Below are positions 1 to 59,056 of a stretch of 59,056 nucleotides of DNA, piece after piece. Positions within the stretch are counted from its first letter, which is position 1; every line of letters starts with the position of its first letter. Position numbers and translations under genes: made by a program. The DNA is taken from positions 1 to 59,056 of the IMG/VR virus record IMGVR_UViG_3300043395_003306; one strand, written 5' to 3'. The notes beneath the pieces were generated by a model, which worked only from the letters and a program-made list of their open reading frames with translations, was not told the DNA's origin and made no database searches. This DNA comes from a virus.

Positions 1-524
1 GAAGACTTTAGCGGAGACTTACGTCCCTGAGTCCGCAGTGAGCCGTCGTCAGGGTCTGCGTCGGCGCGGAAATACTCCGCCCAGTCCGCAAGACCCATGA
101 TTTCCGTGTTCCAAAAGTAGTGGCGGTACTCTTCTATTGCCGCGGCACTTACTTGGTGGCCCTGCTTCTGTAGACGGTACGACGCCTCGGAAGCGGACAC
201 TCTTCCTATTAAAAGAGTGTCGACCTTTTCACGAACCGCAGGAGCCTCCAGAATACTGGATTTCATCTCCTGTGTTGTTTCGTCGGGATGCAGCAGAGAG
301 TAGATGGCTTTTTGCTTTAGCCACCTTTTACTCTTTGGGTCGTTAGGATCCCAAGCCTTAAACCCCTCAGGAAGGGTAAGGCCCTGGCGGATTCTACCAA
401 GCTCCGCACGCTCTATCGGAGCAAGTCCGTAGAGGCGTAGGGTGCTGTTGATAGTACGTTCCTGTGCGTCCTCGAGGGAAACACACAGGAACGCAACGAA
501 GTTCTCTGCTGGATGGCGTGGCAT
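1..524 (-). CDS. hypothetical protein, N-terminal part; gene runs off the left edge
   Basis: The frame is open from an ATG at 524 to the window edge, giving 174 visible residues. The ATG overlaps the TAA of the gene upstream (TAATG), so the two are translationally coupled. I do not recognise the family. The chain is polar and probably mostly helical. Residues about 108-137 (SASEASYRLQKQGHQVSAAA and flanks) have the rhythm of a helix-turn-helix, followed by aromatic-rich YRHYFWN. A small-terminase or other DNA-binding packaging role would suit the position downstream of portal and virion genes, but this is a guess. The C-terminal part lies outside the window. Confidence 0.75.
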   Translation of the reverse strand, partial: MPRHPAENFVAFLCVSLEDAQERTINSTLRLYGLAPIERAELGRIRQGLTLPEGFKAWDPNDPKSKRWLKQKAIYSLLHPDETTQEMKSSILEAPAVREKVDTLLIGRVSASEASYRLQKQGHQVSAAAIEEYRHYFWNTEIMGLADWAEYFRADADPDDGSLRTQGRKSPLKS

Positions 525-2050
525 TAAATCTTGTGCGTCTGAAGGTCCTTCAAAGCACTAACCACATTTTCAATTGCAAACATTGCTCGAACTGCAGCCT
601 GCTGCGAAACACTCTGAAGTCCCATCTGCGACGCCAGAACAATATTGGCCAGCTTTGTAGATGCTTCCTCAAGCTCCGGGATGTACTCGATGAAGGTTTC
701 GAGATTCTCGGGATTGATGAAGTTGAGGGCAAGAACAGAGTCAACGGAAGCGACATCTGAAAGGGCGGCGGCTTCCTTGAGAAGGCAGTGCTTCTTCGGT
801 AGCTTAACGTTCGCCAGCTTTACTGCCGCCATAGCGGTTGCTTCTTTTACGCGATCTACTGGCGTGGAAAGGGGCTGTAGTCCGTAGAGCCGAACGGGCT
901 CGGACACGCTCGCCGAACGCTCCAGAAGCTCTACCGCCAGATTCTGCGGAACGCCGGCAGCAGCAAGGTGGAAGATACCGTCTACCCAAGACTGCACGCC
1001 CGAGCCGACTTTATCAAAGACAGGTCCACGAAGATCGCAGCTGTGGTCGTTCCAGGCGCGAATCTCTACCATTGAAGAAAACGCAGATGCCTGTGCCTCC
1101 TTCATTGGTAAGTACATCGCCGTCTTTCCTTGCGCTGGCTGCGGAGCCGCACCACCCTGCGCCGCTCCTCCATCTTCAAGCTGAAGTGGAGAGTCCAAGG
1201 GCATAAACGAGAAGTCTTTTGGAATTGCAATCTCGGTGGGAGACACAGCCGTGGGGCGCTTTAAATTATCTACGCGTGACAGCTGAATTTCCTGCCCAGA
1301 GGGCAGGCGCGTTGCAAAATACTTCCGGCCTTCTACGGTAACCTCGGAAATAATTTCTACGGGCGTGGTGACTACAATTGCTCGTCCATCTGACTTGTAA
1401 AACGCCCCCATTCCTCTGATGTTGGGAGAAGCAGGGAGGTTGAAGTTTACCCCTACCTGGCTCCCAACAATCATAGGCTGGAGCGCATACTGGCTGCCGT
1501 TTACAAACAGGGCCTGTGGGGTCATCTGTCCGGTCATGATGTCCATTAGCTGCGGAATAACGTAGCCAATGATCTGCTTACCGGAGCCCTTCTCCATGAC
1601 CTTGTACATGCCAAAGGTCTGTACGGGCTGCGCGGTTTCAACAAGCGGGTCGGGGTCCGCCTCTACGCCCGTCACAGTAGCAGCACCCATCTGATCTGCT
1701 GCCTGCATGGTCTCTTGGGGCAATACTTCCTGCGCCTGCTTCTCCGATAGGAGTAGGACAACGGGCTGCATGTTGTCCGGCGCAGAAGAGATCTTTACTG
1801 CGTACCCGCCCTCTGCTGGCGTTACCTGGATAACGTCGAATCTCTGGCGTGCAGCAAAAATTTGCGCAGCGTTTGCGGTCTTTTCTGCGTCCGGAGCAGG
1901 ATGAGAAACCAGCTCACTCATGTAATGAAGTAGTGACGCGTTTTTCTCAATGGCGTATCGCCACTCAGGATCCGCCATCACGGACTCAAATCGTGCAAAA
2001 TCTTCTTTATTGATTGTGTCCGCGATGGCCGCGCAAAGAGAGCGAGTCAT
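524..2050 (-). CDS. hypothetical virion-region protein (508 aa)
   Basis: No family recognised. The start ATG at 2050 has GAGG six bases upstream and lies nine bases after the stop of its upstream neighbour. The N-terminal third looks helical. The middle (about 70-300) alternates short hydrophobic strands and looks beta-rich. A low-complexity Ala/Gly/Gln/Pro linker near residues 300-320 separates a helical, Ala-rich C-terminal part. No signal peptide or membrane segment is evident. It sits in a leftward run with the spike-like gene, the RNA polymerase and the portal, which suggests a structural or ejected protein. Its stop overlaps the next start by one base. Confidence 0.7.
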   Translation of the reverse strand: MTRSLCAAIADTINKEDFARFESVMADPEWRYAIEKNASLLHYMSELVSHPAPDAEKTANAAQIFAARQRFDVIQVTPAEGGYAVKISSAPDNMQPVVLLLSEKQAQEVLPQETMQAADQMGAATVTGVEADPDPLVETAQPVQTFGMYKVMEKGSGKQIIGYVIPQLMDIMTGQMTPQALFVNGSQYALQPMIVGSQVGVNFNLPASPNIRGMGAFYKSDGRAIVVTTPVEIISEVTVEGRKYFATRLPSGQEIQLSRVDNLKRPTAVSPTEIAIPKDFSFMPLDSPLQLEDGGAAQGGAAPQPAQGKTAMYLPMKEAQASAFSSMVEIRAWNDHSCDLRGPVFDKVGSGVQSWVDGIFHLAAAGVPQNLAVELLERSASVSEPVRLYGLQPLSTPVDRVKEATAMAAVKLANVKLPKKHCLLKEAAALSDVASVDSVLALNFINPENLETFIEYIPELEEASTKLANIVLASQMGLQSVSQQAAVRAMFAIENVVSALKDLQTHKI

Positions 2051-2058
2051 GCCGTACC

Positions 2059-4059
2059 TCAGTAGTTATCTTGGGCTTTGTTTGCGATAGCCATACCGCC
2101 AAGTCCGAGTCCAATACCGCCGGCCATAACGCCGTACCCAAGTCCGCGAAGACCACTCCCTGCTGTACGAGCGGCGCGATCTAGGGCCCACTCTCCGCCT
2201 TTAAGAGAATGACGGTACATATCTAGCGGCGTCACAGTTTTGCCAGTTAGTTTTGATGCGTGTTCGGCCTGAGAAGCAAAAATATTAAACTGCTCTGGGC
2301 TCATGTCTTTCGGCATGCCCATTTGCTGCATTGTGTAGGAATGCACCGCCGGGTCTACTGCTGGTGTGCCTGCTCCGGCTGCCCCTGAGGGATTGATAGC
2401 GCCAGGACCCCCTCCCGCAGCTCCTGCTTGAAGTTGGTCTGCTTTTGCACGAAGACGCCCGCGCTTTACCTTAATACTGCGCGACGGGGCTGCCCCTGCC
2501 GCAGCTCCTGCGTTTTCTGTTGCGGGAGAAGGCGTGGCTGCTCTCTCCGCAGCAGGGCTAACCGAGGACGGGGCCTCTGGCGTAGCCTTAGCGGCAGGTG
2601 AAGCTGCCCGAATTTCTTCGGCTTTGGCGGCTAGACCACCCGATGCCGGTGGGGCGCCGCTACGTGCGCGCGGCAGTGTTGGCTCAGTAAGCTCAAATTG
2701 CGCGTTAGTTAGGTCTGGTCGTCTTCCGAGAGACCCAGGTGTCCACTCTGGTCGGTTTAGTACGCCCTCAGGTCCGGTATTTGGGTACTGCATTGAAGCC
2801 CCTCCGGCCGCAGGTCCTGAGCCAGACACAACAGTAGCGCGATCTGCCGCAGGATTTACAGTGGGACGTTCTGCATACGCATTTCCCCGACGACCAGCGT
2901 CAACTACCGTAGGCGGATCCACAGGCGGTTTTGAAGCTGCTGTAGTCGTTGTTGCTTGGGCAGGCGCCGAAGCAGCGGTGGGGGCGGCCGTAAGCGGCCC
3001 CGTTCCCGGCCTTCCAGGAGGTAGTTGCCCGCTAAGGTCTGTAAACCTTGGATCAATCTTTGGGGGTGTGTTTACTGTATGCCCCCCTAAAGTATTGGCC
3101 CCGGGCATGTCTGTCAGGGTTGTACCACCGGGAAGATGACGCACCGGTTTTGGCAGCTCTACCGCTCTGCCGGGTAGTACGTTGGAGTAATGATGACGCC
3201 CCGCACTTTCTAACGTTCGCCCAGCGTCGTCAATTGTTAGGGCCCTTGTGGCCCCTGTGGCCTTGTTTGTCGCAGTAACGGTAGGCGGGTGGTAGGGCAC
3301 TGGCGATGTATGAACTACGGGCGGAGCCTTTACCGGAGGCTTTATGACGCCGCTTACGCGCTTTGCCACCATTTTTTCAAAATTTGCCGCCGCAGCTGGT
3401 ACGTTTTTTGTAACAGCAGCCGCAGTAAAAATAGCGGTCTTTTCTATTTCCTTCTGCCGAAGAAACTCCCGGAGCGGGCTGGGTTCCCCGCTCGCGGTTT
3501 TGTTGGTGGGCGCCGAGCTTAGCTTTGACAGACCAACCGCTGCGCGGTCACCACTCATCATGCCGTATCCCTGACGATGCTGGAACGGCGGGTAGATCTG
3601 GTCGAGGAGAGACTGCGTTCCCGGAAGATCCGACGCTCCGTCAAACATGGCCGGGTTCATCATTGCCGACTCAACGCGATCCTGCGTAAGCGGGTAGGTC
3701 TTTCCGCCGATCTCAAAAACGTGAAACGGCTGAAGAAGGCGGTCTGCAACAATTACGGGTACTCGAAGCTTGTTTGTCGGCTTGCCTAGCTGCTCCTCGG
3801 CGCGAGTACGCCCGGTCTTGTTACGCAGCATGGCGTAGCCGAGAGCATAGCCCGCCTCCGGCTCAACGCGTGTCATCTCGATATCTACGTCGTACTTGGA
3901 GACGAACGGCAGCTGCTTGTGTAGTTCGCTAAGGACCTGCGCAGGCCAACGCTTGTCGTCATCCGGCATACGTGCGATTGCCGCAGCTTCCTTTTCAAAA
4001 AGCTCGGCAGCCGTCTTGTGGCGGATGAACAGAGGCTGAGATGTCGGAGTGTGCAGCAT
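2059..4059 (-). CDS. Pro/Ala-rich virion-region protein with C-terminal hydrophobic glycine segment (666 aa)
   Basis: I place the start at ATG 4059, preceded by GAGG, because a longer version of the frame (to 4245) would overlap most of the gene upstream at 4089-4463. The first 200 residues look folded and charged. Residues about 210-580 are low complexity, rich in Pro, Ala, Thr and Gly, and probably unstructured. The C-terminus carries a Gly-rich hydrophobic stretch (GYGVMAGGIGLGLGGMAIA) that could insert in a membrane. This layout (folded head, long flexible middle, membrane-active tail) suits a protein ejected with DNA or a tape-measure-like internal protein. That role is inference; no homologue is recognised. 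Confidence 0.65.
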   Translation of the reverse strand: MLHTPTSQPLFIRHKTAAELFEKEAAAIARMPDDDKRWPAQVLSELHKQLPFVSKYDVDIEMTRVEPEAGYALGYAMLRNKTGRTRAEEQLGKPTNKLRVPVIVADRLLQPFHVFEIGGKTYPLTQDRVESAMMNPAMFDGASDLPGTQSLLDQIYPPFQHRQGYGMMSGDRAAVGLSKLSSAPTNKTASGEPSPLREFLRQKEIEKTAIFTAAAVTKNVPAAAANFEKMVAKRVSGVIKPPVKAPPVVHTSPVPYHPPTVTATNKATGATRALTIDDAGRTLESAGRHHYSNVLPGRAVELPKPVRHLPGGTTLTDMPGANTLGGHTVNTPPKIDPRFTDLSGQLPPGRPGTGPLTAAPTAASAPAQATTTTAASKPPVDPPTVVDAGRRGNAYAERPTVNPAADRATVVSGSGPAAGGASMQYPNTGPEGVLNRPEWTPGSLGRRPDLTNAQFELTEPTLPRARSGAPPASGGLAAKAEEIRAASPAAKATPEAPSSVSPAAERAATPSPATENAGAAAGAAPSRSIKVKRGRLRAKADQLQAGAAGGGPGAINPSGAAGAGTPAVDPAVHSYTMQQMGMPKDMSPEQFNIFASQAEHASKLTGKTVTPLDMYRHSLKGGEWALDRAARTAGSGLRGLGYGVMAGGIGLGLGGMAIANKAQDNY

Positions 4060-4088
4060 GGAATCCTCGGCCGCTAGAATAGCAGACG

Positions 4089-4463
4089 TCAGTCTATAAA
4101 GCCCGGTGTAGATATCATAATGGATACCGCAGGGGCAGTGGTAGGGAGAAGTGCAGTCGAGTTTGTTTCGTTCTGAAGGGCTACGTCCGGAATTAGGGAG
4201 CCAGGAAGCGTTACGTCCCCACGCTCGGTAAACCGCGTACTCCATTCCGCGGATAACGCACCTCCTAGATCAAGACCCACAACCGGCACACGGACTGCCG
4301 CTTTTGCGGTGATGTGCTCTACAACTGCCTCAGCAATCGCGTCGAACAGGTAGGAAGCGTCGGTTTTTGTCGGATCATCATCAGGCAACGCCGCAGCCTC
4401 AAGTCTATACGTATCGACCTTAGACTTAATTAGGGCGGAAAGTTCTGAAGCACTGAGCGCCAT
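4089..4463 (-). CDS. hypothetical small virion-region protein (124 aa)
   Basis: The ATG at 4463 overlaps the TAA of the spike-like gene (TAATG), so it is probably translated by coupling. The N-terminal half is helical with an early SASELSALIKSKVD stretch. The C-terminal half is Thr/Pro/Ala-rich. There are no cysteines or membrane segments. Small helical proteins after a spike gene are often chaperones or adaptor proteins of the tail tip, but I see no motif that proves this. The stop lies 29 bases before the start of the next gene. Confidence 0.6.
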   Translation of the reverse strand: MALSASELSALIKSKVDTYRLEAAALPDDDPTKTDASYLFDAIAEAVVEHITAKAAVRVPVVGLDLGGALSAEWSTRFTERGDVTLPGSLIPDVALQNETNSTALLPTTAPAVSIMISTPGFID

Positions 4464-5482
4464 TACTCTACCTTGAGCCGGGGTGTGAGGTATGGGGCGT
4501 TGCCGGCGACGGAACTAGTGAGGTTACTGACCAGCGTATCGAGTCCCGGCAGAGAGATGCCCACGGAAAAAAGGGCGGCTTTCAACTGTGTCATGGCGTT
4601 ACTTAGATCAGAGATAAAAGTGTCGCCCAGAATAAACTTCTCGGCCGCAGCCTCATCTTGCTCGTAAATGACCATATCCCCTGTGTTGTCATTTAGGGCA
4701 ATGCGTACATCTTGCGGCTCTATGCCAATTCTACCGGTGCGGTCTGCAACGATCTGTGCTTTTACAACCGACTCTTCGTTGTCCTCTCGTACAAGGAGTC
4801 GGTAGACAGGGTCCTCGACGGTTACGGGCTTATTGTCCTCAATGTCTCCGTAGAGTTCCGTAAGAGCGCCACCTACGTGGATCTCGACTGCGGCGTATTT
4901 TTCGTCTGCAAACGCACGAACCTTTGTCACATACTGGCAGGCCTCAACGTAATCTTCATCTTCTTCGGGTGGTTGTGTTGTGAACGCAAAGGAGGATCCC
5001 GGTGTCTCCATTAAGTAATTCATAGCGTGAGTGCGTATTTGCTTTCCCGTAGCTTCAAGCGCGACAAAGCATAAAGGGGAGATACCTCGAATCTCTACCG
5101 ACCCGTCACGGTTAACGTAAAGACCGTTTTTGAGCGGGGCGACCATACGCATGTCGCCAGGAGACATAGGGTATGGGCTGCTCGTACCGCCGACGTAGGA
5201 TCCGTCTTGGTCGACTAAGCTGCGATATCCAATAATAAACGCTTTGTCTGTTTTGTCCGAGTCGCGCGCAACCCACACCTGCGCGCCTCTTTCTGGGAAA
5301 GCTAAAATGCCGGCGCCCTGTAGGCTGTGTAGGTACGGATTAGCCAGTAACGCATCAAAATAAACGTTTCTGTCCCCCAGGTCTACGGACACCGTACAGG
5401 TAGACTGTGCGGGATTTACGTTTTCAATTTTCCCTGCCTGTATGCGGGCGGGGAATGTTCCACTTTTTGTTCCGCTATTCAT
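4463..5482 (-). CDS. baseplate spike-like protein with N-terminal OB-fold (gpV/gp5 type)
   Basis: Residues about 10-85 read as the OB-fold found at the start of baseplate spike or hub proteins: an opening ARIQAGKIENVNPAQSTCTV strand pair, a GILAFPERGAQVWVA turn and a closing FIIGY. Then follow PMSPGDMRMVAP and NRDGSVEIRG, like the transition to the spike domain of phage P2 gpV and Mu gp45 type proteins. The rest is beta-rich and ends in a hydrophobic region. The protein would form the trimeric tip below the tail tube. The ATG at 5482 overlaps the TGA of the RNA polymerase gene (ATGA). Function is inferred from pattern similarity only. Confidence 0.5.
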   Translation of the reverse strand: MNSGTKSGTFPARIQAGKIENVNPAQSTCTVSVDLGDRNVYFDALLANPYLHSLQGAGILAFPERGAQVWVARDSDKTDKAFIIGYRSLVDQDGSYVGGTSSPYPMSPGDMRMVAPLKNGLYVNRDGSVEIRGISPLCFVALEATGKQIRTHAMNYLMETPGSSFAFTTQPPEEDEDYVEACQYVTKVRAFADEKYAAVEIHVGGALTELYGDIEDNKPVTVEDPVYRLLVREDNEESVVKAQIVADRTGRIGIEPQDVRIALNDNTGDMVIYEQDEAAAEKFILGDTFISDLSNAMTQLKAALFSVGISLPGLDTLVSNLTSSVAGNAPYLTPRLKVE

Positions 5483-8400
5483 TTATGCGTAACCCCGGCA
5501 GGAATTAGGGCCTGCGGCTTACGCAGTCCAAATTCTGCTCCGTGCGCAAGCCCCGCCACGTTTGAGCCATGAATATCGGAGGTCCATGCCTGAGACGCCG
5601 CCTCGGTAAACGTGTCCTTGAGTCTGCGGTAGTTGGCGCGAGCAAGGAAGTCCTCAGAGTGGGTCAGAGGAACCTGTTCCATGCTCTTGAGCACGGGCAC
5701 ATGCTCAATCGGCGCAAGACCTTGCTTTTTGGCCTCACGATTTAGGTTTTCAACGTGGTCTAAAGCAATCAGCTGACCACGCAGGTATTCCGGGTGGTCC
5801 GGTGCGTGCTCTACGCGTGCTACGTTAGTCATAGCCTTAACGACAGTCTCAACGTTTCTACGCCGCAGTTTTACGCCAGAGTTACCGTAGGCACTAAGGG
5901 CTTCGTTAGTGAGGTACCCACGAACAGCGTGAATGTTCTTAGTGGCCTCAAGCAACTCATGTGGGTTGATCGGCCCGTGTGACAGGGGATCCCCCGCCTT
6001 AACCTCCAGCCCCGGCTTTACCGTTTCTAGAATATGGCGGTCGGCCAGAATGCGGTGCGCCTTATCGTTGACAAATACGTTGTATCCGCCGCGCGCCTTA
6101 TCCTGCTCGACCTTTGTTACTTTGCCGCTGACGGCCGCAATTGTTGCGGAGCCAGGTAGCGTAGCAGGGACCTTAAAGATTTGCTTCACACGCTCAAATG
6201 CGTCGGCAGTATAGTCCCCACCTTTTTGGGATGAGACGGCTCCGCCGGTGTGGAACGTCTTCATGGCCAGCTGCGTGACCGGCTCTCCAAGGGAGTGACC
6301 CGCAATTACGCCTACGTTTGTACCCACAGAATACGTGTGCCCGTTCTCGTTTAGCCCGTAGCACTTTGCGCAAATGCCTTTCTGCATCTGGCAGTGAAGC
6401 GGCGAGCGCACAATTACCTGAGGAATCTTAGCAACACGAAGTTGCTGGATTACCTGTGATGTCAGAAGGGTGCCCGCAGGTACGTCCTTTCCGCCGGTCA
6501 CATGCACTGGCTGTGCAAGGTACCGGTCATGAACATCGCGGTCGTCGATAGAAAGCGCGGAGCCCTTTGTCGTGTGGCAATCTTCCGCCGTAATTTGGTG
6601 GTCAATTACCGTATTGATGATGACCTTAGACAGGGCGCCAGGCTCTGCCGTGCCTGCCGCACGGTCAATTGCCCCCTTACGAGCACCGTGCATTGAAGTC
6701 CAATACTGGGAGGTAGTGAGCCCCTCTGCGTAGGATTTTGTGATGGGAAGAGCAACTGGGCGGTTCTTTGCGTCAGCAACAAGAATGGGCCCGAAGGTCA
6801 TCTGGCGGAACTGCTCCCAGTTACCGCGGGCCTTTGCAGCAACCCACTCGTACATCTTGTTCTTGCTAGTGCCGTACGCCGCCTCCCCCTTCTTCTTGAT
6901 CTCATCAAGGGCACCGGCGTAGAGCTGTACGATCTTTTGATCCTTCTCTGCCTGAGAAATCTTTGACGAGCGGATTTTCTTTTCCTCGTCCTCGTACTTC
7001 CCAAGAATACTGTCGCGTAACTTGATGGCGTCGTGGAAGTCGTTCAAGGAGAAGGAGCTTCCGTTAAAGTACGCAGCCTTTACGCTGAAGTCCTGTAGAG
7101 ACTTCACGACTCGTGCGTAGTCCTGTTTGTGTTCTTTGGCTACGCGCGTCAACAGGTTTTGCAGAGTTCCCTTGTCGAACCGATAATTTTTATCGTGCAG
7201 AAGCTTTTCGTCGTTCTGCATGTCTGGCGGAAGGAAATGAGCAATAATCGCACGACCAACCGTTGTTTCACGTCCGTGAAATGTGAAAGTCTGGTCTTCG
7301 TGAATCTTTCCATCGTTCCAGAGCTTGTACGCTTCTTCTGCTGAGCCAATCTTTACCTTTGCCGGCTCTCCCCACTTTGTTGCCTGGAACAACCCAATAA
7401 GGAGGTCTTTCTCTGGCATCGGCATGATTTGGCCCGAGGTCGGAGAAAACAGATTGTTTGACGGCATCATTTTCTTGGCATCATTGACCGCTTCGTTGCC
7501 AAGCGGAACGTACAACGCCATGGTGTCGCCGTCGTGGTCCGCGTTGAACCCGGAAGTGACCAGCGGATGCAGGCCGATTGCCTTGCCTTCCGTGATGCGC
7601 GGGGTGAAGGCAAGGATGGAGAACTTATGGAGCGACGGATCGCGCTTTAGAAGAACAGGACGATCAGCAACAACGCGATGTAGAACTTCCACTGCGAAGG
7701 GGTGCTTTTCGTCCACCATCTTCTTGGCTTCGTGGGGGAGGTAGTTGTGGCGGGCATGCAGCTCCTTAACTACGAACGGCTTGTACATCTCAAAGGCGAT
7801 GGGAAGTGGGATCCCGGCCTCGTCTAGACCCAGCTCCGGCGCAGTAATGATCGTAGAGCGGCCCGAAAGGTCTTGGCGGCGATACACAACAGAACTCTGG
7901 AAGTATGAGCCCTTTGTTCCTTCCATCAGCTCCATCAGGCCGCGGTAGTGCCGAGCCTTGGACGACTTCTGTTGAATATCCAGCCCACCTACGCGCAGAG
8001 ACTTCACCGCATCGTACAGGTCTGCAACCTGCCTTTGCTGCGCCGCCTTACCGACGCCTTCTGCCACGTTCTTACGCAGGGACTCGTTTAGAATTCCTAC
8101 ATTCTGGTACAGAAGATTTAGGTCGTCGACGGTCTGAGACCCGTCAGGGTTTACCATCAAAGGACGCATCGTAGGGGGCAGAACCGGTAAGTGCTGCATC
8201 GTATACGCGTCAACAGGCTTGATTCCTGTCTTCTTGAGGGCCTGTAAATACCGAATACGGCGGTACGCCCGGTCTAGCGGCGCGCCTTTTAGCTTCCCAA
8301 TCTGGGAGTTCAGGTCTTTCAGTTCCTTGTCGACGTCAATGTTCTTGAGAGCATCAACAATTACCTCAGTACCCAGTTTCCCACCCTGATGTCCCTCGTG

Positions 8401-11400
8401 CGAGATGAGCTTCTCATACGCCTTTTCATCAATCCCAGTAAGGGACTGGATGGCGCGCTCAAATACGGGGTTGGGTAGGCGGTGGTTGAGGTCGAGGTGC
8501 GTCCAGAAATTACCCTGTAGGCCGCCGGTTAGTTTTTTATCAAACAGACCGCCCTTGTCCTCAATAGTACGGGCCGTGACCTGCTTCAGGTCTCCCTTAA
8601 TTGTGGTCAGCTTGGACGGGGCCGCGAGCTTGCCGGTGCTGAACTTAAGGGTCTGCGCATCTGTAAGCGGCTGAAGAACGTACTTGTCGCCCTTCTTCTC
8701 CATATGCATGCCCATCGCACGCATGTAGTTGATGAACTTCCCCATGCTCTTATTTGGCTTGGGGTCAGGCAGCGGACGGTTTTGCTGAAGAGCTACCCAG
8801 ACATCCGACTGCGACTGGTCGGACTTCCAAGTCTGCGCTTCACGGAGAATGTTTGTCGCCCCGTGCGCCAGAAGAGCGTAAGTCGTAAGCTGGTCAAGTG
8901 TCTGACCGCCGCCGGGAATACCAGACCCACCAGGAGGCTCACCATTAGAGTCATACGCCCCTCCGTGCGAACGGGCTGTCATCTTCTTATCGACTTGATG
9001 GTGAAGCTTTAAAAGGTACTGGTCGCCCGTCAAGATCTGGCCGAGGCTTCTCTTTGTCTTGGGGTCAAATAGTTCTTCGGTGTCAGAGAGCTTGTGCTGC
9101 TTAAGCTCGTCCATGACCTTTTGCGTATAGTCGACACCCGGCTGGAAATTGTCCACGACATACGGCTTTCCAGTCTTGCGCGCAATTTTTGATGCGGCAG
9201 TCTCCAAAAGCTGGCCGATATTCATACGACTTGGGACGCCGGCTGGTCCGAGAATTACATCTACGGGCTTACCGTCCTTATCGTGCGGCATTTCGTGGTC
9301 GGGAAGGATCGTACCGATGATCCCTTTGTTTCCGTAGCGCCCTGTGAGCTTGTCGCCGACGGTAGAGGGCTCCTCTGTACGGACGAAAACCTTTACCGAC
9401 TTACCAGCACGGACAACTTTGGCGACGACTCCGGGGTAATCATGTTCCCAGAATACTGAGCCACGGGTGTCGTAGGGTGTAGCGAGTGATCGTGCGATAG
9501 TCCTCGCCTCATCGCGCGGATCAACGCGAGCAGGCGCAACAACTGCAATAAGGACATCTCCATGCTCTACTCGCTGGCCCTGCTTGATTACTCCATCGTC
9601 TCCCAGCTTATTGACGCGCTGCGCCGTAGCCTTGTCGGGAGAGGAGTACGAAATCCATCGCTTCTTGTCCGTCTGCATCCCAGAGAAAAGCTCTACGCTC
9701 ATTTCGTGAAGGTGGGTAGAGGTCAACTTCTTCGCTGCGGACTCCGACACAACGATTGAATCTTCAAACGTGCGCCCGTGGTACGTCATGTACCCAACAC
9801 GCATGTTGGTGCCAAGAGCTAAACTGCCGTCCCGTGTGTAATTAGAGTCGGCGACAACCTGCCCCTGCTTCACCTTGTCTCCGGCTTTTACAAGCGGGTC
9901 AGAGTGGAGCATGGTCTTTCCGCCGTTTAGCGGGAAATGGTCGTACAGCGCAACCTTGCGTACCTTGCCATCGTCGGCCTTTATATGAATATGCGACTCG
10001 TCTACCTTTGTAACCGTTCCAGCTACCGGGGCCGCGTGTGAGCCAAATGTCCCAACTAACTGGTCAAACGTGTAGTTTGAGTCCGTTTTAGTCTGGACTA
10101 GGGGAGCTTCTCGGTCCTTGAGCGAGATCGCCTGCTCCATTTGCTTTGCCGCAAACATGGCACGGTTGCCCGAGTTTGTAGAAAGAAACGGAACTAAATT
10201 TGCGGCAAATGAAAAGAGCCCCTTTGACGAAGGGAGAACGTACTGCACCTCTGACCAGGGCTTTTGGGCTGTGCGCCGATCCGAGTCAAAGACGGTAACC
10301 ATGTTGCTATTCGGGACAGGCTTTCCATTCTTCCAAGACACCTGATCTGGGTACGCAACTACAGCCTGCTCTAGGGTTCCTGGGGTTGCGTCAACAAAAG
10401 ACCCCTTCTTTACGTCCCACACACGAGTAACAAGCACCTTTCCTTTCTTACGCGCCCCAATTGGAAGGTGGAGAGAGATACCCGTGGCGTCGCTTTCGGG
10501 CGTCTGCACTGGGTCAAGGAAGCCCAAGTGAGATGCGTTGATAAGCTTGTCCTCGGTCTTAATTGTCTCTCCGCCCTTAATACCGCCAAAGTCGGCACCT
10601 AAAATTGTGGTGCGCAAGTGCCCTGAAAGGAACTGTAGTGGGTTCGTCTGCTCCGGAAGTTGCCCGGCGCGAAACGTGTTTCCGATTGTACCTGTGTAGA
10701 GGTCTCGGGCCGGAATCTCAGAAAGCTTAGATGCCCGGTCAATTACCGCGGTGATCTTACGAGTAGCGTCTCGCTGGTTCCGAGTAATGAACCGCTCTAC
10801 GAAATCCGCAGTGCTAGTAATGTCTTTGGCCGCAAGCGTCTGACGGTCGTCCGGCTCTGCGTGTGCGCGAGAGATGTCTAGGATTCTTTTTGACGACGCA
10901 AGCAGCGCGGGGGCAGTAACGTGCCCGAATTCCAGACCAAGCGTGTTGTGCTGGTCCCCGTCTGGGCGCGTTGTCTTCATATCGCTAAACAACTTTGCGA
11001 CGTACGCAGACGCATCCGCAACCGACATAGACGCCGCTTTCTTTTTTTCCTCCGCCGTCTTTGCAAACGTCTTTGGAATCTTAAGTAGGTCTTCGGGCTT
11101 TGCGCGCGCCTTGTTTACCTCGAACACCGTCTTGCCAAACGCCTTTTCAATATCGGCGTCTGACATATTTAGAGACTTGAGTACGGAGTAAACCGGAACG
11201 GTAGACGTACCAATTGCCATCGTGACGCGCCCAGTAGAGCGGTCGATATTTAGGTCGAACCCTTTTTTGCCCTGAAACGCCCAACGTGCCTCAATCTCTC
11301 CGTTGTCCGCGACGCGGTGGTAAACGCCAGGCTTGAGAAGAAAGACGCTGTCGTGTTGCCGCTCGTGACCGTCCACAATGTAGCTATAGCGGCGCGTAAT

Positions 11401-11682
11401 CTTTGGAATGCGTGCAACCGTTACGGTGTCTTCGTCTAGCTTCTTGCCCGACGCAATATCAACAAGACGCAACGTGGCGCGCACAGGAACAGCCCAAGTG
11501 CCTCCTTCTACGCGCTTCTGGTACTGCGACTGAATGTCATCAAGATGCAGGTTGTCCTGCACCTCAATCCCTACCAGCTCAAGGCGCTTCTTTGTTCCCG
11601 CCATGGGGAACTGGCTGCTAATCGCAGCAACAGCGCGAGTTTTGATCTCGTTAAACGCGGCTTCTGGGTTCAGGTCGGGCAT
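5479..11682 (-). CDS. fused beta-beta' subunit DNA-directed RNA polymerase (2067 aa)
   Basis: One uninterrupted chain carries both large subunits of a bacterial-type RNA polymerase. Beta part, about residues 1-990: protrusion motif YIVDGHERQHDS, Rif-region EQTNPLQFLSGHLRTT (344-359), FEDS (639-642), GDKLTGRYGNKG (776-787, with the two lysines matching E. coli K1065 and K1073), PSRMNIGQLLE, and LKLHHQVDKKM (891-901). Beta' part, about 1035-2067: LPVLPPTMRPL, LSGRSTIITAP, catalytic NADHDGD (1380-1386, three Asp kept), trigger-loop MHGARKG (1664-1670), second zinc site Cys1702, 1764, 1771 and 1774, and GHSLGEPVTQLAMKTFHTGG. The N-terminal zinc domain of beta' is absent. No sigma, alpha or omega gene is visible here. 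No clear Shine-Dalgarno site precedes the ATG. The stop overlaps the spike-like gene (ATGA). Confidence 0.95.
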   Translation of the reverse strand: MPDLNPEAAFNEIKTRAVAAISSQFPMAGTKKRLELVGIEVQDNLHLDDIQSQYQKRVEGGTWAVPVRATLRLVDIASGKKLDEDTVTVARIPKITRRYSYIVDGHERQHDSVFLLKPGVYHRVADNGEIEARWAFQGKKGFDLNIDRSTGRVTMAIGTSTVPVYSVLKSLNMSDADIEKAFGKTVFEVNKARAKPEDLLKIPKTFAKTAEEKKKAASMSVADASAYVAKLFSDMKTTRPDGDQHNTLGLEFGHVTAPALLASSKRILDISRAHAEPDDRQTLAAKDITSTADFVERFITRNQRDATRKITAVIDRASKLSEIPARDLYTGTIGNTFRAGQLPEQTNPLQFLSGHLRTTILGADFGGIKGGETIKTEDKLINASHLGFLDPVQTPESDATGISLHLPIGARKKGKVLVTRVWDVKKGSFVDATPGTLEQAVVAYPDQVSWKNGKPVPNSNMVTVFDSDRRTAQKPWSEVQYVLPSSKGLFSFAANLVPFLSTNSGNRAMFAAKQMEQAISLKDREAPLVQTKTDSNYTFDQLVGTFGSHAAPVAGTVTKVDESHIHIKADDGKVRKVALYDHFPLNGGKTMLHSDPLVKAGDKVKQGQVVADSNYTRDGSLALGTNMRVGYMTYHGRTFEDSIVVSESAAKKLTSTHLHEMSVELFSGMQTDKKRWISYSSPDKATAQRVNKLGDDGVIKQGQRVEHGDVLIAVVAPARVDPRDEARTIARSLATPYDTRGSVFWEHDYPGVVAKVVRAGKSVKVFVRTEEPSTVGDKLTGRYGNKGIIGTILPDHEMPHDKDGKPVDVILGPAGVPSRMNIGQLLETAASKIARKTGKPYVVDNFQPGVDYTQKVMDELKQHKLSDTEELFDPKTKRSLGQILTGDQYLLKLHHQVDKKMTARSHGGAYDSNGEPPGGSGIPGGGQTLDQLTTYALLAHGATNILREAQTWKSDQSQSDVWVALQQNRPLPDPKPNKSMGKFINYMRAMGMHMEKKGDKYVLQPLTDAQTLKFSTGKLAAPSKLTTIKGDLKQVTARTIEDKGGLFDKKLTGGLQGNFWTHLDLNHRLPNPVFERAIQSLTGIDEKAYEKLISHEGHQGGKLGTEVIVDALKNIDVDKELKDLNSQIGKLKGAPLDRAYRRIRYLQALKKTGIKPVDAYTMQHLPVLPPTMRPLMVNPDGSQTVDDLNLLYQNVGILNESLRKNVAEGVGKAAQQRQVADLYDAVKSLRVGGLDIQQKSSKARHYRGLMELMEGTKGSYFQSSVVYRRQDLSGRSTIITAPELGLDEAGIPLPIAFEMYKPFVVKELHARHNYLPHEAKKMVDEKHPFAVEVLHRVVADRPVLLKRDPSLHKFSILAFTPRITEGKAIGLHPLVTSGFNADHDGDTMALYVPLGNEAVNDAKKMMPSNNLFSPTSGQIMPMPEKDLLIGLFQATKWGEPAKVKIGSAEEAYKLWNDGKIHEDQTFTFHGRETTVGRAIIAHFLPPDMQNDEKLLHDKNYRFDKGTLQNLLTRVAKEHKQDYARVVKSLQDFSVKAAYFNGSSFSLNDFHDAIKLRDSILGKYEDEEKKIRSSKISQAEKDQKIVQLYAGALDEIKKKGEAAYGTSKNKMYEWVAAKARGNWEQFRQMTFGPILVADAKNRPVALPITKSYAEGLTTSQYWTSMHGARKGAIDRAAGTAEPGALSKVIINTVIDHQITAEDCHTTKGSALSIDDRDVHDRYLAQPVHVTGGKDVPAGTLLTSQVIQQLRVAKIPQVIVRSPLHCQMQKGICAKCYGLNENGHTYSVGTNVGVIAGHSLGEPVTQLAMKTFHTGGAVSSQKGGDYTADAFERVKQIFKVPATLPGSATIAAVSGKVTKVEQDKARGGYNVFVNDKAHRILADRHILETVKPGLEVKAGDPLSHGPINPHELLEATKNIHAVRGYLTNEALSAYGNSGVKLRRRNVETVVKAMTNVARVEHAPDHPEYLRGQLIALDHVENLNREAKKQGLAPIEHVPVLKSMEQVPLTHSEDFLARANYRRLKDTFTEAASQAWTSDIHGSNVAGLAHGAEFGLRKPQALIPAGVTHK

Positions 11683-11688
11683 AGCGAA

Positions 11689-11694
11689 ATCATA
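11689..11694 (-). promoter_or_regulatory. possible -10 element for the RNA polymerase gene
   Basis: On the minus strand TATGAT lies six bases before the ATG of the fused RNA polymerase gene. No good -35 hexamer sits 16-18 bases further up and no Shine-Dalgarno sequence precedes the ATG. If it is a real -10 box, transcription would begin at or next to the start codon and the message would be leaderless. The same hexamer also occurs upstream of the leftward gene starting at 16958. Confidence 0.3.
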
Positions 11695-11759
11695 ACCTAT
11701 TGAGGGTCATAAGATAACTGCACTCGACACGAAGTCGTAGATGCAGACAAAGGACAACC

Positions 11760-11882
11760 ATGGAAGACCAAGACGAGCGCACTGAGCAGGTTGAAAATGA
11801 CGACTCCTCCTACGAGGATAGCAGTAGCAGTTTTGCAGACCAGTGCGACGACGCGGTGTTCGGATGGGGAGAGGACGAATAA
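11760..11882 (+). CDS. small acidic protein (40 aa)
   Basis: The ATG at 11760 has AAGGA nearby upstream, and the 40 codons end in TAA directly before the next ATG. The product is strongly acidic and Ser-rich (DDSSYEDSSSSFADQ), with a single Cys and a terminal FGWGEDE. It is too short for a family assignment. Small acidic phage proteins often bind host nucleic-acid-binding proteins as DNA mimics, but here that is only a thought. It is the first of four rightward genes set against the leftward virion block. Confidence 0.5.
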   Translation: MEDQDERTEQVENDDSSYEDSSSSFADQCDDAVFGWGEDE

Positions 11883-11975
11883 ATGCTAAGTCTTTTCTTT
11901 TTCTCGTTTCTTGTGGGGTTCTTCCAATTCTACGTTGACACAATTCCGCAATTGATGGACTCGCGCGCGTGGTAA
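11883..11975 (+). CDS. small hydrophobic peptide, probable single membrane segment (30 aa)
   Basis: The ATG directly follows the stop of the acidic peptide gene (TAAATG), with GAGAGGA within that gene as a ribosome site. The 30-residue product begins MLSLFFFSFLVGFFQFYV, a membrane segment rich in Phe, then a short polar tail. Its tight coupling to the preceding gene favours a real gene. Possible roles include a membrane-targeted small inhibitor or holin-like peptide. None can be shown from sequence. Confidence 0.45.
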   Translation: MLSLFFFSFLVGFFQFYVDTIPQLMDSRAW

Positions 11976-11978
11976 GAA

Positions 11979-12023
11979 GAAGCCCGCTTGCCCGCCTAAT
12001 GAAAGAGGGGACAGGCGGGCTTC
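11979..12023 (+). repeat. hairpin around the start of the Cys-rich gene
   Basis: GAAGCCCGC (11979-11987) is the exact reverse complement of GCGGGCTTC (12015-12023). The 27-base loop contains the candidate start codon ATG 11999. No T-run follows, so it is not a typical terminator. It could affect translation of the downstream gene. Confidence 0.4.
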
Positions 12024-12283
12024 GCCCCGCAGCAGAAATTCCCGACTCGGAAGCGGGAGCGACTGAGGCGACGAAGCTTGCATTTTGTCCCTCTTTATTT
12101 GAAGCAACAGACCGAGGTCTCTGCGGGTTTGTTGCATGCGGAGAGTGCCAGTATGCCCCGGAAGGGCGAGGGTGGCTCTGCGCAACTTGCTCGTGTGAAG
12201 AATCCGTTTTGCCTTACTACACCGAAGGAGCATGCACAAAATGCCAGGGATGGAGCATAGTGCTGAGCCTGTGGAAGAAGTAG
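11999..12283 (+). CDS. Cys-rich zinc-binding-type protein (94 aa, start uncertain)
   Basis: The frame runs from GTG 11969 or ATG 11999 to TAG 12281-12283. I prefer ATG 11999, but neither start has a clear ribosome site and ATG 11999 sits in a hairpin loop. The C-terminal half holds closely spaced cysteines (CGFVACGEC, LCATCSC, ACTKC), suggesting one or two zinc-binding knuckles. No enzyme motif is seen. The end overlaps the next gene by 43 bases. It belongs to a rightward island of small genes between the RNA polymerase and portal genes. Function is unknown. Confidence 0.5.
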   Translation: MKEGTGGLRPAAEIPDSEAGATEATKLAFCPSLFEATDRGLCGFVACGECQYAPEGRGWLCATCSCEESVLPYYTEGACTKCQGWSIVLSLWKK

Positions 12284-12705
12284 ATTACCGGTGCGATTGG
12301 TGTGCCACCGCAATCTACACGGGCGATGAGGCCTATAACATTGCCGCTTTTAGTATGGGTATCGGGCACCGAACGGGTAACCTATGCCTAGAAGAAGACT
12401 ACTTTGCGGACGGGGGACACGAGGTGCTCGTCCACAAGTGGTGCTTCCGCGCCGCAGTTAGTTCTAGTCTGCTTGATCACGCATCTAAGCTAAACAACAG
12501 CTGCGCTTGGTGCGACTCGTTGTTTCGCCACAACAACCGAGTAGTTGTTGTGTCGCCGCATCAAGTTCGTATTAGCAAACGGCACGGCGGCGTGTTTCTT
12601 GCCCCATTTCAGTTTCCCCACGGAGATATTGAACGCGTGTTTCACGAAGACTGTTTCGTGCCGCACGCGGAGGGCTTTGCGCACCGCCTTTGGTCTGCCG
12701 CCTAA
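12241..12705 (+). CDS. tandem CxxC...HxxC zinc-module protein (154 aa)
   Basis: ATG 12241 is chosen because AAGGAG (12225-12230) lies ten bases upstream. An ATG at 12232 is too close to that site. The protein contains two modules with the same spacing: C18-x2-C21 then H65-x2-C68 (HKWC), and C88-x2-C91 then H135-x2-C138 (HEDC). The distance from the second Cys to the His is 44 residues in both. This looks like a duplicated zinc-binding fold, perhaps treble-clef-like. Its stop codon overlaps, on the opposite strand, the stop codon of the portal gene. Function is unknown. Confidence 0.65.
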   Translation: MPGMEHSAEPVEEVDYRCDWCATAIYTGDEAYNIAAFSMGIGHRTGNLCLEEDYFADGGHEVLVHKWCFRAAVSSSLLDHASKLNNSCAWCDSLFRHNNRVVVVSPHQVRISKRHGGVFLAPFQFPHGDIERVFHEDCFVPHAEGFAHRLWSAA

Positions 12706-14858
12706 CCAACCTGACGACCCAGTGCCCGCTGAGAACCGCCAGCGGGCACTGGGGCCTTCAGGGCATTCATCGGGTTTACTTGCGACCCCGACTCTTCATT
12801 CATTAGCTGGATGACTAGCTGATACAGCGCAGGGTTCTCGGTGCGCATCTTCATTAGCTCTTGCTGCTTTTGCGCCTCGCCCTGCTCATCGCCAACAGTG
12901 TCAAGGTAGGCCTTAGCACGACGGGCAACGTAACGAAGATCTACGCCGCCTTGTCCAACTGTAAGCGGGGATGACATACCTGCCATAGGTACCGGCAAGT
13001 TTCCGCCCGGAGACCCCGCGTTTTCGTCGTATGCGGTCGCACCCTGCGGCATTCCTGGGGTTTGCTGGGCCTGTTCCGGCGGCTGCTCTTGTTCTTGCGG
13101 TGCAGCCTGTTCTTGGGCAGGCGCTTGCTGCTCTTGCCCCTGTACGGCCGCATTCTGCTGCGCCGCTTCCGGTGTCTGTGCATTTGGTGCACGCTGCGCG
13201 GGAGTAAGAGGAGACTGCGGTTGTCCGCCTTGAGCCGCCGCCTGCTCCGCAGCTTGCTGCTGCTGCACTGCCGCCATTTGCTGCTGCTGCTCCATCTGAG
13301 CTTGCCCCTGAAGGGCCTGGGCCTTGATTGAGTAGCGCGAGGAGCGTAGCTGCGCCTCTCCTTGAATATCTGCGGTAGCCGTCTGCATACGCCGTTGCAC
13401 GTCGAGCTGAATCTTCATCTCCTCGTGCATGCGCTTGACCTCTAGCGCCGTGTCCTCGCCCAGCTCCTCGTGCAGACGCTTGTCGGAAATCTTGAGCGCC
13501 TGATTTAGCTGTAGGTAGAACATAGACCGCTGTAGGTCGTCCGCCATCTTGAAGCGGTCAAAGCGAGAGCTGACCTTGGGCCACCGCATAAAGGCAGCAA
13601 TACCGCCAAAGATGAAGTCATTCACCATGCGGTGCCGCGCACGATTGTACCCCATGAACATGTTCTCTAGGGCGCGCAAAGATGTATTACTTCCGCTCCA
13701 CGAAAGGCCACCAAATACGAACTCGATAGGAATACCGGCACCCACCAGCATTTGCTCCGCGACTAGACGGAACTCCTGGTGCAGCATTAGCGCACGGGCG
13801 TCTCCGCCAAACTGCTGCAACCCGATGTTTACCGGCAGGATGGGGATGTAGTTGTTGTCACGCTTCCAGATAGAGAGTTCGGTCTCAATCTTGGACTTCC
13901 AGTTTGTAAGATTGTACGAACCGTAAGGTTGATCATTACCGCCGGTTGACGGACCAGGGAAGATCATGCGAAGGGGCACAATGTGCTCCATCGCAATACT
14001 CTCTTGTGCTTTCTTTAGCGTCTGAAGGTAGAAGGCGTCCTTGAGGAGCGGGTAGATAAGGGGGGATCCCCAGCCCTGATCCTTCTGCGCCAGCGTAGGA
14101 CGCTTGAGGTGGAAGAAGTTATCTGGACTAAAGCGGAGAGACTTACCCTTACGCGCGGCCTCAAGAAACTCTAGGGGCAGGCGTTCGACCGTCTCCGGAT
14201 CGCCCATCGTAATATCGTTAAGAACTGCGCGAGACAATTTGTAATAGTAGCGCGTAAGGCCTGTAACTTCGTTGTGCTTTATCTGGATGTTTTCTGGGTT
14301 CCAGCGCACTAAACGAATGTCACGTACAGAACGAATGTATACATCTCGCTCTTCTGCATAGTCTGCCTTGCGGCAGCTTGGGCAGCTAAGATGAAAACGG
14401 TTGTTCTTCCATCGATATAGCGAGCGATTTGCGTCCGCACGGTAGCGTTCCTTGCAGTGCCGACACGCAAGGTACTTCACAAATGGGTAGTAAACCGAGA
14501 CAAACGCGTTTCCGTACGCGAAGTAGTCTAGCCCGGCTTCTACTTGGAACTGCCGGAGATTAAGCTGCTCCTCTAGATCCTGATACAGCCTCCGCTTACC
14601 GGGGTCGTCTGTGTCAAAGATAATAGGAGTAACGGGGTACTCCGCCATCTTTGTACATGCGACGTTGATAATTGGGTTTGACAGGAAGTAGTAACGACAC
14701 CAATTTAAAAGCTGGTGTACGTTGTCGGGTAAGAACTGCTGCGCAACATCAAAGAATGGCGACGGGTAGCGAACACCAAAGCTACGCTGCCCGCTACTTT
14801 GAAGATTTCGGGTGTTAAACCGGTCCCCAGAATCTACCGATGCACTAAAGAAGTTCAT
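12702..14858 (-). CDS. portal protein with inserted zinc knuckle (718 aa)
   Basis: Portal proteins form the dodecameric ring at the capsid vertex through which DNA passes. The support here is overall layout: an N-terminal wing region, AYGNAFVSVYYPF (114-126) typical of portals, basic strand-rich core with VRDIRLVRWNPENI, a SIAMEHIVPLRMIFPGPS helix, GAGIPIEFVFGGLSWSGSN in the stem region, and a helical crown. Residues 132-162 add Cys132, Cys135, Cys159 and Cys162, a zinc-knuckle insertion unusual for portals. Residues about 520-650 are Gln/Ala/Pro-rich and probably disordered. The ATG overlaps the TGA of the gene upstream (ATGA). Portal identity is by pattern, not by database search. Confidence 0.75.
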   Translation of the reverse strand: MNFFSASVDSGDRFNTRNLQSSGQRSFGVRYPSPFFDVAQQFLPDNVHQLLNWCRYYFLSNPIINVACTKMAEYPVTPIIFDTDDPGKRRLYQDLEEQLNLRQFQVEAGLDYFAYGNAFVSVYYPFVKYLACRHCKERYRADANRSLYRWKNNRFHLSCPSCRKADYAEERDVYIRSVRDIRLVRWNPENIQIKHNEVTGLTRYYYKLSRAVLNDITMGDPETVERLPLEFLEAARKGKSLRFSPDNFFHLKRPTLAQKDQGWGSPLIYPLLKDAFYLQTLKKAQESIAMEHIVPLRMIFPGPSTGGNDQPYGSYNLTNWKSKIETELSIWKRDNNYIPILPVNIGLQQFGGDARALMLHQEFRLVAEQMLVGAGIPIEFVFGGLSWSGSNTSLRALENMFMGYNRARHRMVNDFIFGGIAAFMRWPKVSSRFDRFKMADDLQRSMFYLQLNQALKISDKRLHEELGEDTALEVKRMHEEMKIQLDVQRRMQTATADIQGEAQLRSSRYSIKAQALQGQAQMEQQQQMAAVQQQQAAEQAAAQGGQPQSPLTPAQRAPNAQTPEAAQQNAAVQGQEQQAPAQEQAAPQEQEQPPEQAQQTPGMPQGATAYDENAGSPGGNLPVPMAGMSSPLTVGQGGVDLRYVARRAKAYLDTVGDEQGEAQKQQELMKMRTENPALYQLVIQLMNEESGSQVNPMNALKAPVPAGGSQRALGRQVG

Positions 14859-15559
14859 CCGGACACCTGTGCTGGCTGCTCGGTTGGCTTAAAGCCACGA
14901 GCTGCGTCTATCTTACGCCCAAGGAACCTTCCGCCCTCAGAACCAGCAGTATTGAGGATCATTGAGCCGAGTACTCCACCTGCCATGGCTGGCAGCCCGC
15001 CCTTTGCCGCTGCACGAATTGCTCTGGGTGCGCTAGCACCTAAACTGCCCGCAACACCTCCGGCGGCACCTAGTACCCGCTCTGCTCCCCCACGCTCACG
15101 CCCAGTGACCGGGTCTTTTTTCTGTAAATCAGAATAAGCTCCCAGGCCAGTTCCTCCGACAAGCAACGTACGTTGGCCTGGGAGGTGGCGTGCAACGGTA
15201 TTTACGCCTTTACGCCACATGCTTGGTCCTTCGTACTTACCGAAGTTCCCAAGCCAGCCTCCGCGGCGTGCGGCTGCCCGCAGCCCCTTACCGTGGGTAA
15301 TGTCGTCTACGTATTTACCGCCACCTTTAAGGTTTTTATTTGCGTCTTTTAGTTCGTCAGCAAGAAACTCTCGGTTCAAAGGGTGCTCATTAGACGAACC
15401 ACTCCATAATCCCTTCCACGAGTTTTTTGCGGTACTTGGGCGAACCAGGTTTGCCGTTTCCTTAAATGGCGCCGTAAACGCCGGGACAAATCCGCCTTCG
15501 GATGTATTTGCTATTTTCTCTAGTTCGGCAGAAAAAGCCTGAAGCACGGCGGTATTCAT
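14855..15559 (-). CDS. Gly-rich virion-region protein (about 234 aa)
   Basis: The start is either GTG 15562 or ATG 15559. I use the ATG, which overlaps the upstream TGA (TGATG). The N-terminus reads LQAFSAELEKIA. The middle is basic and Gly-rich, and the C-terminal half has hydrophobic Gly/Ala stretches (LLVGGTGLGAYS, GLPAMAGGVLGSMILN) that could cross or disturb a membrane. Encoded directly upstream of the portal gene, it may be an internal head protein or an ejected protein. No homologue is recognised. Confidence 0.6.
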   Translation of the reverse strand: MNTAVLQAFSAELEKIANTSEGGFVPAFTAPFKETANLVRPSTAKNSWKGLWSGSSNEHPLNREFLADELKDANKNLKGGGKYVDDITHGKGLRAAARRGGWLGNFGKYEGPSMWRKGVNTVARHLPGQRTLLVGGTGLGAYSDLQKKDPVTGRERGGAERVLGAAGGVAGSLGASAPRAIRAAAKGGLPAMAGGVLGSMILNTAGSEGGRFLGRKIDAARGFKPTEQPAQVSG

Positions 15560-16353
15560 CACAGCCCCCGCATACCAAGATCTCGCTGGACGCGTCGGTG
15601 GTTTGTATAATCAATAGCCTCAAGCAGTTTTGCTGCGCATACATCGTCTTGGCTGCCAGAAAAAACCTTTGGGTCTTTCTGAAGAGCGGCTAGTCGGACC
15701 TTTACGCCATCTTGAGGATTTTTAAAGAAAACTTGCGTATTCCTACCGCGCCCTCGCGACATAGCCTGTGGGCTAGGCTTGAAGTCTCGCAAGGAATCAG
15801 TATCGAACCTTTCGGTGCACACATCACAAAGGGTGTCACCAAAAAGCATTTCCCCTTCGTGCCCACAATCACGGCACTTGTACCGCTTCATTCCTGCGTA
15901 GTCGTTTGCAAAATCTAAAGGAGCTGGCAGATACCAAACAGCCTGGTTTAATGCTTGCGCCGCAACATACCGAGCAACGGTATCCGAGAACGAGGGTCGC
16001 TGTACTAGCTTGGCAATATGGTCGCGAATGTAGATTGCGTCATCCACAGCCGCCATCATTTCTCCAACAGAGTGCTCCTGCATATTTTCCGCAGTTGCAA
16101 CCCCAAGGACGAGGGCTTGAGTCAAGAAGTGAAACGGCTCCCAGTCCTCAAAGAAAGAGTCTGAGGTAGCAATAACCCCGGTAGCTAGAAGCCGATTTAG
16201 GTTCTTTTTGGCAACAACTACGCCGGAGTGGTCCACCTCAAGAGTTCTCTTAAGAACCTCAGGTGCCCACTTCATCCACTCGTGTCCGTACTTCTTTGTG
16301 CAGTAGAAGAACAGGACAACAGGCGGGGTTTGCTCGTCCGTTAAAAGTCTCAC
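15559..16353 (-). CDS. hypothetical zinc-ribbon protein (264 aa)
   Basis: GTG 16353 overlaps the TGA of the gene upstream (GTGA). The N-terminal 140 residues look helical with a short hydrophobic start (VVLFFYCTKKYG). Residues 160-179 form a zinc ribbon (C160-x2-C163, C176-x2-C179), followed by a basic region (SRGRGRN). The combination may mean nucleic-acid binding. It is the second gene of the leftward virion block. No family is recognised. Confidence 0.6.
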   Translation of the reverse strand: MRLLTDEQTPPVVLFFYCTKKYGHEWMKWAPEVLKRTLEVDHSGVVVAKKNLNRLLATGVIATSDSFFEDWEPFHFLTQALVLGVATAENMQEHSVGEMMAAVDDAIYIRDHIAKLVQRPSFSDTVARYVAAQALNQAVWYLPAPLDFANDYAGMKRYKCRDCGHEGEMLFGDTLCDVCTERFDTDSLRDFKPSPQAMSRGRGRNTQVFFKNPQDGVKVRLAALQKDPKVFSGSQDDVCAAKLLEAIDYTNHRRVQRDLGMRGL

Positions 16354-16958
16354 GAACGGAAGCCCCCGTCATTACGCAGCTGAGACTGCGACGCCATGTT
16401 TGCAATGATAATCTGCGCCTCTGGCGCAAGCTCTCGGAACTTGCCTAGCGGGTCCTTGCGAAACTCCGTAACAAAATCCGAGTCAAATAACTTTTCCATT
16501 TGATCACGTGTTGGGCCCGTTGCAAGGCGACGGAGCTGATCTTCGTTTACGTAGTGACCGCCGTGCGTCCAAGACCAAGACGCTTCCTTTACGCGGTCAA
16601 AAACGCAAAGATGCGGGTCAGGAAGATTTGCACCGTAACGGTGGGTCAGGCCCGCATCTGCGTCAAGACGGTGAATCAGCAGCGCCAACTCATCGGGATC
16701 AATTGCCGACGCAACTTTTGCAAGGCGTCCGTATGCCTCTTGTAGCTCAGGATTAGCCGTGAACTCCTGACGCTGCTTCATGTACGTCGTAAAGTGTTGG
16801 CTAAGTCCCTCGCCACCGTAACGAAAGATCTCTTCCGGAATTGAGGCTCCCTGAGCCTCCGCCAACTTCGTAGCCGCAACGGAAAGATCGTGACGATCAT
16901 ACGAATCTAGATCATGCCAGCGGTGCTTTAGATCGGCGATGAGGTCGAAGGCGTTCAC
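16350..16958 (-). CDS. hypothetical protein, first gene of leftward virion block (202 aa)
   Basis: GTG 16958 is chosen because AAGGAG lies nine bases upstream. The product is mostly helical and charged, without cysteine pairs, membrane segments or recognisable motifs. It begins the leftward run that includes the portal, RNA polymerase and spike-like genes and is divergent from the replication block, with 104 bases between the two starts. Function is unknown. Confidence 0.65.
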   Translation of the reverse strand: MNAFDLIADLKHRWHDLDSYDRHDLSVAATKLAEAQGASIPEEIFRYGGEGLSQHFTTYMKQRQEFTANPELQEAYGRLAKVASAIDPDELALLIHRLDADAGLTHRYGANLPDPHLCVFDRVKEASWSWTHGGHYVNEDQLRRLATGPTRDQMEKLFDSDFVTEFRKDPLGKFRELAPEAQIIIANMASQSQLRNDGGFRS

Positions 16959-17062
16959 GGTGAGGTCTCCTTGCGCTGCTTATCATACTATCCCAGTTCA
17001 AAGAACCGTACGAAGTATAACCACAACGCGGGCATAAGTAGCTGCTACGACGGAGGTAGCTA
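16959..17062. promoter_or_regulatory. divergent intergenic region between virion and replication blocks
   Basis: These 104 bases separate genes that diverge and must hold or lie near promoters for both blocks. A leftward TATGAT (minus strand, near 16982-16987) and a rightward TATAAC (about 17017-17022) resemble -10 boxes, but neither has a convincing -35 at the right distance. The leftward ribosome site AAGGAG and the rightward GGAGG are both clear. No gene is seen here. Confidence 0.4.
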
Positions 17063-17479
17063 TTGGCATCAGACGGGCTGTACGGCCGGAACTTTGGCTC
17101 AGCAGGTACGATTCAAAAACCAGCATGTTACGCAGATGTTTCTAAATACGATGACGGAGACGCAGAGTGCCGGGCGTGTAATTTCCGGGGAACTTGTCGG
17201 TATCAGGTGGAGCAAAAGATCTCAAGGTCTCAAACAGCCTACACCAGTACCGCAAGCCCGGTAATCCGTCCGACGGGCCACGCGACTACAAACACCGCAG
17301 GATCTGTAATTCCTGCGCCAGTTGCAGACCATCAGAGACTTGCCGTTCAAGAAGACGACACATTCATGGGAGCCCTTGCCCATAACAGCTTTCTAAGCGC
17401 GCTTGAGGCAGTAATGCACGAGGCTGTTTACAGCGTGCGTTCTATTCCCAGAAGAAAGTACCCGAACCCTTTCAAGTGA
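17063..17479 (+). CDS. four-cysteine protein, first gene of replication block (138 aa)
   Basis: The start is TTG 17063, the only sensible start after GGAGG. Cys22, Cys36, Cys39 and Cys45 form a C-x13-C-x2-C-x5-C cluster that may bind zinc or an iron-sulfur centre. A Thr/Ser/Pro-rich linker follows, then a helical region. The C-terminus ends RRKYPNPFK, one of five replication-block proteins with a similar terminal peptide. Enzymatic role is unknown. An unusual TTG start at the head of the block may limit its expression. Confidence 0.6.
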   Translation: MASDGLYGRNFGSAGTIQKPACYADVSKYDDGDAECRACNFRGTCRYQVEQKISRSQTAYTSTASPVIRPTGHATTNTAGSVIPAPVADHQRLAVQEDDTFMGALAHNSFLSALEAVMHEAVYSVRSIPRRKYPNPFK

Positions 17480-17480
17480 G

Positions 17481-18887
17481 ATGAACATGAAGGTGCCCCG
17501 ACTCGACCCTGAAAAGGCCTACATCGGGGCGTCATTGTTTCTTCCTCTATCCAAAGTAGCAGAGGGCCCCGTTCGCGGGGCCCTCACGTTTGGCCTAGAC
17601 CGAAACAATGAGCCCAGGGTTTTAGTCAAAAATCACCCGCACCATATTGAAGTGCCTCGGGCTTTTCTTACCACTCAGCAGTTAAAAGAGGAATTAGAGA
17701 TTGAGGTCGTAGACCTTCGCCCAAAGAATTTCCCACGGTCTAGTCTACGACCTAAACCTGGCTTTTCTCTGCGGGATCGACAACTAGATCCTTGGGCAGC
17801 CTACAAGGACGCCAAGGGCGGGGTTCTTCATTTACCCTGCGGAGCCGGCAAGACCATCATGGGTCTTTATAAGGCGGCGCATGAAGGCCTCTCTACTTTG
17901 ATTGTCTCGCCGCAGGCGGCGCATCTAGACAACTGGATGTCAGAGCTGAAAGATCATTTTCTTCTCGACTCAACGCCTGGTCGTATCGGTGACGGGAAGA
18001 TGGAGTACGACAGGGAAATTGTTCTCTGCACCGTTCAGACGCTTGCGATGCGAGCAGAGGATGGGCAGCTTCCCATAGATTTTGCCTCTCGATTTGGGAC
18101 CATCATCTTTGACGAGACGCACCACATGAGCGCGGAGTTCTTTGCGCGCAGCATCGATATCTGCCTCGGTAACCGCTACGGCCTCACTGCTACGCCCAAA
18201 AGAACAGATCGCAACGAGGGCGTATTCCTCTCGCACATCGGTCCTATTCTCTACAGCGACGACACGCAGGAGATGATCCCAGAGATAGAGGTCATTGAGC
18301 TAGAGACGGAACTTACGTCTGCGGATGAGCGCACCGTTAGCGACCGAAGCGGGCAAAGAAACCTTGCAATGCTGAAGACTTGGCTTGCTCAGAATACCGA
18401 GCGGAACGACGCCATAAGGCGTCGCCTGCAAAAAGCCGTAGCTGAGGGTCGTACCATCTATGCCCTGAGCCACAGCGTCGAGCATGTGAAGGCGTTGTCC
18501 GCCATGTTTCCGGGCAGCGGCTTGATCACCGGGGAAACGCCCAGCGCAGAGAGGCTCAAGGAGCTGAACAAAAGCAAGATTGTCTTTGCGACGTTCGGAG
18601 TGGCAACCGAGAACTACAATCGCAAAGACTTAGACTGCCTGTTTATGCTCACGCCTCTGGCGGCAGATGGTTACGCAGAGGCCCCTCAACTGCGCCAAGC
18701 AATTGGCCGTGTTCAGCGTGCCGCAGACGGAAAGAAAACCCCCGAGGTCATCATCTTCCTTGATCGGAACATTGATGAATGTCGGGGCCTTACCTACAGC
18801 GTTTTGAACTACTTGAAATCTAAGAACTACCCGTTCAGGAACTCGACATGGAACCAAAAGCGTCGCAATCCGATGGTGCGTACCTGA
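17481..18887 (+). CDS. superfamily 2 DNA/RNA helicase (468 aa)
   Basis: This is an ATP-driven nucleic-acid translocase. Motifs in order: Walker A CGAGKT (G121-T125 region), Walker B/DExH DETH (211-214), motif III GLTATP, and the C-terminal RecA domain with motif VI QAIGRVQRA. The DETH box and single-chain layout resemble XPB/UvsW-type helicases rather than DEAD-box RNA helicases. It may remodel replication forks or branched DNA. ATG 17481 lies directly after the preceding stop; ATG 17487 is an alternative. The C-terminus (KRRNPMVRT) carries the peptide shared by five proteins in this block. Confidence 0.85.
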   Translation: MNMKVPRLDPEKAYIGASLFLPLSKVAEGPVRGALTFGLDRNNEPRVLVKNHPHHIEVPRAFLTTQQLKEELEIEVVDLRPKNFPRSSLRPKPGFSLRDRQLDPWAAYKDAKGGVLHLPCGAGKTIMGLYKAAHEGLSTLIVSPQAAHLDNWMSELKDHFLLDSTPGRIGDGKMEYDREIVLCTVQTLAMRAEDGQLPIDFASRFGTIIFDETHHMSAEFFARSIDICLGNRYGLTATPKRTDRNEGVFLSHIGPILYSDDTQEMIPEIEVIELETELTSADERTVSDRSGQRNLAMLKTWLAQNTERNDAIRRRLQKAVAEGRTIYALSHSVEHVKALSAMFPGSGLITGETPSAERLKELNKSKIVFATFGVATENYNRKDLDCLFMLTPLAADGYAEAPQLRQAIGRVQRAADGKKTPEVIIFLDRNIDECRGLTYSVLNYLKSKNYPFRNSTWNQKRRNPMVRT

Positions 18888-19210
18888 AGAACCTTACGGT
18901 CTTCATGTACAACAACCGATGTTTCTTGGGGCTGTGGTGCGATGCCCACAGCACGGAAGACGTGATGAAGCGCGGCATCAACGTCCTTGACGCCATTGAG
19001 TTACGAATTCAAATGGCCGGTGACCCTCGCCAGCCGGTCATGCAAGTTGCGCCAAGTCCCGTAGTTCCGGCAAACAAGCCGATCACAATGTGGCTTCCGC
19101 CCTGCGCGCATTTTGCTGTTGAAGACCACAAGGACTTTATCGACATCTACCGCGCCATGACCGGACGTTCGGGGCTGGTGCTTCCTGCTCCTGGGATCTC
19201 GTTCAAATGA
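18848..19210 (+). CDS. hypothetical protein (120 aa)
   Basis: ATG 18848 lies inside the end of the helicase gene (40-base overlap), with AGGA seven bases upstream. The stop overlaps the next ATG (ATGA). The product starts with a strand-rich portion containing two Cys (RCFLGLWC), then a helix and a Pro-rich centre, ending in a His-containing helical region. I do not recognise it. The tight coupling on both sides supports a real gene. Confidence 0.55.
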   Translation: MEPKASQSDGAYLKNLTVFMYNNRCFLGLWCDAHSTEDVMKRGINVLDAIELRIQMAGDPRQPVMQVAPSPVVPANKPITMWLPPCAHFAVEDHKDFIDIYRAMTGRSGLVLPAPGISFK

Positions 19211-19959
19211 GCGTTCGAGGACTTGAGGCGCTGGAGAACTTGTTTGAGGATTACGCAGACTGCACTCGCTGCGGTCTTTGCGAAAAGAGGACGCAGGTCG
19301 TCTTTGGGAGTGGGTCGGTCAGCGCAAACATCCTTGTCGTCGGGGAAGCCCCCATCGAAGAAGACGAAGCGCACGGCGTGCCTTTTATGGGCAAATCAGG
19401 GCGCCTATTCATGGACATGCTTGCGATGATCTGGCCGGACACGGAAGAAATGGCCCGTTTACGCAATTATGATTCTGAGGATAATCAGGGATATTTCATC
19501 GACCTGCGCGAGTACCTTGACCGGCACATCTTCTGGACGAGTATTGTGTCCTGTCGTCCCCCAGAAGGGCGTCAGCCGTCAAACGCGGAGATCACCGCTT
19601 GCTACGACCGGCTGCGCGGAATCATCTACGCAGTAGACCCGATGATCATCATTGCGCTGGGGAAAACGGCGGCCTCTACGGTGGTCGGAAAAACGGTTCA
19701 AGTTACGGACAAAAGAGGTACGATCTTCGACGTAACCGTCGATAGCCCCGTGACAGGGCAACCCGTTCGGTACGCGATGGCGGCCCTGCTGCATCCGAGT
19801 TTCTTGCTGAGAAAGGGAGATCAGTCCCTTGTTGCTGAGAAGAAAGGAGAGACCTACAAAACTCTTCAAGATTTGAAGTACATCTTGTCGCTATTAGACG
19901 CGGAATACAAAGACGCCTACGGACAGGCATTTCCATACCGCAACGAGGAAGCACCATGA
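19207..19959 (+). CDS. uracil-DNA glycosylase, family 4-like with Fe-S cluster (250 aa)
   Basis: Family 4 enzymes remove uracil from DNA and hold a 4Fe-4S cluster with four Cys. Here Cys19 and Cys22 (CTRC) pair with Cys116 and Cys132, which are separated as in that family. Motif 1 is VGEAPIEED (usual GEAPG), followed by GVPFMGKSGRLF, then SCRPPEGRQP and the His motif LLHPSFLL. About 25 residues are inserted between motif 1 and the RPP motif. The Asn usually before the second Cys is replaced (TSIVSC). It probably works in repair or at the replication fork. SPO1-type phages carry a similar domain attached to their polymerase. Confidence 0.8.
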   Translation: MSVRGLEALENLFEDYADCTRCGLCEKRTQVVFGSGSVSANILVVGEAPIEEDEAHGVPFMGKSGRLFMDMLAMIWPDTEEMARLRNYDSEDNQGYFIDLREYLDRHIFWTSIVSCRPPEGRQPSNAEITACYDRLRGIIYAVDPMIIIALGKTAASTVVGKTVQVTDKRGTIFDVTVDSPVTGQPVRYAMAALLHPSFLLRKGDQSLVAEKKGETYKTLQDLKYILSLLDAEYKDAYGQAFPYRNEEAP

Positions 19960-20393
19960 ACGACGAACTCTCAAACACTATTGCGATGCTGGTTGATTTT
20001 GTTGAGGAGCGAAACCTCATCCTCAGCGAGATCCGCGAGGCTCACTCTGAAGACTTTGAGCGCATCGACTACTTGAACGAAGAAATTGCCCGAGTCCGAA
20101 AGCTGACGGAAGACCTACTCCGGCAGGGCAAGAAGACGGTTGAAGCTGGTGGGTACACCTTCCAGGTCAAGCCTTACAAGAAGACCGTCATCGACCGCGC
20201 CAATCTCATCGAGAAGGCACGGGAGCGCGGGGAGCTGTCGCGCCTTGTTGAAGACTTCGGGATGGTCTACTACGACGTAAATCCTGACCAGCTTGCGCGT
20301 CTGCCGGACGACATGAAGGCTGTTTACGCAGACTTTATCCGAGTTGAGGAAGACACCCCGAGGGTCTACATGCCCTCGGGCCTGAAGCAGTGA
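19956..20393 (+). CDS. hypothetical coiled-coil protein (145 aa)
   Basis: The ATG overlaps the stop of the glycosylase gene (ATGA). Residues 1-65 form a probable coiled coil rich in Glu, Leu and Arg. A beta segment (GGYTFQVKPYKKTVIDR) and a helical domain follow. The pattern is reminiscent of phage single-strand or nuclease-interaction proteins, but I cannot assign a family. It sits among replication genes and overlaps its downstream neighbour (GTGA). Confidence 0.6.
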   Translation: MNDELSNTIAMLVDFVEERNLILSEIREAHSEDFERIDYLNEEIARVRKLTEDLLRQGKKTVEAGGYTFQVKPYKKTVIDRANLIEKARERGELSRLVEDFGMVYYDVNPDQLARLPDDMKAVYADFIRVEEDTPRVYMPSGLKQ

Positions 20394-20725
20394 TTGTAGG
20401 ACGGCTCCGCCACGATGTACGCGTGGCGGGGCTTCCCGATCTCGTCTCAGAACAAAACCTCAAAGCGGAGGATCTACACGTGCCAAAAGACATGTTGAAG
20501 AGTCTTGATGATGCAGGTGCGGCACGCGTGACCATCTCTATGGAGATGAAGGACAACGACTACGGTCGTGGTTTTGGCGCGTTTGCTTCCGTGTCCCTGG
20601 CTTGCCGCCAAGACCAGTTCACAGTCCAGCAGGCGTACGCAGAGGCGTCTGACTTAGCTGCGGCTTTTGTACATGAAGCCTTTCTACTTGCTGAAGAGCG
20701 CTACCGAGACCTGAGGTCAAAGTGA
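20390..20725 (+). CDS. hypothetical protein (111 aa)
   Basis: GTG 20390 overlaps the upstream TGA (GTGA). The N-terminal part looks variable, the middle contains beta strands (ARVTISMEMKDNDY, GAFASVSLACRQ) and the C-terminus is helical. The strand-strand-helix order resembles that of the next gene product, so the two may be distant paralogues. Function is unknown. Position between glycosylase and helicase genes suggests a replication accessory role. Confidence 0.55.
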   Translation: MIVGRLRHDVRVAGLPDLVSEQNLKAEDLHVPKDMLKSLDDAGAARVTISMEMKDNDYGRGFGAFASVSLACRQDQFTVQQAYAEASDLAAAFVHEAFLLAEERYRDLRSK

Positions 20726-21018
20726 AACGCTCGCTCTCGGAAAACGGGCCTGCAACCTTGGTTGTTAATGAAATTTCGGTGACTCGACTTCCTACTGGTC
20801 TCGTTTCGGTTCAGGCGAGATACACTGTGGACCTCCGCACCGAGGAGTTCTCCGGCTCTGTCGGTGTAGGGTCTACAACCATCTCCGATGACGATCTCAT
20901 CCAGATGGTTGATGAGGCGATGACGGCAATCCAGAACCGGATCAACTCTGCAGTTGGTCTGGCTGCGCCGGATATTGCCGCTACTGTGGAAACCCCGGAA
21001 CAAGATTGGGAGCTTTGA
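20722..21018 (+). CDS. hypothetical protein (98 aa)
   Basis: GTG 20722 overlaps the TGA of the previous gene (GTGA), and the stop abuts the GTG of the DnaB-like helicase. The product has a long beta hairpin (VTRLPTGLVSVQARYTVDL) followed by a helix (DDLIQMVDEAMTAIQNRIN) and an acidic C-terminus. It may be distantly related to the preceding protein. No family is recognised; a helicase-loading or accessory role is possible from position only. Confidence 0.55.
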   Translation: MKRSLSENGPATLVVNEISVTRLPTGLVSVQARYTVDLRTEEFSGSVGVGSTTISDDDLIQMVDEAMTAIQNRINSAVGLAAPDIAATVETPEQDWEL

Positions 21019-22419
21019 GTGAACGTCGAACTCGAACTGATCTCAAATATTGTTGACCGTGGCGACTTCAGCGTTGTGCGTAAGAAGGGGATCACCCCCG
21101 ATACGTTCAACACGGAAGAAGCGCGCACGGTCTTTCGCTGGCTTTGGGACGAGTTTCACTCGCCCGCACACCCCGGAGAAGTCCCTGACAAGGACCGGCT
21201 TCGGCGTAAATTCCCGAACTTTGACTACCGCCCAACGCGGAACAGCATTGAAGCGATCACGCTCGACGTGCTCTCCAACAAGATGCGGAATGAGCTTCAG
21301 CTCATCACGCTTGAGGTTGAGGAGCTGCTTGCGGCGGGAGAAGATCCCTTCCTTGTGTTGACGGCGTTCCTCCCTAGGATGCGCGACCTCAACAGTTCGT
21401 CCGCTGACACGGATGGTCTGTTGATGGCAAGTTCTGCGGCTCTGCTTCGACAGGAGTACGAGACAAAGAACCTTGCCGGCGGTATCACGGGCATCCCGTA
21501 TCCTTGGGATCCCCTGAACGTTGCGACTTGCGGGATGCAGCCGGAAGAACTGCTGGTTCTTTACGGACGCCCAAAGAACATGAAGTCTTGGCTTGCCCTC
21601 GCCATGGCAGTCCATGCCTACGAGAGCAACCGTCGAGTGCTCGTCTACTCCAAGGAAATGTCTAAGGAGCAGACCCTTCGTCGTGCTGCGTCGATTCTGT
21701 GCAAGATTGACTACGAGCTTCTTCGCACGGGAAACCTGCATCCGCAGAAGGCCCAGGAGTTCTTTGAGTTCCTTGAAGATCTCGTAAACCTTGAGAACAT
21801 GGCGCAGAACGGTCAGCGCAAGCGTTCGCTTATGTTTGTCGGCGACGCCGACAAGAAGGGCGGTACGGTTGACTCGTTGGCTGCCAAGGCAGAGCGTTTT
21901 GGTGCAGACCTTGTCGTGGCGGACGCGTTCTACCTGATGCGTGACGGTAGAACAAATACGCGAACTGCTGACTGGAAGAATATTGCACACATCAGCCAAG
22001 ACCTAAAGCTCATGGCCCGTGCGCTGAAAATTCCAGTTCTCGGTACAACACAGGCAAACCGTAACGCAAATGCGTCTCACGGCGATGACCTTTCTGAGCT
22101 TGCCGGTTCTGACGCAATTGGTCAGGATGCCGACCTTGTCATGCGGTGTTTTCGCGGTCGCGGTCCGACGGGACGCTCTGCGGTAATGTTGACGTTCCCA
22201 GGTATTCGTGAGGCACAGCTGAATCCGTTTTTGGTAAATGCTGTGCCGGGTACGGATTTCTCGTTGCTCCAAAATAGCGTCGATGTCGCTGCGTTCCTCA
22301 AGGACAAGCGAGCCATGGACCAGGAAGACGAGAATAAGAACCCCAACGGTGCCGCTCCGGGTGGTCGCCCTGCGCAGGGTCAAAAGCGTCCACCTAGGAC
22401 GCCAATGTTCCGCGTATGA
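21019..22419 (+). CDS. DnaB-like replicative helicase (466 aa)
   Basis: Hexameric helicases of this family unwind the fork ahead of the polymerase. The N-terminal 150 residues are helical. The RecA-like C-terminal domain has GRPKNMKS (183-190) in the Walker A position, followed by strand VLVYSKEMS, typical of DnaB-type proteins. Walker B is LVVADAF (Asp302), and the TTQANRNA segment precedes a DLSELAGSDAIGQDADLVM region typical of the family. Walker A departs from GxxxxGK by Met in place of the last Gly. The C-terminus is disordered and ends PRTPMFRV. The primase gene overlaps by four bases. Confidence 0.85.
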   Translation: MNVELELISNIVDRGDFSVVRKKGITPDTFNTEEARTVFRWLWDEFHSPAHPGEVPDKDRLRRKFPNFDYRPTRNSIEAITLDVLSNKMRNELQLITLEVEELLAAGEDPFLVLTAFLPRMRDLNSSSADTDGLLMASSAALLRQEYETKNLAGGITGIPYPWDPLNVATCGMQPEELLVLYGRPKNMKSWLALAMAVHAYESNRRVLVYSKEMSKEQTLRRAASILCKIDYELLRTGNLHPQKAQEFFEFLEDLVNLENMAQNGQRKRSLMFVGDADKKGGTVDSLAAKAERFGADLVVADAFYLMRDGRTNTRTADWKNIAHISQDLKLMARALKIPVLGTTQANRNANASHGDDLSELAGSDAIGQDADLVMRCFRGRGPTGRSAVMLTFPGIREAQLNPFLVNAVPGTDFSLLQNSVDVAAFLKDKRAMDQEDENKNPNGAAPGGRPAQGQKRPPRTPMFRV

Positions 22420-23495
22420 GCAACGGCCCGGTTGTCGATGAGATCGCCAAGTACGTCACCGGGCTAAAGAAAGGCGCAGGCAATAACTGGATGGGTTTCT
22501 GCCCCATTCACGGAGAGCAAGCGGGAAAGAGTAAGCCCTCCTTCAGCCTCAACGCAGCAACAGGCATGTGGTACTGCTTTGCTGGGTGTGGCGGAGGAGG
22601 GCTTCCTACTTTTCTGAAGCTTCTCGACGTTCCCCGTCCGCGCGTCGATACGCTGATGGAGAAGTTGCGGCCTCACCTTACAACGGTGGAAAAGAGGGCC
22701 GACCTGACACAGGCAAAGAACCTGTTTCAGACCCCGTACCCCCTGCCCGAGAAACTGCTTGGTATTTACGAAGAGTGTCCCGTCTCCCTGATCGAGGCCG
22801 GCTTCACAGAAGAAACTCTGTGGACACACGATGTGGGATTTGATGAAGAGCAGCAACGGATCACGTTCCCCATCAGGGACCTGAACGGAACCCTTGCCGG
22901 TATCTCTGGTCGTGACGTCACCGGGCGTGCGGCGGAGAAGTACAAAGTTTATCAGCGAGAGCTGCAAGAGATCGGGTTTAAGAACTATAAACTAGAGAAG
23001 GGCAATTACCTGTACCGCTGGGAGCGGGTCTACCAAAACGTGTACGCAAATCCTGACCGCCCGCCTGTCTACATCACAGAGGGATTCAAGGCGTGCCTGT
23101 GGATGGTGCAGAACGGCTTCCCAAATACTGTGGCCCTCATGGGCTCCAGCATGACCGACGTACAGAAGATGTTCATTGAGAGGTTGGGAGGACCTGTGGT
23201 CCTGTGCCTAGACAACAATTCTGCGGGTATTAAAGGTACCGCCAGAATAGGTTATAGGCTATCTGGAGCCCGCATCTTAGTGATGCGGTATCCGCCTGAC
23301 GTTCAGCAGCCCGATGGGCTATCTGCCGAAGCTTTACAGGACGCTGTTCAAAGGGCTTTGTCCCTAACTACATGGAGCAAACAACATCATGAATCGAACG
23401 TCATTCCGCGCTTCCGTTATGGGCGAGCGCAAAGAGAAGAACGGGAAGGGTTGGCGCGGGTCTTTCCGAGACCGCCTCGATATCCCCAAGGATGA
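22416..23495 (+). CDS. DnaG-type primase with CHC2 zinc finger and TOPRIM domain (359 aa)
   Basis: Primases make RNA primers for DNA synthesis. Residues 29-58 form a CHC2 zinc finger (C29, H32, C54, C58: FCPIH and WYCFAGC). A TOPRIM domain follows, with VYITEGFKAC (Glu222) and LCLDNNSAG (Asp266). The usual DxD is D-N-N here. The protein is short compared with bacterial DnaG and lacks an obvious helicase-binding tail, but lies next to the DnaB-like helicase gene. Its ATG overlaps the helicase stop (ATGA). The last 107 bases overlap the next gene in another frame. Confidence 0.85.
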   Translation: MSNGPVVDEIAKYVTGLKKGAGNNWMGFCPIHGEQAGKSKPSFSLNAATGMWYCFAGCGGGGLPTFLKLLDVPRPRVDTLMEKLRPHLTTVEKRADLTQAKNLFQTPYPLPEKLLGIYEECPVSLIEAGFTEETLWTHDVGFDEEQQRITFPIRDLNGTLAGISGRDVTGRAAEKYKVYQRELQEIGFKNYKLEKGNYLYRWERVYQNVYANPDRPPVYITEGFKACLWMVQNGFPNTVALMGSSMTDVQKMFIERLGGPVVLCLDNNSAGIKGTARIGYRLSGARILVMRYPPDVQQPDGLSAEALQDAVQRALSLTTWSKQHHESNVIPRFRYGRAQREEREGLARVFPRPPRYPQG

Positions 23496-24552
23496 GGCTA
23501 CGCCCATCCTGGTCCTTCGCGGCACTTATCAGGATCCCCGTGGCAAGCAGCAGGGGGAGTTGGCGTACCACCCGCACACGGTTCACTCGCTGAAGTTGGC
23601 GGCGTCGGGTCCCGGTTCGTTCCGTGAGATCCCCTGCGCGGGCAAGGACTGCGTTGGTTGCTACGCAAAGGACGGCGGAGATCCCCGCGTCACGACGCGT
23701 GAGAAGTTTGCGCTGAACGTGTTGCACCTCTCGCTGTACCGCAAGGAGCCCATCAAGGACAAGGATGGGAAGGTGCTGACCTACAGCGAAGACGGCAAGG
23801 ACCACCGTCGCGGAGACGCGGTGATGGGTTGGAACGAGGTGACGGGCCGTAAGGACCGCAAGGACATTACTGCTGCCGCCGAGCGTGGCGATGTTCCTGA
23901 GGACGTTGCGCTGTACCGCCGTAAGTACCTCGACCTGGGCCGCAACCACCTTGAAGCCCTCATGGCGATTGACGAGCTTGCGGCAAAGAACTGCTTCTGC
24001 GGCGGTTCCCTTGCTCCGACGGCGTTCCACTGCGAGAGCTGCGACGAGCTTCTGTGCGATGTGGAGAACTCCAACATGACCTCTAAGCAGGTCAACGAGT
24101 ACTCCAGCAGCCGGCAGCGTTGCGGTTCCTGTGGGCATCTCGGCTTCACAAAGATCATCACGATCTGTGATAGCTGCGATGAGCCGTCTCCGATGAGCGT
24201 GTTTGATGTAGTTGCCTATGTCCGTAAGCACGGCGAAGCCACCGCGTCGACCATCATGGTTGAGAAGATCCAGCCCCTTACCGAGTTCACCCTCGCCAAT
24301 GGCGCGGCACTCGTGAAGGACTGGAACGTTGATGCTTCTGGCGTTGTCCCAGTCTGGGCTGACGACGTGGCCCCGTCCATGACGCAGTTCGATTTCGAGC
24401 AGGTGTTCGGCGCGCAGGATGCTGCGTACGTCTCCTCTTTGCTCGGAATTCAGAACCCATTTGGTGGACCTGCTCCGCAGCAGACGCGCCCCTACGGTGG
24501 CGGTGGTGGACAGCAGGGCGGGCCGGCTGGCGCTCGCCGTTTTGGCCGCTAA
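23389..24552 (+). CDS. zinc-ribbon protein with Gly-rich tail, probable ssDNA-binding role (387 aa)
   Basis: The start ATG 23389 lies within the primase gene; GGAG is eleven bases upstream. An in-frame ATG at 23419 has no ribosome site. The protein has several cysteine clusters: C83, C88, C91; CFCGG and CESC near 204-219; and CGSC plus CDSC near 245-263. A Gly/Gln-rich flexible tail follows the sequence IQNPFGG and ends RRFGR. The abundance of such proteins, their zinc ribbons and glycine tails suit a single-stranded DNA-binding protein between primase and polymerase genes. No classic OB-fold motif is proven, so this role is inference. Confidence 0.6.
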   Translation: MNRTSFRASVMGERKEKNGKGWRGSFRDRLDIPKDEATPILVLRGTYQDPRGKQQGELAYHPHTVHSLKLAASGPGSFREIPCAGKDCVGCYAKDGGDPRVTTREKFALNVLHLSLYRKEPIKDKDGKVLTYSEDGKDHRRGDAVMGWNEVTGRKDRKDITAAAERGDVPEDVALYRRKYLDLGRNHLEALMAIDELAAKNCFCGGSLAPTAFHCESCDELLCDVENSNMTSKQVNEYSSSRQRCGSCGHLGFTKIITICDSCDEPSPMSVFDVVAYVRKHGEATASTIMVEKIQPLTEFTLANGAALVKDWNVDASGVVPVWADDVAPSMTQFDFEQVFGAQDAAYVSSLLGIQNPFGGPAPQQTRPYGGGGGQQGGPAGARRFGR

Positions 24553-24563
24553 TTAGCGCGAAC

Positions 24564-24575
24564 GCACAATTGTGC
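24564..24575. repeat. 12-base perfect palindrome
   Basis: GCACAATTGTGC is its own reverse complement. It lies between the zinc-ribbon gene and the terminator before the DNA polymerase gene. It could be an operator, but its position just upstream of a terminator may be chance. Confidence 0.35.
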
Positions 24576-24580
24576 TGACA

Positions 24581-24603
24581 GCCGGGAAAGACCGGCATTT
24601 TTT
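24581..24603 (+). terminator. rho-independent terminator before the DNA polymerase gene
   Basis: GCCGG (24581-24585), loop GAAAGA, CCGGC (24592-24596), then A and six T (24598-24603). This is a classic though short terminator stem with a T-run. It sits after the ssDNA-binding-type gene and before the polymerase ribosome site, so it may reduce polymerase expression relative to upstream genes. Confidence 0.75.
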
Positions 24604-24619
24604 ATCTCGGAGGGTAAGC

Positions 24620-27037
24620 GTGCCTAATCACGGCTATCAGTTCGTTAAGACGCCGGACCCTATCTACGTCTCCACAGTGGAGGACGCAGAATACTGGGCT
24701 GCCCGTTACTTGGCAGTCGATTCGGTCGCATTTGACACAGAGACAACGGGACTCAGCAAGACTGACGCCCGGATTAAGTTCTTTTCGTTTTCAGACGGCG
24801 CAAGCCGAATTGCTGCGCCAGTACGGCTGCTAGATGTGTTTGCTCCGGTCCTTACCAACCCAAATATCGAAAAGAAAATGGCTAACGCCAAGTTCGATAT
24901 TCACATGTGCGCCAATCACGGAATCCTCATCCAAGGGAACGTGATTGATACGGTTCATATGAGCTGGCATTACGATGAGAATCGCCAGGGCCAGCACGGG
25001 TTGAAGGAGTGTTCTCGCGAGTTTCTTGGGCTGCGAATGGCCCCGTTTACCGAAGTATTCGGGAAGATTGGCAGGAAGAATGACGAGGTTGCGGCTGTCT
25101 GTGCGTTCCACGATGTGATCGAAGCACAGGACACGGAGGAGGCGTCAGAAATCCTTGTGTCGCTAAAGCGGGCCGAGGGCGATGAGGATGTACTAAACAG
25201 CCTCAAGAAACTCTCGCTTGCAAAGCAATCTGGAGAGCCGCTGCCTCTTAAGAAGTTGTTGGCAATGCTTCGTCTGCACGAGCTGGTCGAACGTAGCACT
25301 GTCCGTAAATACGCTTCTACGGTTGAGGTCTACCGATTCTTGGGCGTTGAGTTGGCTCCGGCGGACTACGCTCGTGCCGAGATAGACCTAGAGACATACG
25401 AGCGCAGTATTGCAGCAGAGGTCGAAGCACTCCTGCGTCTCAAGCTGATGCAGCAAGTACGCGTCGATAGCGACCCGCTCGACATGCTCACTCTGATGGT
25501 TGCTGACTACGCGTCTCTTGACGCGTGGGCAACCTATGAGGTCGCTGATGTGCTTACCGAAGAGCTTACGGCAATTGACGAGGGCAACGGCAGCATTCTT
25601 ATTGATCGCTACCGCCGCGTTGCTGCTCCGTTCCTGCGTGTGTTGTGGAATTGTGAACGTCGTGGGTTCCCCATCGACCTACAGCAAATTCGCACCTACG
25701 CAACACAAATGAAGAAGGACATTGAGGCCATTGAGCGGCGCGTTGTGAAACTGACAAAGGATCCCAACGTAAATCTCAACAGCCCTATTCAACTGCGCAA
25801 ACTGTTCTACACACAGAGCAGCACTGGATGGTTTGATCCGTTTGGAGAGGTGCCTACGCGGTGGACCAGCGGAGGAGAATCGGGGGACAAACTTCCCTCG
25901 ACAGATTCCGAAACCCTAGAAGGGTGGGCAGAGCGCGGCAACCTACTTGCGCAGGAAATTATCAAGCACCGTGAGCTTACGAAATTGGAAGGCACGTACT
26001 TCTCCGGCCTGCCGGAGTGGGTTGATTTCCGAAATCGAATTCACACGGACTTGAAGGCGCACGGAGCGCGTACTGGGCGACTTTCTTCGGGTGACCCGAA
26101 CTTACAGAACATCCCCGCAAAGGGAGACTGGGGTCGAGTCATCCGTAAGTTGTTCATCGCAGGCAAGTGGGGCGACTGCGACCCGTCATGGTGTATGCCG
26201 GAGGTTGCGGACATCCCTGTTCCTGTTTTGCCCGATGACACGCCCATGACGCTAATCGTTGCTGACTACGATCAGCTAGAGGTCAAGATTGCGGCGCACG
26301 TCAGCGGAGATCCGACGCTCATCGATACTCTACGTAAGGGTCTCGATGTTCACTCCAAGACCTCCGCAAGCCTTACGGGAATTCCTTACGAGGACTTTAT
26401 TGCTGCCAAGAAGGCGGACAACCCGACGCCGGAACAAGAGAAGCTGATCGACATTCGTTCTGGAAACAAGAGCGCACTGTTCGGCATTTTCTACGGTATT
26501 GGCGCGGTAAAGCTTGGCACGCAGCTTGGTAAGCCCATCAATCGGGTCAAGCAGCGTAATGGGAAGGTCCGAGAGACCTGCCCGGAGGCTCAGGCAATTA
26601 TTGACGGGGTATTCGCAGTTTACCCCGGCCTGAAGGACGCCATCGACGCCACGCACACCGAGTGCATGGAGAAGCTGTACGTCCAGACAATCACGGGTCG
26701 TTTCCGCCGGCTGCCGGATATTATCTCGGACGACCGTATGGTTGCCTCGCAGGCAGAGCGTCAGGCGTTTAACTCGCGCATCCAGGGTTCGGCTGCTGAC
26801 GTTGCGCAGGCTGCGATGCTCAAATGCGAGCGCGACCCTTACCTTCGTGAGTTTGGGGCGCGGATGCTTCTACAAATTCACGACGAGTTGGTGTTCGAGG
26901 TGCCGGATATCCCTGAGTACGTTGCTGCTGCAAAAGAGCGCATCAAGTACCTCATGGAGCATCCGTTTGACTCCGACCTTCTTGTGCCGCTGACTGTTTC
27001 CATCCACGCAGCAAAGACGTGGGGAGACGCGAAGTGA
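24620..27037 (+). CDS. family A DNA polymerase with 3'-5' exonuclease (805 aa)
   Basis: The phage replicase. GTG 24620 is chosen because GGAGG lies eight bases upstream; a longer frame would begin inside the terminator. Exonuclease: FDTETTG (Asp39, Glu41), AKFDIH (Asp93) and DYASLDAWATYEV near 290. Polymerase: TGRLSSGDPNLQNIP, motif A DYDQLEVK (549-556), motif B with R613, K617, F621 and Y625 in the spacing R-x3-K-x3-F-x3-Y, and motif C IHDE (753-756). The residue matching E. coli Phe762 is Phe621. No 5'-nuclease domain is present. About 130 extra residues (ending near 265) separate exonuclease motifs 2 and 3. The stop overlaps the next start (GTGA). Confidence 0.95.
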   Translation: MPNHGYQFVKTPDPIYVSTVEDAEYWAARYLAVDSVAFDTETTGLSKTDARIKFFSFSDGASRIAAPVRLLDVFAPVLTNPNIEKKMANAKFDIHMCANHGILIQGNVIDTVHMSWHYDENRQGQHGLKECSREFLGLRMAPFTEVFGKIGRKNDEVAAVCAFHDVIEAQDTEEASEILVSLKRAEGDEDVLNSLKKLSLAKQSGEPLPLKKLLAMLRLHELVERSTVRKYASTVEVYRFLGVELAPADYARAEIDLETYERSIAAEVEALLRLKLMQQVRVDSDPLDMLTLMVADYASLDAWATYEVADVLTEELTAIDEGNGSILIDRYRRVAAPFLRVLWNCERRGFPIDLQQIRTYATQMKKDIEAIERRVVKLTKDPNVNLNSPIQLRKLFYTQSSTGWFDPFGEVPTRWTSGGESGDKLPSTDSETLEGWAERGNLLAQEIIKHRELTKLEGTYFSGLPEWVDFRNRIHTDLKAHGARTGRLSSGDPNLQNIPAKGDWGRVIRKLFIAGKWGDCDPSWCMPEVADIPVPVLPDDTPMTLIVADYDQLEVKIAAHVSGDPTLIDTLRKGLDVHSKTSASLTGIPYEDFIAAKKADNPTPEQEKLIDIRSGNKSALFGIFYGIGAVKLGTQLGKPINRVKQRNGKVRETCPEAQAIIDGVFAVYPGLKDAIDATHTECMEKLYVQTITGRFRRLPDIISDDRMVASQAERQAFNSRIQGSAADVAQAAMLKCERDPYLREFGARMLLQIHDELVFEVPDIPEYVAAAKERIKYLMEHPFDSDLLVPLTVSIHAAKTWGDAK

Positions 27038-27324
27038 CGCACGACGACCTAGTACGTCGCATGGTGAAGAAGTCGGGCTACCCAGAACGGGTAGTCCGGC
27101 ATCTTCTTCAGGCACAGATTGAGGTACTGAAGGACGCGCTAATTGCCCAAGAAAAGATAGTATTTCGCACTCTTTTCCACGTTCATACGCAGGAGCGGGT
27201 TATGTCCGTTGCTGCTCCGGGTAAACCTCGCAGAAAGGTGAAAAGGTTAGTACTCTATGTACGACCCTACGCGAGCTTCCGTAAGCTCCTGAACCAGTGG
27301 GGTTCCGAGGTAGACGATGGATAA
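27034..27324 (+). CDS. HU/IHF-like DNA-binding protein (96 aa)
   Basis: The start is GTG 27034, overlapping the polymerase TGA, with GGGGAG seven bases upstream. The opening THDDLVRRMVKKSGYPERVV matches the two helices of HU/IHF proteins, followed by LKDALIAQEKIVFRTLFHVHTQ, where HU has its strand pair, a basic arm-like stretch (PGKPRRKVKR) and a C-terminal helix. HU-family proteins bend DNA. The canonical arm Pro cannot be placed with confidence. The next gene overlaps by eight bases. Confidence 0.65.
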   Translation: MTHDDLVRRMVKKSGYPERVVRHLLQAQIEVLKDALIAQEKIVFRTLFHVHTQERVMSVAAPGKPRRKVKRLVLYVRPYASFRKLLNQWGSEVDDG

Positions 27325-27496
27325 GTATGCAGTAGTTTTAGACGAAGAAGCTACGAAGGTTGCCTCTATGTCGGGCCGTCCGTGCCCGTCGTGCGGCAGC
27401 AAGCACGTAGATTACCGCTATCAGACTCCCAATTGTCCAAACTGCGGGACGGCTCCATGGGAGCCGAACAAGTCGAATAAAGACTTTCGTCGGTAG
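27317..27496 (+). CDS. small zinc-ribbon protein (59 aa)
   Basis: ATG 27317 overlaps the end of the HU-like gene by eight bases. The 59-residue product has CPSCG and CPNCG separated by 16 residues, a simple zinc ribbon, then a basic tail ending KSNKDFRR. Its last codons and stop overlap inverted repeats that may control the RecA-like gene, so it may double as a regulatory leader. Function of the protein itself is unknown. Confidence 0.7.
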   Translation: MDKYAVVLDEEATKVASMSGRPCPSCGSKHVDYRYQTPNCPNCGTAPWEPNKSNKDFRR

Positions 27497-27518
27497 GAGC
27501 CGTCCCTCCACTCGGAGG
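27446..27518 (+). promoter_or_regulatory. alternative hairpins upstream of the RecA-like gene; possible translational switch
   Basis: Arm A GGGACGGCTCC (27446-27456) is complementary to arm C GGAGCCGTCCC (27496-27506) over 11 bases, and its last 7 bases also pair with arm B GGAGCCG (27460-27466). CCTCC (27505-27509) pairs with the ribosome site GGAGG (27514-27518) across a four-base loop and shares two bases with arm C. A:B pairing leaves the ribosome site hidden; A:C pairing would free it. Translation of the 59-residue gene crosses this region. Confidence 0.45.
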
Positions 27519-27522
27519 TATC

Positions 27523-28737
27523 GTGCCCCCTCGCAAGAAGACGGTCGAGCCAGCAGCCCCTGCTGGCGTCGACAACACGGGATTTTCAAACCTCATTAAT
27601 ACGCTCAAGACGAAGTACCCCGGCCGCATTTTCCGGGGTGACGAGTACACGATGCCATGGGCCATGCGAAGGCTGCCCACGGGAATTCTCAAGCTGGATA
27701 TTGACCTGCGCGGCGGGCTTCCCGCCGGCGGCATGACCATGCTTGTCGCGCCGGAAGGCATCGGCAAGAACTGGCTCTGCAATCAGGTCATTAAGAATCA
27801 GCAGATTTTGTTTGGAGAGCGTTGCCGTATTGGTGTCGTCTCTCTTGAGATGCCGTACGACAAGCTCTTTGCGCGGGACTGTGGGGTTCGTATTGCCTTG
27901 TCTCCACAAGAGATCCGGTCGATTGAACGTGCCGAGGCTACGTCGCGGCAAGACGATTCTTTCCGTTTCTCTGCTGAAGAGCGCGCTGCGTTCTCTGACC
28001 AAATCGGGGAATTCGTGGTGTGCCCGCCTGACACGGCGGAGCGTGCGCTGTCCATCGCTACGGAGATGGTTGCTTCGCGCGAATTCAACGTCGTGATGAT
28101 CGACTCCTTTGGTTCCATGCTGACCGAGCTTGAGGATCAGAACACGCTTGAGGACAACGTCCGTCCCGGCGGTGCGTCCATCGTGAACAGCCAGTTTGCG
28201 AAGCGCATCAATGCGGCGACTGCGCCCGACAAGAACGGTATGCCAAATCTGACGTGCATCCTTGGCATCAACCAGGTGCGCGACAACATGAAGAAGGCCA
28301 CGCCGTTTTCACCGGACACGATTGAGGCAGGCGGCCACGCACTCAAGCACGCTCGCTGGGTAACCATCCAGTTGCGCCGTCTTGCGTACGTGAACAAGAA
28401 GATCGGCGAGTCGCAGGTTCGTATTGGCAAGACGATTGAGTACGAGATCATGAAGCAGAAGGCCGGCGGCCACGAAGGCGGCAAGGGCAACTACGACTTC
28501 ATCTTCTCGCTCGTTGGGTTTGACCGCGTGAAGGAGTCTATCCGCGTTGCTGCTGACTACGATGTGGTCAGTAAGAATGGCGCGATGTACGAGTTCGGCG
28601 ACCTCACGGTTCGCGGAATTGACGCGTTCACCGAGAAGGTACGGGAGCTTGGCCCCGAAGTGCTTGCCGAGATTGAACGCCTCACGCTGCATGAGGCGGG
28701 CATCAAGTGCAATTACACTGACGAGGACATGGAGTAA
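27523..28737 (+). CDS. RecA/UvsX-like recombinase (404 aa)
   Basis: Strand-exchange ATPases of this family coat single-stranded DNA for recombination. GTG 27523 follows GGAGG. The core begins with LPTGILKLDIDLRGGLPAGGMT, as in RecA before Walker A. Walker A is APEGIGKN (76-83), where E. coli RecA has GPESSGKT, so Gly becomes Ala and Thr becomes Asn. Walker B is NVVMIDSFGSM. The ILGINQVRDNM segment matches the RecA loop region and NQ signature, followed by GGHALKHARWVTIQLRR. A basic N-terminal extension of about 40 residues and an acidic C-terminus are present. The start of the next gene overlaps the stop (TAATG). Confidence 0.85.
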   Translation: MPPRKKTVEPAAPAGVDNTGFSNLINTLKTKYPGRIFRGDEYTMPWAMRRLPTGILKLDIDLRGGLPAGGMTMLVAPEGIGKNWLCNQVIKNQQILFGERCRIGVVSLEMPYDKLFARDCGVRIALSPQEIRSIERAEATSRQDDSFRFSAEERAAFSDQIGEFVVCPPDTAERALSIATEMVASREFNVVMIDSFGSMLTELEDQNTLEDNVRPGGASIVNSQFAKRINAATAPDKNGMPNLTCILGINQVRDNMKKATPFSPDTIEAGGHALKHARWVTIQLRRLAYVNKKIGESQVRIGKTIEYEIMKQKAGGHEGGKGNYDFIFSLVGFDRVKESIRVAADYDVVSKNGAMYEFGDLTVRGIDAFTEKVRELGPEVLAEIERLTLHEAGIKCNYTDEDME

Positions 28738-29216
28738 TGTCGCAGAAGTGCTGCCCTAATTGTGGCTGCACGGATCTGCGACACTGGAGTGGGTCGTCGC
28801 TCTCTTGCAGCGGGTGCGGAAGTATTCTCCGTCCCTCGCAGCTTGAGAGCGTCGCCCCTCCTCCTGTTGTACGTCCTACGCGGACCATTTCGGACAGGCA
28901 GGAGAAAATAAATGCGAAGCGGTATGACGGCCGCCGCACTATTGCCTCCGGGTCTACTCCCGTAGACAAGGGAGACGTTAAGGGAGAGGGGTTCCGTATG
29001 GAGTGCAAAAGTACGGAGGCTCGGTCTTACTCGCTCAAATTAGACGACCTACACAAGCTCGTAGCACAGGCACAGGACGGGGAGCTGCCAGCATTTACTA
29101 TCGAATTCCGGCCAAAAGACCGTGCCGGGAAATACGAGCAGTATGTTGTTCTTCCGGAAGCCTGGTTCAAAGAGCTATTTCAAACCTACCAACAGGTCAT
29201 TACGGAGAAAGAGTGA
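28737..29216 (+). CDS. PD-(D/E)XK nuclease, Holliday-junction-resolvase-like, with zinc ribbon (159 aa)
   Basis: Residues 6-27 form a zinc ribbon (C6, C9, C24, C27). The nuclease core follows: Glu56 in RQEK, KGDV (Asp80), then MECKST (Glu89, Lys91), strand and helix order as in Hjc-type resolvases and related phage nucleases. Such enzymes cut branched DNA. Encoded directly after the RecA-like gene, it is suited to resolve recombination intermediates. ATG 28737 overlaps the upstream stop (TAATG). A general endonuclease role cannot be excluded. Confidence 0.65.
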   Translation: MSQKCCPNCGCTDLRHWSGSSLSCSGCGSILRPSQLESVAPPPVVRPTRTISDRQEKINAKRYDGRRTIASGSTPVDKGDVKGEGFRMECKSTEARSYSLKLDDLHKLVAQAQDGELPAFTIEFRPKDRAGKYEQYVVLPEAWFKELFQTYQQVITEKE

Positions 29217-30046
29217 TCCATACCATAGACGACCTAGCAAACGTCACCGCACAAGACGTTGCGGCCATTCTTGCAAAGATCGATTTGAAGGGGCTTGTCT
29301 ACCGCCAGCTCTCCAAGGATGGGCGGCGTAGGGGCATGACCCGTGATGTGTTTGAGGCGGTTGTGGCAAATGCGCGCCCGCACAAGTGCAAGGCTTGCGA
29401 TGGGCAGGGAGAAATCCAGCCCCACTTCCGCAGTATTGGCACCGTACATCCGTCGTCGGCGCACCGCTGCCGCCTAAAGCTGTACTACGACGTGCTTGCC
29501 GAAATGGAGAGCGAAGAGGAGATTTCCCCAGAACTCCAGTTCATCTTCGATATCGGCCACGCCATTCACGCGACAATCCAGAAGTCGCTGCATCGCGCGC
29601 TGCCCGGCGGGTTTACGGAAGAGGTCACCGTCGACCTTCCCGAATCGTTTATCGAGAACGGACATGCTGACGGCGTTGTGGAGCAGCCTGACCATACCTA
29701 CGTCATCGAAATCAAGACGATCAGCGGGGACGGGTACGACAAGCTGTCGAAGCCGAAGGAGGAACACATCCTCCAGGCATCCATCTACTGCCGTGCGTTG
29801 AACGTCCCGTTCATGTGTTTCCTCTACGTCAACAAAGCCACCGGAGCCATGAAGCAGTTTCCGATGGTCTACGACGAGCGGGTTTACCAGAACTGGCGTC
29901 GCGATAAGATCGAGCCGATTGAGAAGGCACTGGAGACAGGGACTGAGCCTGTGGCGGATGCGGGTAAGTACGAGTGCAGTGGCTGCGGGTACCGCGAAAA
30001 CTGCACCCAGAGAATTGGCGGAAGCCGCAACCCCTTCACGAGGTAA
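29213..30046 (+). CDS. Cas4/RecB-like PD-(D/E)XK exonuclease with Fe-S cysteines (277 aa)
   Basis: GTG 29213 overlaps the preceding TGA (GTGA), with GGAG nearby. Catalytic residues: His116 and His119 (GHAIHA), Asp153, Glu166 and Lys168 (IEIK), and the Q188-x3-Y192 motif. Cys86 (HRC, followed by KLYYD) plus Cys255, Cys258 and Cys264 match the Cas4/AddB iron-sulfur arrangement. Cys59 and Cys62 add a further CxxC. Cas4-like phage nucleases act on DNA ends in recombination. No cas1 or cas2 is nearby. The C-terminus ends GGSRNPFTR, the shared peptide of this block. Confidence 0.75.
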   Translation: MIHTIDDLANVTAQDVAAILAKIDLKGLVYRQLSKDGRRRGMTRDVFEAVVANARPHKCKACDGQGEIQPHFRSIGTVHPSSAHRCRLKLYYDVLAEMESEEEISPELQFIFDIGHAIHATIQKSLHRALPGGFTEEVTVDLPESFIENGHADGVVEQPDHTYVIEIKTISGDGYDKLSKPKEEHILQASIYCRALNVPFMCFLYVNKATGAMKQFPMVYDERVYQNWRRDKIEPIEKALETGTEPVADAGKYECSGCGYRENCTQRIGGSRNPFTR

Positions 30047-30048
30047 CC

Positions 30049-30639
30049 ATGCCCCCACGTCGACCCGTAGTTGTAGACGAGCCGGAGAAAACCGACCTCT
30101 ACGACACGCCACTTGATGAGGGCCTAGAGCGGTACGTCCTTGCTTCCGAACGCGCTCTTACGCGCGTTTTAGATACGGGACTTACCCCTCACGATGCCAG
30201 GCCAAAAAGAGGAAACCAGTACTTTGACGGACGGTTGCCTCCGAACTGGGCAGCTCTCAACAATCAGCAGATTGGTGAGCTGTTTGAGATGATGACGGCT
30301 CATGCCGATTTTCTCGGGGCCAAGTCTACGCTGGCGAAAGCCGAGCGGCAGAACGCAGAAGAGCGTCTTCGTCTTGTGAAGGCCAAGGTTCGTAAATCGA
30401 AGCTGGGCACTAACGATGACAAGGAAGACGCCACAATCTGCGACTCTCGCTATGTCGAAGCAAACGCACAGTGGCTTGAGGCGTCAGAGTATTACGAGAT
30501 CATTAGCGGCATGATGGATGCCGCTACTCGCGATCTACGAATCCTTTCGCGTCACCTTGAGACCAAGAAGATGGAATTTGAGGGAGGCCGCCGTGTCACC
30601 GGCATGAACAACGGGAGGAACCCGTTTGCCCGGTCGTAG
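30049..30639 (+). CDS. UvsY-like recombination mediator candidate (196 aa)
   Basis: ATG 30049 follows GAGG and lies two bases after the upstream stop. The core is helical with charged repeats: KSTLAKAERQNAEERLRLVK, then a conserved-looking DKEDATICDSRY segment, a helix ending in YYEIISGMMDAATRDL and ILSRHLETKKMEFE. This order resembles T4 UvsY and similar phage mediators that load the recombinase on SSB-covered DNA, and the gene sits with the RecA-like and resolvase genes. Assignment is by pattern only. The C-terminus ends NNGRNPFARS. Confidence 0.5.
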   Translation: MPPRRPVVVDEPEKTDLYDTPLDEGLERYVLASERALTRVLDTGLTPHDARPKRGNQYFDGRLPPNWAALNNQQIGELFEMMTAHADFLGAKSTLAKAERQNAEERLRLVKAKVRKSKLGTNDDKEDATICDSRYVEANAQWLEASEYYEIISGMMDAATRDLRILSRHLETKKMEFEGGRRVTGMNNGRNPFARS

Positions 30640-31114
30640 GCTTGAGATGACCGTACCCTTTCTGCCGCCGAGCGATAACAAAATTCGCGTACATCGGCGG
30701 CAGGGAGGGGAGGTCTACTCCAAAGAGGCAGAGAAATTCAGGACGGATTTTCGTGCGCACGTCCACAAGAATTTCTTCTTACCGATTCAACAATTCGTTC
30801 GAGGACATACCCCGACGGCGGCGTACCGTCTCGTTCTGGTTTTCTACTTTGAAACCCTCGTTAACGAGGGCTGGCTCAAGGTAGGCAAGGACGGCAAAAG
30901 AGGGGCCAAAGGCGTCTATAAGAAGATGGACGCAGGGAACCGGCGTAAGCTCATTGAAGACTGCCTCGCCGATTCCATCGGGCTTGATGACTCCCTCTCC
31001 ATGGAGTTGACCATCGTAAAAACGATGGATCCTGAACAGCCCCGAGTCGTCCTCTTCTTAGAAGAGGTGAATCCTGCCGACTACGGTATTCCGCCGCAAT
31101 TCCTCCGCGACTGA
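30626..31114 (+). CDS. RusA-like Holliday junction resolvase (162 aa)
   Basis: The start is TTG 30626, seven bases after GGAGG and overlapping the previous gene by 14 bases. ATG 30647 is an alternative with a weaker site. RusA resolves four-way DNA junctions. The fold signature is seen in LPPSDNKIRVHRR, YSKEAEKFR and KMDAGNRRKLIEDCLADSIGLDDS, close to the RusA pattern. Asp102, Lys108 and Asp121/122 match catalytic positions, but the second Asp of the usual DxDN is Gly104. The window therefore has two resolvase-type genes in one block. Confidence 0.7.
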   Translation: MPGRRLEMTVPFLPPSDNKIRVHRRQGGEVYSKEAEKFRTDFRAHVHKNFFLPIQQFVRGHTPTAAYRLVLVFYFETLVNEGWLKVGKDGKRGAKGVYKKMDAGNRRKLIEDCLADSIGLDDSLSMELTIVKTMDPEQPRVVLFLEEVNPADYGIPPQFLRD

Positions 31115-31412
31115 ACACGTATTTTGTCCAAAAGAAGAACAATGGAAGTCCCGCGTATTTTGCCTAGGGCTGCCACACCGAGACGCTTGTGGGGATTGCA
31201 AACACCTGCACTACAGAATAAAGCTCCTTAGAAACATCGGGCTTATTCAAGTGCAGTGCCCCGTAGTTCACGGCCCTCACCCAGAGGGTCCAACAATTAC
31301 GGCGGACATGAAAATTGCGCAGCAAGACGGGCATGAGCAAGTGACGGCAGAAACCTGTAGGTTGGTGCGGCCGTTTTTCCACTGCACGAGTTGCCCGAAT
31401 TCAAAGCACTAA
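31074..31412 (+). CDS. Cys-rich protein without a standard start codon (up to 112 aa)
   Basis: The frame from 31071 to TAA 31410-31412 encodes a convincing Cys/His-rich protein (FCPKEE, FCLGLPH, ACGDCKH, ETCRLV, FHCTSC), nine Cys in all. No ATG, GTG or TTG occurs before the first cysteines. CTG 31074 follows GAGG and is the best candidate start, giving a 41-base overlap with the RusA-like gene. A +1 frameshift from the end of that gene is an alternative. The cysteine pattern suggests zinc or iron-sulfur binding. Function is unknown. Confidence 0.5.
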   Translation: MPTTVFRRNSSATEHVFCPKEEQWKSRVFCLGLPHRDACGDCKHLHYRIKLLRNIGLIQVQCPVVHGPHPEGPTITADMKIAQQDGHEQVTAETCRLVRPFFHCTSCPNSKH

Positions 31413-31419
31413 GGACGGC

Positions 31420-31725
31420 ATGACAACCCTAAAAGACCTGAACAACACAGAGCTTGTAGAGGCGTGCCGTGCTGCGGGACTTGGCGCTGTTGAACGCATC
31501 GTCGCCCCTGTGGCACTACACGCTGTTCTTGAGGGAGTAGAGGATCCGTCGGCATTTCCTTGCCACCTAGAGGGCAAAAGAAAAATGATGGAAGCCCATA
31601 TCGAAAAGAACTGGAGAAGGTTACGTACGCAGTTACCCGGGTGTAACGGTAAATGCGTTTCCTTCGGGTGTCCGAACCTAATTGTCCAGCGCTGTTGGAA
31701 AGGTTTTAGCGGAGACATCCTTTGA
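31420..31725 (+). CDS. hypothetical four-Cys protein (101 aa)
   Basis: ATG 31420 lies seven bases after the previous stop, with GGA upstream. The helical N-terminal part is followed by a cysteine cluster CNGKC, FGCPN and RC near residues 75-92. Neighbours on both sides also have clustered Cys, so the three may form a set. The stop overlaps the TTG start of the next gene (TTGA). No family is recognised. Confidence 0.6.
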   Translation: MTTLKDLNNTELVEACRAAGLGAVERIVAPVALHAVLEGVEDPSAFPCHLEGKRKMMEAHIEKNWRRLRTQLPGCNGKCVSFGCPNLIVQRCWKGFSGDIL

Positions 31726-32702
31726 GGTGTATCGAGTGCTCCCGACTCCGTAAGTGCGAAAAGGTCACCGTAGAGATGGTCTTTGACGGCCCCATCTGCG
31801 CCCTCTTTGAACCCACGGATATCGGGACACTCTCCGCACGTGAGAGAGCGCTTTGTGATTTTGGGCCGAGTGCCCTTGTTGTCAACTCCAAGGAGAAGAG
31901 TAAAACCATGGCTGATGCCACCGAGACTTTCAAGTTCCGCCTTCCGCTCCGTCAGATCGCCAAGGCACTTGGCAAGGTTGAAAAGGAGCTAGATGCCATC
32001 CGCATGACGGTCCCGCAGCTTCAGGACCTCATCCGTACGGATGTTGCAAACATCGACTCTATGTCGTTTGACGAAGTCACCGCGCTGGCCGCTGAGCTTT
32101 CTAGCGGCAAGGCTCCGACGGTTACGACTCAGGCCACTCCCAAGGCCGAGCCTGTAGCTACTCCGGCTCCGGCCGTGTCTGCCGAGGCTCCTGTGAAGCG
32201 GGGGCCGGGTCGTCCGCCCAAGCCCAAGACGCCGGGCACCCCGGCCGCCCCCAAGGCTGAGGTTGTTGAGGAAGAGCCGGTTGCCGAGGCTGCTCCTGCG
32301 GAGGAACAGGTGGTGACACGGGTTCTGCCGTCGCCCACCAAGCCAGGTCCCAAGGTTCCGATGCGCCGCGGGGCTGCCCCTGTAGTGGAAACCCCGGTTT
32401 CCTCTATTGTAGAGTCCGCACCGGCTACCGTTGGTGCTGGCGATCTCGGCGTTGTGCTATCGGCCCTTGAAGATCTGCGCAAGCGGGTCGACATCATCGG
32501 CCAGCAGAGCGACCTGATCAACTCGGCGGTTAAGGAGCTTCAGAAGAACGTGAAGCGCGTCGAGGATGGATTTGGCGTTCAGGACGACCGCATCTCCGCG
32601 ATTGTTGGTGCGCTCAGCTTCATGTACGCCGAGGCCACGGGCGACGAGGAAGGAACCAGCATCGAGGAAATCGACTGGTCCCAGTTCCTGAGCCGGGGCT
32701 GA
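31722..32702 (+). CDS. Cys-cluster / AT-hook-like / coiled-coil protein (326 aa; internal start possible)
   Basis: TTG 31722 overlaps the upstream TGA. It gives an N-terminal domain with CIECSRLRKC and later Cys. An internal ATG 31908 with GGAG twelve bases upstream would give a 264-residue form without it. Both may be made. The middle is Pro/Ala-rich and includes KRGPGRPPKPK, an AT-hook-like element that may bind AT-rich DNA. Residues about 245-300 form a probable coiled coil and the end is acidic. The same frame continues for 75 codons past the TGA. Confidence 0.6.
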   Translation: MRCIECSRLRKCEKVTVEMVFDGPICALFEPTDIGTLSARERALCDFGPSALVVNSKEKSKTMADATETFKFRLPLRQIAKALGKVEKELDAIRMTVPQLQDLIRTDVANIDSMSFDEVTALAAELSSGKAPTVTTQATPKAEPVATPAPAVSAEAPVKRGPGRPPKPKTPGTPAAPKAEVVEEEPVAEAAPAEEQVVTRVLPSPTKPGPKVPMRRGAAPVVETPVSSIVESAPATVGAGDLGVVLSALEDLRKRVDIIGQQSDLINSAVKELQKNVKRVEDGFGVQDDRISAIVGALSFMYAEATGDEEGTSIEEIDWSQFLSRG

Positions 32703-32723
32703 ACGGGCGAAAGCCCAACACTA

Positions 32724-32761
32724 GCCCCGGAGGCCTCTGAGGTTTCAGACACTTCCGGGGC
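32724..32761 (+). repeat. hairpin just after the TGA of the preceding gene
   Basis: GCCCCGGA (32724-32731) and TCCGGGGC (32754-32761) are exact complements. The loop has a further TCTGA/TCAGA stem. No T-run follows, so it is not a normal terminator. It begins 21 bases after TGA 32700-32702 and could stimulate stop-codon readthrough. Confidence 0.5.
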
Positions 32762-32765
32762 CTTC

Positions 32766-32930
32766 GTGTATCTCGAAACGTCTGACCTAATCAGCATGGA
32801 CAAACACGCCCTTTCCGAGTTTGCGTATCGAGAGCTAAACATCTCTCTCGATACCGAGCGGTCAAAGGAGTGGATGGTCCAGCAGATATACAGGTTGGGC
32901 GTAGTAGAGGAAGCTGTCAGCCGCCGTTAG
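32766..32930 (+). CDS. SAP-like small frame, in phase with the preceding gene (start uncertain)
   Basis: The frame after TGA 32700-32702 stays open to TAG 32928-32930. GTG 32766 and ATG 32796 are possible starts, but neither has a clear ribosome site. The product contains SEFAYRELNISLDTERSKEW followed by MVQQIYRLG, which resembles SAP or Rho-N type DNA-binding helices. It is either a separate small protein or a C-terminal extension made by readthrough of the preceding gene. The frame does not look random, but expression mode is unresolved. Confidence 0.4.
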   Translation: MYLETSDLISMDKHALSEFAYRELNISLDTERSKEWMVQQIYRLGVVEEAVSRR

Positions 32931-32932
32931 AC

Positions 32933-32959
32933 AAAAGCCCCGCAAGTTGCGGGGCTTTT
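32933..32959. terminator. bidirectional rho-independent terminator between convergent blocks
   Basis: AAAAGCCCCGC, loop AAGTT, GCGGGGCTTTT. The strong GC stem is flanked by A-run and T-run, so it works in both directions. It ends the rightward replication block and the leftward virion block. Confidence 0.92.
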
Positions 32960-32962
32960 TAT

Positions 32963-33460
32963 TTAGCTCAGTTTCTTGATTACGACCCCGCTGCCTCCCG
33001 TCATTCCCCAGGAGCGTGCTGCGGCAATGCTGGCCGCGTTGTTGGGGCTTATCTCACCTACGATACCCGTACAGTTTTGAAACCGGCACATCTCCTCAAA
33101 CGCGTGGAAGAGTCGACGCCCTACTCCCTCCGCACGGTCGTCGGCGTGCACAACAATATCCTCTAGGTAGGCATGAGGCCCTGTGATTGAGCCAATCAGC
33201 ATACCGCGAACTACATGTAGGTTGCTCTCGGCGTACGTGCGGTGTGCAACGAGCACGCATTTCGTGGGCGGCGCGGTACGAAGTTCCTGAGCGACAACCT
33301 CTAGTAGATCGGGTACCCAGGTCTTTCCATCTATGCTGCGCCCAGCCTCTACATCACCGTTAGTGATGTAGAGTTCGCCGTTGCGCGGGGTATGCGCATG
33401 AAAGAAGGCAGCAAGTCTTTCTGGGAAAAACTCACCGCCCATCGAGGAAATAAAAATCAT
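32963..33460 (-). CDS. GNAT-family acetyltransferase (165 aa)
   Basis: GNAT enzymes move an acetyl group from acetyl-CoA to an amine. Motif A is seen in YLEDIVVHADDRAEGVGRRL, with the pyrophosphate-binding RAEGVG. Motif B is seen in SPNNAASIAAARSWGM. The full fold length is present. ATG 33460 overlaps the TAA of the holin-like gene (TAATG). It is the last gene of the leftward virion block, before the terminator. Substrate is unknown; a host or virion protein target would be the usual guess. Confidence 0.8.
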   Translation of the reverse strand: MIFISSMGGEFFPERLAAFFHAHTPRNGELYITNGDVEAGRSIDGKTWVPDLLEVVAQELRTAPPTKCVLVAHRTYAESNLHVVRGMLIGSITGPHAYLEDIVVHADDRAEGVGRRLFHAFEEMCRFQNCTGIVGEISPNNAASIAAARSWGMTGGSGVVIKKLS

Positions 33461-33846
33461 TAGCGTCTTCTATCGTGCTCGACTGGTTGTTGCTGTCGTC
33501 TACGCTCTTCCTTACGCACAATGATCTCTTCGTTCTCACCGCCTAGCTTCTCGGGAAGATGGCGTTTTACAACGTTGTAGACTTGGTACGCAAACAAGGA
33601 AGCCACAAGGCCAATCACGGCGTTTACCTTGGCATGCTCGTCGTACCCTATGACTATGCCCGTTACCATACCCACAACGAGGTTCAATATGTCAATTCCA
33701 AGCTTTGCCCACTTACGATTTTCTAGTGAAACCAGGCCTGGGATGTTTGTCCGTGCGACGTGAATTACTGCATACGTCGCAAGACAGTTTAGGAGGAACT
33801 GCTCGCTAAGCATGAGGGTAAATATCGCATCTAGTCCGGACATCAT
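33460..33846 (-). CDS. holin-like membrane protein (128 aa)
   Basis: Three hydrophobic segments are visible at about residues 7-30, 49-67 and 75-92, followed by a strongly charged tail (RKEERRRQQQPVEHDRRR). Size, segment number and charged C-terminus are typical of holins, which form holes in the cell membrane at lysis. No endolysin gene is adjacent, so a structural or superinfection role remains possible. The start overlaps the stop of the giant upstream gene (TGATG). Confidence 0.5.
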   Translation of the reverse strand: MMSGLDAIFTLMLSEQFLLNCLATYAVIHVARTNIPGLVSLENRKWAKLGIDILNLVVGMVTGIVIGYDEHAKVNAVIGLVASLFAYQVYNVVKRHLPEKLGGENEEIIVRKEERRRQQQPVEHDRRR

Positions 33847-36800
33847 CCCCAGCCCCCATCTCCGGCTCTGTCAGTTACCCAACCGACGCGTGCACCGCGA
33901 AACTTTACAGCGCCCGGAAGTACGCCATCTCCCGCGACTACAATGGTAGCGCTGTTAAGCTTTGGGGCCGCAGAAAGAGACACTCCCTTGTCCGCTGCTA
34001 TTTCAATAGGGCCACCCAAACCACTTAAAGTGGAGATTTGATGGCTGCCTCCCCAAGTATTTGATCCGTAGATGCTCCCAAGGGTAACCGCGCCGGCATA
34101 GTCCTTAACAAGCTGATTTGGAATGTCTACCGTTGTGCCGTCAGAGCTACGAATACCAATATAGAACTCAATAGCAGCAAAATACGAATAGTGTCGACGG
34201 TCTACGACAAACGCAGATAAATTCCGGTCTTCTATTCCCTTACCGGGGTTGCTAAACGTAAAGGACTCGCTCACCGGAACAGTGATTTCAGTGAGCACCT
34301 CATTAACAGTAGCGCTTGAGGTTGAAATAGGAACCAGTTCCGCGGTATTTATGTTAATTGGGGCTGTGTAAATTACTTCAAAGTAGCCCGCGGAAGACGC
34401 AACGTCTGCGGCGCTACGTGGAGCATCTTCGACACCAAAATCAATACAATTTTGTCGGTAAATAACTAGCCGCATACCGACATTAACATCCCACCCTGTT
34501 TGGTTTTTCCACAGGGTAGCGTCTGTTTGTTCATACCCTATTGCGCCTAACAGGGGTGTTCCGTACTGCCACACTTGAACCGTAGGCGTCCACGTTCCTC
34601 CGCCATCAGCGGTATAAACGGGTTTTACGCTAAGAACGGCATTAAAATTTGTGAGGGTTGATCCATGCGGCGGGGAGAAGGGCAGCAAAAACCCCGTGAC
34701 ACCTGGGGGAATAAACTCACTACCAACTAGGCTGGGGTTTTGTGATGGTGCCGCTAAGACGTAGAATAGCGGATCGTAGAAAGGATGGTAGCCTACGATG
34801 GCAGTTGAGGCGCGTCCTTTCCGAAAGAAGCGACCCCTGTCGTATACGGGAGACTTAAACTCCCACGAAGTGACAGCGCCGGTTTCCTCATTAAATGCCC
34901 CAACTCCGCGCCCCTCTTGGCCGCCACCCCGGTTGTAAAAGACTTCGTACTCAGCCAGTCCCGATACCGGAGTCCATGCTCCATCCGCCGCGGCGTAGTC
35001 GGTACCATCAAGAAGCTCGGCCTGTAGCGGAGAAATAGTCTCAAAACCTTTTACAGGCTGTACGTAGCGAAGAGACCCTACTTTTGCGACCGTAGGAACT
35101 TCAAGTGCCGGCGTGCGTAACGGCTGAACAATTGGCGTGAGGCTCACAGAGCCAATATTTAAAACAGCATTTGCCTCAAACGGAATATCCAACGTAAGGA
35201 ACAGCGGGGCGTCGGCATCTTCAGAAAGAGCGGTAGACGCCAACGGCCCACGCATGTCTCCTGTCGTTGGGGGGCCAAGTACTGTAAGAGACCGAGACGC
35301 CGTTAGCGTAAGCGATCTAATAGTCATTGATCCACTGTTATTTAGGCTAAGAAGGGACTCTTCTACTAAAATTGTTCCGTCTGCTCGGCGAAGGGCAACA
35401 GTACCCGTCCCTAGTGCTGCTGCCGTTAGTGCGTAGTTAAGCTCAAAATTAAACTTGTGCAGGTACGGGGAAACTCCGCGTACAGATGGAAACCACAAAC
35501 GGACTGTAGACGCCACTCCGTCCGTTTCTTCCATTTTAATATTTCCGCCCCAAGCACTGTCGTACTCGGCAGTCACGGTACCGGTACCACTAACTAGCTC
35601 GAGTGCAATCTCCTCATCGTTCAAAAACCCAGGGCTCTGCATTGAGAGGCCAACAGGCGCAGAGCTTACCTTTCGTAGCTGCGGCAGCGAAGAAACTAAA
35701 AGTTCTGTGGTAGTTTTTCCGCTAAAGATCGCAGTATTGGGGATGGGTGCTCTCGGCTGTCCAGTTACCCGGCTCCACCCGTGCTCATAGGTATACGAGC
35801 AATAGCGGGCTTCAAATCCCGCGTCCAGATCATATGCGGCCGCACTACGGTGCACCTCTCCTTCGTACGAACCAACAATCGGACCGACTCCGGATCCCAG
35901 CGTTGTAGGAAACGCTGACACGGAGGACTGAAGTGCTCCTGACTCTAGCTCTATATCTCCGGTGCCTACTGCCGTAGGTGCCGACACAACGGTGTCTTCG
36001 AGAGACTCAGCAATAGAAAGCCACGGAAGTTCGGCCGAATTAATATTCAGCGCGGTACCGATCATAGTCCAGTCGGCAATATCAGCGTACGTTCTAGTCC
36101 AACGGCCGCCAACTAAACAAGCGGTAGTTGTGGTCGGAGTAAGGGCTACGTCTGTTGGGCTATTTGGTAGTAGTGCGACTATTTGCTCTGTTGAATCTGA
36201 ACTAATAAGCTGTGCAATTCTGTAACGTGTACTTAGCCCGGAAAAGAACAACTGCTGGCCGACGTAGGCACTTGGAAGAGAGACACTAACAGTATCTGGC
36301 GGCAGTTTAACCAATGCCACATGCTGCTCAGCGTACAAAGAATAGTCTGGGGCGAGAATCTCTACTGAAATCCACGCGTCCGCATGTCCGGCTGGTGCTA
36401 ATTTTTCAGGAAGCCCAAGGCTGGTACCTGCCAATCCGGGCCAGGCTACCGCGTAATTTTTGGCAGAAAAGCCGACTTCTGTGGTAATTCCTCCGTCCCG
36501 CAAGACGTCTTCAAGCGTGCCAAGGACCGTGGAGGAATATTGTCGCTGGTAAATACTGCCAATTATGTCAATTCCGCCGCCCCGGGCCGCAGAGGCGCCA
36601 TTTGTGTAGATTTTTACGGCCGCCCCGGAATGCTGAAAGTAGCTAAGATCTACTGGCTCTCCCGTAGCAGCCGCAGAAAGCCCCGTTGTCTTTGTCACTA
36701 CGAGGGCGGGATCGTCTCCTTTCTGTGCGACCCACGCACCCCAACTGGGCAGAGTTGTCAGTGAGGTTGCAGGGTCCTTTGCGTAAGACGCGACGTCTAT

Positions 36801-39539
36801 TGTCAATCCGCGTAAAGACCGCCTTTCTACCATTCCGTAGTCTGCCCCAGCGCCGGCCACTCGTAGACCGTGAGCAGGGGAGTAAATCTGTGCGTCAAGT
36901 AGGTACCCAAATGCGCCCGACCCAGCGTCGTAGGCAACAAAATCGGCGTCGTTGAGTTGCGCCGATATGCCAGAACCCTCGCCGCGCCAGTCGAGGGAAA
37001 TGCCCGTACTGGACTCTTCTCCTTGCTCAAGGGAATCAAAGAACACACGCAGTTTGGCGGTACGGTACGCAACATCCCCATACTTGCCGACGAGCGTGTG
37101 GCCTACGGCAACGTGGGCGTTGTAGAAAGCTCCGATTTGGCTTGTCGCTACCGTCGTGTCTAGTAAGACATCCTCGCCATCCAACGTAACAAGGCGGATC
37201 TCATTAGTGCTGTACGTGCGCTGCACAAGGTAGTAGCCAGCATTCGGGCCATTAAAGATGCGGAAAACAGAGCCGCCATTATACGGTGCCTCTACTGGGC
37301 GGGTATCTCCGCCCTCAATCGCAAAGACGTTCTGAAATTCCTCAATCGGCACCCCAACGTCTACTACTGAGGTTCCGCCGTCTATACGAACGGCCGATAC
37401 CGTAATTGTTCGCAGGTTTGTCGCTGTAAAAGAACCCCCGTAGCCTACGCTGACCCGCTCCAGGTGTACAAGGGATTGACCGTGCTTACGCGTAGTAACT
37501 AGCGGAGGGGAGCCGCCGTCATTCTGCTCTCGTACATAAAGAATTCCGACATCGGCCCGAGTTACGCCACCCCGATCTTCGTCCGGCGCAACAAGGTGTA
37601 GAAGTGCGCTGGGGTACTCTACGACGTCTTCGTAGACTTCGTACTGAACGTTTAGGGTACTTGTAAGCTCTGATCCGGGAGACGCCCCAAGGGGGGCAAC
37701 TCGGACGTGCGCTCCATCAATAAATTCCGTGATGAGGAACGGCTCAAGATCTACGAAAGCGCCCCCGCCTCCGGAGAGCTTCACAACACGCCCGATATCG
37801 GCGAGTGTGAAGGTATCGGGATGTGGCGGAACTGCTGCGTATTCTGCCTTTAGAATTCCCTGCCCAAGCAGGTTTCCGGTAAAGGGACCACGTACATACG
37901 TACCCGCCGAAGGTAAAGACTTCTCTGGAGCAACGATAGTTACAGGGCGCTTACGCCCAAGAAGGACACTTCCGGCATCAGAAGTCCTATCGGTAGACAT
38001 GCCGGCGTAGGCACCGCCAAGGCCCTGACGCTGCCACAGCTGTTCAATCTCAAACCCGGTAAGCCCCGGCTGAAGCATCTTAAACGAAGCATCGTCGGTA
38101 AGGGTGTTGGCGTCCTCGCGCTGATTTAGCGTCTCACGCTCAATTCCAAATACCAGCACAATCTTCCCGTCTTCTGGGAAGCGCGCAAGTGGGGGCGTAA
38201 GGGTAACCCAGATATCGGATTCCCATTCCCCACCGCTTGATACCGTGACAGTTCCAAAAGAGCCTGAGGTGCTGTCATTGAGAGGCAGTACGTCTGTATC
38301 TGAAGACGGGCGTACGACAATCTCTTGCTCAGAGACAACGGCCTCTACGAGGTACTTACCGTCGTTGGTGTACGGAGAAGTAACAGTAGAAAACGCAATC
38401 TCTGCGATATCACCTGGCACAACACCCAGGCTGATAAACCCGGTGCCGATGCCCAACGAGGAACAGACGAGGCTGGTCTTGTTGTGGATTTTAGAGATTA
38501 CGGCAGATGCAACCTTAGTACGATTGACGCCAAGGGCATTTCGGCCGTCAGGCGTGGCCGCCGCTGTATCTGGTAGGGCGGAAGTTGGCGCACTTTCTTC
38601 GTCTGCAAAAGACGGGGCACCAAACCCGTTTTCGCCGCGAGTTACGGCTCCGACACGGATAGTACGCACTTCTTCGGCGCTCTCGTCGTACGCAGAAAGC
38701 TCGTGCCCTTTTGTATCCGTGACAAAGAAGGAGCCAGCAATCTCATGCAGAGTCGACGTAGCAGACAACCCGCCTACGTAAATGCGCCCAGTAAGGTTGC
38801 CATCCACAGTATCAAGGTCAGCAAGGCTTATCTGGGTTACCGACCCCGCTGCGTCATAGCGAAAACGCCCAGACCACGTTGAGAGCGTGCTGTCGATAGG
38901 CACAGCCACCGGATACGCGGCTTCGCGATATCCTGCCGTGCGAAGAACGTCAGTATTTGACGCGAGCTGCGCAAGGCCGCGATTGAACGCAATAGATAGG
39001 CGATCTTCCCCACGCGCAACAAAACGTGTCCCAGGCGCATTACCCTGCTCTAGTGGACGAGTCGCGGAAGACTCGATGTCTCCTGCCGTGCATGTAGCTG
39101 CAACGTTCGGGTAAGTAGCAAATCCAAGTATTGCTGCACAGTCATCGGCAAACCCGTCGCCGTTCCAGTCGTTGGTTGCCGCGTGCACTCGGATGAAGGC
39201 GCGTCCGGTTGCTGTCTCGCCTACACCAGCAGTAGCCAGCCGCAGACAACCATCACGCTCCGAAGCGACTGCTATCCCGGATAGCGCACTGTTTAGCGTA
39301 GCAATAATTTCGTTTAAAAGCGCAGAGTGTCCTGCCGTGAACGTCACAGTTACGGGTCCGCTAGTTGTACCCTCGGTCTCTACGACTAGGTCCGCAGGGA
39401 CGGTAGCTACAAGAGCGGCAAATCCGGAAACTGTACCGTCGGCGCTACGGCGCACCGTACCCTGTAGGTACGGCTGGGACAGCACAGATACGTCGGTGTT
39501 GCCTTCAAGATTCGGGCGGCGAATGTACGGCGTGCTCAT
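33843..39539 (-). CDS. giant tail/baseplate protein (1898 aa)
   Basis: ATG 39539 is chosen because it overlaps the upstream TGA (ATGA); a GTG at 39557 would add six residues. The chain is beta-rich, Ser/Thr/Gly-rich, without membrane segments, and typical of modular tail or fibre proteins. A calcium-loop-like DWNGDGFADD lies near residue 130. Several modules of the type GDxxxIxxGxxxGxYxV recur, for example near 37228-37250, as in the next giant genes. It probably belongs to the baseplate periphery or a long fibre. No enzyme domain is recognised. Confidence 0.65.
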   Translation of the reverse strand: MSTPYIRRPNLEGNTDVSVLSQPYLQGTVRRSADGTVSGFAALVATVPADLVVETEGTTSGPVTVTFTAGHSALLNEIIATLNSALSGIAVASERDGCLRLATAGVGETATGRAFIRVHAATNDWNGDGFADDCAAILGFATYPNVAATCTAGDIESSATRPLEQGNAPGTRFVARGEDRLSIAFNRGLAQLASNTDVLRTAGYREAAYPVAVPIDSTLSTWSGRFRYDAAGSVTQISLADLDTVDGNLTGRIYVGGLSATSTLHEIAGSFFVTDTKGHELSAYDESAEEVRTIRVGAVTRGENGFGAPSFADEESAPTSALPDTAAATPDGRNALGVNRTKVASAVISKIHNKTSLVCSSLGIGTGFISLGVVPGDIAEIAFSTVTSPYTNDGKYLVEAVVSEQEIVVRPSSDTDVLPLNDSTSGSFGTVTVSSGGEWESDIWVTLTPPLARFPEDGKIVLVFGIERETLNQREDANTLTDDASFKMLQPGLTGFEIEQLWQRQGLGGAYAGMSTDRTSDAGSVLLGRKRPVTIVAPEKSLPSAGTYVRGPFTGNLLGQGILKAEYAAVPPHPDTFTLADIGRVVKLSGGGGAFVDLEPFLITEFIDGAHVRVAPLGASPGSELTSTLNVQYEVYEDVVEYPSALLHLVAPDEDRGGVTRADVGILYVREQNDGGSPPLVTTRKHGQSLVHLERVSVGYGGSFTATNLRTITVSAVRIDGGTSVVDVGVPIEEFQNVFAIEGGDTRPVEAPYNGGSVFRIFNGPNAGYYLVQRTYSTNEIRLVTLDGEDVLLDTTVATSQIGAFYNAHVAVGHTLVGKYGDVAYRTAKLRVFFDSLEQGEESSTGISLDWRGEGSGISAQLNDADFVAYDAGSGAFGYLLDAQIYSPAHGLRVAGAGADYGMVERRSLRGLTIDVASYAKDPATSLTTLPSWGAWVAQKGDDPALVVTKTTGLSAAATGEPVDLSYFQHSGAAVKIYTNGASAARGGGIDIIGSIYQRQYSSTVLGTLEDVLRDGGITTEVGFSAKNYAVAWPGLAGTSLGLPEKLAPAGHADAWISVEILAPDYSLYAEQHVALVKLPPDTVSVSLPSAYVGQQLFFSGLSTRYRIAQLISSDSTEQIVALLPNSPTDVALTPTTTTACLVGGRWTRTYADIADWTMIGTALNINSAELPWLSIAESLEDTVVSAPTAVGTGDIELESGALQSSVSAFPTTLGSGVGPIVGSYEGEVHRSAAAYDLDAGFEARYCSYTYEHGWSRVTGQPRAPIPNTAIFSGKTTTELLVSSLPQLRKVSSAPVGLSMQSPGFLNDEEIALELVSGTGTVTAEYDSAWGGNIKMEETDGVASTVRLWFPSVRGVSPYLHKFNFELNYALTAAALGTGTVALRRADGTILVEESLLSLNNSGSMTIRSLTLTASRSLTVLGPPTTGDMRGPLASTALSEDADAPLFLTLDIPFEANAVLNIGSVSLTPIVQPLRTPALEVPTVAKVGSLRYVQPVKGFETISPLQAELLDGTDYAAADGAWTPVSGLAEYEVFYNRGGGQEGRGVGAFNEETGAVTSWEFKSPVYDRGRFFRKGRASTAIVGYHPFYDPLFYVLAAPSQNPSLVGSEFIPPGVTGFLLPFSPPHGSTLTNFNAVLSVKPVYTADGGGTWTPTVQVWQYGTPLLGAIGYEQTDATLWKNQTGWDVNVGMRLVIYRQNCIDFGVEDAPRSAADVASSAGYFEVIYTAPININTAELVPISTSSATVNEVLTEITVPVSESFTFSNPGKGIEDRNLSAFVVDRRHYSYFAAIEFYIGIRSSDGTTVDIPNQLVKDYAGAVTLGSIYGSNTWGGSHQISTLSGLGGPIEIAADKGVSLSAAPKLNSATIVVAGDGVLPGAVKFRGARVGWVTDRAGDGGWG

Positions 39540-40159
39540 ACGAATCTGATCTCCCACACAACTCGCAGCGTAAAGCTGGTTGTTTTGGTGATTGGCTCAA
39601 ATGTCTTGTACGCCACCGGCGCACGGTCATACGAGTTTGCAAACGAGGTATCCAGCGACGCCGTGCTCCAGTCGTCTGCGGGATTTCCGTCTGTAAACAG
39701 TCCCGCTTCCGTCAAGACTACGGCAGTTGCGGGACTGCCAAAGCTAAACTCGGAGGTACCAAACTCTCTTACAAACTGCACGCTTGTAATAGGCGTTCCA
39801 GTTCCTGAGGCCGGAAAAATTGCAGGGGCATTAACAGCTGCAAGGAATTCAGAGGTCGTGTAGGGAACGGGATCTACAAGAGAGGCAATATCCGCTACCT
39901 CAGTCTGTGCACCGATGCCCATTCCTATGTAGGCAACACGATCCTCTCGAAACGTTGTACGCGGACTAAACGCACTTAGCGCAATCAGCTCTGCTAGGTA
40001 CTCTCTGCCGGTCAGCGTCCAAATGTTCTTTCCTTCTGAGACCTGTCGGCGCTTTCCTCCCTCTCTTGTCTCGGCACGAAACCGGCCCTCTACGACAGGA
40101 TCGTGGTGCAGCACAGAGCGCCACACAGAAGGAGAGAAGAGTCTGAAAAGCGAGGTCAT
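39536..40159 (-). CDS. tail fibre/baseplate-associated protein (207 aa)
   Basis: The C-terminal half has the pattern common in phage tail-fibre attachment proteins: YIGMGIGAQTEVADIASL, then VQFVREFGTSEF, VVLTEAGLFTDG and a closing strand pair SFTLRVVWEIRF. The order IG-G, EAGLF, strand is shared with collar-fibre or baseplate-plug proteins. The ATG overlaps the stop of the 68-residue gene upstream (ATGA). It probably joins the two giant proteins at the baseplate. Assignment is by pattern. Confidence 0.6.
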   Translation of the reverse strand: MTSLFRLFSPSVWRSVLHHDPVVEGRFRAETREGGKRRQVSEGKNIWTLTGREYLAELIALSAFSPRTTFREDRVAYIGMGIGAQTEVADIASLVDPVPYTTSEFLAAVNAPAIFPASGTGTPITSVQFVREFGTSEFSFGSPATAVVLTEAGLFTDGNPADDWSTASLDTSFANSYDRAPVAYKTFEPITKTTSFTLRVVWEIRFV

Positions 40160-40362
40160 ACGTGTCTCCGAAGGAAGGATTCGGCGTAATCACGCCCCAC
40201 TCCAAACCGTTCCATAATCTGCTCTGCGGTCGGACTTTGACCAGTTTCAAGAGTATACGCCGCATAGGGCGCTTGGCGTAGTCTTAGTGCACCAGAAATG
40301 CTGAGTTGCAGCCGATCTGCAATCCGAGGCGCATCAATCATCTTCTTTATTGAGGAGAGCAT
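40156..40362 (-). CDS. small helical protein (68 aa)
   Basis: Coupled at both ends: ATG overlaps the upstream TGA (TGATG) and its own stop overlaps the next ATG. The sequence is helical, with SPTAEQIMERFGVGRDYAES reading like a helix-turn-helix. The long context of virion genes suggests a small baseplate part or a chaperone rather than a transcription factor. No family is recognised. Confidence 0.55.
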   Translation of the reverse strand: MLSSIKKMIDAPRIADRLQLSISGALRLRQAPYAAYTLETGQSPTAEQIMERFGVGRDYAESFLRRHV

Positions 40363-43300
40363 CAGGTCTGTTCCGTCCTAAAGATTCGTCCGGCAAACGT
40401 TCCTATAACCGGCGGAGTGCGGCTTAGGCGGAACGAATAGTCGCTGACCTCCGAGATCATGATTTGAATCATGTCGTCGTACTCAAAAATGTCTCCAGGT
40501 TCTACGCTGGCAACAAAGGGGTCGTTCGCCAAGTCTCCACGCAAGTGGTACGACGATACCGTAGTTACGACGCCAGTTGGGTCTACGATAAACTCTACTG
40601 CCGGGGCAAGCACGGTTAACAGGGGTGCCGGGGCCTCGTCGTCGTTTGGAGGGACTTCTAGTGTGAGGTCAGTAACTCCCACACTTTCGATGACGTAGAC
40701 TCCTGCGTTTCGTGCGGCGCTTTGCAACTCTACGCGCATGCCTGGGGTGACGCCGCCGGCCACAAAGTCACTCGACGCGGAAGTGACTGTCCGAGTTGCC
40801 ATGTCTACGACAGCATCGACAATACCTGTAAACAGCACCGTCATCGGACGCATTACGTCAAGCTCTGCGTACTCCCCAGTCCAAAGTACCTCAAGGGCCG
40901 TGTCTGAGTCGGCGGCAGCCGCATCCAGCGCAGGACGTGTCACACGTATGGTGACACCGACCGCGGTACCCAGCGACCCGCCGCCGAGTTTTACAATGAT
41001 GTCTGCTGGGGACGGAATACCCGCGATCTCAAAGGTCTTACCCACGTCAGATGGAACAGGGCTATTTACGATCTCTACGACATCGCCCTTCCGTATGAAA
41101 GAGCCAGCGTGTTGTAACCCAGTAATTACAGATGTACCGGCTGCTGTGGCCGCGATGTTGGAGACTAAAAGAGGGTTCTGTAGGAGGGCTTCTCGATAAA
41201 CGTAGACCTCCACGGAACCCGAAGCCGTGGATTCTTTTTCAGCCACGATAGTGTCGGACTCTTGTGTTCCCACTGCGCTACGTGTGACCGCAACAACAAC
41301 GTCCTCGTAGGGGGCACCGGAGGGGTCCACGATGAGGAGTCGGTCCCCTGGGGCTACGCGGTTCACGATAAAGTTTCCGCCAGTAGCTACGATGTTTTGG
41401 CTTCCCGCAGTTGCTTCTCCGACCCCAAACCAGATTAGCGGCCCGTCGGCACGCTGAATGACAAACTCTTGGGCCTCCCCCGCCAACACCGTATCAGGAG
41501 AGGGAGACTCTGGAGAGTACGTAGAGAAGTAGAAGGTATCTAACTGCCGAATACGGAGCGTCGTGTCGTCTACGACCTCTCTAATTTCGTAGCTTCCTGT
41601 GTTGGACCCGGAGAGTATAACCAGCACATCGCCTGGGTACTTCACCGTATCGTCGGCCGCTTTTACAAACGCAGAACCTCGGGTCTCAATAGGACCAAAG
41701 TACTCGTTAAGGGGACTAGTTAACGGATCAACAAAACCGCCTCGTGCGGAAGTAACAAGAAGTTCCCCAGACCCGTCTCCGTTGGGCGTTACAAGATCGC
41801 GACCCCTAAACAGCGTGCGAGAACTAAATGCACCCGTATCCGCTGCGCGAAGAGCAACGCTACCGCCGTCGTAGTCGTCCGTCATGTGTGTCGATTCAAC
41901 GCTAAATGCCGGGTCATCAAACAACAAAAGAGTACCGTCAAACGAGATATCTGTTTCTACCGTTACGGTGTCAGAAAGGTAAAGCAGTCCCACAAGTGCC
42001 GGTCGTGTGTAGATAGGGCGTGCATCGTCTACAAAACGAGAAACGAGCGCAATATCTTCCCCAGGTAGCTGGCGCAGATCTACAACCAGCTCCCATGTAT
42101 GGTACTTTTCAATCTCTCTATTAGAGAGCGTTCCGTACCTAGACCACCAATAAGGGTCACTGACGTAGTCGGATATTTGAACTGCGTTTGTTAGAGACTG
42201 GTACGCAAGTACTACGTCTCCGACCGCCAGCGTAAGACCCGTAGCCGGGTTTGTGGCTATGCCAGAGAACTCTGGGGCGCCGTACCCTACGCGGTAGTAC
42301 AGGTACGTACGGTACTTTGCTGTAGGTGACCCCGCCGAATCAATATCTTGGATTGTGACGCGACCCTGGGTTTCCGAGAAGTCGTCGTCTATGTCTACGA
42401 TTAAGCCGTCCGACGCGGAAACTGCTGCTCCCAACAGTAGGTTGGCAGCGGTTACCATGTTTTCTTCTGTAGGGCCGTTAGTGAGTCCGTACGCCAATCC
42501 GCGCACTACCGTTAGGTAGTCTGCCTGCGACGTGCCGAATTCATCTAGCTCGTCTTTTGTAATACCCACTAACGCGCCAAAGTTATCCTCAATCAGTGGC
42601 GAGTTATCGAACAAGGAAATCTCTGCCCAGAGCTGCTTAGGTGCTGCTGCCGCGCCAACAAACGTACCAGGGACAAACTGAAGGTAGTTTGCTGTGTTGC
42701 GGCGGCTCAGTTTATAGCGCAGTCCCGTGGCGGTTGTAGCAAAGACGAGTGCGCTGCCTACCGTAGGCCGTACGCGTATAGAAGTCTCAGACAGTATTTC
42801 CGTGACCACAAAAGTCTCGTACGTACCAGACAAACGTAAAGATACCGTGTCCAGCGGAAGCAACCCGTAACTTACAAGCGCCTCAGAGGGCAGATTTAGA
42901 ATATCAGAACCTGCCACTACGGAAGCGTTGCTGCCCGCAAATGCGCCAGTGCTGTGTACGACAAACTCATCGTTTTGCTGTAGGACAGAGGGTGTCGTGT
43001 CGCGTACCAGTAAAGAGCCGTCTGCCGCCACAACTTGAAATCCGCCTTCTACCTCATCTACCGAGGGTGCGCGGATGTACTCAAACAGGGCCGGTACTCC
43101 GACTAAGTCGTCGTCGACCTTAATCTTAGAGTTACGCCAAAGACCCTGAATGCGCGGAGTAAACGCGGATACGTCTACCCGAACAATTGTCTCATCGCTG
43201 AGCGGTAAATTAAAGTTAGAAGCAGAGAATGCGGTCGAAAGTGCGGCACCATATACATCCGCAGCTATCCTACCTAACTCTACCGTATCCGTATCCACGT

Positions 43301-45077
43301 CGTAGGTAGCGGAAGGAATCTGTAAATCATTAAAAAAGTTATAGATTTCTTCTTGGCTAAGTCCGTAGGCGGCTGGTGCCCCAGAAGACAAAACAGGCAA
43401 CGTCCTGCCAACGCTAAACATTACCTTGTTGCCGTAGGCACCAAGCACCGCGCAAGGCAGTAACGCCTCGTAGTTAGATCGGACATCTTGCACCGAAAAC
43501 TCTATGAGGTCTCCGACAGACGCCCCCTCTTCTTCTATGTCTACACCGGACACCACACACGTATTGCCGATGTACCAAGTTGCATCTACAAGACCGGCAG
43601 GAACACTATTTTTAGGCACCGTAACGACCCACTCGGTGCCAACCAAACTTACGGCTACGATTGGGACAGTAACACCGCCAACATGAATAAGGCGGTCTGT
43701 TAAGCTGTACGGAAGAAGTAATGAGTACGTTTGTGTTGCATTTATAGCGGCGGACATAGCCGTAGTCAGCACATATCCGTTACGCGCGCTATTTACGGCA
43801 CCGACAGTAAACAGAACTCCTGCGTCTGCGCCACCAGTAATCTGAATCTCACGCCCAACCATCGAATCAAAAACATGGCGGGGCGAGACAATAATCTCGT
43901 AAGCGCTTGTAACGGTGGCTGTCCCTGTGACAGTGCCAGATTCGTACACATTGAGGTCTGCCTCAGAAGCAGGCAGAAAGACTTTAGTTGCATACGCGGT
44001 GCCTGGGTAGTCCACCGAGACAGACACAGGTCGCAGAACCGAAAAAGACATTCCAGTTCTGTTTCGGATAGGCGCAGTTCCGATGTCTATCTTGTTGTCG
44101 GAGGACAAACCCCCAGCAAGGCCTACCGCGGTCACTACGTAGTAGTCGGAGTCCGCCCCGGCCACCAGCTTAAGTACGTCGCCTGCTACAACGCCCGCTG
44201 CTGCAAAATCTACAGACAGAGAGGTCAGGACAGAGCTGGTTCTGACGCCCCACAGATCCGTGCCCGACACAACTACGTCCGCAGCCGGATCCAAAGAATT
44301 TCTACGAACTACGTAGCCAGAGGAATCAGAATTTTGCCGAAGGATCCGGTAAGACCCGGCACTACCGCCAGACCCAATTACAAGGTCTTGGCCGACGGCT
44401 CTGTCGGAGGCGGCTACGCCAATAAGCACAACTTCTTGGTGGCTGATAACGACAGCCGTTGCTTCTTGAGAGTCGTCCGTAGTCCTTGCGCCTAGGCCTC
44501 CCTGTACAGGGCCAAGTACAACCTCAAACTCTCTTCCGCGCAGGTCGTAATGTGGGAAGTACGGCAGCCACCGACGCTCGTAGTACTTTTTTATCGTAGA
44601 TAGAGATTTGCTCTGCGACGCCTGGTACGCCCGAGAGATGTCCGTCCCGACTACCTGAGTGTACCCGGACCAGAGGGAAGAAAAGACCTCGGTGCTGCGG
44701 ACAAGTCCCCAGAAGTCACCAACTACCTCGTAGAGCCACGCAGCATCCGGAGTTGTAGGCTCTTGCGTAAAACCCAGGACATACTGACAACTGACGGTAG
44801 AACTTGCCGTCTCGGACTCTAAGCTTTCGTTTGTTACGGTTACCTGTACGACGTAGGTGCCGGGCTGGTCTGGCGTTAGTAGAACCACGCCATCAGATTC
44901 CTCCGCCGAAGAGAGATCTGAGGACAAGAGTAGACTACCTACGGGCTTAGAGAGCAACTCCCAAGTAAACGCTACATTTTCTCCCGTCGAATCATACGAA
45001 GAAGATGCGTTAAGCCGGACAGAGACCCCAGGTGTCGTTAGGAACTCCTGAGGGCTTAGTAAAGCACTTACCGGCAT
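40362..45077 (-). CDS. giant baseplate/tail protein with N-terminal PKD-like domain (1571 aa)
   Basis: ATG 45077 follows AGGAGAG. Residues about 15-95 look like a PKD-type Ig domain: SSYDSTGENVAFTWELLSKP and PGTYVVQVTVTN. A helical domain containing FWGLVRSTEVFSSLWSGY follows. The rest is made of repeated beta modules with GDxlxlxxGxnxGxYxI signatures, for example near 41588-41612 and 44347-44370. It lies between J-like wedge and giant tail genes, so a baseplate wedge or fibre-support role is likely. No enzymatic motif is seen. Confidence 0.65.
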   Translation of the reverse strand: MPVSALLSPQEFLTTPGVSVRLNASSSYDSTGENVAFTWELLSKPVGSLLLSSDLSSAEESDGVVLLTPDQPGTYVVQVTVTNESLESETASSTVSCQYVLGFTQEPTTPDAAWLYEVVGDFWGLVRSTEVFSSLWSGYTQVVGTDISRAYQASQSKSLSTIKKYYERRWLPYFPHYDLRGREFEVVLGPVQGGLGARTTDDSQEATAVVISHQEVVLIGVAASDRAVGQDLVIGSGGSAGSYRILRQNSDSSGYVVRRNSLDPAADVVVSGTDLWGVRTSSVLTSLSVDFAAAGVVAGDVLKLVAGADSDYYVVTAVGLAGGLSSDNKIDIGTAPIRNRTGMSFSVLRPVSVSVDYPGTAYATKVFLPASEADLNVYESGTVTGTATVTSAYEIIVSPRHVFDSMVGREIQITGGADAGVLFTVGAVNSARNGYVLTTAMSAAINATQTYSLLLPYSLTDRLIHVGGVTVPIVAVSLVGTEWVVTVPKNSVPAGLVDATWYIGNTCVVSGVDIEEEGASVGDLIEFSVQDVRSNYEALLPCAVLGAYGNKVMFSVGRTLPVLSSGAPAAYGLSQEEIYNFFNDLQIPSATYDVDTDTVELGRIAADVYGAALSTAFSASNFNLPLSDETIVRVDVSAFTPRIQGLWRNSKIKVDDDLVGVPALFEYIRAPSVDEVEGGFQVVAADGSLLVRDTTPSVLQQNDEFVVHSTGAFAGSNASVVAGSDILNLPSEALVSYGLLPLDTVSLRLSGTYETFVVTEILSETSIRVRPTVGSALVFATTATGLRYKLSRRNTANYLQFVPGTFVGAAAAPKQLWAEISLFDNSPLIEDNFGALVGITKDELDEFGTSQADYLTVVRGLAYGLTNGPTEENMVTAANLLLGAAVSASDGLIVDIDDDFSETQGRVTIQDIDSAGSPTAKYRTYLYYRVGYGAPEFSGIATNPATGLTLAVGDVVLAYQSLTNAVQISDYVSDPYWWSRYGTLSNREIEKYHTWELVVDLRQLPGEDIALVSRFVDDARPIYTRPALVGLLYLSDTVTVETDISFDGTLLLFDDPAFSVESTHMTDDYDGGSVALRAADTGAFSSRTLFRGRDLVTPNGDGSGELLVTSARGGFVDPLTSPLNEYFGPIETRGSAFVKAADDTVKYPGDVLVILSGSNTGSYEIREVVDDTTLRIRQLDTFYFSTYSPESPSPDTVLAGEAQEFVIQRADGPLIWFGVGEATAGSQNIVATGGNFIVNRVAPGDRLLIVDPSGAPYEDVVVAVTRSAVGTQESDTIVAEKESTASGSVEVYVYREALLQNPLLVSNIAATAAGTSVITGLQHAGSFIRKGDVVEIVNSPVPSDVGKTFEIAGIPSPADIIVKLGGGSLGTAVGVTIRVTRPALDAAAADSDTALEVLWTGEYAELDVMRPMTVLFTGIVDAVVDMATRTVTSASSDFVAGGVTPGMRVELQSAARNAGVYVIESVGVTDLTLEVPPNDDEAPAPLLTVLAPAVEFIVDPTGVVTTVSSYHLRGDLANDPFVASVEPGDIFEYDDMIQIMISEVSDYSFRLSRTPPVIGTFAGRIFRTEQT

Positions 45078-45115
45078 AGTCTCTCCTGCACTTGACTACC
45101 TTTATCGGAGTTTCC

Positions 45116-45352
45116 GTGGAAACCACCCCGCTGCCTGCTGATCTTATCCGAGAAATCCTCAAAGGACACGAGAGTATGCTGCACGAGCTTGTGGGGGCAA
45201 ATAGCGCGGCAAAACAGGAGATATTAAGTTCCTCCTGCCCAAAGTGCTCGGTACCCCTTCAGCCCCGTCCGCACCCAGACCCAGAGGTCCTGTTTGGTAC
45301 CGGCAGCATAACGTACCGAGCTTACTGCCCTATTTGCCGCAGCAACCAATAA
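45116..45352 (+). CDS. small zinc-ribbon protein, lone rightward gene (78 aa)
   Basis: GTG 45116 is chosen because GGAG lies five bases upstream. A TTG at 45092 is possible. The N-terminus is helical and the C-terminal half has CPKC and CPIC separated by 30 residues, a zinc ribbon. It is set against leftward baseplate genes, diverges from the 1571-residue gene by 38 bases, and its stop abuts the stop of the J-like gene exactly. Function is unknown. Confidence 0.6.
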   Translation: METTPLPADLIREILKGHESMLHELVGANSAAKQEILSSSCPKCSVPLQPRPHPDPEVLFGTGSITYRAYCPICRSNQ

Positions 45353-48300
45353 TCACGAAGTCGGACTGTCTACGGCAACTTTTATGTGCTCTCCGTACTC
45401 CTTAACTCCGCTTCCTACAGGACCCGGGACGTAGCACGTAGTTCTGTTGCTCCCGTTGTGGTCGATGACAGTTCCGATGGAATCCTCTGAGCGAGTAAGA
45501 ACAAGACGGCGGTCAAGATCGTGGGCCACCGCGTATAGATACAGAGGGTGCGGGTAGTTCTTGATTGAGTAAGACGCTAATACTGACTCAATTGCCGAAA
45601 GGCGCAGTATTGAGGTCGGCGGCAATCCCGTGATGTACTGCTGGATTGCCTCTTCGGCCAAAGACGCGTCTGCCTCAATCGAGTTGGCTACCGTCGCACC
45701 CACAGACATTGAGATGTACGAGGGCATAAAAGCACGCGCCAGCGGATTGGCGCACAGAATACGGTCTGCCGAGCTGTTGAGCAGCTGCTGTACCTGGACA
45801 GTTGCGGACGAGTACTCGTACTCAACAAGAAGTCGGCGACCCAGTAGCAATAGGCGATTCTCTACCGCGTCGTCTCTGCCAATTGGCAGAAGACTATTGC
45901 TAAACGTCACTTCTGTTTGCTCTTGAGAAGAGAACGTATGGCGCGTATTTGCAGTGCTAAAGAAGTAACCGTCGGCCGTGTACGTCCCAAAGACGGGCTC
46001 TAGTCGCGTTCCACGACTGATGTTGTTGAGGTCTTGCGAGTCTAAAGAGTGCGCCACTACGTCAAAGTAGAAGTACGCTGCCTCTTTTTGTGTAGCCATT
46101 GTTGTAGACGAAATGTGCTGAGAGCTGTTACGCACAAAACCACAGGGCTGGCGGAACCCTACTCGCGGGGCACGCGCTACAGCCTCCGCATGATCCTCCA
46201 TACCGTTACTGGTGGGGGGATCCGCGATGGAGACCAACACAGAACAGGCAGCTGCGTCAAGAGACCGCTCTACGGAGATAACAGGCCACTCTTTTGGTCG
46301 TCCGGAGTAGATACGGAAGGGCCGCACTCCCACAAACTCCGTAGCGTTCCCCAGCTCTGATGCCGCAGGTGCTGTTGTGGGGGCGCGGACAATTGCCCAG
46401 TGCAAGCCCATTTCTGCGTGCAGGAACTCCGCGTCTGCTAGAGTAATTTGGTACCCACCAGATACCGCCGTAATGGCTGTGATTTCATAGCTGCCGGAGG
46501 TTGATAGGAAGTTTGAGCCCCACACGGTCAGGTACTTACCAATGTAGCTACTGCCCAGAGTGCCGCTGGCGTCTGAAACAACGACCTGGGCTGCGGTAGC
46601 TGGGTCTGTCTGACAAGCGTTGCCAGACATGAACACGGTACCGCTGCTTGCCGTTAGGGCGCGGTCAAGGACCAGTTCTGTCGCGGAGAGCCGGCTACTA
46701 ATTCGGTACACCCCGGCGTCGTCACCTTCTTCAATGTAAAGAAGGTCCCCAACCTGAACCACATCGTTAGAGTCAAACGTGTCGGTGTCTTCCCAAATTG
46801 GAGGGGTGACAAACGTAAACTCTGGCGCCGTGACGGAAGGAAGACGGACAGTGGAGGACCCCGCAGTTGTAATTAGTGCAGGAAGCCGCTCAAATACGAC
46901 GTCTGGAGTTGCGTCCTCTGCCGTTTTTAATAGCATGAACTTTTGCTCATGCAGTTGGAATAGATCCCCTTGGGTCAGTCCACGGTAGAACCAAGACTCG
47001 CCTTCCTGCTCTGTAAAGGATAGCCGAAGCGCCGTTGCTCCTGTGTATTCTGTAGGAATACGGCAGTCTCGATAGAGGTTCGGAGGCCCGCCACCATTAT
47101 CGGCTTCCTGCTCGCTGGGAAATAGGCGAACCGGGGGCAGATCTGCTGACGCAGTAAACAGCAGCTGCTCGGCCCCAACCGGAACTGAAAACAACGTAGG
47201 AGCGGCGGGACTATGGATCTCGGTAACTACCGTTCCGGCGGTGGATGTACCAAAAGCAGCCCCATCAGAAAGTTCCGGAACAACTCCAGCAGCTGCAAAA
47301 TCTGTTTTGTCCACAAGAAGGCTTATGTCATTACCCGTACGCACAGACGTAAAAATTAGATTGCTGCTGTCGCCCGTAATTACGACAAATTCCGCATCTG
47401 CGTCAATCTGCTCCTGCATCAGGGCTGCTAGTTCACTTGCCGTCTTAGTGAGGTCGTCGGGTGCTGCGGTAAACACGCCGCGTACCCGCTCGTAGTTGTC
47501 ACGGACCTCAACTACAAACTCCTCCGCGTCTGTACCGGGAGAGGCCGGCGTGTAGGCAAGCGTCAGAACTGCCGCCGTTAGCGTGGGGTCGTCGTAGGTA
47601 AGACGCTTACATGGGCGGGGCCCGAATACCGTTACTGACGTAGGCTCTTGGAAGTACAGCCGGATTTTTTGATCGGCAGTTCGGCGTCCTACTCGGTACT
47701 CCGTAAAGAGCATCTGCCACAGGGCCCTGAGCGTCTTTGCGGGATCTAGCTTAAAGGTCTCGGGGAGATCAAAACCCATTGAGTCTAGGAACCGGAAAAG
47801 CCAAGACAGGAACTGGCCGATCCATTCCCAGGGAGAGACCCCAGTAGTTACTGGAAGGCCACTTACCGACTCTGTGACTGCGGCGTACCCATCAAAGTCC
47901 CCAGGCACTGGTAAAGACGCCAAATCGGGAATGCCGTCAGCAAAGAAAGAGGCGAGATCGCCAAACAACTCTACTGGGAATTCTCCGTCAATAACTACGG
48001 CAGTTACTGGGTAAAACTTTGAGATATCTGCGGTGCCCTCTACGATTGAGTAGGCAGTCCCTACGCGGTACTTGTGTACCGCATGGATAGAGTACTGGCC
48101 CTCATTTGCACCTGCAAGAAGAGACACAACATCACCCGGCTTCGCAAGTGACAGTGCCGGGGGTGCACTAATCAGCTGGCCTGTTGTGTACTTGCTGACT
48201 GCCTCTGCAAAGGTATCTGTAGTAGCAAGCAGCGCCTCCCAATCAAACTCGGGAAGCGCAACAAGCACGTTGTTGCAGCCGTCAAACATCTCGCCTGGCA

Positions 48301-51300
48301 GGCAGATCTCAAACTGCAAAAGCGGCTCAACAAGAGTTGTGACCGTGGCATCAACGGTGGTAGCACTAGAGGTGACAACGTCTCCAGTTGCTAATGCCCC
48401 TCCCGTTGTTCCGGATACGGTAAATCTTCCGCGAACCCCCGTTATGAGTGCGGCCGCTCCCGAGGTCTGCCCAACAATCGTTGCCGACGGGTCGACCTCA
48501 AAGCTCTGTGCGCCTGGACCCGTAATATTGGTGAGCCTTAACGTAGTAGGAGACGTGATCTGCACCGTAGCGCCCATCTCGCTAGCAGTGCCGTCAAACT
48601 GAATAACGGTCTCGCCGTCTGTAAACAGCGAGGCATCGGCGACAACTAGTTCTTGCTCAATATCTGAGATGGTGGTGCTTACCCCACCAGAGGTAGTAAG
48701 CGTCTCCCCGGTACGGAAGGTTCCTTGCGTACTTTCGAACTCGATTGCATCTACAGGAGCACCAAACGTAATTGGTGTCAGACCGTGCACGAAGGCTTTG
48801 GCGTCTGCTCCAATGTTAAACTGATCAACTACGTTTAGCAGCCAGTTTTGCATGTTACGGAAAAACTCCGTAACAGCCACGGGCATGTTGGAGTTTAGGT
48901 AGAACTGCCCGTTTGCCATCAACGTAACGACGGCAATATACCCGTCACACGGCAGGCACTCATCGGAGTAACAGGCAAGTGCTTCAGGGAACTCATCTCG
49001 ACTGGCCGTTAAGTCTCCAGAAGGAGTCCATTCCGTTCCCGGGTCGGGAAGCACAAACGCGTTTCTGCCAATAGCTAGTTCTTTTGCACCCGAGAAGTCC
49101 CCAAGAGAGTACGCACCCAATGGAAGCGCGTAGGGAACGACAATCCCTGAATCTTGAGAAGAGGAGTCCAGAAGGCGTACACCGCCGGGCTTAATACGCA
49201 CAAACGGACGCTGGACGCCCGTTGAGGTGCGGTAGATCTCGTACTCAAGGTTTGAGTTCGTGGCACTCATTGTTGAGTTGAGAATTGGGGCCTGACCGCC
49301 CATTGTGGGGTCAAAGCCGGCAATCGTGTAAATGCCGGCGTCGTTGCCTGATAGGATTCGGAGTGTGTCGTTGACTTCAACACCAAACTGCTGAACATCA
49401 ATTCCAACGCGTACTTTTGCAGAGCCTACAGAAGTAAACAGGTCGTTGCATAGTGCGTCGGCAAAAGGCAGTAGCCGATTCTTTGGCTGAAACAGGTCAA
49501 CAGTCGCCGACGACAGGACTTGAAAATGCAGCCCTTCCTCGGACTCTGTTAGGTCCGTGTCTAGGTAGACATTCTCCCCGTCTACCTCAAGAATTCGATA
49601 CGCCCCAACATCTGCGCCAGTAAGCACAGAGATGACCATTCCCGGGGTGACCCCAAGGGATTCAAGGTCTGAAGAGACGTAGGTAATTGTCCCGCCCGCC
49701 GTGCCGGCAGAGTTAAGGATTCTCTCACCGACAAGGAAACGCCCGCTCAGTCCCGTAAGTGTCACTGTGCCGGTAGTAGAGATGATTGCGGCAGTAGCCA
49801 CCGTAGCGGTAGCCCCACTGTCTTCTCCAACAACCGCCGTTCCCGGGGTAAAGATTGTAGACGTTGAGGTAAAACCCTCAGTAAATGAAACGGCGTAGGC
49901 TACGTTTACAACGTTTCGATCTGTAGAATCCGCACCGTGTGTGATTAGGTGACGACCTTCGACTTCGGTTGTTACGGAAGACAGATCTGCAAAGTACGCA
50001 GTATTTGACTGGTCGATAGAATCCCGTACCCAGACATCGTAGTGACCGCCGATGTGTACCTGATTATCAAGTACCTCGATTGTATTATTGGTGTCCGTAG
50101 GCTGCTGAATCCCACCAGGGATATCGGAAATGGTAATTCTGGAATCAGAGCGCACAACGCAGAATACGCCCGGCAGCATCCCAGGCAGCATCCCCAGTGT
50201 GCTGCTATCTGGTGAGGGCGGCTCCGAGAGGCGGAACAACAAAATTGAGGGAATGTCGGGTAGAGTTTCCCGAGAATCAAACACGATCTCGCGTACGGTA
50301 AACTCTTCGTTACGCTCATTCTGCGGAAGATTGTAGAGTAGGTTCCAGTAGTTAAGCGCAACTACGTCGCCTACCTTGATCTTTGTAGTCCCCGAACGCC
50401 CTCGATCCTCAAACTGCGACAGCAGTAGACAGAACTGCCCTACGATAAAACAGGTGCCGGCGGCAACCACATGTCCGTCCGATGTGCCTGTAATCACATC
50501 TCTCTGCATTTCTGGGTCGCCGTAGCCGACGACCTCTACTGAGCGAATAGTCGGAAACTGCGTTTGAATACGTGTAACAATCCCACGACGCGTATTTAGG
50601 CTGCGCTCTGTGAGGCTGGTACGTACGCGACTAAGCAGCTCTACGTTTGTCTCGCGGGCTGTGCCGCCGGAGAAGGCAAACAAGTTTGTAAACTTGGTGT
50701 ACCCTGTCAGGCTTGTAACGGATGTGAGAGATCCGGCTGGAATGTTGTACGACTGTCCCTGGGTTTCTGCAACAACCTGCACATCTACGTAGTAGTAGTT
50801 GCCGCTTCGCTGAAGAAGTAGCGTTGCTGCTGAGAAGGTCTGGGCAGAAGACGGACGGAAGTTTAGGCCCGAAGAGGTAGAAAACCGAACGGTTGTCGGG
50901 ATGTAAACCTGTACGGGATTTGAGTAGTAAACCCGTACAACTCCGTAAGCAAAATTCCCACTTCTACGCGTAACAAAGAAGTTTGCAGCAAGGGCATCCG
51001 CGTCCTCCTCTCGCATAGTTGCGGCGTTATTTACAGACTGCCCTAACTTAACAAGGGAGACTTCACGCTTTAGTGCTTCCAGAAGTAGGCTTAGTGGATT
51101 GATAAGAAGGTCAACAATTGCATCGCCGTCTTCCGCCGACACGCTAGGGTATTCTTGGCGGAGCCGTGTCTTGAGGAACTCTGCAATATCCGTATCAATC
51201 GGGTCGGTGCCGAGATACTCTGCAACGGGGGCAACAACAGTCTCGTAGAGCGAAGAGCCCGCAGAAACGGAGCGCCCAGCGTAGTAGGCCTCAAGACGCT

Positions 51301-51340
51301 CTACAAGAAGGTCCTTAACGCGATCAGCTTGGATTCCCAT
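45353..51340 (-). CDS. giant baseplate J-like wedge protein (1995 aa)
   Basis: The first 300 residues match the Baseplate_J pattern: helical start, GVVRVYYSNPVQVYIPTTVRF, VDVQVVAETQGQSYNIPAGS and SLTGYTKFTNLFAFSGGTAR with ETNVELLSRVR. J-like proteins (P2 gpJ, T4 gp6 class) form the wedge ring of contractile-tail baseplates. They are usually 300-600 residues; the extra 1500 here are beta modules with repeated G-x2-G-x-Y-x-I motifs (near 46706-46730, 48088-48117, 49319-49348 and 49594-49621). The ATG overlaps the gp25-like stop (TGATG). Confidence 0.8.
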   Translation of the reverse strand: MGIQADRVKDLLVERLEAYYAGRSVSAGSSLYETVVAPVAEYLGTDPIDTDIAEFLKTRLRQEYPSVSAEDGDAIVDLLINPLSLLLEALKREVSLVKLGQSVNNAATMREEDADALAANFFVTRRSGNFAYGVVRVYYSNPVQVYIPTTVRFSTSSGLNFRPSSAQTFSAATLLLQRSGNYYYVDVQVVAETQGQSYNIPAGSLTSVTSLTGYTKFTNLFAFSGGTARETNVELLSRVRTSLTERSLNTRRGIVTRIQTQFPTIRSVEVVGYGDPEMQRDVITGTSDGHVVAAGTCFIVGQFCLLLSQFEDRGRSGTTKIKVGDVVALNYWNLLYNLPQNERNEEFTVREIVFDSRETLPDIPSILLFRLSEPPSPDSSTLGMLPGMLPGVFCVVRSDSRITISDIPGGIQQPTDTNNTIEVLDNQVHIGGHYDVWVRDSIDQSNTAYFADLSSVTTEVEGRHLITHGADSTDRNVVNVAYAVSFTEGFTSTSTIFTPGTAVVGEDSGATATVATAAIISTTGTVTLTGLSGRFLVGERILNSAGTAGGTITYVSSDLESLGVTPGMVISVLTGADVGAYRILEVDGENVYLDTDLTESEEGLHFQVLSSATVDLFQPKNRLLPFADALCNDLFTSVGSAKVRVGIDVQQFGVEVNDTLRILSGNDAGIYTIAGFDPTMGGQAPILNSTMSATNSNLEYEIYRTSTGVQRPFVRIKPGGVRLLDSSSQDSGIVVPYALPLGAYSLGDFSGAKELAIGRNAFVLPDPGTEWTPSGDLTASRDEFPEALACYSDECLPCDGYIAVVTLMANGQFYLNSNMPVAVTEFFRNMQNWLLNVVDQFNIGADAKAFVHGLTPITFGAPVDAIEFESTQGTFRTGETLTTSGGVSTTISDIEQELVVADASLFTDGETVIQFDGTASEMGATVQITSPTTLRLTNITGPGAQSFEVDPSATIVGQTSGAAALITGVRGRFTVSGTTGGALATGDVVTSSATTVDATVTTLVEPLLQFEICLPGEMFDGCNNVLVALPEFDWEALLATTDTFAEAVSKYTTGQLISAPPALSLAKPGDVVSLLAGANEGQYSIHAVHKYRVGTAYSIVEGTADISKFYPVTAVVIDGEFPVELFGDLASFFADGIPDLASLPVPGDFDGYAAVTESVSGLPVTTGVSPWEWIGQFLSWLFRFLDSMGFDLPETFKLDPAKTLRALWQMLFTEYRVGRRTADQKIRLYFQEPTSVTVFGPRPCKRLTYDDPTLTAAVLTLAYTPASPGTDAEEFVVEVRDNYERVRGVFTAAPDDLTKTASELAALMQEQIDADAEFVVITGDSSNLIFTSVRTGNDISLLVDKTDFAAAGVVPELSDGAAFGTSTAGTVVTEIHSPAAPTLFSVPVGAEQLLFTASADLPPVRLFPSEQEADNGGGPPNLYRDCRIPTEYTGATALRLSFTEQEGESWFYRGLTQGDLFQLHEQKFMLLKTAEDATPDVVFERLPALITTAGSSTVRLPSVTAPEFTFVTPPIWEDTDTFDSNDVVQVGDLLYIEEGDDAGVYRISSRLSATELVLDRALTASSGTVFMSGNACQTDPATAAQVVVSDASGTLGSSYIGKYLTVWGSNFLSTSGSYEITAITAVSGGYQITLADAEFLHAEMGLHWAIVRAPTTAPAASELGNATEFVGVRPFRIYSGRPKEWPVISVERSLDAAACSVLVSIADPPTSNGMEDHAEAVARAPRVGFRQPCGFVRNSSQHISSTTMATQKEAAYFYFDVVAHSLDSQDLNNISRGTRLEPVFGTYTADGYFFSTANTRHTFSSQEQTEVTFSNSLLPIGRDDAVENRLLLLGRRLLVEYEYSSATVQVQQLLNSSADRILCANPLARAFMPSYISMSVGATVANSIEADASLAEEAIQQYITGLPPTSILRLSAIESVLASYSIKNYPHPLYLYAVAHDLDRRLVLTRSEDSIGTVIDHNGSNRTTCYVPGPVGSGVKEYGEHIKVAVDSPTS

Positions 51341-51984
51341 CAGAGCGCCACTCCCGTTGTTACTCGGCTACCGTTCTGCGCAGTAACTGCTATCCGAACG
51401 CGTAGCGAGCTGCTGTCGATGTCTGCATCTACCGACAAAACCTGGATGCTGCGTAGCCGCTCGCTGTCGGGAATTCTTGAAGCGGCGGCGGCATGGATTG
51501 CCAGAAGCTGGTTTTCCGTGTTGGCAATTGCTTGACGCACGCGTGCCTCAACTCCGCTTGAGGTATTAAACGGAGTTCCGGTAATCCGCGTCAGTCCGCC
51601 CCCAAGTGAGGGAGAAAAGATGTTGGTACCCGGCGTTGTCAGCAGTACCTTGATGACTGTCTGCATCAGCCTACCCGGCCCAGAGACGTAGCCCTGGCCG
51701 CCACCTACGCTAAGAACAACGCCGCTCTCCTGCCCGGATGCAGCGGCGAGAAGCAAAACGCGTAGGTCGGTTACGATATCTCCGCGCACTTGAGAGGGTA
51801 CTTCCGCAAAAATACGGGTAGTAGACTCTACAATAAACGCCGGAGAGCGGTAGCCGTTGATAAGGACGTCTGCTACGTCCGTAAACCCGGTACCGCGTAG
51901 CTCAAGAAACTCACCACCCTCTCCCTCTCTGTAAGAAGTGGGAAGGGTGATTCCTTGGTAGGATATGGCGCGGAAGTCGATCAC
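51340..51984 (-). CDS. gp25/gpW-like baseplate wedge protein with IPT/TIG-like N-terminus (214 aa)
   Basis: The C-terminal part has the gp25-like pattern, helix-strand-helix with VIKVLLTTPGTNIFSPSLGG, then VRQAIANTENQLLA and strand-rich IQVLSVDADI. The N-terminal 75 residues (GGEFLELRGTGFTDVADVLI) look like an IPT/TIG Ig domain. gp25-like proteins lie next to J-like proteins in wedges, and the two genes are adjacent here. GTG 51984 is preceded by GAGG at a longer than usual distance. Confidence 0.7.
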   Translation of the reverse strand: MIDFRAISYQGITLPTSYREGEGGEFLELRGTGFTDVADVLINGYRSPAFIVESTTRIFAEVPSQVRGDIVTDLRVLLLAAASGQESGVVLSVGGGQGYVSGPGRLMQTVIKVLLTTPGTNIFSPSLGGGLTRITGTPFNTSSGVEARVRQAIANTENQLLAIHAAAASRIPDSERLRSIQVLSVDADIDSSSLRVRIAVTAQNGSRVTTGVAL

Positions 51985-51999
51985 GGCTCGTATTGTACC

Positions 52000-52284
52000 T
52001 CAAGCTTCCGAGATGAACGCAAAGTCATCCATCAGTTGCCCGTTTTCAGTAAAAATAAGTGCTGCGGCCCGTTCTAAACGTTGAATACGTCCCTTACCCG
52101 CCGCAGCCGTTTGTGTGACAGTCCCAGTATCAAAGTCTACGACGTTAGAATCTATCTCGCGAATTGCAGCTAAAATTCGGTTGGACAGTGAAAACCGGTA
52201 TAGCGCCGAGGCAGTAGGAGATAGCTCTTCAATTGCCAGAAGCCCCATTACTGCCTGTTGCTGTGGGGTAGGGTAAGCGCGCAC
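52000..52284 (-). CDS. hypothetical baseplate-region protein (94 aa)
   Basis: GTG 52284 overlaps the TAG upstream (TAGTG). The chain is mostly helical (QQAVMGLLAIEELSPTASAL) and ends with a second helix pair. No cysteines or membrane segments are seen. Its position directly before the gp25-like gene suggests a wedge or chaperone role, but there is no motif. Confidence 0.6.
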   Translation of the reverse strand: MRAYPTPQQQAVMGLLAIEELSPTASALYRFSLSNRILAAIREIDSNVVDFDTGTVTQTAAAGKGRIQRLERAAALIFTENGQLMDDFAFISEA

Positions 52285-53627
52285 TATGCACCTCTCGTAC
52301 TTAGTTGGAAATACGAAGCCGCTCTTTGATTCTCAGCGAGATCTGTAAGAAACAAAAGATCTCCCTGTAGGAATCTCACAACGGAAAACCCAAGGCTCTC
52401 TTCCTCAAGAAGCTGCCTACAACGCTTAGTTGCTTCTTTTGTCTGAGAAGATACCGGCGGATTGTATGACTTAAGCGTAGTAGTGAGCGGCGTTCTGAGT
52501 ACGACCTCAAAAGTCCCAGTGCGCTCAAAGACTTCCTGAGCCGCAACACTAACACCGGTTAGGTCAGACTGAATCTGCGCCAGTGTTCGCAGTATTTCCT
52601 TGATTGTTGTTACCGAAGAAAACGACGAAAGCTTGTCCAAGAGGGCTTTATCTGGGTCCGGTGCAACGTCTAGGAACGCACTACAGGTACTTTGGAACGT
52701 ACGCAACATGGGGTATGGGGCGGGCACAATCTCAAAGGACTCAGCTACAACGGGCGCTGCCAGCGTCACGCTATCGGCCAGCACAGCCGTAATTGTCGTT
52801 GTACCTCCTGCCCAAGAAACAAGGTCACCCGCCCTAATGTAGCACAAAGCGGGGGAACCCTTGGTCCAGGTTATTGATGCCCCAGACAGAGAAAACTCCG
52901 CGTCCTCCGGTACAAATTTCTGTCGGTACGCGGCGCGCAACGAAAGGGACGGTACGCGGTTGGTGACCAACAGGAAAGAGGCAGCGGCAGCTGTCTGCAC
53001 AGTAAACTGGGCAGCCCTCCCGGCGCCGTACACAGTTTCGGAAGCAGTATTTGCCTTTGTCACTGCATCTTCAACGGCCAGTTTACGGATGGGTTCAAAG
53101 TCTGGAGAAGCGTCCGCAAGCAGGGAAACGGAGGATTGAAGGTCGAAGTACTTAGGCATGAACTCCGACAATACCTGAAAGTACTTTCCCTGCGCTTCTA
53201 CGCCCCGCTCAGACAGCCTGCGGCCGACCCTAGTCGACCCAGCAGCGATAGATGCTCGGCGAGAAAGGGCTCTTTGGTACTCTTTCACCGACTCTACAGA
53301 CGTGCCCTCGCGTACGTGTGCGGGGATCTCAGGAAGCGTAGGTGCTGGGGAGCTGGCAAACATTGCCCCCTCTGCGTACGCAACTAGTTGGTCAATTAGC
53401 TGAGATAGCTCCGTAGCTGCTCCAAAAGCCCGGTTGCTCCCTAGATAGATCTGGTAAAAGACACAGTCAGGGTCTGCGATAAACGTCTTTGCAATCTGCT
53501 TGCGGACGCCATCCCAACGAGCTGAGAACGACGTTATTCCCGTAGCTCGCTCTTTCTGTGCGCCAACAGCCCCTGCTGATGCTGACGATGCCCAGGATTG
53601 CTTTGTGTCGGTATTGAAGATGGACAT
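52284..53627 (-). CDS. hypothetical virion protein (447 aa)
   Basis: ATG 53627 follows the stop of a 77-residue gene. The first 230 residues are helical. Residues about 235-300 contain one beta module of the same kind as in the giant proteins: RAGDLVSWAGGTTTITAVLA. A helical C-terminal region follows. This sharing of a module argues for a place in the same baseplate structure. No family is recognised. Confidence 0.6.
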   Translation of the reverse strand: MSIFNTDTKQSWASSASAGAVGAQKERATGITSFSARWDGVRKQIAKTFIADPDCVFYQIYLGSNRAFGAATELSQLIDQLVAYAEGAMFASSPAPTLPEIPAHVREGTSVESVKEYQRALSRRASIAAGSTRVGRRLSERGVEAQGKYFQVLSEFMPKYFDLQSSVSLLADASPDFEPIRKLAVEDAVTKANTASETVYGAGRAAQFTVQTAAAASFLLVTNRVPSLSLRAAYRQKFVPEDAEFSLSGASITWTKGSPALCYIRAGDLVSWAGGTTTITAVLADSVTLAAPVVAESFEIVPAPYPMLRTFQSTCSAFLDVAPDPDKALLDKLSSFSSVTTIKEILRTLAQIQSDLTGVSVAAQEVFERTGTFEVVLRTPLTTTLKSYNPPVSSQTKEATKRCRQLLEEESLGFSVVRFLQGDLLFLTDLAENQRAASYFQLSTRGA

Positions 53628-53629
53628 GG

Positions 53630-53863
53630 CTATCTCTTTAACCGATCGCGGACTGCGTCGGGATCGAGGTCTAAAACCTCACAGACGTAAGAAAAAGAAC
53701 CTACGCCTCGATACTCCGTACAACGCACCCACTGCCTAGCGTCTTTCCTGTACGCCAGGCTCTCTTTGTTGTTACCCGCGTACCTATAGTCGTCTACGGC
53801 GCGCGCGAGTACGGCAGCCCAGAGAGCCTTTGCAGCATCGGGGTCTACCCTTGACGCTGACAA
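53630..53863 (-). CDS. small helical protein, possible HTH (77 aa)
   Basis: TTG 53863 is the only in-frame start; there is no clear ribosome site, so the start is uncertain. The sequence AYRKDARQWV, then SFSYVCEVLDLDPDAVRDRL, is a pattern I recall from small phage proteins with an HTH-like end. It may bind DNA or be a small regulator of late genes. It lies between Ig-like and baseplate genes. Confidence 0.55.
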   Translation of the reverse strand: MSASRVDPDAAKALWAAVLARAVDDYRYAGNNKESLAYRKDARQWVRCTEYRGVGSFSYVCEVLDLDPDAVRDRLKR

Positions 53864-53864
53864 T

Positions 53865-54767
53865 TTACGTCACTGTGATTGTACAAGAGACGCTCAGCAG
53901 GGGATCTACCGGCTGTCGGAGCGCAAACACATCTGGCTTTTCCGCAACCGTCAATGTGGTTGACCCCGGAGCAATACCGCGTATCGTAAGCATATTGTCC
54001 TGTATTAAGTACGAGGCAACTGACGTATCCGCGATAGAGGTCTGCACGTAAGTCCCGAGGACCTCGGAATCTCCGTTGTCTAGCGTGTAGGGCAGGGTGA
54101 CGCGGGTTGTGAGAGTTGCTGTGATCTCTACATCTGCGGTGCCGTCCACGGACAGGTTGACTGTATCTTCCGACAACTCTAAGGCAGCAAGCTCGGGGAA
54201 CAGCAGCTCAGAGATGTCCGCACTTCCGTAATCGGGAATTACGATGCGGTAGGTGGTGTCGTCGGTTCCAGACGCCCAAGCCTCGTACACGCCGTTTCGC
54301 ACCAAGTGAATATCGATATACCCCTCGCTATTAGTCGTCGTGTAGACCTTTGAGGGAAGCATGGCTCTGCCGCCTACGACGCGCGGCCTACCCGTCAACA
54401 TGAAGTAGAGGGTCACGTTACCGCTGGGCGTTCCTGCCGCATTTAGGAGGTACCCGGTTACGCGGCAGAGGTTGGGATCCGTAGAGCCCGGGTACGTCGT
54501 GAGATCGTGCCCCACGGCGTCAAACGAATTCAGAAGTGCGCTGTCTACGTTGATGGTGCAGCGCGAGTCAAAGGCGTACCCAACCTTAAAGAACCGAACC
54601 CAGTATACCTCGTCTTCGGGGAGGTCCGTCGTTACTCGCCCGTCAACGTCGGTTGTTAGCTCGGTGATAAACGTGTCTCCGTCTTCTGAATAGATGCGCA
54701 CAAGCACATCTGCCAGGGGCGCAGGAGAGATGGCGTCGTCAACGACAACAAGAGTGACTTCGGTCAT
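53865..54767 (-). CDS. Ig-like virion surface protein with BIG2-type C-terminus (300 aa)
   Basis: The N-terminal domain has a carboxypeptidase-regulatory-like beta fold (LADVLVRIYSEDG, TTDVDGRVTTDLPE). A middle domain starts CRVTGYLLNAAG and contains TTTNSEGYIDI. The C-terminal domain resembles bacterial Ig-like BIG2: VNLSVDGTADVEITA and LTIRGIAPGSTTLTV. Such domains decorate phage surfaces. The middle domain recurs in the next gene product upstream. The start overlaps the upstream stop (ATGA). Confidence 0.65.
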   Translation of the reverse strand: MTEVTLVVVDDAISPAPLADVLVRIYSEDGDTFITELTTDVDGRVTTDLPEDEVYWVRFFKVGYAFDSRCTINVDSALLNSFDAVGHDLTTYPGSTDPNLCRVTGYLLNAAGTPSGNVTLYFMLTGRPRVVGGRAMLPSKVYTTTNSEGYIDIHLVRNGVYEAWASGTDDTTYRIVIPDYGSADISELLFPELAALELSEDTVNLSVDGTADVEITATLTTRVTLPYTLDNGDSEVLGTYVQTSIADTSVASYLIQDNMLTIRGIAPGSTTLTVAEKPDVFALRQPVDPLLSVSCTITVT

Positions 54768-55444
54768 GGAAGGCTCCTACGAATCAGCGGATTCGTATTT
54801 GCGACCTGAACCGCTAACGGGTCATCTGTGTCGCTGACAAGATCAAAGATATCTACCTCTGCCGCGTCTGGGATGGTGACTTGGCGAACCAGCCCCATGC
54901 CTGAGATAGCAATTGTGCCCGTCTGTCCCGGAAGTAGGTACATCTCAAGTAGCCCTTCGGAGTTTGTTTGCGCGGTGCTTTCTCGCGAAACAACTCCTAA
55001 AGGTACGACAGAGTTAGGGCCAAAGTTAGGCGTGAATCGAACGTGCACACCCACCTGATAGTCTCCGCGCGCGTCTAGGAACGTGCCAGTTACCTTGCAG
55101 GTGTTGGCATACCCAACGCCGGGTTCTTCTAGCTCGGACGCGTTTGACGCCGAAGTTACGCGTACCGCGGTAAATGACTCGGTGTTTGTAAACGAGCTGC
55201 CGTCTACGATAAACGTCCAAGTCAGGACGTAGCTACCTGGGTTTACGGGCGCCCAAGTAATGTAGTACGTTCCCGTGGCAGAATTAGTGACGGAACTACC
55301 ACTAAACGAGGCGACGGTAGCGCCCGTTTCCGTCGTGATTACGGCCGACGGAGTGCTGTCGGCATTGGTCGGGATATCGCCGTCAACTGTTGTGAGTGCG
55401 ATGGTTAGCGTGAACTGGCGCGTACGCCCAACGATAGTAGCCAT
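54764..55444 (-). CDS. Ig-like virion protein, paralogue of neighbour (226 aa)
   Basis: Start is GTG 55447 or ATG 55444; I use the ATG, which overlaps the stop of the gene upstream (TGATG). The N-terminal 95 residues form an Ig-like fold (GTYYITWAPVNPGSYVLTW). The C-terminal domain (CKVTGTFLDARG, AQTNSEGLLEMYLL, VTIPDAAEVDIFDL) matches the middle domain of the next protein (CRVTG, TTNSEG, IVIPDYGSADISEL). This indicates a tandem duplication. Probable fibre or decoration protein. Confidence 0.6.
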   Translation of the reverse strand: MATIVGRTRQFTLTIALTTVDGDIPTNADSTPSAVITTETGATVASFSGSSVTNSATGTYYITWAPVNPGSYVLTWTFIVDGSSFTNTESFTAVRVTSASNASELEEPGVGYANTCKVTGTFLDARGDYQVGVHVRFTPNFGPNSVVPLGVVSRESTAQTNSEGLLEMYLLPGQTGTIAISGMGLVRQVTIPDAAEVDIFDLVSDTDDPLAVQVANTNPLIRRSLP

Positions 55445-56091
55445 CACAGCACCGTGGAAGTTGCAGTTGACTTAATTGATCCAGTTGAGCGACTATACGG
55501 CAAAGTACGGAATGCGGAAACAATAACGAGGGCCTCTCCCCCCTCTGGCGTAGTCCGCACGTACACAAAGTGCTTGCCTTCGCGCGTTGGGACAAAACTA
55601 GCCAGATACACTGGTTTAAATCCCGTAGGCGCGGGTTTAACTAAAAACGATAGTGCAAGGCCTGCTTCGGGAGTTAGCAGATCGGATTCGTGCACAACCT
55701 TTCCAACTACGGTAAGCCCTAAGATCCCGCGGTAAGCCACAGTAGCAGTATCGCCCACTTTTACGGATAGTTCCTGCAGTACTGGTTCTCCAACTGTACC
55801 AACAGCCTGCTCGGCTTCGGAGTAGGAGTAGAACCTAGATGCGTCTGTGCCGGCTGTCGCGTCTCCGCTAAACGCCCGATAAGTGACGTTGTACCACCCT
55901 ACCTCGCTAGGAGTGTAAGACCCCACATAGATTTTAATGTGGTCTGCCGCAGTTGGTATCTCTACGAGAGACACCATTAAGGCTTCGCTAGGAAAATCTG
56001 GATGCTGCACGTATGCCTCGACCAAAAGTCCGGTCTCGGCTTTGTAGAAAAGCGGAATAGGAGTTCCGCGTAGCACAGCATCTTTTTGCAC
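55444..56091 (-). CDS. beta-rich virion protein (215 aa)
   Basis: GTG 56091 is chosen because AGGAG, overlapping the preceding TAG, lies five bases upstream. A longer frame to 56145 would overlap that gene. The chain shows two beta domains with segments such as EVGWYNVTYRAF and EGKHFVYVRTTPEGGEALVI, of the kind seen in tail-fibre attachment or Ig-like proteins. No catalytic motif is seen. Confidence 0.6.
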   Translation of the reverse strand: MQKDAVLRGTPIPLFYKAETGLLVEAYVQHPDFPSEALMVSLVEIPTAADHIKIYVGSYTPSEVGWYNVTYRAFSGDATAGTDASRFYSYSEAEQAVGTVGEPVLQELSVKVGDTATVAYRGILGLTVVGKVVHESDLLTPEAGLALSFLVKPAPTGFKPVYLASFVPTREGKHFVYVRTTPEGGEALVIVSAFRTLPYSRSTGSIKSTATSTVL

Positions 56092-56099
56092 AGTAGCTC

Positions 56100-56615
56100 C
56101 TAGTTGTCGTCGTCTAGTAGTGACGACAAGGTACCCCCGTAGCACCCTTCCATACAGTTTACGGTATTGAACTTCTCGCCGTCAAACGCACCACAAAACA
56201 CCATTTTTACGGTTGCAGAATGCAGGTAGGCCATCAGATAAAATGGGAAATCCCCGGGGTCTATAATTGTCTCGGGTACCCCAATGGGGGCAGTTGCTGT
56301 TGCCACCGCCCCAGTTGGCGTCTTTTGGGCCGCCGCGCGAATTGGCTGCCCAGGCAGGGAGATAAGATACGCGTAGCAGGTAGGATGGCGCGCAAGGATC
56401 GCCCTTACTGATTGGGGATCCTCCGGGTCAAAATCATGCCCGTGTGTGGGGAGAACAGGGATGTCTCCCTCATCCGCCTCAAATACAAATACGTTGGGCC
56501 TAATTGCCGCTTCTTTTCTTTCCCGACGACCCACGAGTTCCGACAGGATAAAGCGGGCCCAGTCTAAAGACAGATCATCGTTTGAGCTATTCTCCCGTAG
56601 ATGTGCTGTCGTCAT
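56100..56615 (-). CDS. hypothetical protein (171 aa, start uncertain)
   Basis: ATG 56615 lies inside the end of the upstream gene (29-base overlap), with a weak ribosome site. Starting at 56663 would overlap more. The sequence includes GDIPVLPTHGHDFDPEDPQS, FPFYLMAYLHSATVK and FCGAFDGEKFNTVNCMEGCYG, so a mixed alpha/beta fold with three C-terminal Cys. It ends with an acidic tail. No family is recognised. Confidence 0.55.
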   Translation of the reverse strand: MTTAHLRENSSNDDLSLDWARFILSELVGRRERKEAAIRPNVFVFEADEGDIPVLPTHGHDFDPEDPQSVRAILARHPTCYAYLISLPGQPIRAAAQKTPTGAVATATAPIGVPETIIDPGDFPFYLMAYLHSATVKMVFCGAFDGEKFNTVNCMEGCYGGTLSSLLDDDN

Positions 56616-56952
56616 TAGGCCCCCGTTTGCGCAACTCTGCAAGAATAGCCTTTCCGTGCGCACTTACGTCTTCTAGTAGTTTACCGCCAAGCTGAGTAAG
56701 TGAACTAGCTACTATTGTTTTCGGGTAGGGCAGATTTGTCATTGAGGTGACGGCAACAAGCCCGAGTACCCCCACAAGTTTTTCATATTGGTGAGGCAGC
56801 AGCGTGTACAACGGTTGCCCGTCTAGCGCGTACAAATCTCCCGTCTCTGTGTCGTAAATTGCCCGTGCGCCTTCTAGACCATCTCGGAGTGATAGAACAG
56901 CATTTTGCAGGGTCTTCTTTGGTCGCTTTGTTCCACCAATGAATGCGAACAT
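56587..56952 (-). CDS. hypothetical small protein (121 aa)
   Basis: ATG 56952 follows AAGGAG at five bases. A longer frame reaches 57021 but would run through the terminator stem, so it is not used. The product starts FAFIGGTKRPKKTLQNAVLS, contains a DGLEGARAIYDTETGDLYAL segment and a helical hydrophobic region, and ends with a charged tail. It is the first gene after the terminator that follows the fibre gene. Function is unknown. Confidence 0.6.
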   Translation of the reverse strand: MFAFIGGTKRPKKTLQNAVLSLRDGLEGARAIYDTETGDLYALDGQPLYTLLPHQYEKLVGVLGLVAVTSMTNLPYPKTIVASSLTQLGGKLLEDVSAHGKAILAELRKRGPNDDSTSTGE

Positions 56953-56971
56953 CCTTACTCCTTGAAACAGG

Positions 56972-57008
56972 GAAACCCCCGCAGGTGTATAACACCTGCG
57001 GGGGTTTC
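56972..57008 (-). terminator. strong hairpin terminator after the coiled-coil fibre gene
   Basis: A 17-base perfect stem, GAAACCCCCGCAGGTGT with its complement, and a three-base loop. On the minus strand it ends GGGGGTTTC then CCTG, so the T-run is short. It lies just after the fibre gene stop (57029) and may partly stop or process the transcript, giving more fibre than downstream products. Confidence 0.75.
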
Positions 57009-57028
57009 TTGTCCTTCGCAATTATTGC

Positions 57029-58783
57029 TTAGAACGCGCCGCCACCATTTGACCCGCTGATGGGCGACATGACCTCAAGGTACCGGAACGTTGAGAAGCT
57101 CTGCGGAATACCGCTGGGATCGCCGTCCCGGCAAAAGAACTCAAAGCCCATGGTGTCACGGTGGTACGCAGGAATAACCGCGTGCAGCGTGAACACACCG
57201 GGGATCGGACTGTTTGAGCCGTCTAGATTCTGCGGAACTACAGCGAACCCGTTTAGGAACCCGTTTGCCCCTGAAGAGTCCGCCGCCGAGAGGAGGCTGC
57301 CAGCAGAGGGCGCGTTGTACATAGCAACACTCGTACCAGAGGTGCTGTTCTTTGCCTTGACAAAGACCTTACCCGCTGGCGACGTACCAAGCACGTCTGG
57401 ATCCTCAAGAGCACCTGTCTCTCCGTCACGGACGTTAACCGAGATGGAAAGGCGGAACTCTGTGGACTTCGAGAAGATGCGCTCTGGCACGAACGGGAGC
57501 AGCACGGCGTTCGTCTGCACCGCGAGGGTGTCAACCGTGGCCTTGACTGCCGCGATATCGGCCGAGAGTGAGGCGCCAGCGGGCGACCCGATCTTGCTCT
57601 GGATGTCCGTGGTATCGGCCTCGATGTCAACCAGCTGGGCCTTGGCTGCTGCGATACGGCCAAAGACCGTCGTCGTAGTAGCTGAGGTGTCAGATGACGT
57701 GCCGAGCTTATCGGAGACCGCAACTAGACCGTCCGTGCCATCAGACAGGATGTCCCACGCCTGGTAGAGCGCGTGACCTGCTGTGTTTGCGCCCTTACCC
57801 GATACATCGTCGTCCCAGACGTCAGAACCGGCCAGGTTATCGTAGATGGCCTTTAACGCCTGCGCCACGTTTGTCGGAGCTGCGGCACCAACAAAGTAGG
57901 TACCAATATCACCAATCTCGGCCTTGATATCGTCTACGTTTCCGTCAACGGTTGCAAGTGCCGTGTCTACGTCGTCAATGTGCCCCTTGAGTGCCGATAG
58001 GCCGAAGGTGGCACTCTCAACCGCAGTCTTGATGTCATCAACATTGCTGTCGATTGTGGCAATATCGTTCTGGTTATCGTTGATTTCTGCCTGAAGTGCT
58101 GAGAGCCCGTAAGTCGCGTTCTCAAGCAGAGTCTCGATGTTGTCGGCCGTAGTGCCAACGCCGTCTACTGCCGACTTAATCGCCGACAAGCCAAACGTAG
58201 CGCTTTCGACCGCAGTCTTGACATCATCAACGTTGCCGTCGACGGTATCGATCAGCGACTTGAGCGCGCCGAGACCGTCAGTGCCGTTATCTAGGTCATC
58301 CTGGACACCCTTGGCCTTTAGGTAGATTGCGCTGAGCGCCCCCGCAACGTCGTCAGGGACAGACACAAGGCCCGTCCAAGTCTCGCCCGACACGTCACCG
58401 ATCTCAGTCTGAAGGGCGTCAACATCCGCCTGAACAGCAGCCACGTCCGACTCAACGTCGGTAAGCTTGCTAAGCACGTCGGCAAAGTGACCCGTAGGAG
58501 CGTATGCCCACAGAGGAATACGGGCGCCCTCGTTTCCAGCAGAAATGACGGCGTAGTAGGTGCGGTCCGCGGTCATATTCGCGGCGTTTACCTTTAGGGC
58601 GTACAGACCTCCGCCGTTATCTAGGACGCTAACTCCCGCAGACACTGTCGGATCTGCACCAGAGGCGTCGTCCGTCTCGTAGACGGTTGCAACGGGACTC
58701 AGGCCCGAAGCACTCAGCTGGAAGGGAAAATATGCGTTTTTACCGGAGGGAACAATACGATCCCAGAGCATGGTAACAGCCAT
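57029..58783 (-). CDS. coiled-coil tail fibre or whisker protein with repeats (584 aa)
   Basis: The N-terminal 95 residues form a beta domain. Residues about 100-400 are a long coiled coil with repeats: NVDDVKTAVESATFGLSAIK, a variant NIETLLENATYGLSALQ, then NVDDIKTAVESATFGLSALK. The C-terminal 150 residues form a beta domain (FRLSISVNVRDG, GVFTLHAVIPAYHRDTMGFE) that may bind receptors or join other fibres. The [A/N]-T-[F/Y]-G-L-S-A-[I/L]-[K/Q] pattern occurs in trimeric phage fibres. ATG 58783 follows AAAGGA. A sigma70-like promoter and a terminator bracket the gene. Confidence 0.75.
   Translation of the reverse strand: MAVTMLWDRIVPSGKNAYFPFQLSASGLSPVATVYETDDASGADPTVSAGVSVLDNGGGLYALKVNAANMTADRTYYAVISAGNEGARIPLWAYAPTGHFADVLSKLTDVESDVAAVQADVDALQTEIGDVSGETWTGLVSVPDDVAGALSAIYLKAKGVQDDLDNGTDGLGALKSLIDTVDGNVDDVKTAVESATFGLSAIKSAVDGVGTTADNIETLLENATYGLSALQAEINDNQNDIATIDSNVDDIKTAVESATFGLSALKGHIDDVDTALATVDGNVDDIKAEIGDIGTYFVGAAAPTNVAQALKAIYDNLAGSDVWDDDVSGKGANTAGHALYQAWDILSDGTDGLVAVSDKLGTSSDTSATTTTVFGRIAAAKAQLVDIEADTTDIQSKIGSPAGASLSADIAAVKATVDTLAVQTNAVLLPFVPERIFSKSTEFRLSISVNVRDGETGALEDPDVLGTSPAGKVFVKAKNSTSGTSVAMYNAPSAGSLLSAADSSGANGFLNGFAVVPQNLDGSNSPIPGVFTLHAVIPAYHRDTMGFEFFCRDGDPSGIPQSFSTFRYLEVMSPISGSNGGGAF
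57925..58270 (-). repeat. internal DNA repeats in the fibre coiled coil
   Basis: About 50-base segments near 57998-58046 and 58187-58236 are close copies that encode SATFGLSA repeats, with weaker copies between. They arise from duplication of coiled-coil units and can expand or contract. Confidence 0.65.
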
Positions 58784-58809
58784 AGTAGGATTCCTTTATG
58801 GTGAAGAGT

Positions 58810-58823
58810 GACGAGATCTCGTC
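58810..58823. repeat. 14-base perfect palindrome in the fibre leader
   Basis: GACGAGATCTCGTC is its own reverse complement and lies between the promoter (58889-58916) and the fibre start. It could be a leader hairpin or operator. Confidence 0.45.
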
Positions 58824-58888
58824 GCGCACTTCCTTGGTGCGTTCTTTTCACCGCTACTTCTGGCGGGACGCCGTTGCGTCTTGCTAAG

Positions 58889-58916
58889 ACTATACACGCC
58901 TACGCGCCCGCGTCAA
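58889..58916 (-). promoter_or_regulatory. sigma70-like promoter for the fibre gene
   Basis: On the minus strand TTGACG, a 16-base spacer and TATAGT lie about 105 bases upstream of the fibre ATG. Both hexamers differ from consensus by one base. This is the best promoter in the window. The -35 overlaps the stop codon of the gene upstream. Confidence 0.75.
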
Positions 58917-59038
58917 CTACGCTCGCGTAGGTGAGATTTCAGGGTCAGGTAGCTGTTGAAGAAACGGCACTCGGCGGATTGCGGCCAGTCGGCCTGCGCC
59001 TGCGAGAGCTGCTCCTGGGTAATTACGAATACCCACAC
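58913..59038 (-). CDS. small protein or C-terminal end of a gene at the right edge (41 aa visible from GTG)
   Basis: GTG 59038 has AGGAAA at a suitable distance, giving MWVFVITQEQLSQAQADWPQ and 21 further residues to TGA 58913-58915. The frame stays open to the window edge, so it may be the tail of a longer gene. The sequence is amphipathic, with one Cys, and has no recognised motif. The stop codon is shared with the -35 box of the fibre promoter. Confidence 0.5.
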   Translation of the reverse strand: MWVFVITQEQLSQAQADWPQSAECRFFNSYLTLKSHLRERS

Positions 59039-59056
59039 GATTTTCCTACCGCGCTG

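What the first reader, a model, noticed from the sequence alone, without database searches (positions are those of the whole stretch)
5479..11682. Phage gene encodes a fused beta-beta' RNA polymerase in one chain
Seen: both beta motifs (Rif region, FEDS, GDKLTGRYGNKG, LKLHHQVDKKM) and beta' motifs (NADHDGD, MHGARKG, second zinc site) occur in order in 2067 residues without a stop. Established: jumbo phages of the phiKZ kind split beta and beta' over several genes; natural beta-beta' fusions are known in Helicobacter and Wolbachia. Inference: this is a separate type of phage multisubunit polymerase with bacterial-like motif conservation. I cannot tell without a search whether close relatives are already described.
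Basis: partly seen in the sequence, partly recalled or inferred. Interest (0 to 1): 0.85.

Follow-up and report, generated by a model that had tools for sequence, protein, structure and literature searches.

The report
Phage's single-chain bacterial-type RNA polymerase
This phage gene encodes the two large halves of a bacterial-type RNA polymerase as one long protein; relatives are widespread in uncultured phages, usually with their own sigma factor, and a cultured relative carries the enzyme in its virus particles, so these phages probably inject their own transcription machine.

Summary
On the minus strand (5479-11682) one 2067-residue frame encodes complete bacterial-type beta then beta', joined without a linker near residue 996. 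A 151-kb sister contig has the same uninterrupted gene (89% identity, dN/dS 0.04), and about 100 further IMG/VR contigs have the fused form, so it is neither assembly error nor host DNA. In trees the family is one clade apart from bacterial RNAP; phiKZ-type enzymes are barely detectable with the same profiles. Relatives carry the enzyme in two pieces (Salmonella phage Arash, Vibrio phage D69) or three; in three-piece forms the 'beta' gene still ends with the start of beta', so an older fusion was later cut. The gene almost always follows a portal homologue. No phage alpha subunit was found, but a divergent sigma family occurs in 27 of 37 fused and 6 of 6 split genomes tested. Published Arash virion proteomics finds the beta/beta' chain (most spectra), the beta' remainder and this sigma. 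Best reading: a virion-carried single-chain core plus phage sigma. The lineage was probably already seen as 'mReC' (2020); the single chain, the fission series and the cognate sigma appear undescribed in the papers searched.

The parts
5479..11682 (-). Fused beta-beta' RNA polymerase, 2067 aa, single ORF (ATG at 11682, stop at 5479)
   Evidence: same single ORF in L001; dN/dS 0.043
8698..11682 (-). beta part, residues about 1-995; predicted fold matches bacterial beta
   Evidence: model m7d9512844ddb (residues 1-1110): mean pLDDT 86; VIA Z 32.1, 844 aligned, 3.7 A to 9dvs_C
5479..8697 (-). beta' part, residues about 996-2067; predicted fold matches bacterial beta' from its residue 3 onwards
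   Evidence: model m02e25b7891bb (residues 985-2067): mean pLDDT 86; VIA Z 34.7, 1017 aligned, 3.9 A to 9ukt_D, model residue 12 = Thermus beta' residue 3
8539..8730 (-). Linkerless joint, residues 985-1048: end of beta (strand 992-997) runs straight into the start of beta' (strand 1000-1005, then GGLFD)
   Evidence: comparison with E. coli ends
9322..9357 (-). beta catalytic-barrel motif GDKLTGRYGNKG, residues 776-787
7525..7545 (-). beta' active-site motif NADHDGD, residues 1380-1386 (three Asp kept, Phe replaced by His)
6673..6690 (-). Bridge-helix motif HGARKG, residues 1665-1670
6361..6579 (-). Second zinc site of beta', Cys 1702, 1764, 1771, 1774
   Evidence: invariant and aligned with bacterial Cys
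6241..6285 (-). Trigger-loop motif EPVTQLAMKTFHTGG, residues 1800-1814
12702..14858 (-). Homologue of the Arash portal protein gp204, upstream of the RNAP gene
   Evidence: BLAST 29% to Arash gp204; a homologue lies just 5' of RNAP in nearly all loci; no Pfam or PHROG hit of its own
4463..5482 (-). Baseplate-spike-like gene (weak Phage_base_V OB domain) whose ATG overlaps the RNAP stop by 4 nt (ATGA), suggesting translational coupling
   Evidence: same overlap in L001
11683..11740 (-). Upstream element TTATCTTATGACC shared with close relatives (TGTTATACTTATGACC), about 25-40 nt before the ATG; possible promoter of the RNAP gene, untested
   Evidence: no recurrence elsewhere in genomes; the consensus sigma-70 scan finds no promoter there

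Best explanation
The gene encodes a single-chain core of a bacterial-type multisubunit RNA polymerase. Beta and beta' are joined end to end because the C-terminal strand of beta lies next to the N-terminal strand of beta'; the fusion turns them into a hairpin. One polypeptide thus supplies both catalytic barrels, so no alpha dimer is needed to bring beta and beta' together (inferred). The chain is made with the head-tail genes, packaged in the virion, and ejected with the DNA (presence in virions shown by others for the Arash homologue, inferred here). Inside the cell a dedicated phage sigma factor binds the beta' clamp helices and directs the enzyme to phage promoters, giving transcription that does not wait for host polymerase (inferred). 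In one branch the fused gene was later cut after the active-site barrel of beta', and then again near the start of beta', giving two- and three-gene enzymes. My estimates: active DNA-dependent RNAP 0.93; uses the phage sigma 0.8; carried in the virion 0.7; independent of host alpha 0.6.
For: Domains and catalytic residues complete and in order. Both halves fold as bacterial beta and beta' at high confidence with no linker between them. Purifying selection, dN/dS 0.043. About 100 independent one-ORF relatives. Phage family one clade apart from bacteria, support 100. A portal homologue directly 5' of RNAP across fused, two-piece and three-piece forms, and a 4-nt overlap with the next, baseplate-like gene. 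Arash gp206 (beta + beta' N part) has the most spectra in virions (3516), with gp216 (beta' C part) 1210 and sigma gp10 467, all in the same table as the portal and capsid (PMC10585845). Arash gp10 is the homologue of the sigma family found here (E 1e-42). That sigma family is in 27/37 fused and 6/6 split genomes, including the sister (G001:79248-80009), and its profile matches RpoS/RpoD (E 1e-13). No RpoA domain over cut-off in 37 genomes. One beta copy in 27/27 genomes. Three-piece 'beta' genes still carry the beta' N-terminal segment.
Against: No biochemistry exists. Virion presence is shown only for a distant (about 30% identity) two-piece homologue; the Arash authors themselves allow carry-over of abundant enzymes (PMC10585845), and their list of 116 proteins includes non-structural enzymes. 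Host alpha could still bind. The sigma gene of this phage would lie just outside the window and was not read. Ten of 37 fused records lack the sigma, though several are fragments. The first beta' zinc domain is missing. The order of fusion and fission at the base of the tree is not firmly rooted (searches place L264 differently).
Confidence: 0.7

Rival explanations
1. It is an active fused RNAP but not a virion protein: it is made during infection as a non-virion polymerase for middle or late genes, like the nvRNAP of phiKZ or AR9.
For: Virion presence is known only for a distant homologue and the authors mention carry-over. Only one RNAP per genome is recognisable, so early genes might be read by host RNAP.
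Against: Gene position inside the head-tail cluster in nearly all relatives, translational coupling to a baseplate-like gene, top spectral count of the homologue in virions together with its sigma.
Confidence: 0.22
2. The fused chain replaces only beta and beta' and still assembles with host alpha and omega (and host sigma) as a hijacked holoenzyme, as the fused RpoBC of Helicobacter does in its own cell.
For: Bacterial-like beta fold including the region aligned with bacterial beta; no phage alpha found; bacterial rpoBC fusions work with alpha (established knowledge).
Against: A dedicated phage sigma family accompanies the polymerase; other phage msRNAPs work without alpha (PMC7598289); packaging in virions would argue for self-sufficiency.
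Confidence: 0.2
3. The single frame is an assembly or annotation artefact, or captured host rpoBC DNA.
For: None found.
Against: Same ORF in an independent 151-kb contig and about 100 others; purifying selection; phage gene context; tree apart from bacteria.
Confidence: 0.01
4. The split forms are ancestral and the fused form arose by later joining of separate genes.
For: Bacteria have separate beta and beta'; the base of the phage tree is not firmly resolved.
Against: In three-piece forms the beta gene ends with the beta' N-terminal segment and the cut lies inside beta', and two-piece forms keep the beta-beta' joint; three-piece forms nest beside two-piece forms. So at least the beta-beta' joint predates the cuts. 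Whether the cut after the active-site barrel also postdates fusion is less certain.
Confidence: 0.15

Closest known systems
mReC (multi-subunit RNAP-encoding Caudovirales), Weinheimer & Aylward 2020, PMC7481178
   Same: IMG/VR tailed-phage contigs with bacterial-like beta and beta' (both over 800 aa, NADxDGD) forming a clade apart from cells; baseplate and portal genes nearby
   Different: The paper uses 'fused' only for crAssphage and treats beta and beta' as two subunits; it does not report the single chain, the fission series, the portal synteny or a sigma. Its own sequences could not be compared here.
Salmonella phage Arash gp206 + gp216 + gp10 (PMC10585845) and Vibrio phages D69/D148/D181
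   Same: Homologous over nearly the whole length (about 30% identity); beta-beta' joint kept; portal gene upstream; homologous sigma; virion proteins in Arash
   Different: beta' is cut after the active-site barrel into a second gene; the paper calls gp206 simply 'subunit beta'
phiKZ/AR9-type virion and non-virion RNAPs (jumbo phages; PMC7598289)
   Same: Phage-encoded multisubunit-type RNAP, alpha-less, one version carried in virions; beta' cut after the barrel in split relatives
   Different: Split into 4-5 genes, two polymerases per phage, no recognisable sigma; sequence similarity to this family barely detectable (under 25 bits)
Rhizobium phage RHph_TM30, Yersinia phage YerA41, Cobetia phage Carin-5 polymerases
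   Same: Bacterial-like beta/beta' in tailed phages
   Different: Separate genes in replication or nucleotide-metabolism clusters; TM30 keeps the first beta' zinc domain; YerA41 and Carin-5 fall outside this clade on a long branch
crAss-like phage single-chain RNAP and Thermus phage P23-45 tape-measure-fused virion RNAP (PMC10770324)
   Same: Single-chain, virion-carried phage RNAP related to cellular enzymes (partly from established knowledge)
   Different: Extremely diverged; COG models do not find crAss RNAP (PMC7481178); this chain is full-length bacterial-like
Fused RpoBC of Helicobacter and Wolbachia
   Same: Natural end-to-end beta-beta' fusion (established knowledge)
   Different: Bacterial lineage enzymes with alpha and the first zinc domain (established knowledge); this chain is not in the bacterial clade

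Membership tests
mReC phage RNAP lineage | Bacterial-like beta and beta' each over 800 aa with NADxDGD | tested here: met
   beta about 995 aa and beta' about 1072 aa in one chain, NADHDGD
mReC phage RNAP lineage | RNAP clade distinct from cellular RNAP | tested here: met
   support 100 against 14 and 8 bacteria
mReC phage RNAP lineage | Groups with the published mReC sequences | not testable with these tools
   mReC sequences and supplementary tables not held; sister metagenomes of the published ones (33000179xx series) do yield members, which is only circumstantial
mReC phage RNAP lineage | Major capsid protein of the Gp23 type (PF07068), seen in 8 of 97 mReC | tested here: inconclusive
   none in 16 relatives while phage T4 as control rang; the window holds no capsid gene and most mReC contigs showed none
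phiKZ-type jumbo phage RNAP | beta and beta' split over several genes | tested here: not met
   one 2067-aa ORF
phiKZ-type jumbo phage RNAP | Two polymerases per phage | tested here: not met
   one beta match in each of 27 relatives' genomes; a very diverged second one could be missed
phiKZ-type jumbo phage RNAP | No recognisable sigma | tested here: not met
   sigma family in 27/37 fused and 6/6 split relatives
Virion RNA polymerase (functional class) | Present in purified virions | not testable with these tools
   shown by others for the Arash homologue only
Bacterial RNAP core | Catalytic Asp triad, beta lysine motif, bridge helix, trigger loop, second zinc site | tested here: met
Bacterial RNAP core | First (N-terminal) zinc domain of beta' | tested here: not met
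   deleted in window and relatives
Bacterial RNAP core | alpha subunit encoded alongside | tested here: not met
   no RNA_pol_L over cut-off in 37 relatives, 13 of 14 control genomes rang
Helicobacter/Wolbachia-type fused RpoBC | Lies within a bacterial RNAP lineage | tested here: not met
   outside all sampled bacteria; Helicobacter and Wolbachia themselves were not in the tree
crAss-like single-chain RNAP | Sequence or structural homology to crAss gp66-type enzyme | not tested
   no crAss-like record among the listed tblastn hits, but no direct comparison made

The most novel reading that the evidence does not exclude
A whole phage lineage uses an alpha-independent, single-chain bacterial-type RNAP core with its own virion-packaged sigma. 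Its multi-gene relatives arose by cutting an ancestral fused chain, probably helped by the inteins and introns that target this gene. That would show how split phage polymerases originate and give a minimal, one-polypeptide bacterial-type core for study.
Probability: 0.5. Interest if true: 0.78.

Novelty: new variant of a known kind. Interest (0 to 1): 0.63.

Why it matters
Known virion-carried polymerases related to cellular enzymes are either very diverged (crAss-like, P23-45) or cut into many subunits (phiKZ). This is a full-length, readily alignable bacterial-type core in one chain, accompanied by a phage sigma whose homologue is in virions of a cultured relative. It makes a concrete system for asking whether alpha is dispensable once beta and beta' are tethered, how a sigma-holoenzyme survives packaging and ejection, and in which direction phage RNAP genes are split or fused. 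It also gives a marker and a mechanism for a large group of uncultured phages.

Tried and rejected
Assembly error: rejected, independent contigs carry the same ORF. 'The fused clade lacks sigma': this was my first reading of sigma region 2 and 4 scans and it was wrong; region 3 and a family profile then found a divergent sigma in most of these genomes. A recurrent phage promoter motif: the upstream TTATNCTTATG element is found at most once per genome and once in the window, so no promoter code was obtained. The mReC capsid test was inconclusive. phiKZ subunits were too diverged to place in the tree. The portal homologue and its neighbours have no Pfam or PHROG hit of their own. No Rfam RNA in the window. 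Papers searched did not describe a full beta-beta' fusion in this lineage; subscription papers and preprints are not held.

Full report
What was checked. Pfam gives beta domains followed by beta' domains in order. The record is a 59-kb IMG/VR virus contig with baseplate, DnaB helicase, primase, family A DNA polymerase, RecA-like and nuclease genes.

Not an artefact. A 151-kb contig from another metagenome (L001) has the same uninterrupted 2066-aa gene at 89% identity and the same neighbours. Between the two, synonymous sites are near saturation and dN/dS is 0.043. Two profile scans of IMG/VR gave about 100 distinct contigs with a one-ORF fused form down to about 30% identity. Bacterial genomes returned only ordinary RpoC at 28-33% among the best 80.

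Structure. AlphaFold2 models of residues 1-1110 and 985-2067, built on 53 family members, have mean pLDDT 86 and pTM 0.78 and 0.81. They match bacterial beta (Z 32.1, 844 residues, 3.7 A, 9dvs_C) and bacterial beta' (Z 34.7, 1017 residues, 3.9 A, 9ukt_D). The beta' match begins at Thermus beta' residue 3, which is window residue 996, while the end of bacterial beta aligns to about residue 995. So there is no linker: the last strand of beta (992-997) is followed directly by the first strand of beta' (1000-1005). Sequence profiles of the two parts match solved bacterial RNAPs at E 1e-160 to 1e-223.

Relatives and architecture. Three forms exist. The fused form has one gene. The two-piece form (Arash gp206 + gp216, Vibrio D69, several contigs) has a first gene of about 1525 aa holding beta plus the N part of beta', and a second of about 610 aa with the rest. 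The three-piece form has about 1130, 390 and 610 aa. In the three-piece form the 'beta' gene ends with the beta' N-terminal segment (GGLYDPxTTGGLRGxxWTHYELAE...NPVFERPIKSLLGL), and the next gene starts further inside beta'. The cut is therefore inside beta', which requires that beta and beta' were already joined. Trees put all three forms in one clade apart from bacteria (support 100), the split forms together (97-99) and the three-piece forms beside the two-piece ones. The fused rows are one side of a branch in the better model (support 80); in FastTree one fused row (L264) falls outside them. The root inside the phage clade is thus not firm, but the relic in the three-piece genes does not depend on the root. 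phiKZ subunits score under 25 bits with the same profiles that give E. coli RpoC 674 bits.

Context and function. A homologue of the Arash portal protein lies directly 5' of the RNAP gene in nearly every locus, whatever the architecture. In the window and its sister the RNAP stop overlaps the start of a baseplate-like gene by 4 nt. Published mass spectrometry of Arash virions found gp206 with the most spectra of any protein (3516, 128 unique peptides), gp216 1210, portal 877 and sigma gp10 467; the authors note that carry-over is possible (PMC10585845). Scans for sigma regions 2 and 4 first suggested that fused genomes lack sigma, but region 3 rang in 17 of 20. The ORFs found form a divergent sigma family of about 230-320 aa, whose profile matches RpoS and RpoD (E 1e-13) and which is present in 27 of 37 fused and 6 of 6 split genomes. 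The Arash member is gp10, the sigma detected in virions. The sister's copy is at G001:79248-80009. Next to it is the gene homologous to window 57029-58783, so the window's own copy should lie a few hundred bases beyond the right end (inference). No alpha subunit was found in 37 genomes, and only one beta copy in each of 27.

Mechanism. I propose a virion-carried, single-chain core that works with a phage sigma to start transcription on entry. Shown here: sequence, predicted fold, joint, conservation, synteny, sigma co-occurrence. Shown by others for a homologue: presence in virions. Inferred: activity, alpha independence, early transcription.

Comparison with the known. Weinheimer & Aylward (PMC7481178) described 97 tailed-phage contigs from IMG/VR with beta and beta' in a deep clade (mReC). 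Their filters (both subunits matched, each over 800 aa, NADxDGD) would pass a fused chain and fail the split forms, so their set probably contains fused forms, but the text calls only crAssphage fused. A 2023 hydrothermal-mat study placed one further phage RNAP at the base of that clade (PMC10159854). Jumbo-phage RNAP reviews describe only split enzymes and note the common beta' cut after the barrel (PMC7598289). I therefore class this as a new variant of a known kind.

Side observations. The gene is a repeated target of mobile elements in relatives: inteins with LAGLIDADG domains sit at NADFDGD, in the trigger loop and at two beta sites, and group I introns with homing endonucleases interrupt beta in Vibrio phage D181 and in L070. 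This fits, but does not prove, the idea that mobile elements drive splitting of phage RNAP genes (proposed for other jumbo phages, cited in PMC7598289).

Noticed in passing
L007 (residue 1811 site), L025, L030, L050, L052, L056, L194, L196, L197, L200, L253, L075: Inteins (LAGLIDADG, in most cases with an Intein_splicing domain) inserted in the RNAP of relatives, mostly at the catalytic NADFDGD motif, once in the trigger loop (TFH|TGG), at two beta sites and in the beta' N-terminal segment; not in the window.
   Followed up: yes
L279:2491-2771 (Vibrio phage D181), L070:11458-11739: Group I introns followed by a homing endonuclease gene interrupt the beta part of the RNAP gene (Rfam RF00028, over 100 bits).
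   Followed up: yes
G001:C1:79248-80009 and 26 other fused genomes; Arash gp10: Divergent sigma-factor family co-occurring with the RNAP; the Arash member is a virion protein, and Arash carries a second sigma (gp196) that is not named in the virion proteome.
   Followed up: partly
window 11683-11740 and the same position in L001, L019, L257, L260, L262: Conserved TGTTATACTTATGACC-like element about 20-45 nt before the RNAP start, preceded in several relatives by a short hairpin; looks like an extended -10 promoter, once per genome.
   Followed up: partly
L191 genome (G037:20688-21386), L205 genome (G053:134104-134811): The sigma homologue reads through an in-frame TGA or two TAA codons, while the RNAP gene is open; either frameshift, decay or stop-codon recoding.
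   Followed up: no
L041, L220, L023: RNAP frames broken at unusual places (near residues 630, 750 and 1905); may be sequencing errors, introns or real splits.
   Followed up: no
phages collection: OR844998, OR846602, AFYI01000006, CAKLQH020000005 and similar: Several public 'phage' records carry ordinary bacterial rpoB-rpoC and are probably host contamination.
   Followed up: no
window 32963-33460 (-): Small GNAT acetyltransferase gene beside the tail-fibre gene; phage GNATs that modify host RNAP are known elsewhere.
   Followed up: no
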